This document shows, one piece after another, positions 1-44,547 of a DNA stretch of 44,547 bases (positions are counted from its first letter, which is position 1; each line of letters begins with the position of its first letter). Source of the stretch: Kamptonema formosum PCC 6407. GTDB lineage: Bacteria > Cyanobacteriota > Cyanobacteriia > Cyanobacteriales > Microcoleaceae. The notes beneath the pieces were generated by a model that was not told the DNA's origin, searched no databases, and was given only the letters and a program-made list of their open reading frames with translations. The position numbers and the translations under genes were made by a program. Location of the stretch: NCBI RefSeq assembly GCF_000332155.1, contig NZ_KB235904.1, positions 1 through 44,547 of the forward strand, given 5' to 3'.

Positions 1-529
1 TTGATTTGGCTCCCAGGCATTATCTTTTATATCCCAGTATTTTATTTTTGAGCTTCTTTGATACTTAATGGCACTCTGGTTATCCATTTCATTCCTGCCA
101 TCGCTGACAAATTAGGAGCTGTGTATAAGGCACTGTCTGCTACACATATACCGTCAAATGTCCACTGATTTTGAAATTCTTTCAGTCTCTCTACAAATAC
201 ACTTTTATCGTCCCAGCTTGATAATATTTGTCTAATGCTCTGCCTATCCTGTCATCGTTTAATTGTTCAGGCGTTACTCCTTCTCCAATTAGATGTTCTG
301 TTGCTTTTCCTACAAAAAATGTATCGAATAGGTATATTGGGGCGCTCAAAAACCCCAATCCGTTCAAAATCATCGCTTTCATTACTTGTCCTGGGCTGAG
401 GGTTTCTTTGGTTCTTAATCCCACTTTTTTGTTGACTTCTTCTACCAATTCCATCTCATCTATTATTCCTGCTACTATTCCCAAATGGTCTAAATTTACA
501 ATATTTATCGCTTCTGAGGGCTTTTTCAT
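1..529 (-). pseudogene. IS1634-type (DUF4277) transposase remnant
   Basis: The N-terminal 112 codons (529 down to 191) read as the DUF4277 head of IS4/IS1634-type transposases, including MKKPSEAINIVNLDHLG and LSPGQVMKAMILNGLGF. After LDKYYQAG the frame is lost. A second frame resumes at once with WDDKSVFVERLKEFQNQW and DGICVADSALYTAPNLSAM, ending GMKWITRVPLSIKEAQK. A third frame gives KIKYWDIKDNAWEPNQ up to the window edge. Family members have roughly 100 more residues between the first two blocks, including the first catalytic Asp region, so there is an internal deletion plus at least two frameshifts. The relic cannot encode an active enzyme and continues beyond base 1. The family name is from recalled sequence similarity. 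Confidence 0.85.
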
Positions 530-625
530 AGTTTTTAGAGTTGGGTTAGTGGTGGAAATTATTATATCCTAAAAAAGCCTAAAATGATTGCATAGCAATC
601 ACTTTAGGCGTTATTTATTCCGAAT

Positions 626-1033
626 CTATCCTCTATTAACGCAACTTAAATATCTGCGGAATGTGGGATAAAAGTGAACGTCAAATTCTAAGAAAAAATT
701 TGTCTGTCCCAAAATTAATGATACGTTGTCACTTTTTACCCAAGCAAATACTAATCTTACCGGAGCAAACTCCCCTATTTCAGCCATTAAAAATACTGGC
801 ATCGCTGGTTGATTACCAATGTTGCCTGCCAGTCGAATGATGGCTTTGCTGTCATCCCAAACTAAGCCAAGCTGAATCCCTATTTGGTAAGGCAATAGAT
901 TTACGGTTGCACCGCTATCTACTAACCCAATAACTTCGAGTCTCTGGTTATTGTGGTGCAGAATTAGGGGAATGCGCGGTAGGCTGTCAAACTCATCTTG
1001 AGAGGGGTCATTGGTTGAGTATTGGAATCGCAT
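626..1033 (-). CDS. Retropepsin-like (clan AA) aspartic protease
   Basis: A 135-residue protein with the single catalytic motif of retroviral-type aspartic proteases: VIGLVDSGATVNLLPYQIG, with D39-S40-G41-A42. A late hydrophobic strand, SLILGQTNFFLEF, resembles the ILGRDFL segment near the end of retropepsins. One DSGA motif in about 135 residues means the active enzyme should be a homodimer. There is no signal peptide, so it is probably cytosolic. The ATG at 1033 lies 5 bases after the stop of the upstream 71-residue gene, so the two are likely co-transcribed. Such proteins are common in cyanobacterial genomes, but their substrate is not known to me. A fragment of its 5' end is duplicated near 1984-2030. 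Confidence 0.75.
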   Translation of the reverse strand: MRFQYSTNDPSQDEFDSLPRIPLILHHNNQRLEVIGLVDSGATVNLLPYQIGIQLGLVWDDSKAIIRLAGNIGNQPAMPVFLMAEIGEFAPVRLVFAWVKSDNVSLILGQTNFFLEFDVHFYPTFRRYLSCVNRG

Positions 1034-1038
1034 AATAC

Positions 1039-1254
1039 TCAGTTTTCGTTACTGTTAGGTAGATTCATTGCCTGCATCAAAGCTGCACCAGCACCAAAAT
1101 TATTGTAGGGGGTTGGTAGGTAGTAAATCTTGTAAGGTTCCAAAGGAAAAATATCCTCATTAATATCTTCTTCGGCCATTAGAATGCGGATTAATTCTCG
1201 TTTATCGATCGCAGACAGTTGTCTAATGGTGGGGAGTAATTCTGTTAGTGTCAT
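1039..1254 (-). CDS. Small hypothetical protein, partner of the retropepsin-like gene
   Basis: A 71-residue acidic protein starting MTLTELLPTIRQLSAIDK. Its N-terminal half looks helical (RELIRILMAEEDIN); a Pro/Tyr-rich segment, EPYKIYYLPTPYNN, follows, and the tail is short and polar. It has no membrane segment or cysteine pair, and I do not recognise a named domain. It lies immediately upstream of the aspartic protease with a 5-base gap and the same orientation. From memory, similar small ORFs often precede such protease genes in cyanobacteria. An adaptor, inhibitor or substrate role is possible but unsupported here. The ATG at 1254 is the only good start. Confidence 0.6.
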   Translation of the reverse strand: MTLTELLPTIRQLSAIDKRELIRILMAEEDINEDIFPLEPYKIYYLPTPYNNFGAGAALMQAMNLPNSNEN

Positions 1255-1297
1255 CGGTTGTTTTCCTACGATGCGTCTATGTTAACGGTAGCAGGTC

Positions 1298-1360
1298 AAC
1301 GTAGTAATTGCAACTTCTATGGGAGTTTCAGGAAGATCGGCGCGATCGCCCTTGTAGAAA
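1298..1360. repeat. Dispersed repeat copy, shared with 3552-3610
   Basis: This sequence, starting AACGTAGTAATTGCAACTTC and containing GGCGCGATCGCCCTTGT, is a diverged copy of the one at 3552-3610. It covers the upstream side of the toxin gene and lies in no credible coding frame. I take it to be a short intergenic repeat, and no mobile-element ends are visible. Confidence 0.55.
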
Positions 1361-1436
1361 ACTGATTTCGGTAGTGGTAAACTGTGAGATAATTGCTACA
1401 ATAGCGTAAAATTAAGCTTCTTTTGAATTTAAACAA

Positions 1437-1733
1437 ATGAAGTTCACGATTGAGATTACTGAAGAAGCGATCGAAGATATGGAGTGCTTGGATAAAGCAG
1501 CGTGTGTTACCATTATTGATGCAATAGAGCGGCAACTTGTTAATCAGCCTTTGCTGGAAACCAGGAACCGCAAGCCGCTTCGACCTGATTCTCAATTTGG
1601 TTGGGAGTTGAGGATTGGCAAGTATCGCGTCTTCTACGATGTCAATGAGGGAACGGTGACGGTTAGTGTGGTTGCAGTGGGATACAAAGAGCATAATCAG
1701 CTCTATATTAGAGGTCAAGAGGTTAATCTATGA
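1437..1733 (+). CDS. RelE/ParE-family toxin
   Basis: A 98-residue type II toxin-antitoxin toxin of the RelE/ParE fold. It begins MKFTIEITEEAIEDMECLDK, a strand followed by a helix, and has the family strand pair FGWELRIGKYRVFYDV, in which Arg/Lys/Tyr side chains usually face the ribosomal A-site mRNA. Known RelE-type proteins of this length cleave mRNA in the ribosome; a ParE-type gyrase role cannot be excluded from sequence alone. The stop overlaps the next start (ATGA at 1730-1733), so translation of the two is coupled, with the toxin gene first. No strong ribosome-binding site is visible upstream. Confidence 0.8.
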   Translation: MKFTIEITEEAIEDMECLDKAACVTIIDAIERQLVNQPLLETRNRKPLRPDSQFGWELRIGKYRVFYDVNEGTVTVSVVAVGYKEHNQLYIRGQEVNL

Positions 1734-1975
1734 AAACTATTGAACTAGCTCAGTCTAATCTGACGATAGTTGAGTTAATGGAATTAGCACAGCAGGACAC
1801 TCTCATCCTCAAAAAATCGGATGGGACAGAGTTTGTTTTGTCGGTTATAGATGATTTTGCTACAGAAGTTGAGGTCTTACGCCAAAACGAGGAATTCATG
1901 GAATTTTTAGCACAGCGATCGCGATCGACTAAACGGTTATCGCTTGAGGAAGCGCGAAGACGATTAGGTATTTAA
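1730..1975 (+). CDS. Antitoxin of the RelE-type pair
   Basis: An 81-residue protein overlapping the toxin stop by 4 bases. The N-terminal part (MKTIELAQSNLTIVELMELA and then LILKKSDGTEFVLSVID) resembles the Phd/YefM-like antitoxins found beside cyanobacterial RelE toxins. The charged C-terminal half (RSRSTKRLSLEEARRRLGI) has the helical character of a toxin-binding tail. It is expected to neutralise the toxin by binding and to autorepress the operon. The antitoxin call rests on size, position and overlap more than on a strong motif. Confidence 0.7.
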   Translation: MKTIELAQSNLTIVELMELAQQDTLILKKSDGTEFVLSVIDDFATEVEVLRQNEEFMEFLAQRSRSTKRLSLEEARRRLGI

Positions 1976-1983
1976 CAGAATCA

Positions 1984-2030
1984 AGGGAATGCGCGTAGGC
2001 TGTCAAACTCATCTTGAAAAGGGTAATTAG
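1984..2030. repeat. Duplicated fragment of the aspartic protease 5' end
   Basis: This stretch contains TAGGCTGTCAAACTCATCTT and flanking bases that match 967-1015, which lies inside the start of the retropepsin-like gene. Both are in the same orientation, with a few substitutions and one deleted base. The copy is non-coding here. It suggests a past local duplication or loss of a second protease gene at this site. Confidence 0.65.
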
Positions 2031-2146
2031 TGCAAGATAGAGGTTATTGAAAAGAGCGATCGCGCTTATTAGATAATTTCGATAAAAGGCGCAAAAAGTT
2101 GGTAAAAGTTTGCTATAGTTACCATACTTATCTCACAAACCCACCT

Positions 2147-2647
2147 ATGGACAGTCCTCAGATATTGCAATTTGTCGATGAAACTGTCTACACCAATACT
2201 GGCAAACATCTAAATAACTTGCAACGGAGGATTATCGCAGGAATACTGAATCGTCAAAGATATGCTGACGTTGCAGAAAATTATGGTTATAGCGCCAAAC
2301 ACATTAAAAAAGCCAGTCACGAACTTTTACAAATGTTATCTGAAGTCTTTGGCGAACAAGTTAAGAAAAGTAATCTTGAATCCGTTATAGAAAGACAGAT
2401 AAATCAAAATATAAATCTTGGCAAAAATAATAATTTTCAAAATAACAGAATTAGCTACGTCAATAATTGCCCTAATCCCCCTACTTGTACCCTAGATAAA
2501 ACTCAGCCGGAAACTCCTGACTTGGAGGAGGAAAGCAAAAATCAAACTAAGATTGAAACAATAGATAAATTGCGGCAATTTGGCCTAAATGATGAACAAA
2601 TTGCAGAAGCTTTAAATTTACCCTTAGATGTAGTTAAGCCGGATTAG
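2147..2647 (+). CDS. Stand-alone vMAP-type HTH protein
   Basis: A 166-residue protein whose first ~85 residues (MDSPQILQFVDETVYTNTGK, then LNNLQRRIIAGILNRQRYAD) match the N-terminal helix-turn-helix of vWA-MoxR-associated (vMAP) proteins from cyanobacterial conflict systems. There it is normally fused to AAA, TIR, WD40 or protease modules. Here no effector follows: an Asn-rich linker (about residues 100-125) leads to a short C-terminal motif, KLRQFGLNDEQIAEALNLPL, resembling a second small HTH. I chose the ATG at 2147; an upstream GTG-type extension of 16 residues is possible but is not needed for the domain. It converges with an Rpn nuclease 48 bases downstream. Confidence 0.7.
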   Translation: MDSPQILQFVDETVYTNTGKHLNNLQRRIIAGILNRQRYADVAENYGYSAKHIKKASHELLQMLSEVFGEQVKKSNLESVIERQINQNINLGKNNNFQNNRISYVNNCPNPPTCTLDKTQPETPDLEEESKNQTKIETIDKLRQFGLNDEQIAEALNLPLDVVKPD

Positions 2648-2695
2648 AAGGTGGCACTACATTGAATTATTTTTGTTTAGTTAGTTGATTAGGCT

Positions 2696-3523
2696 TTAGT
2701 TACCATTCGAGCGCAAATTCCGCACATCCTGAATACTGAGTCCCGTTGTCTGAGCGATCGTTTCATCATCCAGGCGATCGAGCAAATTCCGTGCAATCGC
2801 CAGCTTTTCTTCTTTAACGGCTTTAATTATAACTCCTTGTTGGTCGTAAATAAACATTTCTCGCCGTTCTAAATCCTCCAATTCCTCACGAGTTAAGTTC
2901 ACTTGATTGGCAATATCAAAGGCTTTATGAATCTCTGGAACGCTATCCATTATTTCCGGGACATCCGTTATCGCCCTCGCATATTTGATGAAATAAATCC
3001 ATTTATCTGCCAGAGTTTCTAGCTGGTGTACTTCTTTAGTAAATTTTGGAAGTTCTACAAATACTAACTCCATGCTATTATCGGTATATTGGAGATTTGT
3101 ACTTGCTTCTTTATAGATAAATCTTGAAATTAGTCGATCGCTATTTGCAAACATCTCGAAATCAGTCAGTGTTAATGCAATTACTAGCTTGAGCATTCGG
3201 TAGCCTTCTCCTTTCTGCAATTGAAAGGCGTAAGTTTTGGCCGCATTGTACAAAACTCTCTTGCCGAAAGATTCTACGTTTAATACTTGCATTTCAATAA
3301 TGACTAGCGTACCATCCGCGAGTTTAGCTTTAACATCTAAATAAGTATCTTTCAAACCTTCGACTCTGGGGGGTAGGTTGGGGTTGATAATTTCTAAGTC
3401 TTCAATAGTAGGATTGCCATCGTAAATCATGGCATTGAGAAAACTAATGAGAATGTCTTTGCTTTCTGAGGAGCCAAATATTTTTTTGAAGGCGTAATCG
3501 GTTTTGGGGTTGATGAATGTCAT
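2696..3523 (-). CDS. Rpn family PD-(D/E)XK nuclease
   Basis: A 275-residue protein of the Rpn/transposase_31-like family (recombination-promoting nuclease, PD-(D/E)XK fold). It opens with the hallmark MTFINPKTDYAFKKIFGSSE and continues with SFLNAMIY. The core is YLDVKAKLADGTLVIIEMQV, giving the D...ExQ catalytic residues, and TYAFQLQKGEGYRML follows. The tail, LLDRLDDETIAQTTGLSIQD, is the small HTH-like motif common in these proteins. I start it at 3523, because an extension to 3631 would run through a dispersed repeat. Family members cut DNA and promote RecA-independent recombination; many are mobile or multicopy in cyanobacteria. Confidence 0.85.
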   Translation of the reverse strand: MTFINPKTDYAFKKIFGSSESKDILISFLNAMIYDGNPTIEDLEIINPNLPPRVEGLKDTYLDVKAKLADGTLVIIEMQVLNVESFGKRVLYNAAKTYAFQLQKGEGYRMLKLVIALTLTDFEMFANSDRLISRFIYKEASTNLQYTDNSMELVFVELPKFTKEVHQLETLADKWIYFIKYARAITDVPEIMDSVPEIHKAFDIANQVNLTREELEDLERREMFIYDQQGVIIKAVKEEKLAIARNLLDRLDDETIAQTTGLSIQDVRNLRSNGN

Positions 3524-3551
3524 GATTAAAATTGGGAATGACGACAGATAT

Positions 3552-3610
3552 AACGTAGTAATCGCTACTTCTAGAGGCGTTTCACAAAATAGGCGCGATC
3601 GCGCTTGTTT
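3552..3610. repeat. Dispersed repeat copy, shared with 1298-1360
   Basis: It contains AACGTAGTAATCGCTACTTC and GGCGCGATCGCGCTTGTTTT, which align with 1298-1360. It lies just upstream of the Rpn nuclease start in the gap before the kinase gene. Confidence 0.55.
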
Positions 3611-3663
3611 TTTGGGATTAGGGCGATACATCTAACAATTCATCAAGTTATTAATTTTTGATT

Positions 3664-5733
3664 TCAAGGCATTTCCCAAATTTTCAAAGTTTCATCTGGA
3701 CTGCCGCTAATAATAGTCTTACCATCAGGAGCAATCGCGATCGCACTCACAAAACGGCTGTGTCCTTGCAAAGCTGTTTTCTCTTTACCATTCTTGAGAT
3801 CCCACACCAAAATTTTCGCGCCACCACTAACAAGAGTCTTCCCGTCTGGACTGATAGCCAGAGTCCTCACCCAACTAGAATGACCATCAAGAGTCCTAGT
3901 ATGTTTACCTTCTTTGAGGTTCCAGATACGGATAGTATTATCGCTGCTACTGGAAGCCAAAGTTTGACCATCGGGACCGATCGCAACAGCCTTAACAGCA
4001 CCCGCGTGGCCTGTCAGAACTTTTCTTAATTGACCAGCTTTGAAATTCCATAATCGTACAGTCTTGTCATCACTACCCGAAACCAGAGTTTGACCGTCAC
4101 GGCTGAAAGCCAGAGCATTAACTTGAGCCCGATGACCGCTCAAAGTAAGCATCCGGCTGCCAGTTTTCAGATTCCACAAACACACAGTTTTGTCATCACT
4201 ACCAGAAGCCAAAGTTTGACCATCGCGGCTAATCGCGATCGCATTCACCCCCCCCTTATGACCAGACATTGTGCGGATAGCCTTACCAGTTTTCAGATTC
4301 CACATACTAATATTTTTATCATCGCCACCGCTCACCAAAGTCCGATTATCAGGCGCGATCGTTAACGTTCTCACCCACTTCTTTGAATGCACGCCATTAA
4401 TCGTGCGAAGTAGTTTTCCTGTCTTCATATTCCAAATTCTAATCGTACCAAAAGAGCCAGAAGCTAAAGTTTGACCATCGGGGCTAAGTGCGATCGCATT
4501 AACATTACCAACATCACTAAAACTTTTTTCTAAAAATTGACTGCTGGGCAAACTCGAAAGCAACCAAACAGGATTGGCAAAAAATCCGTAGCGCATCGAA
4601 CTGTAAACTTGAGAAAAACCCAACGCCAATAGCAACACAGCACCACCCACCACCAATTTTTTCTTTAACTGTGCGGGGTTCGTGTAAATTTTACTAGAGC
4701 TATTCCTCGTACTAGCTTTAAGTCTAGTCCCAGAATTTTGCCTAGTCGTCACTGGCGGATTAGTATTCCCCCGCCCTTTAAGCTGCGAACCCGCAGGAAA
4801 CTGAGTTGCTGAGGGACTCGGCTCCCCACTTAGATCTATATCCTTTAAACACTGCAAAATCATCTGGGGACTTTGAGGCCTATTCCCCGGAAACGGGGCC
4901 ATCAAATAATCAATCACACTTGCAACGGCATCCGAAACATGAGGCGCACCCTTGCGCCACATCAACTTACCCGTGCGGGGGTTTTCGGGAAAAGCCGTCG
5001 GCGGTTTGCCAGTCAGTAAATAAACAAAGGTACGCCCCAGCGCAAAAAAATCCGATTGAGGGACAGCCTTACCATTTGTTTGTTCTGGCGGCGAATAGCC
5101 AGGAGAAACAATACCCGTAACATTTTGACCTTGCCCCACCTTAGCAAAGTAGGTAGCCGAGACTTCTCTAGCAGTTCCGAAGTCAATCAACACCAATTGC
5201 CCATTAGGTTTGCACATGATGTTGTGCGGCTTAATATCGCGGTGGAAATAATGGAGTCCGTGAACCTTATCCAGAATATCCGACAATTGTCTCAACCATT
5301 CCACAGCCTGTTCTTGAGTAATTGGCTTACCGCGACTTTTCAGCCAATCCTGCAAATTCGCACCAGAAATTTTCTCCATGACCAGACAGTGGAATTGTTC
5401 TGTGCTGTCGGCTGGCGAATAAACAAAATAACCGTCGCGGTCTACTTTGGGAATACCGGGATGTCGCAGTCTAGCCAATACATCTGCTTCTTGCTTAAAC
5501 AGAGCTACAGCTTTAGGATGGTCTTTGAGTAAGACTTTCAAGACTTTACGTTCGCCCCGGTCGTCTATTTCATAGGTTTTGCCAAAGCCGCCGCCTCCGA
5601 GAGGCAGAATGACCCGATATCGACCTTCTAACAGGAGTTCCGAACCGCAGTGGCGACAAACGGGTCTGTCAGCGTTAGCCGGGTCAGAAGGATTTGGGCA
5701 TTTGGGATTGAGGCAATAACTCACAGAAGCCAC
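3664..5733 (-). CDS. Ser/Thr protein kinase with WD40 repeats
   Basis: A 689-residue regulatory kinase. A zinc ribbon comes first (C7, C12, C26, C29). The Hanks-type kinase domain follows, with glycine loop LGGGGFGKTY (about residue 45), the ATP-binding Lys in KVLKVLL (K66), catalytic loop HRDIKPHN near residue 163 and DFGTAREV for Mg2+. The activation region is SPGYSPPEQTNG. A Ser/Thr-rich linker and one membrane span (LVVGGAVLLLALGF, about residue 360) precede seven WD40 blades such as GQTLASGSDDKTVCLWNLKT. The kinase should be cytosolic with the propeller on the other side of the membrane. The architecture is typical of filamentous cyanobacteria. Substrates are unknown. It is a single gene, not obviously in an operon. 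Confidence 0.92.
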   Translation of the reverse strand: MASVSYCLNPKCPNPSDPANADRPVCRHCGSELLLEGRYRVILPLGGGGFGKTYEIDDRGERKVLKVLLKDHPKAVALFKQEADVLARLRHPGIPKVDRDGYFVYSPADSTEQFHCLVMEKISGANLQDWLKSRGKPITQEQAVEWLRQLSDILDKVHGLHYFHRDIKPHNIMCKPNGQLVLIDFGTAREVSATYFAKVGQGQNVTGIVSPGYSPPEQTNGKAVPQSDFFALGRTFVYLLTGKPPTAFPENPRTGKLMWRKGAPHVSDAVASVIDYLMAPFPGNRPQSPQMILQCLKDIDLSGEPSPSATQFPAGSQLKGRGNTNPPVTTRQNSGTRLKASTRNSSSKIYTNPAQLKKKLVVGGAVLLLALGFSQVYSSMRYGFFANPVWLLSSLPSSQFLEKSFSDVGNVNAIALSPDGQTLASGSFGTIRIWNMKTGKLLRTINGVHSKKWVRTLTIAPDNRTLVSGGDDKNISMWNLKTGKAIRTMSGHKGGVNAIAISRDGQTLASGSDDKTVCLWNLKTGSRMLTLSGHRAQVNALAFSRDGQTLVSGSDDKTVRLWNFKAGQLRKVLTGHAGAVKAVAIGPDGQTLASSSSDNTIRIWNLKEGKHTRTLDGHSSWVRTLAISPDGKTLVSGGAKILVWDLKNGKEKTALQGHSRFVSAIAIAPDGKTIISGSPDETLKIWEMP

Positions 5734-5768
5734 ATAACCCTGATTCAGGTTGCTTTACCAAGTCCAAT

Positions 5769-5806
5769 TTGACACTCCCCGCTCTCAAAAGGCGGAGATT
5801 TTTAAG
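5769..5806 (-). mobile_element. IS200/IS605-like right-end hairpin relic
   Basis: The sequence TTGACACTCCCCGCTCTC, followed by AAAAGGCGGAGATTTTTAA, has the form of the terminal hairpin that ends IS200/IS605-type elements in cyanobacteria (TTGACACTCCCCGC ... GCGGGGATTCTT). No tnpA or tnpB frame remains nearby. It is probably a decayed element end. The assignment rests on recalled consensus. Confidence 0.45.
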
Positions 5807-6191
5807 GACAACTTGAATGGAGGTGAATCCACAAAAAAGTTGATGCTTAAAGGGTTTGTCAAAGAACCCAGATCTACTCGCTCTAAATTAATAGAGTTTG
5901 TAGGTAGTTCCACGTAGTCGCATCGTAATTTTTAATTCACTCCTCTAGCGGCTCATTTTCTACCCCTAACGATACCTAACGGCATGACGCGGAGGTGTTG
6001 CGGGATTACAACCGTCTGCTAGCTAAAGTCATCGTGTCTTAGATGCGCTCTTTAAGTGTATCTTTATTGTTCCTTGTTTTGAGCTGCATTACCAAAAAAT
6101 CTTGTGAGGTACAACCACCAGGAGTTATATACTCGCGAATAGAGACAGTCGCGATCGCGATCGTCATCATTAAGACTTAGGCACTTAGTCT

Positions 6192-6261
6192 GTAGGGTGG
6201 CCGCTGCCATAGTTTAGCTTTTGAGGCTATAGAGATCTGGTAATTGCACCCTCCACCCTAC
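6192..6261. repeat. Inverted repeat downstream of cax
   Basis: GTAGGGTGG (6192-6200) is repeated inverted as CCACCCTAC (6253-6261) across a 52-base loop, ending 25 bases beyond the cax stop. It could be a weak terminator or a small repeat. No U-tract follows. Confidence 0.35.
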
Positions 6262-6286
6262 GATTACCTATCAGCCACTGGAAAGA

Positions 6287-7408
6287 TTATAGCGCCAGGC
6301 CTTCAACGACTGGATGGAAGTAGAAGGCGAGAGCCAAAACCAGATAAGCAGCTAAGAGCAAAGTACCTTCAAGCCAGTTTGAATTGCCATCGGAACTGAT
6401 GGAATTGGCAATCAGCACTGCAACGGTGACTGCTATCAATTCAAAGGGGTTGAAGTTCAAATCCATTGGTTTGCCCAAGATAAAACCTGCTAGGACTAAG
6501 ACAGGCGCTACAAATAAAGCAATTTGCAAACTCGATCCTAGTGCCACCGACACGGACAAATCCATTTTATTTTTCATCGCCACTGTCACGGCTGTGGCGT
6601 GCTCGGCCGCGTTGCCAATAATGGGAACCAGAATTACCCCGGTAAACAAGGAGGTTAACCCCAGGAGGGCGGTAGCTTCTTCTAGAGTATCGACGAGCAA
6701 TTCTGACTCGTAGGCTACTGTGAGCGTACAGGCCAACAATACTCCAATCCACAAGGGCAAGTTGACTTTACGATCGGGGGAGTCTTCTGCCAAGTTGTTT
6801 TCGGCTAATCCCTCTAAATCCATCTCGGCAACTCCTGCGTCATAGAGGTAGGTGTGGGTTTTCATAGAAAACAACAGCGTCAGCACGTAGACTAGAATCA
6901 GTACGATCGCGACGGCGCTGGAGAGCTTCTGCATGGTTGCTTCATCGATTCCAGGGGAGGTGGCATCAACGGCTGTTGGCACTAAAATTGCGATCACGGC
7001 AAGGTTCATGGCTGAGGCGTTCAACCGAGCTACCATTGGCTGAAATTCTTGCTCTTTGTAGCGCAACCCTCCCAGAAACATAGCAAAACCCATGACTAGC
7101 AGGAGGTTGCTGATGATAGAACCTGTGATGCTGGCTTTGACGACATCTATGAGTCCGGCATTGAGGGCGATAATGCCAATGATCAGTTCTGTGGCATTGC
7201 CGAAGGTGGCGTTAAGTAAGCCGCCGAGGTTGGGGCCGAGGACTACGGCGATTTCTTCGGTGGCGGTGCCCATCCAAGCGGCTAGAGGTACGATCGCCAA
7301 GGCTGATGTAATAAAGACTGTGGTCGATCCCCATCCCAGGAAGTGGGCGGCAATAGAAATCGGGATAAATACTAGCAACAGTGAAATTAAGTTCTTTGTG
7401 TTCAGCAT
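6287..7408 (-). CDS. cax: Calcium/proton exchanger (Cax)
   Basis: A 373-residue polytopic membrane protein of the Ca2+:cation antiporter (CaCA) superfamily, exporting Ca2+ in exchange for protons. It carries both signature alpha-repeats: LGGLLNATFGNATELIIGII (about residues 59-78) and IPIIGNAAEHATAVTVAM in the second half. Their Glu residues bind the ion. About eleven hydrophobic segments are visible. An acidic loop near the middle (GVAEMDLEGLAENNLAEDSP) matches the acidic stretch usual in Cax proteins. The length is typical. It is monocistronic by position, and substrates other than Ca2+ are possible. Confidence 0.92.
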   Translation of the reverse strand: MLNTKNLISLLLVFIPISIAAHFLGWGSTTVFITSALAIVPLAAWMGTATEEIAVVLGPNLGGLLNATFGNATELIIGIIALNAGLIDVVKASITGSIISNLLLVMGFAMFLGGLRYKEQEFQPMVARLNASAMNLAVIAILVPTAVDATSPGIDEATMQKLSSAVAIVLILVYVLTLLFSMKTHTYLYDAGVAEMDLEGLAENNLAEDSPDRKVNLPLWIGVLLACTLTVAYESELLVDTLEEATALLGLTSLFTGVILVPIIGNAAEHATAVTVAMKNKMDLSVSVALGSSLQIALFVAPVLVLAGFILGKPMDLNFNPFELIAVTVAVLIANSISSDGNSNWLEGTLLLAAYLVLALAFYFHPVVEGLAL

Positions 7409-7754
7409 TTAGGTTTAAAGGAGGACAAGGCAGCAAGAAAGTAAGCAAGTAATGGAACTGGGGGTTCCCAACTCCAAATCATAAATTTTTCCACAACGGA
7501 AAATCATCACCTTTAGGCATGGGAGGAGTTTTTGTGGCTGTCTTCCACCGTGAAAAAAGAGTTAGTTGAAAAACACAAGCAGTTGCGATTTTCGCTATAA
7601 TCATAACAGTCTTAGCGAAACCGATGGATTTCGTTAGCGAGCAGGGCCACATCAGCCGGGACAATCTGAGTTCGACGCGATCGCTCTTCGCCATTTGTTC
7701 CGATCGCCAAAAGTTGCCAAGACCCTGAATGTAGTCTTGAGTGATTATATCTTG
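7409..7754. other. Non-coding gap upstream of cax
   Basis: Between the cax start and the ATPase relic there are short open frames on both strands, none with a family resemblance or ribosome-binding site I trust. It should contain the cax promoter, but I cannot place it. Confidence 0.4.
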
Positions 7755-8230
7755 ATAAAGATATCATCCGATCGAGAAACCCTTTCCCATCTATCATTAA
7801 AAGACCTCCAAAAGCAACTGAATACTTCCGAGCGGGGATTAAGTAAAAAAGAAGTCCTCGAAAAGCGATCGCAAACTGGTTGCGTTGAGATCGGGCTCTA
7901 TTAACCTTGGGAGAGCCTTTTTCTGTGGGTAATACCGCTCCCGAAGCACTGAGTATTAATGCTTCTCTGGCTTCCCGGAATGAAAACGAAGATCCGATTG
8001 ATTTAGCAATTATCGCCGGACTGAAACCGGATCGATCTTTAAAAGATTACAATATAATCCACTTCCAACCGTTTGAGCCGGTGGATAAACGGACAGAAGC
8101 AACTGTTGAAAATATCAATGGCGATCGCTTTAAAATAACCAAAGGTGCAACCCAAATAATTCTGGCACTTTCAAGTAATGCCGATCGCGCCCGCAGTCAG
8201 TACTATCGGACGAGATTTTGCTATTTATCC
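7755..8230 (+). pseudogene. Relic of a plasma-membrane type H+-ATPase (P-type)
   Basis: Two frames carry pieces of one P-type ATPase. The first gives the N-terminal cation-ATPase segment (LSLKDLQKQLNTSERGLSKK). After a deletion and frame change, LTLGEPFSVGNTAPEALSIN and FQPFEPVDKRTEATVE belong to the nucleotide-binding domain after the phosphorylation site. These match the type IIIA proton-efflux ATPases found in cyanobacteria. All transmembrane segments, the DKTGT phosphorylation motif and the C-terminal half are missing. About 150 of roughly 800 codons survive, so this is a clear pseudogene. Its tail runs up to the mscS start at 8250. Confidence 0.8.
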
Positions 8231-8249
8231 TTAATTATTAAACTTTACC

Positions 8250-9362
8250 ATGATAGAAACAAACAATGAGATTTCTCAAGCATCAGAACTGGTTTTAAAT
8301 AATGGCGATCGCTTACTGCAAATCACTTTAATTCTGATAGCAGGAGGGATGGCGCTATTAGCGGGAATGGCGCTCATTTCCATCTTAAGATTACCGTTAA
8401 GTTGGTTGGCTCCAAAATTCTCAACGCAGACTTATATTCGTGTACTGGTTGCCTCAAAAAATATAGTTTTGGTGTTACTAACTCTCTCGGCAATGGAAGT
8501 AATGTTACTTCTAATCCCTCAAACTGAATGGCTGAGTTTAATCGAGTTTTGCCTGAGTGTGGGCATCAGTATACTTAGTGGATGGATGCTCTCAAGACTA
8601 TTTAGAGACTTTTTTAATACCACAATTTTAGGAGTAACTTTTGAGTCAAACCCTCAAGTTAAAGGCGAGTCCATCTTCTTACTTCGGTATTTTGGAGACT
8701 TTGCGATCGCTGTAGCGTTAATTTTAAGTTTTTGCATTAGTCATAACATCAACGTTTTAGGCATAGTTGCCAGTTTAGGAATTGGAGGTATTGCCATTGC
8801 CTTTGCAGCTCAAAAGACTTTAGAACAATTTTTGGGAGGGATTGTCTTAAATCTTGACCGCCCTTTTACCGTTGGCGACTATATTGGCTTATCCGATGGG
8901 CAGCAAGGTAAGCAAGGTACTTTTGGACGAGTAGAAAGTATCGGTTTGAGGTCAACTAAAATTCGCACCTCTGGTAAAGGCACTCTCACTATTATTCCCA
9001 ATAATGCGCTCACTCAAGCCACCATTGAAAATTTTTCAGGTGCAAAGAAAGTCATGTCTGTAATGATGATTGAGTTTCCTAAACCGATATCTGCCAATGA
9101 GCAAGCACTGATCCGCCAAACCGTAATGGATAGCACTATGGACATTTTTGGTTTAGACTGGCGTAGTACAGAGGTGGCATTTGGTGACAATCATGCCCAA
9201 ATTTCCTTTTTTATTCTCGGTTCTAATGAGTTATCAATGGAGCTGAGACGGCAATTGCTGGATTTGGCTACCCAACAAATTACAAAGCAACTTCAAAAGC
9301 ATAATATTTCTTTTATCCTTGACCAACCAACGATTTATGTGGATTCCCCAATCTCGATTTAA
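8250..9362 (+). CDS. MscS-family mechanosensitive channel 1
   Basis: A 370-residue small-conductance mechanosensitive channel homologue. Four hydrophobic segments precede the pore helix GIVASLGIGGIAIAFAAQKT, rich in Gly/Ala as in MscS TM3. The beta-domain follows with LNLDRPFTVGDYI and GRVESIGLRSTKIRT, then IIPNNALTQATIENFS. It should form a membrane heptamer that releases solutes on hypo-osmotic shock. The start codon lies at the tail of the ATPase relic. The 3' end overlaps the next MscS gene by 26 bases from its ATG, so the pair is one operon. No strong ribosome-binding site is seen. Confidence 0.9.
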   Translation: MIETNNEISQASELVLNNGDRLLQITLILIAGGMALLAGMALISILRLPLSWLAPKFSTQTYIRVLVASKNIVLVLLTLSAMEVMLLLIPQTEWLSLIEFCLSVGISILSGWMLSRLFRDFFNTTILGVTFESNPQVKGESIFLLRYFGDFAIAVALILSFCISHNINVLGIVASLGIGGIAIAFAAQKTLEQFLGGIVLNLDRPFTVGDYIGLSDGQQGKQGTFGRVESIGLRSTKIRTSGKGTLTIIPNNALTQATIENFSGAKKVMSVMMIEFPKPISANEQALIRQTVMDSTMDIFGLDWRSTEVAFGDNHAQISFFILGSNELSMELRRQLLDLATQQITKQLQKHNISFILDQPTIYVDSPISI

Positions 9363-11034
9363 ACAAGTATATAAACGTGCAATTAATCTGATCGTCTTAT
9401 TTCTGGTGGGTTGGTTGCTAGTGCTGACTCCGATGGGGTTGGCTCAAGGTTTTGCTGATACTGGTTCTCCTGTGGTTGTTGATGGCATCCCACTTTTTTA
9501 TTTGCAAGCTGTGGATAATTTTCGCGCAAGGGATCGCACCCAATTTGCTAATAATTTACTGGCTGAGGCGATCGCTACTGATGCAGCCATAACTTTTGAT
9601 GTGCGGAATAATGATAGTAACAGCCCTACTTCTATTTCTTTAAATAATAACTACCTGCTCACCGTGACAGCAAATGATGTTCTGCCAGGTTTTTCTCCAT
9701 TTCAACAAGCTAATCAATGGCGGAATATTCTAGAAACAGCGATCGCCAAAGCTAAAAAAGAACGCACTTCCAAATATATTTTACAGAGAAGTCTATGGAT
9801 TGCGATCGTAATCGCAGCACTGCTCGTAGTGCGGATTTTATTAGGAATAGCAATCCGATTATTTAAGTTTAAAACTGGATTTTTTAGCAAGATTTTTTTT
9901 GGTTTTAGCTGGGGTGCGATCGCCCTAGTTAGTTCTGAATGGTTTCCCATATTACGCAGTTTACGCTATCAGTTGGTTTCCCCGTTTTCTCAACCCGAGT
10001 GGCTGATATTTTTTGGAGCATTAGGAGGATCTTTTGTATTGACCTACTATGCTACAGACTTACTAAAATTAGCACTTAAAAAACTAGCTCCCCACGTCCT
10101 GGAAAATATATATATAGAAGTTTTTCAACCGAGCGAACGCCTTTTTCAATTTGCCTTTCTCAGTATTTCTATCAGTTGGTCTTTGACCTTATTAGAACCA
10201 TTGGCACCAGTGATTTATAATCTACTAAAACCGATTGTCAATCTATTCTTAATTGGAAGCTTATATTGGTTATCGATAAAACTAGCTAGCCGCTACCTAC
10301 GTAGCTATGGATTCAAGTTAGGCAGCAAATTTAGTCCTAGTAGTGATGATGCTATTCTGGTATTTGAGACGATTATTAATATCCTGATCTTCATTGTAGC
10401 TTTAGTTGCCTTTGCCCGCAGCCTCAACTTTGACTTGATTGGATTGGTAGCAAGCTTAGGGTTAGTCGGTTTAGCCGTCGCCTTTGCTGCTCAAAAAATT
10501 CTTGAACAACTGATTGCGACTTTAGTTCTATATCTAGATCGTCCTTTTGTTAGTGGTGACTATATCCGCTTACCAGGTGGAGAATTAGGGAAAGTAGAAA
10601 GTATTGGCTTGCGATCGACCAAAATTCGTTCCCTTGGCACTGGTACAATTATTGTGATGCCTAATTCCATTCTTGTAAATGTAGAAATTGAAAATGTTAC
10701 TCTTGCAAAAAAAATTATGGTGTTATTGTATATGAACTTTGCTAGTGTTTTAGGAGAACGAGAATATGCCCTAGTTCAACAAGCGATATTGGAAAAAACC
10801 GCTTACCTATCAGGGATTGATACTAACAGCACAAATATTCATCAGGCTGATGAAACAGGAAAAAGATTGAGGGTTAGTTTTGCAATTTTAGGTTCTCAAG
10901 ATAATGCAGTTGAGGTGCGTAAACGTCTACTAGAGTTGGCAAGCGCTGAAATTGCCAAATCCCTCTCGATTCATGGGATTGTGTTTACGATGGAAGCTCC
11001 TACCGTTTATGTGCAATCGCCTGTGACAATCTGA
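9337..11034 (+). CDS. MscS-family mechanosensitive channel 2, with signal peptide
   Basis: A 565-residue paralogue of the preceding channel with a longer N-terminus. A signal-like segment (LIVLFLVGWLLVLTPMGLAQ) is followed by a ~110-residue, probably periplasmic domain and about six membrane spans. The MscS core is LVASLGLVGLAVAFAAQKIL, then LDRPFVSGDYIRLPGGELG and VESIGLRSTKIRSLGTG. It starts inside the end of the first gene in another frame; I use the ATG at 9337, while a TTG at 9319 is the alternative. Two related channels in tandem suggest duplication or a hetero-oligomer. The extracytoplasmic domain may sense a ligand, but this is unproven. Confidence 0.9.
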   Translation: MWIPQSRFKQVYKRAINLIVLFLVGWLLVLTPMGLAQGFADTGSPVVVDGIPLFYLQAVDNFRARDRTQFANNLLAEAIATDAAITFDVRNNDSNSPTSISLNNNYLLTVTANDVLPGFSPFQQANQWRNILETAIAKAKKERTSKYILQRSLWIAIVIAALLVVRILLGIAIRLFKFKTGFFSKIFFGFSWGAIALVSSEWFPILRSLRYQLVSPFSQPEWLIFFGALGGSFVLTYYATDLLKLALKKLAPHVLENIYIEVFQPSERLFQFAFLSISISWSLTLLEPLAPVIYNLLKPIVNLFLIGSLYWLSIKLASRYLRSYGFKLGSKFSPSSDDAILVFETIINILIFIVALVAFARSLNFDLIGLVASLGLVGLAVAFAAQKILEQLIATLVLYLDRPFVSGDYIRLPGGELGKVESIGLRSTKIRSLGTGTIIVMPNSILVNVEIENVTLAKKIMVLLYMNFASVLGEREYALVQQAILEKTAYLSGIDTNSTNIHQADETGKRLRVSFAILGSQDNAVEVRKRLLELASAEIAKSLSIHGIVFTMEAPTVYVQSPVTI

Positions 11035-11116
11035 TTAATGTAATTTGCTAAGTAGAAGGAAGAAGGAGGAAGGATTTAGTTATCTAGGAGAGAAGGAGGA
11101 ATGTTTATACAGTCAG

Positions 11117-11203
11117 CTTTTTGGCTAAGCCATTGCGCCTTTAGGTTTGCCCAGCTCTCAAGAATCCCATCCCCAGAGCCCAGAGGGGGGTGGGAGTGTC
11201 AAA
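11117..11203 (+). mobile_element. IS200/IS605-like 3' end (omega-RNA-like) relic
   Basis: The segment GGCTAAGCCATTGCGCCTTT, then the hairpin AGAATCCCATCCCC ... GGGGTGGGAGTGTCAA, looks like the right end of an IS200/IS605 element, where the end of tnpB and the scaffold of its guide RNA lie. No tnpB codons are left upstream. The orientation is that of an element reading left to right. The assignment is from recalled consensus. Confidence 0.5.
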
Positions 11204-11692
11204 ACTTGTAGTAAAATATTAAATTTAACGTTAAAGTGGCAAAGTCTTATTGCTAAAGGTTAAATTTTCTTAATCGGAACTTGCTCTGCAATTGATTAGA
11301 CTTTACGATCCAGTAAAATAGATGGCAATTAAATTCCTAGTCCTTTAAGCACTGACCTAGATTCGGTGTCAGATTTCGCTAGAGCAGTAGCACGTCTTTT
11401 CTATTTTGCCTTTGGGGGTTGCGGCATTTGTGTAAAAAATCTCCGTTTTCTGGTTCGGCTTGTGTGTTAGCACGAATGCTCAAGCCTTTACTAGCGGACA
11501 CTCTGGGCGGGTTTTGCAAAAAAATTATCTTTCCATTGCCAAAATTATCGGCTAAATCCGTCCCTACTTATCAAAGTTTTGATTACAAAACCTAGTTGAG
11601 ACAGGCTGTTAACAAAAGGCGGCGCTGCTGCACGGTCTGTCTGGCTAATTGTAAGGTTGTTTTTGTGTTTAATATTTGAGGATGCTCATTCT
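11204..11692. other. Intergenic region upstream of the GH57 gene
   Basis: Nearly 490 bases without a credible coding frame. An AT-rich part near 11210-11270 (TTAAATTTAACGTTAAAG) may hold the promoter. GAGG at 11679-11682 serves the ATG at 11693. Nothing else is recognised. Confidence 0.5.
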
Positions 11693-14452
11693 ATGGCTCT
11701 ACATTCTACAACTGCTCAATCTCTCTGGGTCAAGCCTTCTACATTGGATGCAAAGGTTCCAACTGATTCACTAGCAGTCGATCCCGCACGCACCGCTACG
11801 GGGGTTTATGTCACGGTTCACGGTCATTTCTATCAGCCACCTCGCGAAAATCCTTATCTGGATGCGATCGAACGCCAACCGGGGGCGGCTCCTTTCCATG
11901 ACTGGAATGAGCGTATCCACCATGAGTGCTATCGCCCTAATGCTTTTGCCCGGATTTTGAACGATCGCGGGGAATTGGTGGGGATCGTTAATAATTATGA
12001 GTATCTGAGTTTTAATATCGGCCCAACGCTGATGAGTTGGCTGGAACGATACGATCGCGAAGTTTACGAGCGGATTTTAGAGGGCGATCGCAAATCCTGC
12101 GCTCGTCTGGGCAAAGGCAATGCGATCGCTCAAGTCTACAACCATATCATTATGCCCCTGGCAAATGAGCGGGACAAATACACTCAAATTCGCTGGGGGA
12201 TCGCTGATTTTAGATCGCGCTTCAACCGCGATCCCGAAGGAATGTGGCTGGCAGAAACGGGTGTAGACTACGCCACCCTAGAAACTCTGGTAGCTGAAGG
12301 TATTCGCTTCATTATCTTGGCTCCATCGCAAGCAGAACGTTGCCGTCCCTTCCCTAGTGGCGACGATCCCAACCCAGAATGGCACGAAGTAGGGGGCAGC
12401 CAAATCGATCCCACCCGCCCCTACCGCTGTTATCTCAAGCCTACACTCACCACAACGGCAGACTCTCTAAGCACTCAACATTTCAGCCGCAATCGTTCCA
12501 AATCGCCAATCCCTAGTCCAAACACGCCCTACATTGATATCTTTTTTTACGATGGCCCAATCTCGCGGGATATGGGCTTTAATGATGTTCTCAGCAGTGC
12601 TCAGCATTTGTCAGGGCGTTTGGGCCAAGCCGTGCGCGGGGATCATCGACCGGCACAATTAATCGCAGTGGCAACAGATGGGGAAACTTTTGGCCACCAT
12701 AAGGGCGGTACTGAGAAGTGCCTCGCCTATAGTTTTACAGAAGAGTTTCCACGCCGCAACTGGACGGTGACGAATTTTGCCCATTATTTGAGCATCAATT
12801 CTCCTACTTGGGAAGTGGAACTGAAGCCAGTAACGGCTTGGAGTTGCGGTCATGGTGTCGATCGCTGGCAAGATGATTGTGGTTGCGGTGGTGGTGGCGA
12901 ATGGCATCAACAATGGCGGCGACCCCTACGAAATAGCCTTAATTGGCTCAGGGATCGATTGATTCCCATTTATGAAGGGGCGGGGCGCAAGCTGTTTACC
13001 GATCCTTGGGCGGCGCGGGATGAGTATATTGAAGTAATTCGCGATCGCTCTACTGCTAATGTCAACCGCTTTTTAACTAAGCACTGCGATCGCGAACTCG
13101 ACGATTCAGAACGGGTAGATGCTTTGCGACTGTTGGAAATGCAGCGACACGCTCTGCTAATGTTCACTAGCTGCGGCTGGTTTTTTGAGGAGATTTCCCG
13201 ACCGGAAGGCGTACAAATCCTGCGCTATGCGGCTCGTGCTTTGGAATTGGCGGCGGATGTTACAGGAATACAGTGCGAAGGAGAGTTTATTGAACGTCTA
13301 GCTCTGGCACCAAGTAATGTTGAGTTTTTTAAGACGGGTGCAGAAGTTTATCGGCATCTGGTTGCGACGGCCCAAATTAGTTTAGAGCAAGTAACTGCTC
13401 ACTATGCGATCGGTTCTCTCTTTACTACTTTTGCCCGCGAACAACAAGTTTACTGTTACCAGGCACACCAGCTAGATTACCAAATGCAGCGGATGGGTTC
13501 TCTGGCCTTAGCGGTGGGTCAGGTACAGTTGACCTCAGAAATTACTCAGGAAACTCAGGTTTTTGTGTTTGCTGTGTTTCACTTGGGAGGCTGGGATTTC
13601 CACTGCTGCATTCAACCTTTTGGGGGTCGCCGGTCTTATACCATGCTCAAAGAGCGCTTGTTTACAGTTCTAGAAGAGGCTTCTGCGGCTCAGGCAATTC
13701 TGGAAATGGTGCGCCTGTTTGGAGATCAATCGTTTAGTTTGCGGAATTTGTTTGCTGAGGAACGCCACCGGATTATGAGGTTGCTCAGTCAGGAAACTTT
13801 GACACGGCTGGATCAGCTTTATAGTCAAGTTTACCGGGACAATTACGGGGTGATGATGGCTTTCCACCGCGATGAGTTGACGGTTCCTGCGGAGTTACAG
13901 GTCGCTGCGGAGGTAGCTTTGGGACATCGCTGTTTGACAGCCGCGAGGGCTCTGGTGGCTGAAAGTTACGAGCAACGCTTCAGCGTGACAATCATAGCGG
14001 AATTGGAAGCGATCGCGGTGGAAGCTGCTCAGCTTCGGTGTCGCGTGAATATTCCAGAGGTCAAGGAAACTTTGGAACGGCTGATTTTGCGATCGCTTGA
14101 GGCGTTGTTAAAAGAGGAAAATACAGCCTTAATAGAAGCTGAAATAGACCGCATGGATAGGCTGATTAATTTGGGAAATAAACTCAACTTCGGCTTAAAT
14201 CTAGATCGCGTCCAAGAGTTGTATTTCCAATCGCTTTACAGTCAAATTGTACCAGTATGTTTGGGGTGGCTGCAACGCCAAGAATCCGAGCAAATTATCA
14301 CATCAGATGAAGAGAACGGCTCTACTGATTCTCATGCCTTAGTTTGTATTGAGGAGGGAGTTCGCTGGGAGTTACCTCAGATTCGGAAGTTATTGGAGTT
14401 AGGTCAAAAGTTGGCTGTTGATGTTAATAGCTGGTTGAAGTTATTGCCGTAG
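11693..14452 (+). CDS. Glycoside hydrolase family 57 protein with DUF3536
   Basis: A 919-residue protein of the GH57/DUF3536 type. The GH57 catalytic half begins VYVTVHGHFYQPPRENPYLD (near residue 37). It contains RDPEGMWLAETGVDYATLET, the expected nucleophile region, and VATDGETFGHHKGGTEK. The C-terminal ~450 residues are the helical DUF3536 part. GH57 enzymes act on alpha-glucans (amylase, branching or glucanotransferase activities); the precise reaction of this subgroup is not settled. I chose the ATG at 11693, preceded by GAGG ten bases upstream, over a TTG at 11657. A GH13 enzyme 1 kb downstream suggests a shared role in glycogen metabolism. Confidence 0.88.
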   Translation: MALHSTTAQSLWVKPSTLDAKVPTDSLAVDPARTATGVYVTVHGHFYQPPRENPYLDAIERQPGAAPFHDWNERIHHECYRPNAFARILNDRGELVGIVNNYEYLSFNIGPTLMSWLERYDREVYERILEGDRKSCARLGKGNAIAQVYNHIIMPLANERDKYTQIRWGIADFRSRFNRDPEGMWLAETGVDYATLETLVAEGIRFIILAPSQAERCRPFPSGDDPNPEWHEVGGSQIDPTRPYRCYLKPTLTTTADSLSTQHFSRNRSKSPIPSPNTPYIDIFFYDGPISRDMGFNDVLSSAQHLSGRLGQAVRGDHRPAQLIAVATDGETFGHHKGGTEKCLAYSFTEEFPRRNWTVTNFAHYLSINSPTWEVELKPVTAWSCGHGVDRWQDDCGCGGGGEWHQQWRRPLRNSLNWLRDRLIPIYEGAGRKLFTDPWAARDEYIEVIRDRSTANVNRFLTKHCDRELDDSERVDALRLLEMQRHALLMFTSCGWFFEEISRPEGVQILRYAARALELAADVTGIQCEGEFIERLALAPSNVEFFKTGAEVYRHLVATAQISLEQVTAHYAIGSLFTTFAREQQVYCYQAHQLDYQMQRMGSLALAVGQVQLTSEITQETQVFVFAVFHLGGWDFHCCIQPFGGRRSYTMLKERLFTVLEEASAAQAILEMVRLFGDQSFSLRNLFAEERHRIMRLLSQETLTRLDQLYSQVYRDNYGVMMAFHRDELTVPAELQVAAEVALGHRCLTAARALVAESYEQRFSVTIIAELEAIAVEAAQLRCRVNIPEVKETLERLILRSLEALLKEENTALIEAEIDRMDRLINLGNKLNFGLNLDRVQELYFQSLYSQIVPVCLGWLQRQESEQIITSDEENGSTDSHALVCIEEGVRWELPQIRKLLELGQKLAVDVNSWLKLLP

Positions 14453-14487
14453 TTTTGGTTGGCAATTAAACTGAGGTCTTTTATTCC

Positions 14488-14541
14488 GTAACGCCGCCAT
14501 CTGGGCGGTTAATCACCGCCCAGATGGCGGCGTTACGTGAG
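14488..14541. repeat. GTAACGCC hairpin repeat, copy 1 (perfect 22-bp stem)
   Basis: Arms 14488-14509 and 14515-14536 are perfect inverted copies around a 5-base loop, followed by GTGAG. Related copies lie at 24472-24524 and 40374-40429, each starting GTAACGCCGCCA and ending TTACGTGAG or TTACGTAAG. It sits between two convergent genes and could also terminate transcription of both. Confidence 0.85.
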
Positions 14542-15130
14542 AATTTAGGACTGCTTGGAAGCAAACTTCCCAATAATAAAGTACAACATTAATCGCCGTA
14601 AATAACTTAGGAACACCTTCTAGTAAACTCGGAATTCCATCACCAGGTAATTTGAGAGAGTCTACGATCGCAACAATAAACATTAAACCCATGCTAGTTA
14701 GTAGTAAAAAATAGGGAGTTGGTAGCATTACGCGCCAAAAAGTCAACCCATACCCAATAGCAACTATGGCAAAAAATGCTGCCGTTACTATCTTAGGAAT
14801 GCCAATCTTTTCAAGATGGACGTGCAATCTAAAAAATTCTACCAACACAAAAGAGCCTGTAAGAATTGCAGAGATAAAAAAGAAATTCGTGTTTTTATTC
14901 CTAGATTTAAGTCTCAGCAGTGCCCAACTAAAAGTGCAAAGTACAAATGGAATAGTACATAAAATCTGAAATACATTAGTTAATAGGCTAACCGTAAAAT
15001 ATGGTGAATATTCAGGAGGATCGAATACTGAGCCAACTGAATATGTAAAAAATTTGGCATAAGCAGTTACAACAATTACTAACGCGAATGCGAAACAATT
15101 AACCCAAAAAACGTAGCGAGAAATATTCAT
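14513..15130 (-). CDS. Hypothetical integral membrane protein
   Basis: A 205-residue protein with about five or six hydrophobic segments: CFAFALVIVVTAYAKFF, NVFQILCTIPFVLCTFSWAL, FFFISAILTGSFVLVEFF, IVTAAFFAIVAIGYGL and YFLLLTSMGLMFIVAIVD. I recognise no family. The last codons (HVTPPSGR and stop) lie within the right arm of the GTAACGCC hairpin repeat, so the present C-terminus is borrowed from the repeat. The original gene may have ended differently. It is convergent with the GH57 gene and probably a single gene. Confidence 0.6.
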   Translation of the reverse strand: MNISRYVFWVNCFAFALVIVVTAYAKFFTYSVGSVFDPPEYSPYFTVSLLTNVFQILCTIPFVLCTFSWALLRLKSRNKNTNFFFISAILTGSFVLVEFFRLHVHLEKIGIPKIVTAAFFAIVAIGYGLTFWRVMLPTPYFLLLTSMGLMFIVAIVDSLKLPGDGIPSLLEGVPKLFTAINVVLYYWEVCFQAVLNSHVTPPSGR

Positions 15131-15233
15131 TGTTAGGCAGAATCAAAAACGATGATATAGCTAGGGACTAGAGACTAGGGGAAAAAGAGAATTGACAAAA
15201 CCAGCAAAATATGTCAAAATTTTACCTTTGAAT

Positions 15234-15399
15234 TATAGCAAACGCCAAGGCGGTTAAGACATTCTGAGTTCCACCAAACTCGCTGATTCTATTCCTTTCT
15301 TTCCCTTCTTCCCCCTCTTTCCCTTCTTACCCTAGCCCCTAGCCCCTAGCCCCTAGCCCCTTCTTAGGCTAGTCCCTAACCGCCTTGGCGGTTGCTATA
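15234..15399. mobile_element. CTAGCCC-containing small element, copy A
   Basis: It begins TATAGCAAACGCCAAGGCGG and ends with the inverted CCGCCTTGGCGGTTGCTATA, giving a long terminal inverted repeat. Between lie GACATTCTGAG, a pyrimidine-rich stretch (TTCTATTCCTTTC...) and tandem CTAGCCC heptamers. The same order occurs in copies at 32612, 40201 (reverse) and 40474. It ends 49 bases before the GH13 start, so it may affect that gene's leader. Confidence 0.7.
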
Positions 15400-15447
15400 G
15401 TACCAATGTCAAATTGAATTGCTATTCACATAGGAGAAGTGCATACT

Positions 15448-17289
15448 GTGGTAGAAAAAACCTTAGCGGAATTAGATTTAGGAGCTTTGCGTGCTAATCG
15501 CCAATTTTTCCCCTCTCCGGTAGCATGGGAAGACCAAATACTTTACTTTTTGATGCTAGACCGCTTCTCCGATGGTCAAGAAAATGAATATAAAGATAAT
15601 CAGGGGAACATCGTTAAAACAGGCAAAACTCCCATTTTCACTGATAAAGATGCCGGCAATGCTATCAAAACTCCAGAAGATGCTCAGCGTTGGCGGGAAG
15701 CGGGGGTTAAATGGGTTGGTGGAAATCTTAAGGGACTCACGAGTAAAATAGGCTATTTAAAACGCTTGGGAGTAACAGCTTTGTGGGTAAGTCCGATTTT
15801 CAAGCAGGTTTCTTTTTACGAAAGCTATCACGGTTATGGCATTCAAAACTTTCTGGATGTCGATCCCAATTTTGGCACTCGCGAAGATTTAAAAACACTG
15901 GTCGAAACCGCTCACCAGCATGGAATTTATGTTATTTTAGACATTATTTTAAACCATGCTGGCGATATTTTTAGTTACGAGACTTCTGACCCCTATTGGC
16001 CCGGCCCTTATCCCGTAAAAGGGTTTCATGATAAACAAGGGAAACCAACGATTCCTTTTGGGCCAGTTAATTTACAAAAAAATCCAGAAGCGTGGCCAGA
16101 TGGAGCAATTTGGCCGGCTGAATTCCAAGATCCATCTAATTTTACGCAAAAAGGTTACATCAGGAATTGGGATAATTATCCTGAATACATAGAAGGTGAT
16201 TTTTTTAGCTTAAAAGATATTCGTACTGGTCAAGGAAGTACGGATTTTTATGAGCCTTCAGTAGGCCTTATTAACCTGTGCGAAGTTTATAAATTTTGGA
16301 TTGCTTATGCAGATATAGACGGCTTCCGCGTCGATACAGTCAAGCACATGGATCGAGGTGCTACTCGCTACTTTACTGAAGCTATTCACGAATTTTCTCA
16401 ACTGCTTGGCAAAGAAAATTTTTACTTAATTGGTGAAATTACTGGAGGTCGTCAAAACGCATATTCGACTCTAGATGAAACTGGTCTAGACGCAGCTTTA
16501 GGTATTAGTGAAATTCCAGATAAGCTAGCATATCTAGTCAAAGGATACCGCGATCCAAGTACGTATTTCTCCTTGTTTCGCAATTCACTTTTAATTAATA
16601 AAGGTTCTCATGTTTGGTTTAGAAACAAAGTTGTTACTATGTTTGATGACCACGACCAAGTAGAGAAAGGAAATAGTAAAAGTCGTTTTTGTGGTGGAGA
16701 AAATGGCGAAAAGGTTGTACTAAATGCTCTAGCTTTCAATGCGATGACTTTAGGTATTCCTTGTATTTACTATGGGAGCGAACAGTGTTTTAATGGTGGC
16801 GGAGATAGCGATCGCTACATCCGAGAAGCTATGTTTGGCGGAGAATTTGGCTCATTTACAAGCCGAGATCGACACTTTTTCAATGAAGAGAATCAAGTCT
16901 ATCAGGAATTAGCAAAAATACTGGAAATCAGGCAACAAAAAATTACTCTGCGGCGGGGTCGCCAATATTTACGTCCTATTTCGGGAAATGGTGTAGATTT
17001 TGGTTTACCTCGAATGCTAGGAAATGAGATTCGCTCCGTCGTTCCTTGGTCGCGATTGTTAGATAAAGATGAAATAGTTTTGGCAATAAATACGGACTAC
17101 AATCAGCCGCTAACTGCCTGGGTAAATATCGATTATAACTTGCATAAAGTTGGCGATCGCTTTCAATGTATTTACTCAACTGATAAGGCACAGATCGGTA
17201 ATACAATAACAGTAGAGGAAAAAGGTGTTAAATGCTTTTTAGTTACAGTTCCGGCTGCTGGATTTGTGATTTATGAGCGGGTAATGTAG
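15448..17289 (+). CDS. Alpha-amylase family (GH13) glycosidase
   Basis: A 613-residue GH13 enzyme acting on alpha-1,4-glucans. The TIM-barrel signatures are present: VILDIILNHAGD, DGFRVDTVKHM (nucleophile D296), FYLIGEITGG (acid/base E330) and MFDDHDQ (D403). Near the N-terminus, LYFLMLDRFSDGQENEY is typical of cytosolic or periplasmic amylases with a Ca2+ site. No signal peptide is seen. I start at GTG 15448, which has AGGAG at 15432-15436 at a good distance; GTG at 15439 is too close to it. Product specificity (amylase, cyclomaltodextrinase or sucrose-type) is not resolved. It likely works in glycogen or maltodextrin turnover. Confidence 0.88.
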   Translation: MVEKTLAELDLGALRANRQFFPSPVAWEDQILYFLMLDRFSDGQENEYKDNQGNIVKTGKTPIFTDKDAGNAIKTPEDAQRWREAGVKWVGGNLKGLTSKIGYLKRLGVTALWVSPIFKQVSFYESYHGYGIQNFLDVDPNFGTREDLKTLVETAHQHGIYVILDIILNHAGDIFSYETSDPYWPGPYPVKGFHDKQGKPTIPFGPVNLQKNPEAWPDGAIWPAEFQDPSNFTQKGYIRNWDNYPEYIEGDFFSLKDIRTGQGSTDFYEPSVGLINLCEVYKFWIAYADIDGFRVDTVKHMDRGATRYFTEAIHEFSQLLGKENFYLIGEITGGRQNAYSTLDETGLDAALGISEIPDKLAYLVKGYRDPSTYFSLFRNSLLINKGSHVWFRNKVVTMFDDHDQVEKGNSKSRFCGGENGEKVVLNALAFNAMTLGIPCIYYGSEQCFNGGGDSDRYIREAMFGGEFGSFTSRDRHFFNEENQVYQELAKILEIRQQKITLRRGRQYLRPISGNGVDFGLPRMLGNEIRSVVPWSRLLDKDEIVLAINTDYNQPLTAWVNIDYNLHKVGDRFQCIYSTDKAQIGNTITVEEKGVKCFLVTVPAAGFVIYERVM

Positions 17290-17299
17290 GTAATGTAAA

Positions 17300-17325
17300 T
17301 TGGGTAAAGCACTAGCTTTACCCAA
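17300..17325 (+). terminator. Hairpin terminator after the GH13 gene
   Basis: TTGGGTAAAGC and GCTTTACCCAA form a perfect 11-bp stem with loop ACTA, 11 bases after the GH13 stop. No strong T-run follows, so it may act as a stabilising or bidirectional hairpin for the convergent gene pair. Confidence 0.55.
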
Positions 17326-17370
17326 GCCTACTAAATTAAAAGTAAAATTGTTGAGTTAACTTCAGAAAAT

Positions 17371-17400
17371 CGACCTCCTGCCTCCTGCCTTCTGCCTTCT
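17371..17400. repeat. Short tandem heptanucleotide repeat (CTCCTGC/CTTCTGC)
   Basis: About four units of CTCCTGC or CTTCTGC lie directly before the stop codon of the UPF0182 gene. This is the type of short tandem repeat typical of filamentous cyanobacteria. Confidence 0.6.
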
Positions 17401-17402
17401 AT

Positions 17403-20384
17403 TTACTGTAAGGCTGGACTCGTTTCCTGCACAGGACGAACGATCGCAGGTTTGCTGACAGGTTTACTTAGGAAAACGGCCTTCAGTGCTTCATCAAGAG
17501 TTTCTGCCATGACGATCCGGTTTTCATAAGCAACAATTACCCTGACTAAAGTTGGCAAACTGTTTTCTGTAGCTTCTAAATATATCGGTTCAACATAGAG
17601 TAAAGATTCATCAATTGGAATTACCAATAAATTACCTTGAACTGCCTTAGAACCTTGGCGATTCCAGAGAGAAATCTGCTCAGAAATAGCTGGTTCTTGA
17701 TTAATCAAAGCTTCAATTTGTTCGGGGCCGTAGACCAATCTCTGCTTAGGAAATTGGTAAAGCAATAGTTTACCGTAATTGTCTCCATCAGAACGAGCAG
17801 CCAACCAAGCAATTAAGTTATTCCGACTTGCAGGTGTAAAAGGAAGCAACAGAACAAACTCTTCTGACGTTTCCGTTGGCAGTTTCATAATCAAATAGTA
17901 AGGCTGCACAGGCTGTTGTTCGCTACCATAAATTTCGTTAGGAACCCGCCATAAATCTTCGCGATTGTAAAATACTTGGGGGTCTTCCATGTGATAAGTG
18001 AGCAAACGTTCAGATTGAATGCTGAATAAATCTAGGGGGTAGCGGATGTGACTGCGGAGGGACGCAGGCATTCGATCGAGGCTTGTGAAAAGTCCCGGAA
18101 AAATGGCAATCCAGCTATTAATAATTGGGTCAGATGGGTTGGCTACATAAAATTTTACTGCGCCATTGTAAGCATCAATTACTACTTTTACAGAGTTACG
18201 GATGTAATTAAATTGATTTTTACCTGGGTCTGAATAGGGGTAGCGATCGCTGACAGTATATGCGTCTATAATCCAGTATAGATAGTTGTTTGCCTGAGAA
18301 GTTTCGGATTTTATTTCTTCCTTATTTTGAATAGGAGTAGTAGCATTTGCTACTACTAAATATGGGTCAATATCGTAGCGAAGGAAAGGTGCAATTGCAC
18401 GTACTCGCTCTTTAATATTCCGACGGAACAATACCTTAGTTTTGGGAGTAAAGTTACCAGTTAGTGCCATTTGCCAATTATTCAAATATTTAGCAAATAG
18501 CAATCTCCGCCACATAGAAGCAATCGGTATGCCACCGCTACCATCATAATTATTATAAACATTTTCATCTCCGCTCGGATAGTCAAGCTCCTTAACTTTC
18601 GTTGGTGCTATCACATCTGTATTGCTAATTTCACCATAATAAATTCGGGGTTTATCAATGGGAATACTTGCTCTAATCTCTTCGCTAGTTACTCCTAAAG
18701 TGCTCTTATTACCAGTTGTATTCTCAACGCCAATGTCCTTGACAAAATAGTTGGGCAACCCGCCTGTAGCAACTGTATTTACAGGAGAAAGAGTAAACCC
18801 ATAACCGTGAGTATAAACTAAATTTTCGTTCAGCCAAGTCTGAGCTTGTTGGGGCACTGTTTCGTAGTCTAACTCCCGCGCCGAGATGATTACTTGTTGC
18901 CTTTCAGCGTTTTCTTTTCCTTCTTCATCTTTCTTAACTGTGTAACGATCGATATCAGCATCAGCAAATTTATAGTAGGGGCGAATTTGTTGCAATTGCC
19001 TATTTGTTTGCAACAGCGGACGCTTATCCCAGAGGCGAATATTCTTAATAGTAAGCTGATTTTTTTCGAGATCGGCGTAGGTAAGTTTACTTTCAGGAAC
19101 GAAAGTTTTTACTTCTAGTCTTTTTAAGTCGAATGCCTGTTGTGTAAAGTCTATACTTCGCTTGATATATAACTGCTCTCGTGCTAGTTCATTGGGTTGA
19201 ACTCCAAGTCTTTGTACAACTTCTGGCCCCACTAAAGTTATGGTAAAGTTGACAATTAAAAAGCCTAAGAGCATAAATTTTAAATTCTTATTTGTATGTT
19301 TAAATTTTACACATTGAAAAAACAAGAAAATACTGGTAATTATTGCTAATATACTCAAAAGTGTATAGCCAGGAAGCTGCACTGTCACGTCAGTATAACT
19401 TGCGCCATAGGTAACGCTCTGTTGAGAATAAAGTAACTCGTAACGAGCTAACCAATAACGAAATGCTATCACAAGCATTACAGCTCCTCCCAGGCCGTAC
19501 AGGTGGCGCTGTTGTTGTATAGAAAAGCCATGAAAAATTCCATCACTTAGACTATTTCCTGACAGCAAATAGAGGAGAGTGCAAGATAGTAATCCATACA
19601 AAAATAACGCTGTAGTCTCAAATGCAATAAGTTGTAAAATTGGTAGGGTAAAGACGTAAAAGCTAAGATCGAGGTTAAAAAGTGGTTCAGTAATTTTAAA
19701 GGTGGTAGGTTGTAAATATTGCAATACTTTGGCCCAGTGGTTAGAGGCAATTAAAGCCAAGCCTAAACTCATTAATAAAGCTAAAGCGTTCAGCCAAAAT
19801 TGAGGGGAGATAGTGAAAAGAATACTCAATGCTAGCAATACTCCTAACTGCCACCAATTAAACAATAGTTGCCTTGCCATTTCTCCCAATGAATCAATTC
19901 TAAATTCAATTGGCAAGGGAAGTAAAGTATTGGCCAAGCTGATATCTATATTCCAAAATCTTACAGCAATTTTTCCGTAGTAAACTATAAGCAAACTTAT
20001 TAATAAGCTCAATCCGAATGCTGACAATATTAGCCAAGTCAATTTAATTTTTTTTGGGGATTTTTTGTTATTACTTAATAAGGAGGTATTTGTTAAATTA
20101 CGACGGGTTAAGCTTTTCCTGTTTATTTCTCTCTCTCTATCTTGATTTGAAGGGTATTTGAGCCGATTTGCTAAAGCTAAATTCCCTAGCCAAAAGCTAG
20201 AGGTGACAGCTAAAGTAAAAGCGAATAAGACCCATTCCGTTATTACTCTACGCCAAAATACTGGCAGATAGCCAACTTCCTCAAACCAGAGGACTTCTGC
20301 CACGATATAGGATACGAACTCAAAAACTAGCCAAAGTCCGATTGAGAATAAAATAGCTTTGAAAATTAGTTTGTTGAAAGTCAT
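17403..20384 (-). CDS. UPF0182 family membrane protein
   Basis: A 993-residue protein of the UPF0182 (COG1615) family, of unknown function. The N-terminal ~350 residues contain about seven membrane spans, starting FKAILFSIGLWLVFEFVSYI and the family segment EVLWFEEVGYLPVFWRRVIT. The remainder is a large, mostly extracytoplasmic domain with conserved stretches such as NLVYTHGYGFTLSPVNTV, PRIYYGEISNT and NYIRNSVKVVIDAYNGAVKF. The length is normal for cyanobacteria. It is divergent from the glycosyltransferase genes with a 72-base gap. No role can be assigned. Confidence 0.92.
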   Translation of the reverse strand: MTFNKLIFKAILFSIGLWLVFEFVSYIVAEVLWFEEVGYLPVFWRRVITEWVLFAFTLAVTSSFWLGNLALANRLKYPSNQDREREINRKSLTRRNLTNTSLLSNNKKSPKKIKLTWLILSAFGLSLLISLLIVYYGKIAVRFWNIDISLANTLLPLPIEFRIDSLGEMARQLLFNWWQLGVLLALSILFTISPQFWLNALALLMSLGLALIASNHWAKVLQYLQPTTFKITEPLFNLDLSFYVFTLPILQLIAFETTALFLYGLLSCTLLYLLSGNSLSDGIFHGFSIQQQRHLYGLGGAVMLVIAFRYWLARYELLYSQQSVTYGASYTDVTVQLPGYTLLSILAIITSIFLFFQCVKFKHTNKNLKFMLLGFLIVNFTITLVGPEVVQRLGVQPNELAREQLYIKRSIDFTQQAFDLKRLEVKTFVPESKLTYADLEKNQLTIKNIRLWDKRPLLQTNRQLQQIRPYYKFADADIDRYTVKKDEEGKENAERQQVIISARELDYETVPQQAQTWLNENLVYTHGYGFTLSPVNTVATGGLPNYFVKDIGVENTTGNKSTLGVTSEEIRASIPIDKPRIYYGEISNTDVIAPTKVKELDYPSGDENVYNNYDGSGGIPIASMWRRLLFAKYLNNWQMALTGNFTPKTKVLFRRNIKERVRAIAPFLRYDIDPYLVVANATTPIQNKEEIKSETSQANNYLYWIIDAYTVSDRYPYSDPGKNQFNYIRNSVKVVIDAYNGAVKFYVANPSDPIINSWIAIFPGLFTSLDRMPASLRSHIRYPLDLFSIQSERLLTYHMEDPQVFYNREDLWRVPNEIYGSEQQPVQPYYLIMKLPTETSEEFVLLLPFTPASRNNLIAWLAARSDGDNYGKLLLYQFPKQRLVYGPEQIEALINQEPAISEQISLWNRQGSKAVQGNLLVIPIDESLLYVEPIYLEATENSLPTLVRVIVAYENRIVMAETLDEALKAVFLSKPVSKPAIVRPVQETSPALQ

Positions 20385-20456
20385 TAATTTTGACGGAATC
20401 AGTTATATGATAATTTTACTAATTTATTGCCGATTTTCTAGAGAGGAAGGTTTAAC

Positions 20457-22070
20457 TTGAGGTTGTGGGTCAAATCAAACAATCAAATCGCGATCGCCCT
20501 GATTATACTATTACTTTTCAGCTTTTGCCTCAACACTTGCGGCATCTGGTGGGGCTTGCCAAGTTTTAGCGGCTGGGCTGCTGATGAGCTCATACCTTTG
20601 CGAGTGCTAGAAGGTATGGAGAAAGGTTTCTCCAATGGTTGGCATTATAAATATCCTCCTGTTCACTTTTATATTTTAGCTGTACTTTACTCCCCAGTTT
20701 GGTTATTACACAAGTTAAATATTATTGATATTTACAGTTTGCCAGCTTACACCTTTCTTTTCTACATAGGTCGATTTCTGACTGTGTTCATGGGTTCTGC
20801 TCTTCTACTGATTATCTATTTGTGTGGTCTAGAAATTTACGATCGAAAGTCTTCTTTTTTTGCTGTCCTGATTACCGCCTTAAGCGTTCCCTTAATCTAT
20901 TATTCTAAAACAATCAACTTAGAAGTCCCCTATCTTTTGTGGGTAATGCTATCTTTACTATTTTATCTAAAATTATTAAAACATCACCGCCTTAAAGATT
21001 ATCTTTTATTTGCTCTAACTGCTACTATCGCTGTTTGTACTAAAGACCAAGCTTATGCCTTTTATCTGCTCACTCCTATATTTATTATTGTCGAACATCA
21101 TCGCTATCAGAAGCAGGATAATCCAGAGCTTACCCTTAAGGATTCTTTGAAGGACAAAAGAATTATTTTGTCTCTTGCTGTAGGTATTGGAGCCTTTTTA
21201 TTATTACATAATATCATCTTCAACCTGCCAGGTTTTTTAAAGCACGTCAAGTTAATCACCGCAGGTGGAGGGAGTATTCGTCCTAGATACGAGCAAAGTA
21301 TTATCGGTCAATTACAAATGTTTCGCCAGACTCTAACTCATCTCAGGTTTTCTCTGGGGTGGCCAACTTATATTATGTGCTTGTTAGGGTTTACGAGTAT
21401 ATTATATCGCCTCAAAAATAATTATTTATTAGCCTCTCTATTAGTGCCTACAATATCATACTACCTATTTTATGTCTGTGTGGTATGGTATAATAATGTT
21501 CGCTACTTAATGCCCTTAGCAATAATTTTAGCTTTGTACGGTGGTAAATTTTTAGGAGAATTTTTAAATCCTGAAAAAACCTTATTTAAGGCTAAAGCTA
21601 TATTAGTTACTACTCTATTTGTTTATACATTTGCCTATGGATTTTCGGTTAATATTTTGATGATGCAAGACTCAAGATACTACGTCGAACAATGGATGCA
21701 GCAAAACATAGATAAAAATGCTTTAATTGTAAATACTGGTGGTAACAAATATTCACCCAGATTAGATAATTTTCGCTCTGAAGATGTAGATGCTCCTTCA
21801 CTAGAGCTTTTATCGACCAAAAAACCAGAATATGTTATTGTCAGCAGTGGCTATGATATTCGTAGGTTTGAAAAAAACGCCCCAGAATACGCATTTTTTG
21901 ATAATTTAAACAAAGAGATCGACTACAAGTTAGTATTGAAATATCAATCTCAGCCTAAGTGGAATCTTTTCGATCGGCAAGAGTTAAGCTATCGGGATTT
22001 GGATAAAATGTATATCTATTCAAATATTGATAAAATCAACCCAGAAATAAAAATTTTTAAGAGAAAGTAA
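20457..22070 (+). CDS. GT39-like membrane glycosyltransferase 1
   Basis: A 537-residue polytopic protein resembling PMT/ArnT-type (GT39/PMT_2) glycosyltransferases, which move sugars from polyprenyl phosphate carriers to acceptors outside the cytoplasmic membrane. The first extracytoplasmic loop holds the acidic pair GWAADELIPLRVLEGMEK, where the catalytic Asp/Glu normally lies. About ten to twelve spans follow, then a soluble C-terminal domain. The start is TTG at 20457 with AGGAAGG six bases upstream. It lies 9 bases before a second enzyme of the same class, so they form an operon. Acceptor and sugar are unknown. Confidence 0.75.
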   Translation: MRLWVKSNNQIAIALIILLLFSFCLNTCGIWWGLPSFSGWAADELIPLRVLEGMEKGFSNGWHYKYPPVHFYILAVLYSPVWLLHKLNIIDIYSLPAYTFLFYIGRFLTVFMGSALLLIIYLCGLEIYDRKSSFFAVLITALSVPLIYYSKTINLEVPYLLWVMLSLLFYLKLLKHHRLKDYLLFALTATIAVCTKDQAYAFYLLTPIFIIVEHHRYQKQDNPELTLKDSLKDKRIILSLAVGIGAFLLLHNIIFNLPGFLKHVKLITAGGGSIRPRYEQSIIGQLQMFRQTLTHLRFSLGWPTYIMCLLGFTSILYRLKNNYLLASLLVPTISYYLFYVCVVWYNNVRYLMPLAIILALYGGKFLGEFLNPEKTLFKAKAILVTTLFVYTFAYGFSVNILMMQDSRYYVEQWMQQNIDKNALIVNTGGNKYSPRLDNFRSEDVDAPSLELLSTKKPEYVIVSSGYDIRRFEKNAPEYAFFDNLNKEIDYKLVLKYQSQPKWNLFDRQELSYRDLDKMYIYSNIDKINPEIKIFKRK

Positions 22071-22079
22071 ATAAAGAAC

Positions 22080-23636
22080 ATGACAAAAAAAAATGCCTTT
22101 AAATCCCATATAAATAAAAGCTTGTTGCTAATTATTATAATACTAGCAGCTTTACTGAGAATAGCCTTTCTAGGAACAGCACCCATATCCTTTTCTGTAG
22201 ATGAAGCTTCTAATGGCTATGATACTTATTCTATCATGGAAACAATGCGCGATCGCTACGGTGTCTTCCTGCCTTTTTTCACCAAAGCTTTAAGCGATTA
22301 TCGCGAAACTTTATATATATTTCTCACTATTCCTATAGTCAAACTTTTCGGTCTCAATGAGTTTGCAATTAGATTACCTTCAGCACTCGTTGGCACTCTC
22401 ACAGTCCCCCTGGTTTACTACTTAACTCAAGAATGTTTTAACAATAAAAAAATAGCTCTTTTATCTGCTTTATTATTTGCTATTAGTCCCTGGCATATCT
22501 TTTTCAGTAGATTGGCTTTCAGAGCTATATTACTTCCTTTTCTCTTTAGCTTAGCAGTCCTACTATTCATCAAAAGTTTTAAGAAACCTAACTATTTACC
22601 TCTAAGCGCTTTAATTTTCGGCTTAAGTCTTTACACTTACTCTTCCGCTAGAGGTTTTGTGCCACCTTTCATGTTGATGTTAACAATTATCTTCTGGCGA
22701 CATTTCTGGAATCATCGGCGACAAACTTTGATAGCCTTTTCAATCTTTATGGTGATTTTTATTCCCATGTTTATGTTTTGGATAACTCCAGAAGGCATGG
22801 CAAGAGCAACAACGACAGGGATGCAAACAAATCTTTTCAGTATTATTAAAAACTACCTCTCTTATTTCGATCCCGGATTTCTTTTTATTAATGGAGATCC
22901 CAACCCTCGCCGCAGCGTTTCGGGAGTAGGAGTGGGAGAACTTTATCTTTTTGAATTGGCAACTGTTTTAGCCGGAATTTACTTTTTATCTAAAACTAAA
23001 ACTAAAGAGCGGAGTATCCTTTTACTATGGCTATTTCTCTATCCCATGCCAGCAGCGGTAATAGATTCCGCTCATGCTATTCGTGCAATTGTAGGTGTAC
23101 CCCTATTTTCGATTCTCTCAGGTTACGGTCTTTTTCAGATTAGCAGTTTAGTGAGTTCTGAGAGAAAAAACTATTTTAAGTGGATAGCAATTGCCATCGT
23201 AACTGCCAGTTTCACAGCATTTTTAAATTTTTACTTTAATTATTCTCAGTACATTATTGCTAACACTTCTAAAAATTGGCAATATGGCATGAAGGAAGCT
23301 ATTAATTTCGCGGAAACAAGCTCCTACAATTGCACTATAGTCAGCGACAAGTTTTGGCGACCAAATATTTATATTTTATTTTATACCAAATATCCTCCCA
23401 CAGAACACCAAAAAGCGCCCATTGAACCCGATGTAACCACAGGCTATTCCATTGGTAAATATCAAATAAGTTCGATTTCACAAACCCAAATTTTGAGCGG
23501 TCAATGCTTATTTATAATTCAACCAAATGAGCTTAAAGAAATCCTGGGTAAAGGAGCAACGGTACGCGAGCTAAAATCGATCGAAACTCTGGATGGGGTT
23601 GAAAAAATTAAATTAGTAGAAGTAAATGTATCTTAG
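22080..23636 (+). CDS. GT39-like membrane glycosyltransferase 2
   Basis: A 518-residue relative of the preceding gene. After the first span (SLLLIIIILAALLRIAFLG) the loop SFSVDEASNGYDTYSIM carries the acidic residue pair of PMT_2-type enzymes. RLPSALVGTLTVPLVYYL and FAISPWHIFFSRLAFRA are typical family segments. About eleven spans and a small C-terminal soluble part are seen. It is co-transcribed with the upstream enzyme by spacing, and the NblR-like regulator follows after 30 bases in the longest frame. It likely glycosylates a cell-envelope protein or lipid. Confidence 0.85.
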   Translation: MTKKNAFKSHINKSLLLIIIILAALLRIAFLGTAPISFSVDEASNGYDTYSIMETMRDRYGVFLPFFTKALSDYRETLYIFLTIPIVKLFGLNEFAIRLPSALVGTLTVPLVYYLTQECFNNKKIALLSALLFAISPWHIFFSRLAFRAILLPFLFSLAVLLFIKSFKKPNYLPLSALIFGLSLYTYSSARGFVPPFMLMLTIIFWRHFWNHRRQTLIAFSIFMVIFIPMFMFWITPEGMARATTTGMQTNLFSIIKNYLSYFDPGFLFINGDPNPRRSVSGVGVGELYLFELATVLAGIYFLSKTKTKERSILLLWLFLYPMPAAVIDSAHAIRAIVGVPLFSILSGYGLFQISSLVSSERKNYFKWIAIAIVTASFTAFLNFYFNYSQYIIANTSKNWQYGMKEAINFAETSSYNCTIVSDKFWRPNIYILFYTKYPPTEHQKAPIEPDVTTGYSIGKYQISSISQTQILSGQCLFIIQPNELKEILGKGATVRELKSIETLDGVEKIKLVEVNVS

Positions 23637-23738
23637 TAAAGATGGTGGAATTAATTATTAAGTATTATGTCTCTATTCTTTGCACCTAATGGCTTTAAAC
23701 GTGCTACTATAACTGATAGTCTACACCGCGCAATTCCG

Positions 23739-24434
23739 ATGAGAGCACTCACCCTTGACCGCAATCCCTGTGTCCTATTGGTTGAAACGGACGAAGCTCT
23801 AGCTCAGCAGGTCAGTCTAGACTTGAAATCATCTGGCTATGAGCCTGTGGTGGCGACGGATATCGCTGGTGGTCAACATCTGGCCGCTGAGCTCCAACCT
23901 GCTTTGATTGTAATCGATCGGATGCTGCCGGGAGAAGCTGGACTGACTCTGTGTAACCATCTTAGAAATACTGGTAATAGAGTCCCCGTACTTTTGTTAA
24001 TGGCTCGTGATACGGTTGAAGATCGGGTGGCGTGTTTAGAATGTGGAGCTGATGACTATTTTCTTAAGCCTTATCGAACGGAAGAATTTTTGCAGTTAGT
24101 ACGTCTTTATTTGCAGCCTGATACAACTGAAGTTGAAGAATTAAGGTTTGGTGAGTTGGTGTTAGATTTGTCTACAAGGCGAGCTTTTCGTAATGGTCGG
24201 GGCATCGACTTGACAATGAAGGAATATGAGTTACTTAAATATTTAATGGAACATTCTCGCGAAGTGCTGACTCGCGAACAAATTCTGGAAAACGTTTGGG
24301 GTTACGATTTTTTGGGCGAGTCAAATGTAATTGAAGTTTATATTCGCTATTTACGTCTGAAAATTGAAGATGAAGGAGAAAAACGTTTGATTCAAACTGT
24401 ACGTGGTGTGGGCTACGTTCTTCGAGAATCTTAA
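23739..24434 (+). CDS. nblR: NblR-like OmpR-family response regulator
   Basis: A 231-residue regulator with an N-terminal receiver (CVLLVETDEALAQQVSLDL, phospho-acceptor region IVIDRMLPGE with D60, GADDYFLKPY with the conserved Lys). The C-terminal winged helix is LTMKEYELLKYLMEHSREVL ... VRGVGYVLRES. It closely resembles NblR, which in cyanobacteria controls phycobilisome degradation and survival under nutrient or light stress. The usual receiver Thr/Ser is replaced: PVLLLMARDTVEDR has Met where LTA is normal. That fits reports that NblR is an atypical orphan regulator. No histidine kinase is adjacent. The start is uncertain: an ATG at 23667 would add 24 residues. Confidence 0.8.
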   Translation: MRALTLDRNPCVLLVETDEALAQQVSLDLKSSGYEPVVATDIAGGQHLAAELQPALIVIDRMLPGEAGLTLCNHLRNTGNRVPVLLLMARDTVEDRVACLECGADDYFLKPYRTEEFLQLVRLYLQPDTTEVEELRFGELVLDLSTRRAFRNGRGIDLTMKEYELLKYLMEHSREVLTREQILENVWGYDFLGESNVIEVYIRYLRLKIEDEGEKRLIQTVRGVGYVLRES

Positions 24435-24465
24435 TTTCTTAGTGGTTTTAGCCACCACTAAGAAA
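24435..24465. terminator. Hairpin terminator after nblR-like gene
   Basis: TTTCTTAGTGGT and ACCACTAAGAAA form a perfect 12-bp stem with a 7-base loop, directly after the regulator stop. It is the likely transcription end. Confidence 0.65.
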
Positions 24466-24471
24466 GTATCC

Positions 24472-24524
24472 GTAACGCCGCCATCTTGGGGTAAGAATAT
24501 AGCCAATATGGGGCATTACGTAAG
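24472..24524. repeat. GTAACGCC hairpin repeat, copy 2 (diverged)
   Basis: It begins GTAACGCCGCCATCTTGGGG and ends GGGGCATTACGTAAG, like copy 1, but the stem is imperfect and the loop longer. It lies between the nblR-like and DUF192 genes. Confidence 0.7.
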
Positions 24525-24569
24525 TAAAGCGTAGGTCTTGAATTAACAACTAACAACTAACTAATTTAT

Positions 24570-25106
24570 ATGAAATATCCGATCGAATTGCTTGCTCTGG
24601 GTTTCAGCTTATTATTAATCTCTTGTTCGTCCGTAGATGCTTCGAGTACCCTGGCGAAAAGTTCCACGTCTCCAACTCCACAGGAGACAAATTTGGGTCA
24701 AATGCTCCCAATTACTGCCAAGGCTAATATAGCTGGTTCTATGATTAACCTGGAAGTAACTAACACTCCTGAAGAGCAGGCTATGGGTCTAATGTACAGG
24801 ACTTCTTTAGCCGACGATCGCGGGATGCTGTTCTCATTTAATCCGCCGCGACGAGTTGCTTTTTGGATGAAAAATTGCAAGATATCGCTGGATATGATTT
24901 TCCTACGAGATGGGGTGGTAAGAGCGATCGCCCGTAATTCGCCTCCCTGTACTGCTGAACCCTGTCCCACCTATGATTCCACAACCTCTGTCGATCGCGT
25001 GATTGAACTTCGGGGGGGTCGCGCTGCTGAACTCGGCGTTAAAGTCGGCGATCGCATTGCTATCCAGTTTTTGGGCTCTAATTCCCCCACCAAGCCCACC
25101 CCTTAA
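24570..25106 (+). CDS. DUF192 lipoprotein
   Basis: A 178-residue exported protein. The N-terminus (ELLALGFSLLLISCSSVDAS) is a lipoprotein signal, with C19 as lipidated Cys after LLIS, so it is likely membrane-anchored. The body is the DUF192 fold: LEVTNTPEEQAMGLMYRTSL, GMLFSFNPPRRVAFWMKNCK, ISLDMIFLRDGVV and ELGVKVGDRIAI. The Cys pair CTAEPC in the middle may form a disulfide. DUF192 proteins are widespread and of unknown function. The ATG at 24570 is supported by the signal peptide. Confidence 0.88.
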   Translation: MKYPIELLALGFSLLLISCSSVDASSTLAKSSTSPTPQETNLGQMLPITAKANIAGSMINLEVTNTPEEQAMGLMYRTSLADDRGMLFSFNPPRRVAFWMKNCKISLDMIFLRDGVVRAIARNSPPCTAEPCPTYDSTTSVDRVIELRGGRAAELGVKVGDRIAIQFLGSNSPTKPTP

Positions 25107-25837
25107 AATTTCTTTACAAAAAGTTATCAAAATTGTTGGAATTTTAATCTTCAAGTCTAGGCAAAAGCCAAAAAATTTGCTAATCTATCAATCCTAGCCT
25201 TGATAACGGTAAGCTTGTTTTCCTCAAAAGTTGGTTTTTTCATAGGTGTGAGAGACGAGTCAACAGTCCAGTGCTAACTTCAGGTGCATTTTGCAACCGA
25301 CGGTTAGCGGAGCGAGCAACAACAATTCTAAGCAAAAGCCCCGAATTTTCTTCTGCTACGGCTAAATTTGTCTGAAGTAGGAGCGATGGAGCAAAGTTTG
25401 GTTAAGTTAGCAGGTTGGGGTTTGAGTGGAACAGTCGTTCTACTAAATAGGTCAGGATTTACGCAGAGATACCTCAAAATACCTCTTAAAAATGGAAAAT
25501 TTCAAATTTTCCCATTTTTTAACAGGAGAATCTGAAAAGCCTCCTTTTTAAGGAGATTCTGGTATCTATAAATACTTAAGTCCTAATACGTAAAATTTTA
25601 CGGATTCTGTAGCTTAGCAGATGAAGTTAATCGCTGAACCTATTTTAGTGGGTTTAGAAAGCAAAAATTATCTTCGTTCTTGCTGCAATCGCGATCGCAA
25701 AACGGCTTCAACCTTAGCCAAAAGCTTAGCAAATGTTTCAGCAGTTGATAGACAAAATAAAAACTGTCCAATCCACACTCAAACATATTAGGTCGATTTC
25801 ACACAATGGTGTCTAACACAGGGAGATGTAAGTCACG
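25107..25837. other. Long intergenic region with hairpins and a possible decayed element
   Basis: 731 bases with no credible gene. CAGGATTTACGC at 25453-25464 resembles the end of the 111-bp element, and ACTTAAGTCCTAA near 25576-25588 could be its partner, giving a possible diverged relative. Inside are palindromes AAAATGGAAAATTTC/AAATTTTCCCATTTT and an AAGCCTCC/AAGGAG hairpin. HIP1 sites occur near 25690. The promoter of the DUF2949 gene should lie at the right end. Confidence 0.45.
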
Positions 25838-26050
25838 ATGGCACCCGCTACATATACTCGATTAATTCGTTTTTTACAAGAAGATTTAGCTATTTCTCCT
25901 GCTTCTATTGCTGTCGCCGAACGCGCTGGTAGCCCTCAGTGTAGGAATAACGAGCAAGATCCTCACTCTCTGCCAATGGTTCTCTGGCAGTACGGTTTGG
26001 TGACACTAGAACAGTTAGATAAAATCTTTGATTGGCTAGCAAGAGCTTAA
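25838..26050 (+). CDS. DUF2949 family protein
   Basis: A 70-residue protein matching the small cyanobacterial DUF2949 family: TYTRLIRFLQEDLAISPASI at the start and LPMVLWQYGLVTLEQLDKIF at the end. It is probably all-helical and soluble. The function of the family is unknown. GGGAG about 11 bases upstream serves the ATG. It stands alone between two repeat-rich gaps. Confidence 0.8.
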   Translation: MAPATYTRLIRFLQEDLAISPASIAVAERAGSPQCRNNEQDPHSLPMVLWQYGLVTLEQLDKIFDWLARA

Positions 26051-26088
26051 TATTTTGGTCTGTACTTTATCAACCTGCTATCTACTGT

Positions 26089-26147
26089 AATGGCTAATAG
26101 CTAATGGCTAATGGCTAATGGCTAATGGCTAATAGCTAATGGCTAAC
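26089..26147. repeat. Tandem heptanucleotide repeat (GGCTAAT)
   Basis: About eight units of GGCTAAT or AGCTAAT run without spacers and abut the 111-bp element. This is a slipped-strand type repeat characteristic of cyanobacterial intergenic DNA. Confidence 0.85.
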
Positions 26148-26152
26148 TATAT

Positions 26153-26263
26153 CAGGACTTACGCTCATGGCTCCAGAAACCCGGTTATTGAGAGCATCTG
26201 TGGGTGCAGGCGAAGTATTTTCGTAAAAAACCCCGGTTTCTTTGGTTGGCTGCGTAAGTCCTG
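26153..26263. mobile_element. 111-bp miniature element, copy 1
   Basis: Perfect 12-bp terminal inverted repeats CAGGACTTACGC and GCGTAAGTCCTG flank 87 internal bases. TATAT lies directly on both sides, a 5-bp target duplication. The copy at 42664-42774 is the same length in reverse orientation. Nothing is coded, so it must be moved in trans. Confidence 0.85.
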
Positions 26264-26595
26264 TATATTTTAGTTCTATAAGTAGTCCAAATAAATAAAC
26301 GTAAAATACTCGTACCCTTACCTAAAAATAATTTGAGAACTTGACTGTAAGCAGGCTACAGTTTACGAGTACATCCTTAATTGCTAAATGCTAATTCATA
26401 ATCCAGTGTGATACCAATATAGTTTGTAAGTGAGAAAGATTAGGGTTACTGTAGTCTCCTTCAGGTCTTTTGGAATCCATGAGTCGATCTCCAAAACCTA
26501 AACAATCGTACTAGAGCAAGTCAAGCTAACTAGCTTGACTTGCTATGCCCAACAGGTGCGTAATACTTTGTAAACTTGATTAAGGAGGAAATCAA
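26264..26595. other. Intergenic region upstream of the ArsC-like gene
   Basis: 332 bases with no gene. CAAGTCAAGCTAACTAGCTTGACTTG near 26517-26542 is a strong hairpin that could be a terminator or operator. AAGGAGGAAAT just before 26596 is a near-perfect ribosome-binding site. Confidence 0.55.
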
Positions 26596-27060
26596 ATGGC
26601 TACTGTTATTTTCTACGAAAAACCAGGATGCAAAAATAACACAAAGCAAAAAGCTTTGTTGCAAGCAGCAGGACATACCATTGAAGCTCATAATTTGCTG
26701 ACTACCGCCTGGACAATAGAAACTCTACGCCCATTTTTTGGGGATTTACCAGTTGTAGAATGGTTTAATTATACCGCACCTCGAATTAAATCAGGGGAGA
26801 TACTTCCCGACGAATTGAATACAGAAAAGGCTTTGAATCTGATGATTAATGACCCTCTGTTGATTCGTCGTCCGCTTATGCAAGTTGGCGATCGCCGGGA
26901 AGTAGGTTTTGAGCAAGATAAAATTGCTAGCTGGATTAGTTTAGAAGCCGCAGATGCCTCTGGGCAAATTGTTCGAGATCGATTGATTCAGGAAGATTTA
27001 CAAACTTGTCCTAATAGCCATCAGCCCCATTCTATTGCTTGTAAGGTTGCCGAATGCTAA
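26596..27060 (+). CDS. Nitrogenase-associated ArsC/Spx-like protein
   Basis: A 154-residue thioredoxin-fold protein of the ArsC/Spx type known as nitrogenase-associated protein. It starts MATVIFYEKPGCKNNTKQKA with a single Cys (C12) in place of the CxxC pair. FFGDLPVVEWFNYTAPRIKS follows, and PLLIRRPLMQVGDRREVGF is the family signature with conserved Arg and Pro. A C-terminal extension holds three further Cys and ends CKVAEC. A strong ribosome-binding site (AAGGAGG) fixes the start. Relatives lie near nif genes in diazotrophs, but no nif gene is in this window, so the role is inferred from the family name only. Confidence 0.82.
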   Translation: MATVIFYEKPGCKNNTKQKALLQAAGHTIEAHNLLTTAWTIETLRPFFGDLPVVEWFNYTAPRIKSGEILPDELNTEKALNLMINDPLLIRRPLMQVGDRREVGFEQDKIASWISLEAADASGQIVRDRLIQEDLQTCPNSHQPHSIACKVAEC

Positions 27061-27061
27061 T

Positions 27062-27180
27062 TATGCACTCTCTACCTCAATCATTAGTCCTCCCTGAGCA
27101 TCCTAGCCTAAGCGCCCCTTATTATTCTCTTCCCTAGCCCTGAGCATCGTAGCCCCTAGCCCCTATTATTCTCTTTCCCA
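27062..27180. repeat. Degenerate CTAGCCC repeat tract
   Basis: Contains CCCTAGCCCTGAGCATCGTA and CCCCTAGCCCCTATTATTCT, sequences also seen in the element copy at 40474-40658. It is probably a decayed relative without recognisable ends, lying between two genes. Confidence 0.55.
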
Positions 27181-27198
27181 TTTATTGAGGATTTTTTT

Positions 27199-27537
27199 AT
27201 GAAAACGTCCATATTTCCCCCTGACGATCTTGCTCCTATTCCAACATCTCTAGATCGAATCTTGCAGTCACAGCTTGAGGAAGCCGTGAGTTACTATTTC
27301 TATGCAGGTTGCGATCGCATCACCCAGACCCTCTTAAGTCAGTGTGAGTGGTCAATAGAAACTCTGGATGTACCAACATTGACAATTACCTGTCCTAATG
27401 CTGAAACATACTGGCATCTTGTTAGCAACATTAAAGGTATCAGCGATTATTTATCGCGCGTGACTCGTCCCAGCAGAATTGAGGTGCTTCCTAAAGACAA
27501 GAAAAATTTTTACTTTGAAGTTGAAATTGGTGCATGA
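27199..27537 (+). CDS. Hypothetical protein, unknown family
   Basis: A 112-residue soluble, acidic protein starting MKTSIFPPDDLAPIPTSLDR. It has a helical middle (LQSQLEEAVSYYFYAGC) and a strand-rich end with PTLTITCPNAETYWHL and NFYFEVEIGA, an alpha/beta pattern. I recognise no domain, signal peptide or membrane segment. GAGG nine bases upstream supports the ATG. It follows the ArsC-like gene in the same direction with a 138-base, repeat-filled gap, so co-transcription is possible but not compelling. Confidence 0.6.
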   Translation: MKTSIFPPDDLAPIPTSLDRILQSQLEEAVSYYFYAGCDRITQTLLSQCEWSIETLDVPTLTITCPNAETYWHLVSNIKGISDYLSRVTRPSRIEVLPKDKKNFYFEVEIGA

Positions 27538-27603
27538 GTCGGGAACAACTAAAACCTTATAACTTCTTCTTCCAGCCTGTTGAACTCGCCAACTAAAAAT
27601 AAA

Positions 27604-27634
27604 GCGATCGCTCTTTTTTTCAAAAAGCGATCGC
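27604..27634. terminator. HIP1-based hairpin between convergent genes
   Basis: GCGATCGCT (27604-27612) and AGCGATCGC (27626-27634) pair around a T-rich loop. It lies between convergent genes and may end transcription of both. HIP1 abundance makes chance possible. Confidence 0.4.
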
Positions 27635-27726
27635 CAATATCAGTTACTAGAAATCAGTTGCAAAAAGCTAGCATAATCTAACCAATAACAACCCAAAAAA
27701 CAAATGCACCCAACACCATTTCCCTA

Positions 27727-28233
27727 CTAGAAATCTTGGGGTAACAAAGAACTCAAGCGATCTAATAAAGGGTCAGGCTCCCGACGTAGAGCCTCAACCT
27801 CAGCATCCGGCTCTACAGCAAAATGCTCCTCCGGTTCAGGCTCTACCCGTCTAGGCTCTACCGCCATAGCAACTTGGGCAAACTTAGTATTGACACTTGC
27901 CTGCAACTGTTCTAGCTGTTCGCTAAGTTTAGTCAGGTGGCGTTCCAACCCCTCCACACGGCTAATTTCCTCAGCAGAAACATTGAGCTCAAACTCAGCA
28001 AACTTGAGCTGAAGTTCAGCAATCCGCTGTTCCAACCGCTGAAAACTAGGAGTAGGCCCAGCAGACTCAGAAACAGATAAAAACTGCCACAAAGCCTGCT
28101 TGCAGAGATTGCTGAAAGTTTGGTACTGAGTCAGGACTAACTCTTTTTCGATAGCCGCCAACAAAGTTTGATCCGCAGCATCCTCCGTAAATGCGACCGA
28201 GAAATTCCCCTTATTTTTTGCCCAGAGTGCCAT
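27727..28233 (-). CDS. ParR-like partner of the actin-like protein
   Basis: A 168-residue protein 24 bases downstream of the ParM-like gene. The first ~55 residues (FSVAFTEDAADQTLLAAIEK then NLCKQALWQFLSV) resemble a ribbon-helix-helix DNA-binding domain, as in ParR of type II plasmid partition. A coiled coil follows (about residues 70-125: RLEQRIAELQLKFAEFEL, LERHLTKLSEQLEQLQASV). The acidic Pro-rich linker ends in a short helix, DPLLDRLSSLLPQDF, that could bind the filament end. I use the ATG at 28233 over a TTG at 28242. The adaptor role is inferred from position and domain shape. Confidence 0.6.
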   Translation of the reverse strand: MALWAKNKGNFSVAFTEDAADQTLLAAIEKELVLTQYQTFSNLCKQALWQFLSVSESAGPTPSFQRLEQRIAELQLKFAEFELNVSAEEISRVEGLERHLTKLSEQLEQLQASVNTKFAQVAMAVEPRRVEPEPEEHFAVEPDAEVEALRREPDPLLDRLSSLLPQDF

Positions 28234-28257
28234 AGGGTTCAAGCCTTATTCTGTTAC

Positions 28258-29355
28258 TTATTTCAATGTAGCTAGCTGGGCCTCTGCATAGATATACTGT
28301 CCCAAAGCATTAGCTTCGCGCGTCGGCTTAGCCAAGTGAGCCTTAAGATTAGCCTCTTCAACCAGTGGTTTGAGAACTTCCCAGAAAAATTCACCACCGC
28401 CACCAGTGAAAACAACATCAGTTACCCGCTCTGGCAGCCATTCCATCAACCGCTCAGAGAGCTCAGTAGCAAAACTTTTACGCAGCGTAGGCAGAATTTC
28501 ATCTAAATTAATCTGCTTATTCGAGCCTCTTGGCCTGTAGAAGCGCTTACCCTCTTCTTTGTGAACAGATTCCAACAGCGACAGAGATTGAGGGTCTGCC
28601 TTACCTCCAGTCTTGGCAATCACTTGTTCAGTAACTTGTTCGTAGAACTTGTTCATTGCCAAAGAATCGCTCTTGGAAACGGCCCGCGCAAAACGGAAAC
28701 GGTCTACCATCAGAAAATCAGTAGTTTGGTGTCCAATATCCACAACAGCTACCGACAACTCCGGCAACTCCGGCGAAAATTCCTTATTGTCTTGAGCTTC
28801 GCACCAGATCAAACTGCCAAACCCTTCGGGCATTACCCAAACTTGGCGAATGTCAATCTCAACGCGATTTCCTCGATAAACCAGAACATGGGGAGCCTTT
28901 AGTTGGCTGATAATCTGTTCCTTTTCCTTCTCAAACTGCTCCTGGGAATAGAAAGGCAGACCCAGCACAACAGCCAACTCGCCCTTCATCTGAAAGTATC
29001 CAACACAGGAAAAAACCTTGACCAGTGCATCTACTACCTTCGATTGGTCAGCGGTGCCAAGATGAGCGCCAAAGTCGGCAGCTAGTTGACCGATCGCGTA
29101 CCCGTTGCCCTGGTACTCTAGCCACATATCCAATAGGGGGTCTGTAGCCTTAGATTCAAAACTACCGCCCCGTACCTTCTCAACTGACTCCTTGGCAACA
29201 TTAGACGGGATGAAAACCACGCCATTCGGATTGCGGCTCACACAAGCTTTAGTGGCTGTCCGGCCCAAGTCAGCGCTGAGAATGTTTTTAGTCGAATCAG
29301 CTACCTGTCTGGCGAGCATAGCTGGATTGGGAACAAGCTGTCTAGTTGTTGTCAT
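28258..29355 (-). CDS. ParM/StbA-like actin-family ATPase
   Basis: A 365-residue actin-like protein of the ParM/StbA family, which polymerises with ATP. The phosphate-1 motif is ILSADLGRTATKACVS (D29). The phosphate-2 motif is VAVVDIGHQTTDFLMV near residue 203, and the adenosine motif is VVFTGGGGEFFWEVL near residue 313. In plasmids ParM filaments push apart ParR-bound DNA; chromosomal copies are common in filamentous cyanobacteria and their cargo is not established. It heads a two-gene operon with the RHH/coiled-coil protein. The gene is divergent from ftsH across a 752-base gap that holds GTTAAG iterons. Confidence 0.85.
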   Translation of the reverse strand: MTTTRQLVPNPAMLARQVADSTKNILSADLGRTATKACVSRNPNGVVFIPSNVAKESVEKVRGGSFESKATDPLLDMWLEYQGNGYAIGQLAADFGAHLGTADQSKVVDALVKVFSCVGYFQMKGELAVVLGLPFYSQEQFEKEKEQIISQLKAPHVLVYRGNRVEIDIRQVWVMPEGFGSLIWCEAQDNKEFSPELPELSVAVVDIGHQTTDFLMVDRFRFARAVSKSDSLAMNKFYEQVTEQVIAKTGGKADPQSLSLLESVHKEEGKRFYRPRGSNKQINLDEILPTLRKSFATELSERLMEWLPERVTDVVFTGGGGEFFWEVLKPLVEEANLKAHLAKPTREANALGQYIYAEAQLATLK

Positions 29356-29568
29356 TATAAATGTGTTACCTCACTGAGCCTCACCATTATCATGCCTTAT
29401 CCCTTGACACTGCCAGAGTTAAAAGCAGCAAGTTTTGTGGCGATTCTTATAACTTTACCCAGATCGGCTTTCAATTGAGCATCGGATCTCCAATTCTCCT
29501 GCGATCCCTCACTCAAGAGCTCCCCCGCCCCCCGCTCCTCTATTCCCCCGCTTGCTCTAAAACCTATT

Positions 29569-29604
29569 GTTAAGTTAAATTTAGTTAAGATTCTGAGTGT
29601 TAAG
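29569..29604. promoter_or_regulatory. Three GTTAAG hexamers at 15-base spacing
   Basis: GTTAAG occurs at 29569, 29584 and 29599, exactly 15 bases apart in one direction. This regular array could be a regulator operator or a partition-type iteron set for the ParR-like protein. The cyanobacterial Pho box also uses CTTAAC units but with 11-base spacing, so it does not fit. Confidence 0.35.
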
Positions 29605-30033
29605 CTCCGCTGCACTTCCCCAGCGCTGCGCTTTTATCTGATTTATCCACTCTTAGAGCTAATTGCATTTGTCAGTAACTCAGGGCTAAAGCCACTGAGC
29701 TTGTAAGAGCAAGTCTCAAAGCAAGCTATTCTGACCAGCCTAAGTCTTAACGACTACGTTATTTGGGTCACGACACCCCGGAATCCGAAGCTAGTTCCCT
29801 GCTCTGTCGTTTGCAATTAAACAGTTCTAAAGTCACTGGAACAGTGTTGCAAGCCTAACAAGCCCTTATAACATTGGCGAAGCTAACATTACCCCGCAAG
29901 GGAGGCCTAACAAAGGCAACCATTATGCGTACAGGATTGCGAGGTTTGAGATGGTAATTGTCCCATCGAAAGTACATTACAAAAGTACACCAAGCTAAGC
30001 AATTCCAAGGCGGTAATGGATACGAAGATTCAC

Positions 30034-30084
30034 GGTGGTTAAAACCACCCGCGTCGTTTCCTTCTCAGGTCTAAAGACTCTGAG
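30034..30084 (+). promoter_or_regulatory. Two hairpins in the ftsH leader
   Basis: GGTGGTT/AACCACC (30034-30049) and CTCAGGTC/GACTCTGAG (30064-30084, one bulge) lie just upstream of the ATG at 30108. No clear ribosome-binding site follows, so translation may be structure-controlled. Confidence 0.4.
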
Positions 30085-30107
30085 TTTCGCACTTACCGAG
30101 CTTTTTT

Positions 30108-31994
30108 ATGAAAATAACGTGGAAAACTGCACTACTTTGGACTTTACCAGCTTTAGTCATCGGATTTTTCCTGTGGCAAGGGGCCTTTGCTGCTTCCCCC
30201 ACAGATATGAGCAAGAATACTGCTAGTACCCGGATGAGCTATGGCAGATTCTTGGAGTACCTTAACGCCAGTAGAGTAACTAGCGTTGACCTCTATGAAG
30301 GGGGTCGCACGGCTATTGTGGAGGCGATCGATCCAGAATTGGATAATCACGCGCAGCGGTGGCGGGTAGATTTGCCAGCAAATGCTCCTGAATTGATTTC
30401 TCAACTCAGGGATGCCAATATTGCTTTTGATACTCACCCTACACGCAATGACGGCGCACTCTGGAGCTTAGTAGGAAACTTAGTTTTCCCGATTCTGTTG
30501 ATCGCAGGTTTGTTTTTTCTCTTCCGCCGCAGCAATAATGTCCCCGGTGGGCCTGGTCAAGCGATGAATTTCGGGAAATCGAAGGCTCGTTTCCAAATGG
30601 AGGCTAAAACGGGTGTTGTCTTCGGTGATGTGGCTGGAGTTGAAGAAGCGAAAGAAGAACTTGAAGAAGTGGTGACATTTCTGAAAAAGCCGGAACGATT
30701 TACTGCTATTGGCGCGAAGATTCCTAAAGGTGTGTTGCTTGTCGGCCCTCCCGGAACTGGTAAAACTTTGCTGGCAAAGGCGATCGCAGGTGAAGCGGGT
30801 GTTCCTTTCTTCAGCATCTCTGGTTCGGAATTTGTGGAGATGTTTGTCGGTGTTGGTGCTTCCCGCGTTCGGGACTTGTTTAAGAAGGCTAAGGAAAATG
30901 CTCCTTGTATTATCTTTATTGATGAAATCGATGCTGTAGGCCGTCAGCGGGGTGCAGGTATTGGTGGCGGTAACGATGAACGGGAACAGACTCTCAACCA
31001 ATTGCTGACGGAAATGGACGGTTTTGAGGGCAATACTGGGATTATTATCATTGCGGCTACTAACCGCCCTGATGTACTTGACTCTGCTTTGCTGCGTCCG
31101 GGTCGGTTCGATCGCCAGGTGTCGGTGGATACGCCGGATATTAAGGGTCGCTTAGAAATCTTAGAGGTTCACGCTCGAAATAAGAAACTGGGTGCGGATA
31201 TTTCTTTGGATGCGATCGCCCGCCGTACTCCTGGCTTTACTGGTGCTGATTTGGCGAATTTGCTCAATGAAGCAGCGATTTTAACCGCTCGTCGTCGTAA
31301 GGATGCGATTACGATGTTGGAGGTTGATGACGCTGTAGACCGCGTTGTGGCGGGTATGGAAGGTACTCCTTTGGTTGATAGCAAGAGCAAGCGTTTAATC
31401 GCTTATCACGAAATTGGCCACGCGATCGTGGGTACGATTATTAAAGCTCACGATCCCGTACAGAAGGTGACTTTAGTTCCTCGCGGACAAGCACGGGGTT
31501 TGACTTGGTTTATGCCAAGTGAAGACCAAGGATTGATTTCGCGATCGCAAATTCTCGCCCGGATTATGGGCGCTTTAGGTGGTCGCGCCGCCGAAGAAGT
31601 AGTTTTCGGCGATGCTGAAGTTACTACTGGTGCAGGTAACGATTTGCAGCAGGTAACGGGAATGGCCCGGCAAATGGTAACTCGCTTTGGGATGTCCGAT
31701 TTAGGGCCGATGTCTCTGGAAGCACAACAGAGTGAAATCTTTTTGGGTCGGGACTACACAGCGCGATCGGAGTATTCTGAAGAAATCGCCTCTCGCATTG
31801 ATGGTCAAGTCCGGTCAATAGTCGATCATTGCTATAACGAAGCTCGCCGAATTATCCGCGAAAATCGCACAGTCATTGACCGTTTAGTTGACCTGTTGAT
31901 CGAGAAAGAAACAATCGACGGTGAAGAGTTCCGCCAAATTGTTGCTGAGTACACTTTTGTGCCTGAAAAAGAGGAGTATGTGCCTCAGTTATAG
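30108..31994 (+). CDS. ftsH: ATP-dependent zinc metalloprotease FtsH
   Basis: A 628-residue membrane AAA+ protease. There are two membrane spans ([20 protein letters not shown] near residue 7, and [14 protein letters not shown] near residue 125) with a short lumenal/periplasmic domain between. The AAA module has Walker [15 protein letters not shown] (G213), Walker [13 protein letters not shown] and the second-region [18 protein letters not shown]. The Zn2+ site is [10 protein letters not shown] (H434, E435, H438) with distal D512 in [11 protein letters not shown]. The sequence is close to cyanobacterial FtsH2-type proteins that remove damaged D1 from photosystem II as hexamers in thylakoids. 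It is monocistronic with a structured leader. Confidence 0.95.
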
Positions 31995-32007
31995 GGGCGG
32001 ATAAAGA

Positions 32008-32100
32008 AACCGGGTTTCTTAGAAAAATCTCAGATTCTCTGCGAGATATCTAGCCAGAAACCCGGTTTCTAGTTTCTAGTCTTTTTGGGCGTAAATCCTG
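32008..32100. repeat. Decayed relative of the 111-bp element
   Basis: Contains AGAAACCGGGTTTCTT and CCAGAAACCCGGTTTCT, motifs found inside the 111-bp element, and ends GCGTAAATCCTG, one base off its terminal repeat. The left end is missing. It lies between ftsH and the parD-like gene. Confidence 0.5.
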
Positions 32101-32132
32101 TATAGGATTTCTAGTAAAAAACAGCTAATTCT

Positions 32133-32408
32133 ATGAACATTAGTCTTACACCTGAACAGGAAAAGTTTATTGATTTACAAATAAAAAGCGGTGGCTATTC
32201 TTCTGCTGATGAAGTAATTGCACAGGCATTGCAACTGCTTCAAGAAAGCTACCGTAATTCGGTTGAACAGCGACTGGAAGAATTACAACAGAAAATAGCA
32301 AGTGCAACTGAACAAATAACCAAAGGACAACTAACGGACGGCGAAATAGTTTTTGCCAGAATCCAGGAAAAAATTCGCCTGCTTTCTGAGGCTCAGCCAG
32401 AAACATGA
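32133..32408 (+). CDS. ParD-like antitoxin
   Basis: A 91-residue antitoxin of the ParD/CopG ribbon-helix-helix type: MNISLTPEQEKFIDLQIKSG, then GYSSADEVIAQALQLLQES is the DNA-binding part. The C-terminal helix (EELQQKIASATEQITKGQL) would bind the toxin. The stop overlaps the parE start by 4 bases (ATGA), the usual translational coupling. Its toxin gene is broken downstream, so the antitoxin is now an orphan, possibly kept because related toxins elsewhere are neutralised. Confidence 0.85.
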   Translation: MNISLTPEQEKFIDLQIKSGGYSSADEVIAQALQLLQESYRNSVEQRLEELQQKIASATEQITKGQLTDGEIVFARIQEKIRLLSEAQPET

Positions 32409-32818
32409 GTAGCTACAATTTTACAGATGATGCAATCCAAGATATAAATGAAATTTGCGATTACCTATTCACTAAAAAAAAATTATAATGCCGCTAGCCG
32501 CTTTTTTGATACACTAAGGCAGAAATGTAAACTTGTGGCAAATTTTCCCAATATGGGAAAAAGTTACGAGTATATATCACCCAACTTGCGTGGTTTTATA
32601 GTTGATGATTATAGCAACCGCCCAGTCGCTTAGGACGTTCTGATTTCCTGCCACTATAGATTCTATTCCCTTCTTCCCCTAGCCCCTAGTCCCTAGCCCC
32701 TAGCCCCTAGCTATATATCATTTTCTACTATCCCACAGAAGCGGGAATTAATGTTGCTCGTATCTTGAGTGGTTATCGCGACTTTGAGCCTATTTTTTCG
32801 CCAAACAGCGACAACTAA
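32405..32818 (+). pseudogene. parE toxin broken by frameshift and element insertion
   Basis: The first frame gives MSSYNFTDDAIQDINEICDY and stops just after an A9 tract (TTCACTAAAAAAAAATTATAA). A second frame continues with NAASRFFDTLRQKCKLVANF and PNLRGFIVDDY. A ~102-bp element (32612-32713) interrupts after VDDY, and the tail IIFYYPTEAGINVARILSGY then RDFEPIFSPNSDN follows. The joined product is a normal ParE-type toxin of about 100 residues. Two separate lesions make it inactive, unless the A-tract permits slippage; even then the insertion truncates it. Confidence 0.88.
32612..32713. mobile_element. CTAGCCC-containing small element, copy B, inside parE
   Basis: About 102 bp from TAGCAACCGCCCAGTCGC to CCCCTAGCTA. 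It holds TTAGGACGTTCTGA, TATTCCCTTCTTCCCCTAG and CTAGCCC heptamers as in copies A, C and D. Both flanks are TA-rich (GATTA ... TATATC), consistent with a TA or TATA target duplication. Exact excision restores the parE frame. Confidence 0.8.
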
Positions 32819-32869
32819 ATCTACAAATTTCGCAAAGTATCGACCATCAAATTAGATTACACACGACAA

Positions 32870-34183
32870 ATGATAAATCCAGCAGAGTATCGGCAACGGC
32901 GCGAACAGTTCATGGCTAAAATTGGCAGCGGAACCGCAGTATTTCGCAGTGCCCCAATGGCAGTAATGCACAATGATGTCGAATATGCCTATCGCCAAGA
33001 TAGCGATTTTTTATACTTAACTGGTTTCAATGAGGCCTCCGCTGTAGCAGTATTTGCACCCCACCACGAAGAACACAAATTTGTACTATTTGTCCAGCCA
33101 AAAGACCCCGAAAAAGAAACTTGGCATGGCTATCGCGCTGGCGTAGAAGGCGCAAAAGAAATCTACGGTGCAGATGAAGCTTATCCGATTAATGAGTTGG
33201 ATGAAAAACTACCTCAATATTTAGAAAAAGCAGAGCGAATTTACTATCATTTAGGACGCGATCGAGTTTTCAACGAAACTCTCCTCAAACACTGGCAGCG
33301 CTTAATGGCAACCTATCCAAAACGTGGTACAGGCCCAACAGCCATTGAAGATTCTAACATAATTTTACACCCAATGCGCCTCGTTAAAAGCGAAACTGAA
33401 TTAGCATTAATGCGGAAAGCCGCTGATATTTCAGTTGAAGCTCACAATCACGCAATGCAATTCGCAAAACCGGGGCGTTACGAGTATGAAATCCAAGCAG
33501 AAATCGAGCATATCTTTCGCCTGCGGGGTGGAAATGGCCCTGCTTACCCTTCAATTGTTGCATCAGGTCGTAACTCTTGTATTCTCCACTATATTGAAAA
33601 TAATCGTCAACTTCAAGAGGGAGACTTATTACTAATTGATGCAGGTTGCGCTTACGACTACTATAACGCCGACATTACCCGCACATTTCCCATAGGTGGC
33701 AAATTTACTCCCGAACAAAAGACAATTTACGAATTAGTTTTAGAGGCACAATTACAAGCAATTGCCGAAGTTAAACCCGGAAATCCTTACAGCAAAGTTC
33801 ACGAAAATGCTGTGCGAGTTCTAGTACAAGGTTTAATGGATTTAGGCCTCCTGTGTGGTGACATTGAAGAGATAATTAAAGAAGAGAAATACAAGCCATT
33901 TTATATGCACCGGACTGGACATTGGTTAGGGTTAGATGTTCACGATGTCGGCGTTTATCAGTACGGCGAAAATCCCCAACTTTTGCAACCAGGACAAGTT
34001 TTGACAGTCGAACCGGGAATTTATATCTCTCCAGAAATAAAACCAGTAGAAGGACAACCAGAAGTCGATCGAAAATGGCGCGGAATTGGCATCCGTATAG
34101 AAGACGATGTGTTAGTAACAGTAGATGGTCATCAAGTTTTGACAGCCGCAGTACCTAAATCTGTAGAATCATTAGAATGGTAA
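32870..34183 (+). CDS. pepP: Xaa-Pro aminopeptidase (aminopeptidase P)
   Basis: A 437-residue metallopeptidase that removes an N-terminal residue before Pro. The N-terminal creatinase-like domain (AEYRQRREQFMAKIG, then FLYLTGFNEASAVAVF) precedes the pita-bread catalytic domain. The dinuclear Mn ligands are D257 in LIDAGCAYDYY, D268 in NADITRTFPIG, H351 in HRTGHWLGLDVHDVG, E381 in VEPGIYI and E411 in GIRIEDDVLV. All are present, so the enzyme should be active. It is cytosolic with no signal peptide. It starts 51 bases after the broken parE, with no strong ribosome-binding site. Confidence 0.95.
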   Translation: MINPAEYRQRREQFMAKIGSGTAVFRSAPMAVMHNDVEYAYRQDSDFLYLTGFNEASAVAVFAPHHEEHKFVLFVQPKDPEKETWHGYRAGVEGAKEIYGADEAYPINELDEKLPQYLEKAERIYYHLGRDRVFNETLLKHWQRLMATYPKRGTGPTAIEDSNIILHPMRLVKSETELALMRKAADISVEAHNHAMQFAKPGRYEYEIQAEIEHIFRLRGGNGPAYPSIVASGRNSCILHYIENNRQLQEGDLLLIDAGCAYDYYNADITRTFPIGGKFTPEQKTIYELVLEAQLQAIAEVKPGNPYSKVHENAVRVLVQGLMDLGLLCGDIEEIIKEEKYKPFYMHRTGHWLGLDVHDVGVYQYGENPQLLQPGQVLTVEPGIYISPEIKPVEGQPEVDRKWRGIGIRIEDDVLVTVDGHQVLTAAVPKSVESLEW

Positions 34184-34903
34184 TGATTATCTAAATAGTC
34201 ACTTTTACTGATTTGGAATTAACCCATCAGATTTAAAATCCGATTTCTACCCCCTTTAAAAATGTTCCGATGAGAGGGGAATACAGAAATTGGCTTTTTT
34301 ATGTAGTTGCATTTATTTAATCCTAAAGTTAGATGCAAAATTTGCAATTTTATGTGTTCCCACATTTATAAAAAATTTTCCAATCAGCTTTAAAAGCGAG
34401 TAAATTCAGAACTTTACATATACTTGCGGTTTTTACTTAGGCTAGCAATCATTGTGATACCAAAACTCGTAGTAATACGCAAAGGTAACAAGCCAAATTT
34501 CCTCTTTTCCTGCCAGAATTCGCAATATCAATGCTGATAAACTAGGGATATAACCATTGCTACTGCAAAAATACTTTTGAAAACTTTTTCTTTTCTACCT
34601 CCCCATTTAACCAAATCTAGCGCGAAAGAGTTGCATTAACTTTGAGCTATAGTTTTTACGTGAATTTACGCAAATACTAAATCAGGAAACTTTATAAAAA
34701 AATTTACTTTATTTGGGAACTAACTTTTTTTACCTCTAGTCATAGTCAATATATTAGGTGCATCTCAAAAGCAGCAAATATATCTGTTGCATAACTCCAT
34801 ATACCCACAAAAATTGTGGGTAAAAGTTGTTTTAACTTCTGGGGTATTGAGATGCACTTGTTTTTTTGACTAGCTTTCTTCTACTTAATTTGTGAGGTAT
34901 TCT
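34184..34903. other. Long AT-rich region upstream of the RTX gene
   Basis: 720 bases with no credible gene. It includes a 99-bp inverted-repeat element at 34759-34857. The rest is AT-rich and likely holds the promoter of the RTX gene. GAGG at 34894-34897 serves the ATG at 34904. Confidence 0.55.
34759..34857. repeat. 99-bp inverted-repeat element before the RTX gene
   Basis: Ends GTGCATCTCAA (34759-34769) and TTGAGATGCAC (34847-34857) are perfect inverted copies. Inside, TACCCACAA/TTGTGGGTA forms a tight hairpin (34802-34822). It ends 46 bases before the start codon, so it may be transcribed in the leader. Confidence 0.7.
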
Positions 34904-37900
34904 ATGGACTTAGAAAATCAACAATTAGGAACTACACCTAGTCCTATATCAAGCGATCCTGTAGGAACTACACCTAGTCCTATATCAAGCGATCCTGTAG
35001 GAACTACACCTAGTCCTATATCAAGCGATCCTGTAGGAACTACACCTAGTCCTATATCAAGCGATCCTGTAGGAACTACACCTAGTCCTATATCAAGCGA
35101 TCCTTTAGGAACTACAACTAGCCCCATATTAAGCGATCCTTTAGGAACTACAACTAGCCCCATATTAAGCGATCCTTTAGGGACTACAACTAGCCCCATA
35201 TCAGATAACAATTCGACTGGGACTTCCACAAGTTTCACCCCAATTTTCACCACAACCGCTATCGATGATAGTTCTACTGGAGTTACCCTTGACTCCCTGT
35301 ATGATGAAACAACTTATCTGGAACAAAATCCAGACATCAAAGAGGCCATTAAAGAAGGTAAATTCAAAAATGGTAAGGATCACTTCGACAAATTTGGTAA
35401 AAAAGAGCAGCGCGAATTTAGCTTCATTTTTAGCGCCAAATACTATCTTGCTGCTAACAAAGATGTAGATGAAGCTTACCAAAAAGGAGATGTCAAAGAT
35501 CCTGTAGAACACTTCCTTAAGTTTGGTCAATACGAAGTCCAACGCGAGACTAGCATCTTCTTCAGCAGTAGCTATTATCAAGAGAAGAACATCAGCGTCC
35601 AAGACGCTATAGGAAAAGGGGAAGTGAAAAGTGTTGGCGAACACTTTATCAAGTTTGGGATCAAACAAGAACTTAGCTTCTCTGCAATATTCGAGAGCGA
35701 ATTTTACCTCAAGAAATATCCCGGAGTCAAAGAAGCGATTGACAAAGGCGAAATTAAGAGCGCCGCAGAGCACTTCTTAAAATACGGGATGGAAGAAGGA
35801 AGAATTTGCACTTCCTTATTCGACAAAAACTATTACAAAGCTAAATATCCCGACGTTGACGACAAGATCAAAAAAGGTAAATTCAAAAGTGCCTTTCAAC
35901 AATGGCTTAAAGAAGGATATTTTGAGGGTTTTAGCCCCAACGCCCTGATCGATCTTAGCTATTACGAACAAGAAAATCCCGGTGCAGACAAAGACATCAA
36001 AAGCGGCAAATTTATCAATCTCCTCGACCAATTCCTCAAAAAAGGATTAAAGGAAGGATTTAGCGCCAATGCCATCTTTGATATCGAATTCTACGGAGAA
36101 AAGCATTCAGAAGCAAAGGATGCTGTCAAGTCAGGGAAATATAGCAGTCTGTTTGAATATTTCCTCAAAGAAGGTCTCCAAAAAGGTGATATCAGCACTT
36201 CCTTATTCGATGAAGAATTTTACAAGGAACAACATCCAGAAGCACTGGAAGCTGTTAAATCCGGTAAATACAAAACCATCTTTGAATACTTCCTCCAAGA
36301 AGGAATGGTCAAAGGTGATAACCCCAATGCTCTCTTTGATACCGAATTTTATTTAGACAGCGATTCCGAAGCAGCTACCGCTATCCGTTCGGGCAAATAC
36401 AAAAATGCCCTTGAATACTTCCTCAAAGTGGGGATGGCAAAAGGCGACACAACTAGCCCCCTATTTGACGCTGATTTTTATCTAGAAACTAACGCAGAAG
36501 CATCCGCCGCCGTCAAGTCAGGGAAATATAAGAGTGCCTTTGAATACTTCTTGAAAGTAGGATTTGGCAAAGGAGACATCCCCACAGCCCTTTTCGATGG
36601 CGACTTTTACAGTCAGCAAAATATTGATGTAGACATCGATATCAAAGGCGGGAAGTTCAAGAATAAATTTGAACACTTCCTCAAAAAAGGGATTAAAGAA
36701 GGATTAAACTTCAATCCTCTGATCGATGTCAATTTTTATATCCAGCAAAATGCCGAAGTAGACATCGACATTAAAGCCGGTAAATTCAAGAACAAAATTG
36801 AACACCTGCTCAAAAAAGGTCTGAAAGAAGACTTGAAGATCAGCGTTTGGTTTGATAAAGACTTCTACATTAAGCAAGGTAGCGAACTAGGCGATCGCAT
36901 CGGCAAAGGTAAATTCAAGAGCGCCTTCTACGACTTTATCAGCAAAGGCATCTTTGAAGACAAAAGCCCCATTTCCTTTTTTGATGTCGCCTACTATCGG
37001 CAGAACTTCAAAGTTGAAGGCAAGAGTAGCTTCCTCTTCTTCCTCAAAACTGGGGCGGCACGCGGCGACATCCCCACCACCAACATCAATAGCTTTATCC
37101 AGTTTATCCAGCAAAATCAGTTAACTGTCATCATCAACCTCCCCGGAAATATCCCAGGAAATGACAACCCTGAAACACCACAACAAGGTGATATTACTTG
37201 GACGGGTACAAACGGGCCTGACAGAAAACAAGGATTTGCTGGCAATGATAACTTCGACGGCCGAGGTGGCAACGACTTCCTATTCAGCGGGCCAGGCAAT
37301 GATTTCCTCCAAGGCGGCGAAGGTAACGACTTCCTTGACGGCGAACAGGGTAACGACACTCTCGTTGGCGGCCCCGACAACGATACACTATGGGGCGGTC
37401 AAGGAAATGATTCCCTCTTAGGTGGTGCTGGCAACGACTTCCTGTTAGGCGAACAGGGCGAAGATACCCTCAAAGGCGAAGCTGGCAACGACACGCTCCT
37501 GGGCGCTCAAGGAACTGATTTGCTCGAAGGTGGAGAAGGTAACGACTCCCTCAGTGGCGGAGAAGGTGCCGATGTCTTTGTCTTCGGCACAAATGTTGGC
37601 AGCGATATCATCTCAGATTTCGTCAGCTCTAGCGATAAGCTGCAAATCACTTCCTCTGGAACTGTGAGCGTATCGTTCACCGGTTCTTCTGCTGTGCTGA
37701 ACTTAAACAATAACGGCACTATCACGCTTTTGGGTGTCACATCTCTGGGAGCAAACGATATCCAAATCCTGGGCGGTGGTTCTGTGATTGGTCTGACAAG
37801 CAGCACACCAAATCTGACCACTGTGACTGGTTACGGAGATTACAGCACCTTCACAGGCCCAATATTCTTCGATGGCTCCACCGGCACAGGCGGTTCAGTG

Positions 37901-39979
37901 ACAGGTACAGCTTTTGCTGACATCTTCTCTGGTGGTTCCGGTGCAGATATCTTTAATGGCGGTTCCGGTGCAGACTTGTTCTACGGCGGTTCTGGCGCTG
38001 ATATCTTCAGCGGCGGTGCTGGCAATGACACCTTCAATGGTGGTGCTGGCGATGACACCTTCACAGGTGGCGATGGTGCTGATGTCTTTGTCTTCGGCAC
38101 AACTGTGGGCTTAAACGAAGGCAACGATATCATCTCAGATTTCGTTAGCTCTACTGATAAGCTGCAAATCACTTCCTCTGGAACTGTGAGCGTATCGTTC
38201 ACTGGTTCTTCTGCTGTGCTGAACTTGAACAATAACGGCACTCTCACGCTGTTAGGTGTCACCTCTCTGGGAGCAAGCGATATCGAAATCCTTGGTGGTG
38301 GTTCTGTAATTGGTCTAACGAGTGCAACTCAGACAACATTGGCAGCTTATGGAGATTACAGCACCTTCACAGGGCCGATATTCTTCGATGGTTCTACTGG
38401 TACTGGCGGTTCAGTTACAGGTACAGCTTTTGCTGACATCTTCTCTGGCGGTTCCGGCGCAGACAATTTCTCTGGCGGTTCCGGCGCAGACTTGTTCTAC
38501 GGTGGTGCTGGCGCTGATACCTTCAGCGGCGGTGCTGGCGATGACACCTTCAGTGGTGGTGCTGGCAATGACTCTTTGAGTGGTGGCGATGGTGCTGATG
38601 TCTTTGTCTTCGGCACAACTGTGGGCTTAAACGAAGGCAGCGATACTATCTCTGGTTTTGCGACTGGTACTGATAAGCTGCAAATCACTTCCTCTGGAAC
38701 GGTAAGCGTATCCTTCAGCGGTGGCGATGCTGTGTTGAACTTGAACAATAACGGCACTGTCACGCTCTTGGGTGTCACCTCTCTGGGAACAAGCGATATC
38801 CAAATCCTCGGCGGTGGTTCTCTGATTGGCCTGACGAGCACCACAGCAACTCAGACAACTTTGACTGCTTATGGAGATTACAGCACCTTTACAGGGCCGA
38901 TATTCTTTGATGGCTCTAGTACTACTGGTGGCTCAGTCACGGGTACAGCTTTTGCTGACATCTTCAAAGGTGGTTCGGGCGCAGACAATTTCTCTGGCGG
39001 TTCCGGTGCAGACTTGTTCTACGGTGGTGCTGGCGCTGACACCTTCAGCGGCGGGTTAGGCGACGATACCTTCACTGGTGGTGAAGGCAATGACTCTTTG
39101 AGTGGTGGCGACGGTGCCGATGTCTTTGTCTTCGGCACAACTGTGGGCTTAAACGAAGGCAGCGATACTATCTCCGGTTTTGCGACTGGTACTGATAAGC
39201 TGCAAATCACTTCCTCTGGAACGGTAAGCGTATCCTTCAGCGGTGGCGATGCTGTGTTGAACTTGAACAATAACGGCACTGTCACGCTCTTGGGTGTCAC
39301 TTCTCTGGGAACAAGCGATATCCAAATCTTGGGCGGTGGTTCTCTCAGCACTACAACCGCAGCTAACACGACTCCTATCACCTTCAATGCTTCTGCTCCT
39401 GGCGTTTACGACTTCAGCGGCAGTACCGTAGCTGTGAACTTTGTCGGTAGCTCTGGCATCAATAATGTGACGGCTACTGCTTACGCTGATACGCTCTACG
39501 GCTTTGAGGGTGATGACATCTTCAACGGCGGTTCTGGTGCGGACATTATCAGCGGTGGTTCTGGTGCTGACTTGCTGACTGGCGGCGCAGGCAATGATGT
39601 CTTTGTTTACAGCTCTACCAGTGAGGGTGGCGATACGATTACCGACTTCGTGACAGGTGATGTATTGCGCTTCAGCTCTGCAAACTTCGGCGGCTTCACT
39701 TCTATTATCTACCAGGCTGCTGCTAATACTAGCGTTAGCGTTGTGGATGTTAATTTTGTGGACTTCAGCGGAGTTGCCTCTATCACTTCTCTGGCGCAGG
39801 CGATCGATCAGTTCGCTGTTCAGTCAGGTGCTTCTGGGCCTGCTTTCATCCTGTATAACAGCGGTGCAGGTAGCGCATTGGCCTTTGATTCTAATGGCAC
39901 TACTGCTGGCGGCGGCTTCAATATCACCAACTTCAGTGGTGTAGTGACTCTGGCGGCAAATAACTTTACTTTGTTGTAA
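34904..39979 (+). CDS. Giant RTX-type calcium-binding repeat protein
   Basis: A 1691-residue, probably secreted protein. Residues 9-100 are eight tandem 12-residue units (GTTPSPISSDPV, later GTTTSPILSDPL). Residues ~131-722 are 14 units of ~41 residues of the form LFDxxFYxxxxPEAxxAVKSGKYKSxFEYFLKxG. From ~770 come RTX nonapeptides (GGEGNDFLDG, GGQGNDSLLGGAGND) that bind Ca2+ in a beta-roll. Then come repeated ~170-residue modules with KLQITSSGTVSVSF and LNLNNNGTITLLGVTSLG. No signal peptide is seen and the C-terminus is hydrophobic, as in type I secretion substrates; no ABC exporter is in the window. GAGG six bases upstream fixes the ATG. The role is perhaps surface or sheath related. Confidence 0.85.
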   Translation: MDLENQQLGTTPSPISSDPVGTTPSPISSDPVGTTPSPISSDPVGTTPSPISSDPVGTTPSPISSDPLGTTTSPILSDPLGTTTSPILSDPLGTTTSPISDNNSTGTSTSFTPIFTTTAIDDSSTGVTLDSLYDETTYLEQNPDIKEAIKEGKFKNGKDHFDKFGKKEQREFSFIFSAKYYLAANKDVDEAYQKGDVKDPVEHFLKFGQYEVQRETSIFFSSSYYQEKNISVQDAIGKGEVKSVGEHFIKFGIKQELSFSAIFESEFYLKKYPGVKEAIDKGEIKSAAEHFLKYGMEEGRICTSLFDKNYYKAKYPDVDDKIKKGKFKSAFQQWLKEGYFEGFSPNALIDLSYYEQENPGADKDIKSGKFINLLDQFLKKGLKEGFSANAIFDIEFYGEKHSEAKDAVKSGKYSSLFEYFLKEGLQKGDISTSLFDEEFYKEQHPEALEAVKSGKYKTIFEYFLQEGMVKGDNPNALFDTEFYLDSDSEAATAIRSGKYKNALEYFLKVGMAKGDTTSPLFDADFYLETNAEASAAVKSGKYKSAFEYFLKVGFGKGDIPTALFDGDFYSQQNIDVDIDIKGGKFKNKFEHFLKKGIKEGLNFNPLIDVNFYIQQNAEVDIDIKAGKFKNKIEHLLKKGLKEDLKISVWFDKDFYIKQGSELGDRIGKGKFKSAFYDFISKGIFEDKSPISFFDVAYYRQNFKVEGKSSFLFFLKTGAARGDIPTTNINSFIQFIQQNQLTVIINLPGNIPGNDNPETPQQGDITWTGTNGPDRKQGFAGNDNFDGRGGNDFLFSGPGNDFLQGGEGNDFLDGEQGNDTLVGGPDNDTLWGGQGNDSLLGGAGNDFLLGEQGEDTLKGEAGNDTLLGAQGTDLLEGGEGNDSLSGGEGADVFVFGTNVGSDIISDFVSSSDKLQITSSGTVSVSFTGSSAVLNLNNNGTITLLGVTSLGANDIQILGGGSVIGLTSSTPNLTTVTGYGDYSTFTGPIFFDGSTGTGGSVTGTAFADIFSGGSGADIFNGGSGADLFYGGSGADIFSGGAGNDTFNGGAGDDTFTGGDGADVFVFGTTVGLNEGNDIISDFVSSTDKLQITSSGTVSVSFTGSSAVLNLNNNGTLTLLGVTSLGASDIEILGGGSVIGLTSATQTTLAAYGDYSTFTGPIFFDGSTGTGGSVTGTAFADIFSGGSGADNFSGGSGADLFYGGAGADTFSGGAGDDTFSGGAGNDSLSGGDGADVFVFGTTVGLNEGSDTISGFATGTDKLQITSSGTVSVSFSGGDAVLNLNNNGTVTLLGVTSLGTSDIQILGGGSLIGLTSTTATQTTLTAYGDYSTFTGPIFFDGSSTTGGSVTGTAFADIFKGGSGADNFSGGSGADLFYGGAGADTFSGGLGDDTFTGGEGNDSLSGGDGADVFVFGTTVGLNEGSDTISGFATGTDKLQITSSGTVSVSFSGGDAVLNLNNNGTVTLLGVTSLGTSDIQILGGGSLSTTTAANTTPITFNASAPGVYDFSGSTVAVNFVGSSGINNVTATAYADTLYGFEGDDIFNGGSGADIISGGSGADLLTGGAGNDVFVYSSTSEGGDTITDFVTGDVLRFSSANFGGFTSIIYQAAANTSVSVVDVNFVDFSGVASITSLAQAIDQFAVQSGASGPAFILYNSGAGSALAFDSNGTTAGGGFNITNFSGVVTLAANNFTLL
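34928..35203 (+). repeat. 36-bp coding minisatellite in the RTX gene
   Basis: Eight 36-bp units, GGAACTACACCTAGTCCTAT plus 16 more bases, encode Thr/Pro/Ser-rich dodecapeptides. The first four or so are identical at DNA level; the last three form a second subtype and the final unit is partial. Copy number is likely variable. Confidence 0.92.
38601..39345 (+). repeat. Internal 522-bp-period duplication in the RTX gene
   Basis: Bases 38601-38823 and 39123-39345 differ at only four positions by eye, offset by 522 bases. Related modules lie near 37570 and 38080. The near identity points to recent duplication or gene conversion. Confidence 0.85.
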
Positions 39980-39992
39980 AGTTCGGCAGCTA

Positions 39993-40112
39993 AATACTAA
40001 ATCCGGGTTTGATATTCCCTCGATTGTTTGGCGATTGAAATCGCTACTACACACACAAAGTCCGCCTACGCGGACTAAAGAAGAAAGGGGTATTTAACCT
40101 GGATTTGGTATA
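39993..40112. repeat. Inverted-repeat interspersed element after the RTX gene
   Basis: TACTAAATCCGGGTTTGATA near the left end pairs imperfectly with TATTTAACCTGGATTTGGTA on the right. Inside are GGCGATTGAAATCGCTACTA and the hairpin AGTCCGCCTACGCGGACT. From memory this core is a widespread cyanobacterial intergenic repeat. Confidence 0.6.
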
Positions 40113-40151
40113 AAAAGTTGAGCGGGTAATGCTTGTCTGACTTAAAGTTGG

Positions 40152-40196
40152 CAAAGGTGCGATCGATCTTATTGGGCGATCGCACCTTTGTTTTTT
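40152..40196 (+). terminator. Rho-independent terminator after the RTX gene
   Basis: CAAAGGTGCGATCG and CGATCGCACCTTTG form a perfect 14-bp stem with an 11-base loop, followed by six T. This is the clearest terminator in the window. Confidence 0.85.
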
Positions 40197-40200
40197 AGGT

Positions 40201-40360
40201 AAGGGAAAAGAGGGGCTAGGGGCTAGGGACTAGGGAAGAAGAAGAGGGGCTAGGAGCTAGGGACTAGGGGCTAGGGAAGAAGGGAAGAAGGGAAGAAAGG
40301 AATAGAATTAATGGTTTTCTGAATTCAGAATGTCTTAAATGCCTTAGCGATCGCGCTATA
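40201..40360. mobile_element. CTAGCCC-containing small element, copy C (reverse)
   Basis: Read on the minus strand it begins TATAGCGCGATCGCTAAGGC, then TTAAGACATTCTGAATTC, TTCTATTCCTTTCTTCCC and CTAGCCC heptamers, the order of copies A, B and D. It directly follows the RTX terminator. The distal end is not sharp. Confidence 0.65.
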
Positions 40361-40373
40361 CGTAAAATCATTG

Positions 40374-40429
40374 GTAACGCCGCCAACAGGCGCGGTAAAG
40401 TCACTGCCAAGATTCGGGCATTACGTGAG
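40374..40429. repeat. GTAACGCC hairpin repeat, copy 3 (diverged)
   Basis: It starts GTAACGCCGCCAACAGGCGC and ends GGGCATTACGTGAG, sharing both ends with copies 1 and 2, while the middle differs. It lies between two CTAGCCC element copies. Confidence 0.7.
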
Positions 40430-40473
40430 AAGTGCATAAATCGTATTTAAAAAAAGATTTAAGTTAACCTAGC

Positions 40474-40658
40474 TATAGCAACCTTCTTGGCAGTTAGGAC
40501 ACTCCCTCATTACTAAAACCCGCTTATTCCATTCCCTTCTTCCCTAGTCTCTAGCCCCTCTATTCTCCTTCTTCCCTAACCCTGAGCATCGTAGTCTCTA
40601 GCCCCTCTTTTCCCCTTCTTCCCTAGCCCCTAGCCCCTAGCCCCTAGCCCCTCTTCTA
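40474..40658. mobile_element. CTAGCCC-containing small element, copy D
   Basis: Begins TATAGCAACCTTCTTGGCAG, then TTAGGACACTCCC, TTCCATTCCCTTCTTCCC and many CTAGCCC or CTAGTCT units. Its right end runs to the start codon of the M20 peptidase gene, replacing the normal ribosome-binding region. Confidence 0.65.
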
Positions 40659-40660
40659 GT

Positions 40661-41839
40661 ATGCTCCCCCGGATCAAAGATTTAGCTTCTACTCTCACAC
40701 CTCGCTTGATTGAAATTCGCCGTCACATCCATTCACACCCGGAACTCAGCGGTTGTGAATACCAAACCTCTGCCTATGTAGCAGGTGTTTTGTCTTCCTG
40801 CGGCCTTCATGTCCAAGAATCGATTGGTAAAACTGGTGTAATTGGGGAACTCAAAGGCGCAAAGGAGACCGGCGAGTGGCTGGGGATTCGCACGGATATG
40901 GATGCTTTGCCGATTCAAGAGCGAACTGATTTAGATTTCACCTCTCGTAAATCGGGAGTGATGCACGCTTGTGGTCATGATGTCCATACCACTGTCGGTT
41001 TAGGTACAGCAATGGTACTGTCTCAGTTAGCAGAATCGCTCAAAGGTCACGTCCGCTTCTTATTTCAGCCAGCAGAGGAGATTGCTCAAGGTGCTAGCTG
41101 GATGATTAAAGATGGTGCAATGCAGGATGTGAAGGCAATTCTGGGGTTGCACGTTTTCCCTAGTATTCCCGCAGGTTCAGTGGGAATTAGACATGGGGCT
41201 TTGACGGCGGCGGCGGATGATTTAGAATTGACGATTGTGGGAGAATCTGGTCATGGGGCGCGGCCGCACGAAGCGATCGATGCGATTTGGATTGCTTCGC
41301 AGGTGATTACTACTTTGCAACAGGCGATCGCGCGGACACAAAATCCTTTAAGGCCAGTCGTGTTGACAATTGGACAAATTAGTGGTGGGAGAGCTCCAAA
41401 TGTGATTGCCGATCGCGTCAAATTGCTCGGAACCGTGCGATCGCTTCACCCTGAAACCCACGAATCTCTGCCCGCTTGGATTGAACAAATCGTGTCGAAT
41501 ATTTGCCGCGCTTACGGTGCTAATTACGAGCTTAGTTACAAGCGAGGCGTGCCCGGAGTCCAAAATGACCCCGCCCTCACCCAATTAGTAGAAGGTTGCG
41601 CCTTGGAAGCTTGGGGGCGATCGCGCGTGCAAATTTTACCAGAACCATCTCTCGGTGCGGAAGATTTTTCTATGTACCTCGCATCCGCCCCCGGTATGAT
41701 GTTTCGTCTGGGAGTCGGACACAAAGACAAACCCAATTACCCCCTACATCACCCCCAATTTGATGTCGATGAATCCGCCATTTTTACCGGCGTTGTCACC
41801 TTAGCTTATGCCGCTTACAAATACTGGCAACAGGCTTAA
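40661..41839 (+). CDS. M20 family metallopeptidase / N-acyl amino acid amidohydrolase
   Basis: A 392-residue M20D amidohydrolase (hippurate/IAA-conjugate hydrolase group), which cleaves amide bonds of N-acyl amino acids using two metal ions. The start RLIEIRRHIHSHPELSG is typical. Metal residues include MHACGHDVHTT (C104, H106, H109), LFQPAEEIAQGASWMI and GLHVFPSIPAGSVG, with SLGAEDFSMYL near the end. The dimerisation domain contains ESGHGARPHEAIDAIW. It is cytosolic and of normal length. The DNA just before the ATG is a CTAGCCC repeat with no ribosome-binding site, so the promoter and leader may have been altered by an insertion. Confidence 0.9.
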   Translation: MLPRIKDLASTLTPRLIEIRRHIHSHPELSGCEYQTSAYVAGVLSSCGLHVQESIGKTGVIGELKGAKETGEWLGIRTDMDALPIQERTDLDFTSRKSGVMHACGHDVHTTVGLGTAMVLSQLAESLKGHVRFLFQPAEEIAQGASWMIKDGAMQDVKAILGLHVFPSIPAGSVGIRHGALTAAADDLELTIVGESGHGARPHEAIDAIWIASQVITTLQQAIARTQNPLRPVVLTIGQISGGRAPNVIADRVKLLGTVRSLHPETHESLPAWIEQIVSNICRAYGANYELSYKRGVPGVQNDPALTQLVEGCALEAWGRSRVQILPEPSLGAEDFSMYLASAPGMMFRLGVGHKDKPNYPLHHPQFDVDESAIFTGVVTLAYAAYKYWQQA

Positions 41840-41842
41840 ATA

Positions 41843-41898
41843 AGGAAGAAGGAAGAAGGAAGAAGGAAGAAGGAAGAAGGAAGAAGGAAGAAGGAAGA
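41843..41898. repeat. Tandem heptanucleotide repeat (GGAAGAA)
   Basis: Eight perfect GGAAGAA units follow the M20 gene. A pyrimidine-rich inverted counterpart (TTCTTCC units) lies at about 42047-42092, so the two could fold together around a 150-base interval that holds no gene. Confidence 0.85.
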
Positions 41899-42165
41899 AA
41901 CAAAAAGAGCTATGATGGCAACAATTAAAAACCTCATTCTTTGATGCTTGATTAAAAATTAGTTAAGTAAATCTACAGAATTAAACGTAAAAAAATGACT
42001 AAAAAGTTACCATTTTATGTCCTTTACCTTCTCTCCTAGACAAGTAAATTCTTCTTCCTTCTTTCTTCTTCCTTCTTCCCTCTTCCTTCTAGTTACCTCC
42101 GAAGATAGATGAGTTATTATCAACCTCGTTAGTATATTAGGAAAAATCAATTACATTTTTCTGAT
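41899..42165. other. Intergenic gap with TTCTTCC tract
   Basis: AT-rich sequence, then TTCTTCC-type repeats near 42047-42092. No gene is seen. The promoter of the 84-residue protein gene must lie in the right part. Confidence 0.45.
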
Positions 42166-42420
42166 ATGGCTTCATCCCAACCGCTGAAAGGCATTGAATT
42201 AATCGATTGTGCAAAAGCTAACGCCAAACAGGGAATTGAAACAGCCGCGCATTTGTGTGGCTACGGTTCCGAACTCAACATCTTTGGCCGCGAACTCAAA
42301 CTTGCTTGCCAGAACATCGGTGTAGAGATTAAGGAATTAAGCGATTTAATCACAGATCAGCAAACAATCAAAGAAGGTCAAGGCATTGAAGTAGCTCCAG
42401 ATACTCCCTCAGAACTCTAA
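42166..42420 (+). CDS. Conserved hypothetical small protein
   Basis: An 84-residue soluble protein: LKGIELIDCAKANAKQGIET, then LCGYGSELNIFGRELKLACQ and VEIKELSDLITDQQ, ending GIEVAPDTPSEL. It looks all-helical. I recall similar small proteins across cyanobacteria without an assigned function. There is no clear ribosome-binding site, but the ATG follows an AT-rich leader. It stands alone. Confidence 0.7.
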   Translation: MASSQPLKGIELIDCAKANAKQGIETAAHLCGYGSELNIFGRELKLACQNIGVEIKELSDLITDQQTIKEGQGIEVAPDTPSEL

Positions 42421-42426
42421 AGTAAA

Positions 42427-42556
42427 TTATTTTGCCGCCACCGCATTCAGGGGTTGTAATTCAGTTACTAGCTGACTCAGACTTAAATAGGAAATGGGAG
42501 TTGACAATTTTGGAATTTTCAGCAGTCTAGGAATATTTTCTAGCAATATTTTTGCT
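42427..42556 (-). pseudogene. C-terminal remnant of an unknown gene
   Basis: On the minus strand an open frame reads KILLENIPRLLKIPKLSTPI then SYLSLSQLVTELQPLNAVAA and a stop at 42427. It looks like a real protein tail, but the 5' side runs into a CTAGCTCCTAG repeat and a stop. I take it as a gene end left by rearrangement. The parent family is unknown. Confidence 0.4.
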
Positions 42557-42612
42557 AGGAGCTAGGGAAAAAATTGAAGAGAAATAAAATAGAATAAAAG
42601 TAAGTTCGATGA

Positions 42613-42890
42613 ATTTTTATTTTCAAAGGTGAGGCTGCCGACTTCAAAAACACTCTAGAAATTCAGGACTTACGCACCCAACTACAGAAACCGGATTTTT
42701 TGACGAAAATATTTCGTTGTTACCCACAGATGCTCTCAAAAACCAGGTTTCTGGAGCCATGAGCGTAAGTCCTAAAATTGACAGTATTACCTGGGAGTTA
42801 ACTTCTGACATTGCCGCCTCTTCCGAGAGCGGTGTACAATTTAGCGAGGCTATACAAATTCTTGACACTCTTAGCGAGTCAAGCGACTGA
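42613..42890 (+). pseudogene. Coding remnant split by the 111-bp element
   Basis: Before the element the frame reads IFIFKGEAADFKNTLEI; after it DSITWELTSDIAASSESGVQ and FSEAIQILDTLSESSD to a stop at 42888-42890. Removing the element and one AAATT copy joins GAA-ATT-GAC in frame. No start is present, as a stop precedes 42613. The family is not recognised. Confidence 0.5.
42664..42774. mobile_element. 111-bp miniature element, copy 2 (reverse)
   Basis: Terminal repeats CAGGACTTACGC (42664-42675) and GCGTAAGTCCTA (42763-42774, last base changed) flank a body that is the reverse complement of copy 1 at about 85-90% identity. AAATT lies on both sides as a 5-bp target duplication. Confidence 0.85.
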
Positions 42891-43430
42891 GATTATTAAG
42901 AAATTGCGTTCTTAATATCCCTATTGCTAGGGTTCCTGGGCGCAATCCTGTTGCCAAAAAATGGTGGGCTGCTATCCTTGTCTTTCACCAAACTCAGAGA
43001 AGCATTTAGGGATTTATTCAATCCCAGGTTTCGCGGAGTCCCAGCGTACCTTTAACGTGATAGGCATTAAATCCCAGGCTTGCGCCTGTGTATCCATCTC
43101 ACTATTTTAGTTTAGTAGCTTTTGACTATTTGGCGCTGCTAAGAATGATAATCTTCTTTCCTCAATGCTCGAAGCAACTGGATAGGTTAAGAGCGATCGA
43201 GCTAAGGTTAAATTTAATACTAATGCAGGCACTGGCACTACATCATCGATCTTGGTCTCAACCGCCCAAGTACACGGAGAAGCCTTAGAGACTTTTTTTA
43301 GTAGTGGGAGTGTGCAGGCTCTAAAGGATAAAATAAAGTGTCAAGATGAGCGGATACCGACCAAGCATCAGTCGCGTTTCCAGCCACAGGGTGCTTTCTT
43401 GAGGGTGCACAGATTGTTAGGAGGACTCTC
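42891..43430. other. Intergenic region upstream of the Hpt gene
   Basis: 540 bases without a credible gene. TTAAGAA/TTCTTAA near 42895-42914 forms a small hairpin. AATCCCAGG occurs twice (near 43021 and 43070). AGGAGG at 43419-43424 is the ribosome-binding site of the next gene. Confidence 0.5.
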
Positions 43431-44375
43431 GTGTCAGACCAGCAAGACCGAATTTTGGGTTTATTCATACAGGAGGCAAAAGAACACCTCTATACCTTGG
43501 AACAGGGTCTCTTGGATTTGCCAGCTACTATGGAAGACCCCGAAAATATTACAGAGATGTTTCGAGCCGCCCATTCGGTCAAAGGAGGCGCGGCTATGCT
43601 TAACCTTGACAGTATTAAGACAACTGCTCACCGCCTAGAGGATTGTTTCAAGATTCTCAGAGACGAGCCCGCTACGAAGGTAGACCAAACGTCAGTATCC
43701 CTATTTCTCAAGGGGGTTGATACTCTTAAGGAATTGTTTGAGCGTCTGCAAGGGCCTTTTGGGTTGAGGAATGAAGAGGCTAGTGGCATTGTGCAGAAGG
43801 TGATGCCAGTTTTTGCTCAACTGGAAAACCATCTTAATGCTTTGGCGAGTGGGAAGGTACCTGCGCCAACTGCGAATTTTGCAGCTCAGGTGATGGCTGT
43901 ACTCAAAGTGATGTTGCAGCTATTTAAACAGCCAGACTCACCTGCTTCTCGCAAGCAGTTGGTGGCGGGTTGTGCTCGCCTTGAACCTTTGGGAGGAGGG
44001 ATCGAGACTTGGCAAAGTTTGGTTAAGACTGCAAAGTCTGCGATCGCAAATCCCAAGAACTCTTACAAAATTCTTGCTCCTATAATTATTAAGGAACTTA
44101 AGGACGCAGGGGATCTGGTACAAGCTGGTAAAGCGAAAGCGATCGCGCCTTCTAAAAATTTGCAACAATTGGCGGTATTGCAGTCAAAAGCCCCTGCTGG
44201 TAAAACTTCGGTATCACCACAGGCCGAGGTCGCATCCCCAACATCAGCTTCTAAGCAGATTACTATCCCCGCAGAACCGAAGGCGGTAGTTAAGGTTCTG
44301 CTCCAAACCTTTAATAAAAAGCAACTCTCGGAAATTGCTAAGTTACTGGTTCAAGCTATCAAATCCTCTCCGTGA
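43431..44375 (+). CDS. Hpt domain protein (phosphotransfer)
   Basis: A 314-residue protein with an N-terminal histidine phosphotransfer domain: GLFIQEAKEHLYTLEQGLLD, then MFRAAHSVKGGAAMLNLDSI with the phospho-accepting His in AHSVKGG (residue ~46), and TAHRLEDCFKILRD. The rest is a helical region without a kinase, CheW or receiver domain. It resembles the first part of CheA/PixL-like hybrid kinases but ends normally. It probably relays phosphate between a kinase and a response regulator, possibly for phototaxis or type IV pili. The start is GTG with AGGAGG six bases upstream. No partner gene is in the window. Confidence 0.82.
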   Translation: MSDQQDRILGLFIQEAKEHLYTLEQGLLDLPATMEDPENITEMFRAAHSVKGGAAMLNLDSIKTTAHRLEDCFKILRDEPATKVDQTSVSLFLKGVDTLKELFERLQGPFGLRNEEASGIVQKVMPVFAQLENHLNALASGKVPAPTANFAAQVMAVLKVMLQLFKQPDSPASRKQLVAGCARLEPLGGGIETWQSLVKTAKSAIANPKNSYKILAPIIIKELKDAGDLVQAGKAKAIAPSKNLQQLAVLQSKAPAGKTSVSPQAEVASPTSASKQITIPAEPKAVVKVLLQTFNKKQLSEIAKLLVQAIKSSP

Positions 44376-44510
44376 TGAGGAGCGGGGGAGCAGGGGGGCA
44401 GGGGAGCGAGGGAGCAGGGGGGCAGAGGGGCAGAGGGGCAGGGGGGCAGAGGAGCAGGGGGGCAGAGGAGCAGGGGGGCAGAGGGGCAGAGGGGCAGGGG
44501 AGCGGGAAGG
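44376..44510. repeat. G-rich tandem octanucleotide repeat (GGCAGAGG)
   Basis: About fifteen units of GGCAGAGG, GGCAGGGG or AGCAGGGG follow the Hpt stop. The tract is purine-only on one strand apart from C in each unit. Runs of four to six G could form quadruplex structures. Confidence 0.85.
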
Positions 44511-44547
44511 CAAAAGAATTTATTACTCTAGGAGAGAATGTTGAAGA

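What the first reader, a model, noticed from the sequence alone, without database searches (positions are those of the whole stretch)
32405..32818. ParE toxin gene broken by a small CTAGCCC element; excision restores the frame
The ParE frame reads to VDDY, is cut by ~102 bp, then resumes as IIFYYPTEAG to a proper stop. The ends TAGC...GCTA and TA-rich flanks look like a clean insertion with a short target duplication. A separate A9 frameshift also lies upstream. This dates an insertion by a repeat usually treated as a passive intergenic sequence and leaves an orphan ParD.
Basis: seen in the sequence. Interest (0 to 1): 0.75.

Follow-up and report, generated by a model that had tools for sequence, protein, structure and literature searches.

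The report
Tiny transposon inside a cyanobacterial parE
A roughly 100-base "passive" repeat that interrupts a toxin-antitoxin gene in a cyanobacterium is one of many copies of a miniature transposon whose end matches those of a known kind of jumping gene, so these seven-base repeat arrays can spread by jumping and can break genes.

Summary
A parE-like frame (32405-32818) after an intact parD is cut by a 102-bp CTAGCCC-heptad element (32612-32713) between two TA dinucleotides; a nine-A run at 32474-32482 also changes the frame. In 23 of 24 distinct homologous ORFs matching both halves, the residues on either side of the element are adjacent. The element belongs to a large family: its end motif TATAGCAACCGC occurs 199 times in the genome, 0 times reversed. 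Six other copies have single-TA empty sites in a congener. The left end matches (25 of 28 bases) terminal repeats of IS630-family insertion sequences of the same order, and an IS630 transposase remnant in this genome carries the same type of end. It is a non-autonomous IS630-type MITE inserted at a TA. Unusual: the heptad array rides inside the MITE, and 18 of 36 two-ended copies collected, this one included, keep only GCTA at the heptad end. The insertion is not dated.

The parts
32133..32408 (+). parD antitoxin gene, intact 91 aa
   Evidence: TIGR02606 54.5 bits vs cut-off 46.2; PF03693 29.3 vs 21 bits
32405..32473 (+). parE piece 1 (N-terminal part), up to the A run
   Evidence: 55-71% identical to the start of 19 of the 25 homologous ORF rows
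32474..32482 (+). run of nine A where the reading frame changes
   Evidence: read directly
32483..32611 (+). parE piece 2 (middle part), ends at the element
   Evidence: PF05016 ParE_toxin 25.2 bits vs cut-off 23 on ORF 32448-32630; matches at E<=1e-6 in 39 of 61 family genomes, own genome included
32610..32611 (.). TA, left copy of the target duplication
   Evidence: read directly; single TA at empty sites of other copies
32612..32713 (+). inserted MITE, TAGC...GCTA, 102 bp
   Evidence: 48 genome matches at E<=1e-3; one of 36 two-ended copies collected
32612..32637 (+). left terminal repeat of the MITE, matching IS630-family IS ends
   Evidence: the 28 bases from 32610 share 25 of 28 with the right terminal repeats of L256, L258, L259, L271, L276, L278
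32677..32711 (+). CTAGCCC heptad array; on the other strand (GGGGCTA)n
   Evidence: direct repeat D2; array at 0-based 32676-32711
32707..32713 (+). short right end, CTAGCTA, without the second terminal repeat
   Evidence: 18 of 36 two-ended copies have this type
32714..32715 (.). TA, right copy of the target duplication
   Evidence: read directly
32717..32818 (+). parE piece 3 (C-terminal part) to the stop codon
   Evidence: abuts piece 2 with no residue between in 23 of 24 distinct homologous ORFs

Best explanation
The interrupting element is a non-autonomous miniature transposon (MITE) that uses IS630-family (Tc1/mariner-like) ends. A transposase of an IS630 element with a terminal repeat like TAGCAACCGCCAAGGCGGTTAGGAC would act in trans on TAGC...GCTA ends, insert the element at a TA and duplicate it. 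One such insertion fell in parE of a parDE module between ftsH and pepP. Together with a frame break at a nine-A run this left a parE pseudogene beside an intact parD. The CTAGCCC heptads are a variable passenger array inside the MITE and, in this sub-type, reach right to its end. Shown: the family, its ends, single-TA empty sites for other copies, autonomous IS630 elements with the same ends in relatives, a transposase remnant with this end type in this genome, contiguity of the parE halves in homologues. Inferred: that this transposase type moved this copy, that the short right end was competent at the time, and anything about the order of the two lesions.
For: Family and ends: (36 two-ended copies, 84-286 bp). 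Empty sites: of 14 copy-to-relative pairs aligned, 6 have a single TA in G002 in place of the element: L105 exactly, L002 and L010 with one base changed nearby, L006 with a small indel in the left flank, L114 and L014 with a poorly conserved right flank. Three are occupied in both genomes (L107, L009, L123, with changed heptad number), 1 is imprecise (L005 vs G001) and 4 are unclear (L016, L017, L019, L104). Autonomous partner: remnant L253 has an IS630 transposase C-terminus ending beside TATAGCAACCGCTTTCGTCGGTTAGGAC. Matches to that C-terminus occur in 44 of 243 genomes of the order, own genome included. Of the 30 loci returned (own remnant included), 22 carry GGTTGCTATA (<=1 mismatch) on the transposase's 3' side, 14 exactly; 15 show a matching repeat at both ends 959-1012 bp apart, 12 of these beginning TATAGCAA. 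parE halves: 23 of 24 distinct ORFs.
Against: This copy has the full terminal repeat at one end only, and ISY100 work takes the 24-bp repeats at both ends as the likely minimum (PMC2170065, passage). No intact cognate transposase was found in this genome: one remnant at E<=1e-10. The six other own DDE_3 hits, most of them fragments, had no exact or one-mismatch end of this kind within about 1.5 kb. Eight of the 30 transposase loci do not carry the GGTTGCTATA end. No empty allele exists at the parE site itself. The reciprocal test, G001/G002 copies against this genome, gave no clean empty site: 8 copies queried, 6 locus pairs compared. The left-end hairpin of this copy does not fold better than shuffles (z 0.92, 162 of 200 shuffles at least as good).
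Confidence: 0.9

Rival explanations
1. The heptad array grew in place inside parE by slippage, and the TAGC...GCTA ends are coincidence.
For: Heptad number varies between orthologous copies (L107, L009, L123), so slippage does occur within elements.
Against: The left half (TATAGCAACCGCC...GGACGTTCTGA...GATTCTATTCCC) is not heptad sequence and recurs across the genome. The parE halves abut in homologues.
Confidence: 0.02
2. The element is a REP/REPIN-like palindrome moved by a RAYT (Y1) transposase and not by IS630.
For: At least one copy is little more than a palindrome (L117, 29 bp), and full ends are hairpin-like by eye.
Against: Single-TA empty sites and the match of the ends to DDE-type IS630 elements. 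RAYT genes were not searched.
Confidence: 0.03
3. A variant of the best explanation: the element arrived with full repeats at both ends and lost the right hairpin afterwards, so short-ended copies are secondary and immobile.
For: Full right ends (such as CCCCTAACCGCC..GGCGGTTGCTATA) differ from short ones (CCCCTAGCTATA) by little more than the hairpin.
Against: Right-end type goes with similarity of the first 60 bases of the element: nearest neighbours share it in 27 of 36 cases against 17.4 for permuted labels, reached by 23 of 5000 shuffles. Three closely similar copies (L088, L105, L393) are all short. 4 of the 6 single-TA sites belong to short-ended copies. Repeated hairpin loss is not excluded.
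Confidence: 0.35

Closest known systems
IS630-family insertion sequences of genomes of the same order (e.g. L256, L258, L259, L261)
   Same: Terminal repeats of the type TATAGCAACCGCCAAGGCGGTTAGGAC with TA flanks; NF033545/PF13358 for the transposase pieces of L256.
   Different: About 960-1010 bp with a transposase; full repeats at both ends.
ISY100 of Synechocystis (Tc1/mariner/IS630), PMC2170065 (passages seen)
   Same: TA target and TA duplication, family mechanism.
   Different: 24-bp imperfect repeats at both ends thought to be the minimum; this copy has one full end.
BrickBuilt MITE of Porphyromonas gingivalis, PMC4596501 (abstract and outline seen)
   Same: A tandem-repeat array carried inside a MITE.
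   Different: 23-nt units, 19 copies in one strain, always intergenic; here 7-bp units, more copies, one inside a gene.
MITEs of Anabaena sp. 90, PMC3542288 (passages seen), and the cyanobacterial MITE Nezha (seen only as a reference title in PMC10969869)
   Same: MITEs that break genes in cyanobacteria are already reported (15 of 147 in Anabaena 90).
   Different: Those were called type II because no IS in that genome shares their ends; here a partner IS family is identified, in relatives and as a remnant.
Heptanucleotide repeats of cyanobacteria (STRR, recalled; GGGGA(C/T)T arrays, PMC4692102, passages seen)
   Same: G-rich heptad arrays over-represented outside genes.
   Different: Described there as simple sequence repeats; here the CTAGCCC arrays lie in a mobile element.

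Membership tests
IS630-related MITE | Small, no transposase gene, many dispersed copies | tested here: met
   102 bp here, 84-286 bp in 36 copies; 48 matches, 199 end motifs
IS630-related MITE | TA target duplication | tested here: met
   6 of 14 aligned pairs show a single TA at the empty site; at parE itself inferred from homologues
IS630-related MITE | Terminal inverted repeats at both ends shared with an autonomous IS630 element | tested here: inconclusive
   Family: 18 of 36 copies have a full right end (one of them, L367, has a doubtful boundary). This copy: left end 25 of 28, right end only GCTA
IS630-related MITE | Cognate transposase gene intact in the same genome | tested here: not met
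   Only a C-terminal remnant at E<=1e-10. Not a strict requirement: MITEs can outlive their IS (general knowledge)
parDE toxin-antitoxin module | ParD-family antitoxin upstream of and overlapping a ParE-family frame | tested here: met
   TIGR02606 and PF03693 for ParD, PF05016 for the ORF of parE piece 2; 4-bp overlap
parDE toxin-antitoxin module | Intact toxin reading frame | tested here: not met
   Broken at a nine-A run and by the element
REPIN/RAYT | RAYT (Y1) transposase partner | not tested
   No search made; TA duplications and IS630 ends make it unlikely

The most novel reading that the evidence does not exclude
The heptad array itself serves as a transposon end. Because a CTAGCCC array can finish in ...CTAGCTA, elements with one true IS630 terminal repeat and an array at the other end still transpose. 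Array slippage then makes a self-renewing, variable-length end, and these 'passive' G-rich heptad arrays are spread by transposition.
Probability: 0.3. Interest if true: 0.62.

Novelty: new variant of a known kind. Interest (0 to 1): 0.45.

Why it matters
In this genome one class of cyanobacterial heptad repeats, usually described as simple intergenic sequence, is carried by a mobile IS630-type MITE: 10 of 13 arrays in a 160-kb sample (which includes this copy) have at least one element end beside them, where random positions have a left end in 1.6% and a right end in 1.0% of cases. That gives a mechanism for how such arrays spread, a gene that one of them broke, and a testable puzzle: how an element with one proper end and four bases at the other moves, when ISY100 is thought to need 24-bp repeats at both ends (PMC2170065, passage).

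Tried and rejected
Other own IS630 copies as partner: L248 and L249 have different terminal repeats, so they were rejected. A pair of element end motifs 1584 bp apart (L111) was checked as a possible autonomous IS: it encloses an ORF that is not among the DDE_3 hits (the ORF was not scanned), between two heptad elements. Twenty-kb comparison with G002 around C7:80-100 kb: intergenic DNA diverges too much for clean calls; one element of this genome had no counterpart in G002, and one of G002 had only an end fragment here. Reciprocal empty-site search: no clean site. Generalising to all heptad arrays: in 828 kb of loci, mostly of relatives, only 15 of 208 period-7 arrays had such an end nearby, and those with both ends were of the CTAGCCC type, so the claim is limited to that type. 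That set includes one copy of the window (L051), loci of the genus and some overlapping loci. Folding of the left end: no better than shuffles; one stretch meant as a control (L258) was taken at the wrong coordinates and is ignored. Literature: eight searches of the held open-licence library; none of the titles and abstract beginnings shown described CTAGCCC heptads in an IS630 MITE, but the lists were capped and five papers were opened, in part only. The 2008 paper on very small mobile repeats in cyanobacteria (Elhai and others, recalled) is not held, so priority cannot be judged.

Full report
What is there. Window 32133-32408 is an intact ParD-type antitoxin gene (TIGR02606 54.5 bits; PF03693). 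A parE-type frame starts at 32405 and overlaps it by 4 bp. It breaks at a run of nine A (32474-32482), continues in another frame (PF05016 on ORF 32448-32630, 25.2 vs 23 bits), meets an element of 102 bp (32612-32713) flanked by TA on both sides, and resumes at 32717 up to a stop at 32818. The neighbours are an ftsH-like gene (30108-31994) and an aminopeptidase P-like gene, called pepP here (32870-34183).

The halves belong together. The three pieces were compared separately with ORFs of relatives. Of 33 ORFs hit, 25 rows matched both piece 2 and piece 3. In 24 rows the two pieces fall on adjacent residues; since L023 and L056 are the same ORF this is 23 of 24 distinct ORFs. One (L079) overlaps by 10 residues, probably an alignment ambiguity; 6 matched piece 2 without piece 3, and the last 2 of the 33 did not match piece 2. 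Uninterrupted homologues therefore exist in several genera (39 of 61 family genomes, own included, have a match at E<=1e-6; L022 and L023), but none was found at this site.

The site in congeners. The two other genomes of the genus appear to be Kamptonema sp. UHCC 0994 (G002) and Oscillatoriales cyanobacterium USR001 (G001); the names are inferred from matching contig positions. In USR001 the ftsH-pepP gap keeps the end of parD and the first bases of parE (33 bp, 94% identical), followed 3 bp later by the sequence downstream of parE (62 bp, 85%). So the module was there before and has been deleted. In UHCC 0994 the ftsH and pepP contigs break off between the two genes with no parDE seen in what is left. 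The best ParE matches in the two are only 43% and 40% identical. The module is thus decaying in this genus.

The element is a family. Its DNA has 48 matches at E<=1e-3 in this 6.89-Mb genome; 40 of 531 first-look candidates were scored, so this is a lower bound. The end motif TATAGCAACCGC occurs 199 times against 0 for the reversed control. Thirty-six distinct two-ended copies were collected, 84-286 bp long. They were gathered by likeness to this element or by the end motif, so their proportions are not those of the whole family. All begin TATAGCAACC (<=1 mismatch) by the search rule; 18 end in a full inverted copy (GGTTGCTATA, <=1 mismatch; L367 is doubtful) and 18 in ...CTAG(C/T)TATA. In one 160-kb stretch, which includes the window, 13 CTAGCCC arrays were found: 7 have the left end, 6 a right end, 3 both and 10 at least one, against 1.6%, 1.0% and 0.2% of 5000 random positions for left, right and both. 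Three of 13 have neither. A similar element exists outside the genus (L026 from another family).

It moves, and it duplicates TA. Predicted empty sites of 16 copies were searched in UHCC 0994 and USR001, and 14 copy-to-relative pairs were aligned. Six show a single TA where this genome has TA-element-TA: L105 exactly, with 96-98% identical flanks; L002 and L010 with one base changed nearby; L006 with a small indel in the left flank; L114 and L014 with a poorly conserved right flank. Three are occupied in both genomes with a changed number of heptads (L107, L009, L123). One (L005, against USR001) is imprecise and four are unclear (L016, L017, L019, L104). The other two of the 16 (L015, L113) had no listed match. 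The opposite test, copies of the relatives against this genome, gave no clean site (8 queried; 6 locus pairs compared).

The partner. An IS630-type transposase remnant in this genome (L253, contig C7 near 957.6 kb) ends beside TATAGCAACCGCTTTCGTCGGTTAGGAC. Matches to it occur in 44 of 243 genomes of the order, own included. Of the 30 loci returned, own remnant included, 22 have the GGTTGCTATA end (<=1 mismatch; 14 exactly) beside the transposase and 8 do not. Fifteen have matching repeats at both ends 959-1012 bp apart, and 12 of these begin TATAGCAA; an example is TATAGCAACCGCCAAGGCGGTTAGGACG at the right end of L258. The 28 bases starting at 32610 of the window match six of these right ends at 25 of 28. 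The transposase of L273 and the two pieces of L256 match the IS630 family models (NF033545; PF13358, PF01710; one L256 piece alone is below the NF033545 cut-off). In this genome only the remnant was found at E<=1e-10, so the family may now be without a helper here or be using another IS630 transposase.

The odd end. This copy and 17 others of the 36 keep only GCTA at the heptad end. Right-end type is shared by nearest neighbours (first 60 bases) in 27 of 36 cases (17.4 expected, 23 of 5000 shuffles as high). Four of the six single-TA sites belong to short-ended copies. That favours transposition in the short form, but repeated loss of the end hairpin after insertion is not excluded. ISY100 is thought to need its 24-bp repeats (PMC2170065, passage).

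Known or new. MITEs breaking genes in cyanobacteria (PMC3542288, passages), IS630 elements with TA duplication (PMC2170065, passages) and a tandem array inside a MITE (BrickBuilt, PMC4596501, abstract) are all known. What is added here is that CTAGCCC heptad arrays travel inside an IS630-type MITE and that half of the two-ended copies collected lack one terminal repeat. In a mixed set of loci, mostly of relatives, 193 of 208 period-7 arrays had no such end nearby, so this does not explain heptad repeats in general.

Noticed in passing
L111 (G000:C6:2335800-2338500): Two heptad elements with outward TATAGCAACCGC ends, outer ends 1584 bp apart, enclose one ORF; the unit looks like a possible composite mobile segment.
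   Followed up: partly
L117 (G000:C6:1020342-1020370): A 29-bp solo palindrome TATAGCAACCGCTGAAAGCGGTTGCTATA with no heptads, perhaps the smallest form of the family.
   Followed up: no
L025, about 2537-2572 (G001): A heptad array with short ends on both sides (TATAGCTAGGG...CTAGCTATA) and no terminal repeat at all.
   Followed up: no
32005-32019 and 32056-32070: A perfect 15-bp inverted repeat AGAAACCGGGTTTCT / AGAAACCCGGTTTCT just after ftsH.
   Followed up: no
34892-39979: A 1695-aa ORF with N-terminal tandem repeats and many glycine-aspartate-rich repeats that look like RTX calcium-binding repeats (recalled resemblance, not scanned).
   Followed up: no
L133:1433-1530 (G001): Deletion scar of parDE between ftsH and pepP in a congener.
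   Followed up: yes
L137 (G035): Long tandem array of units of roughly 65-70 bp (GAGTTAATTGAAGAAATTCAACCCGC...AGCGGTTTCAACCGCC) upstream of pepP in a relative.
   Followed up: no
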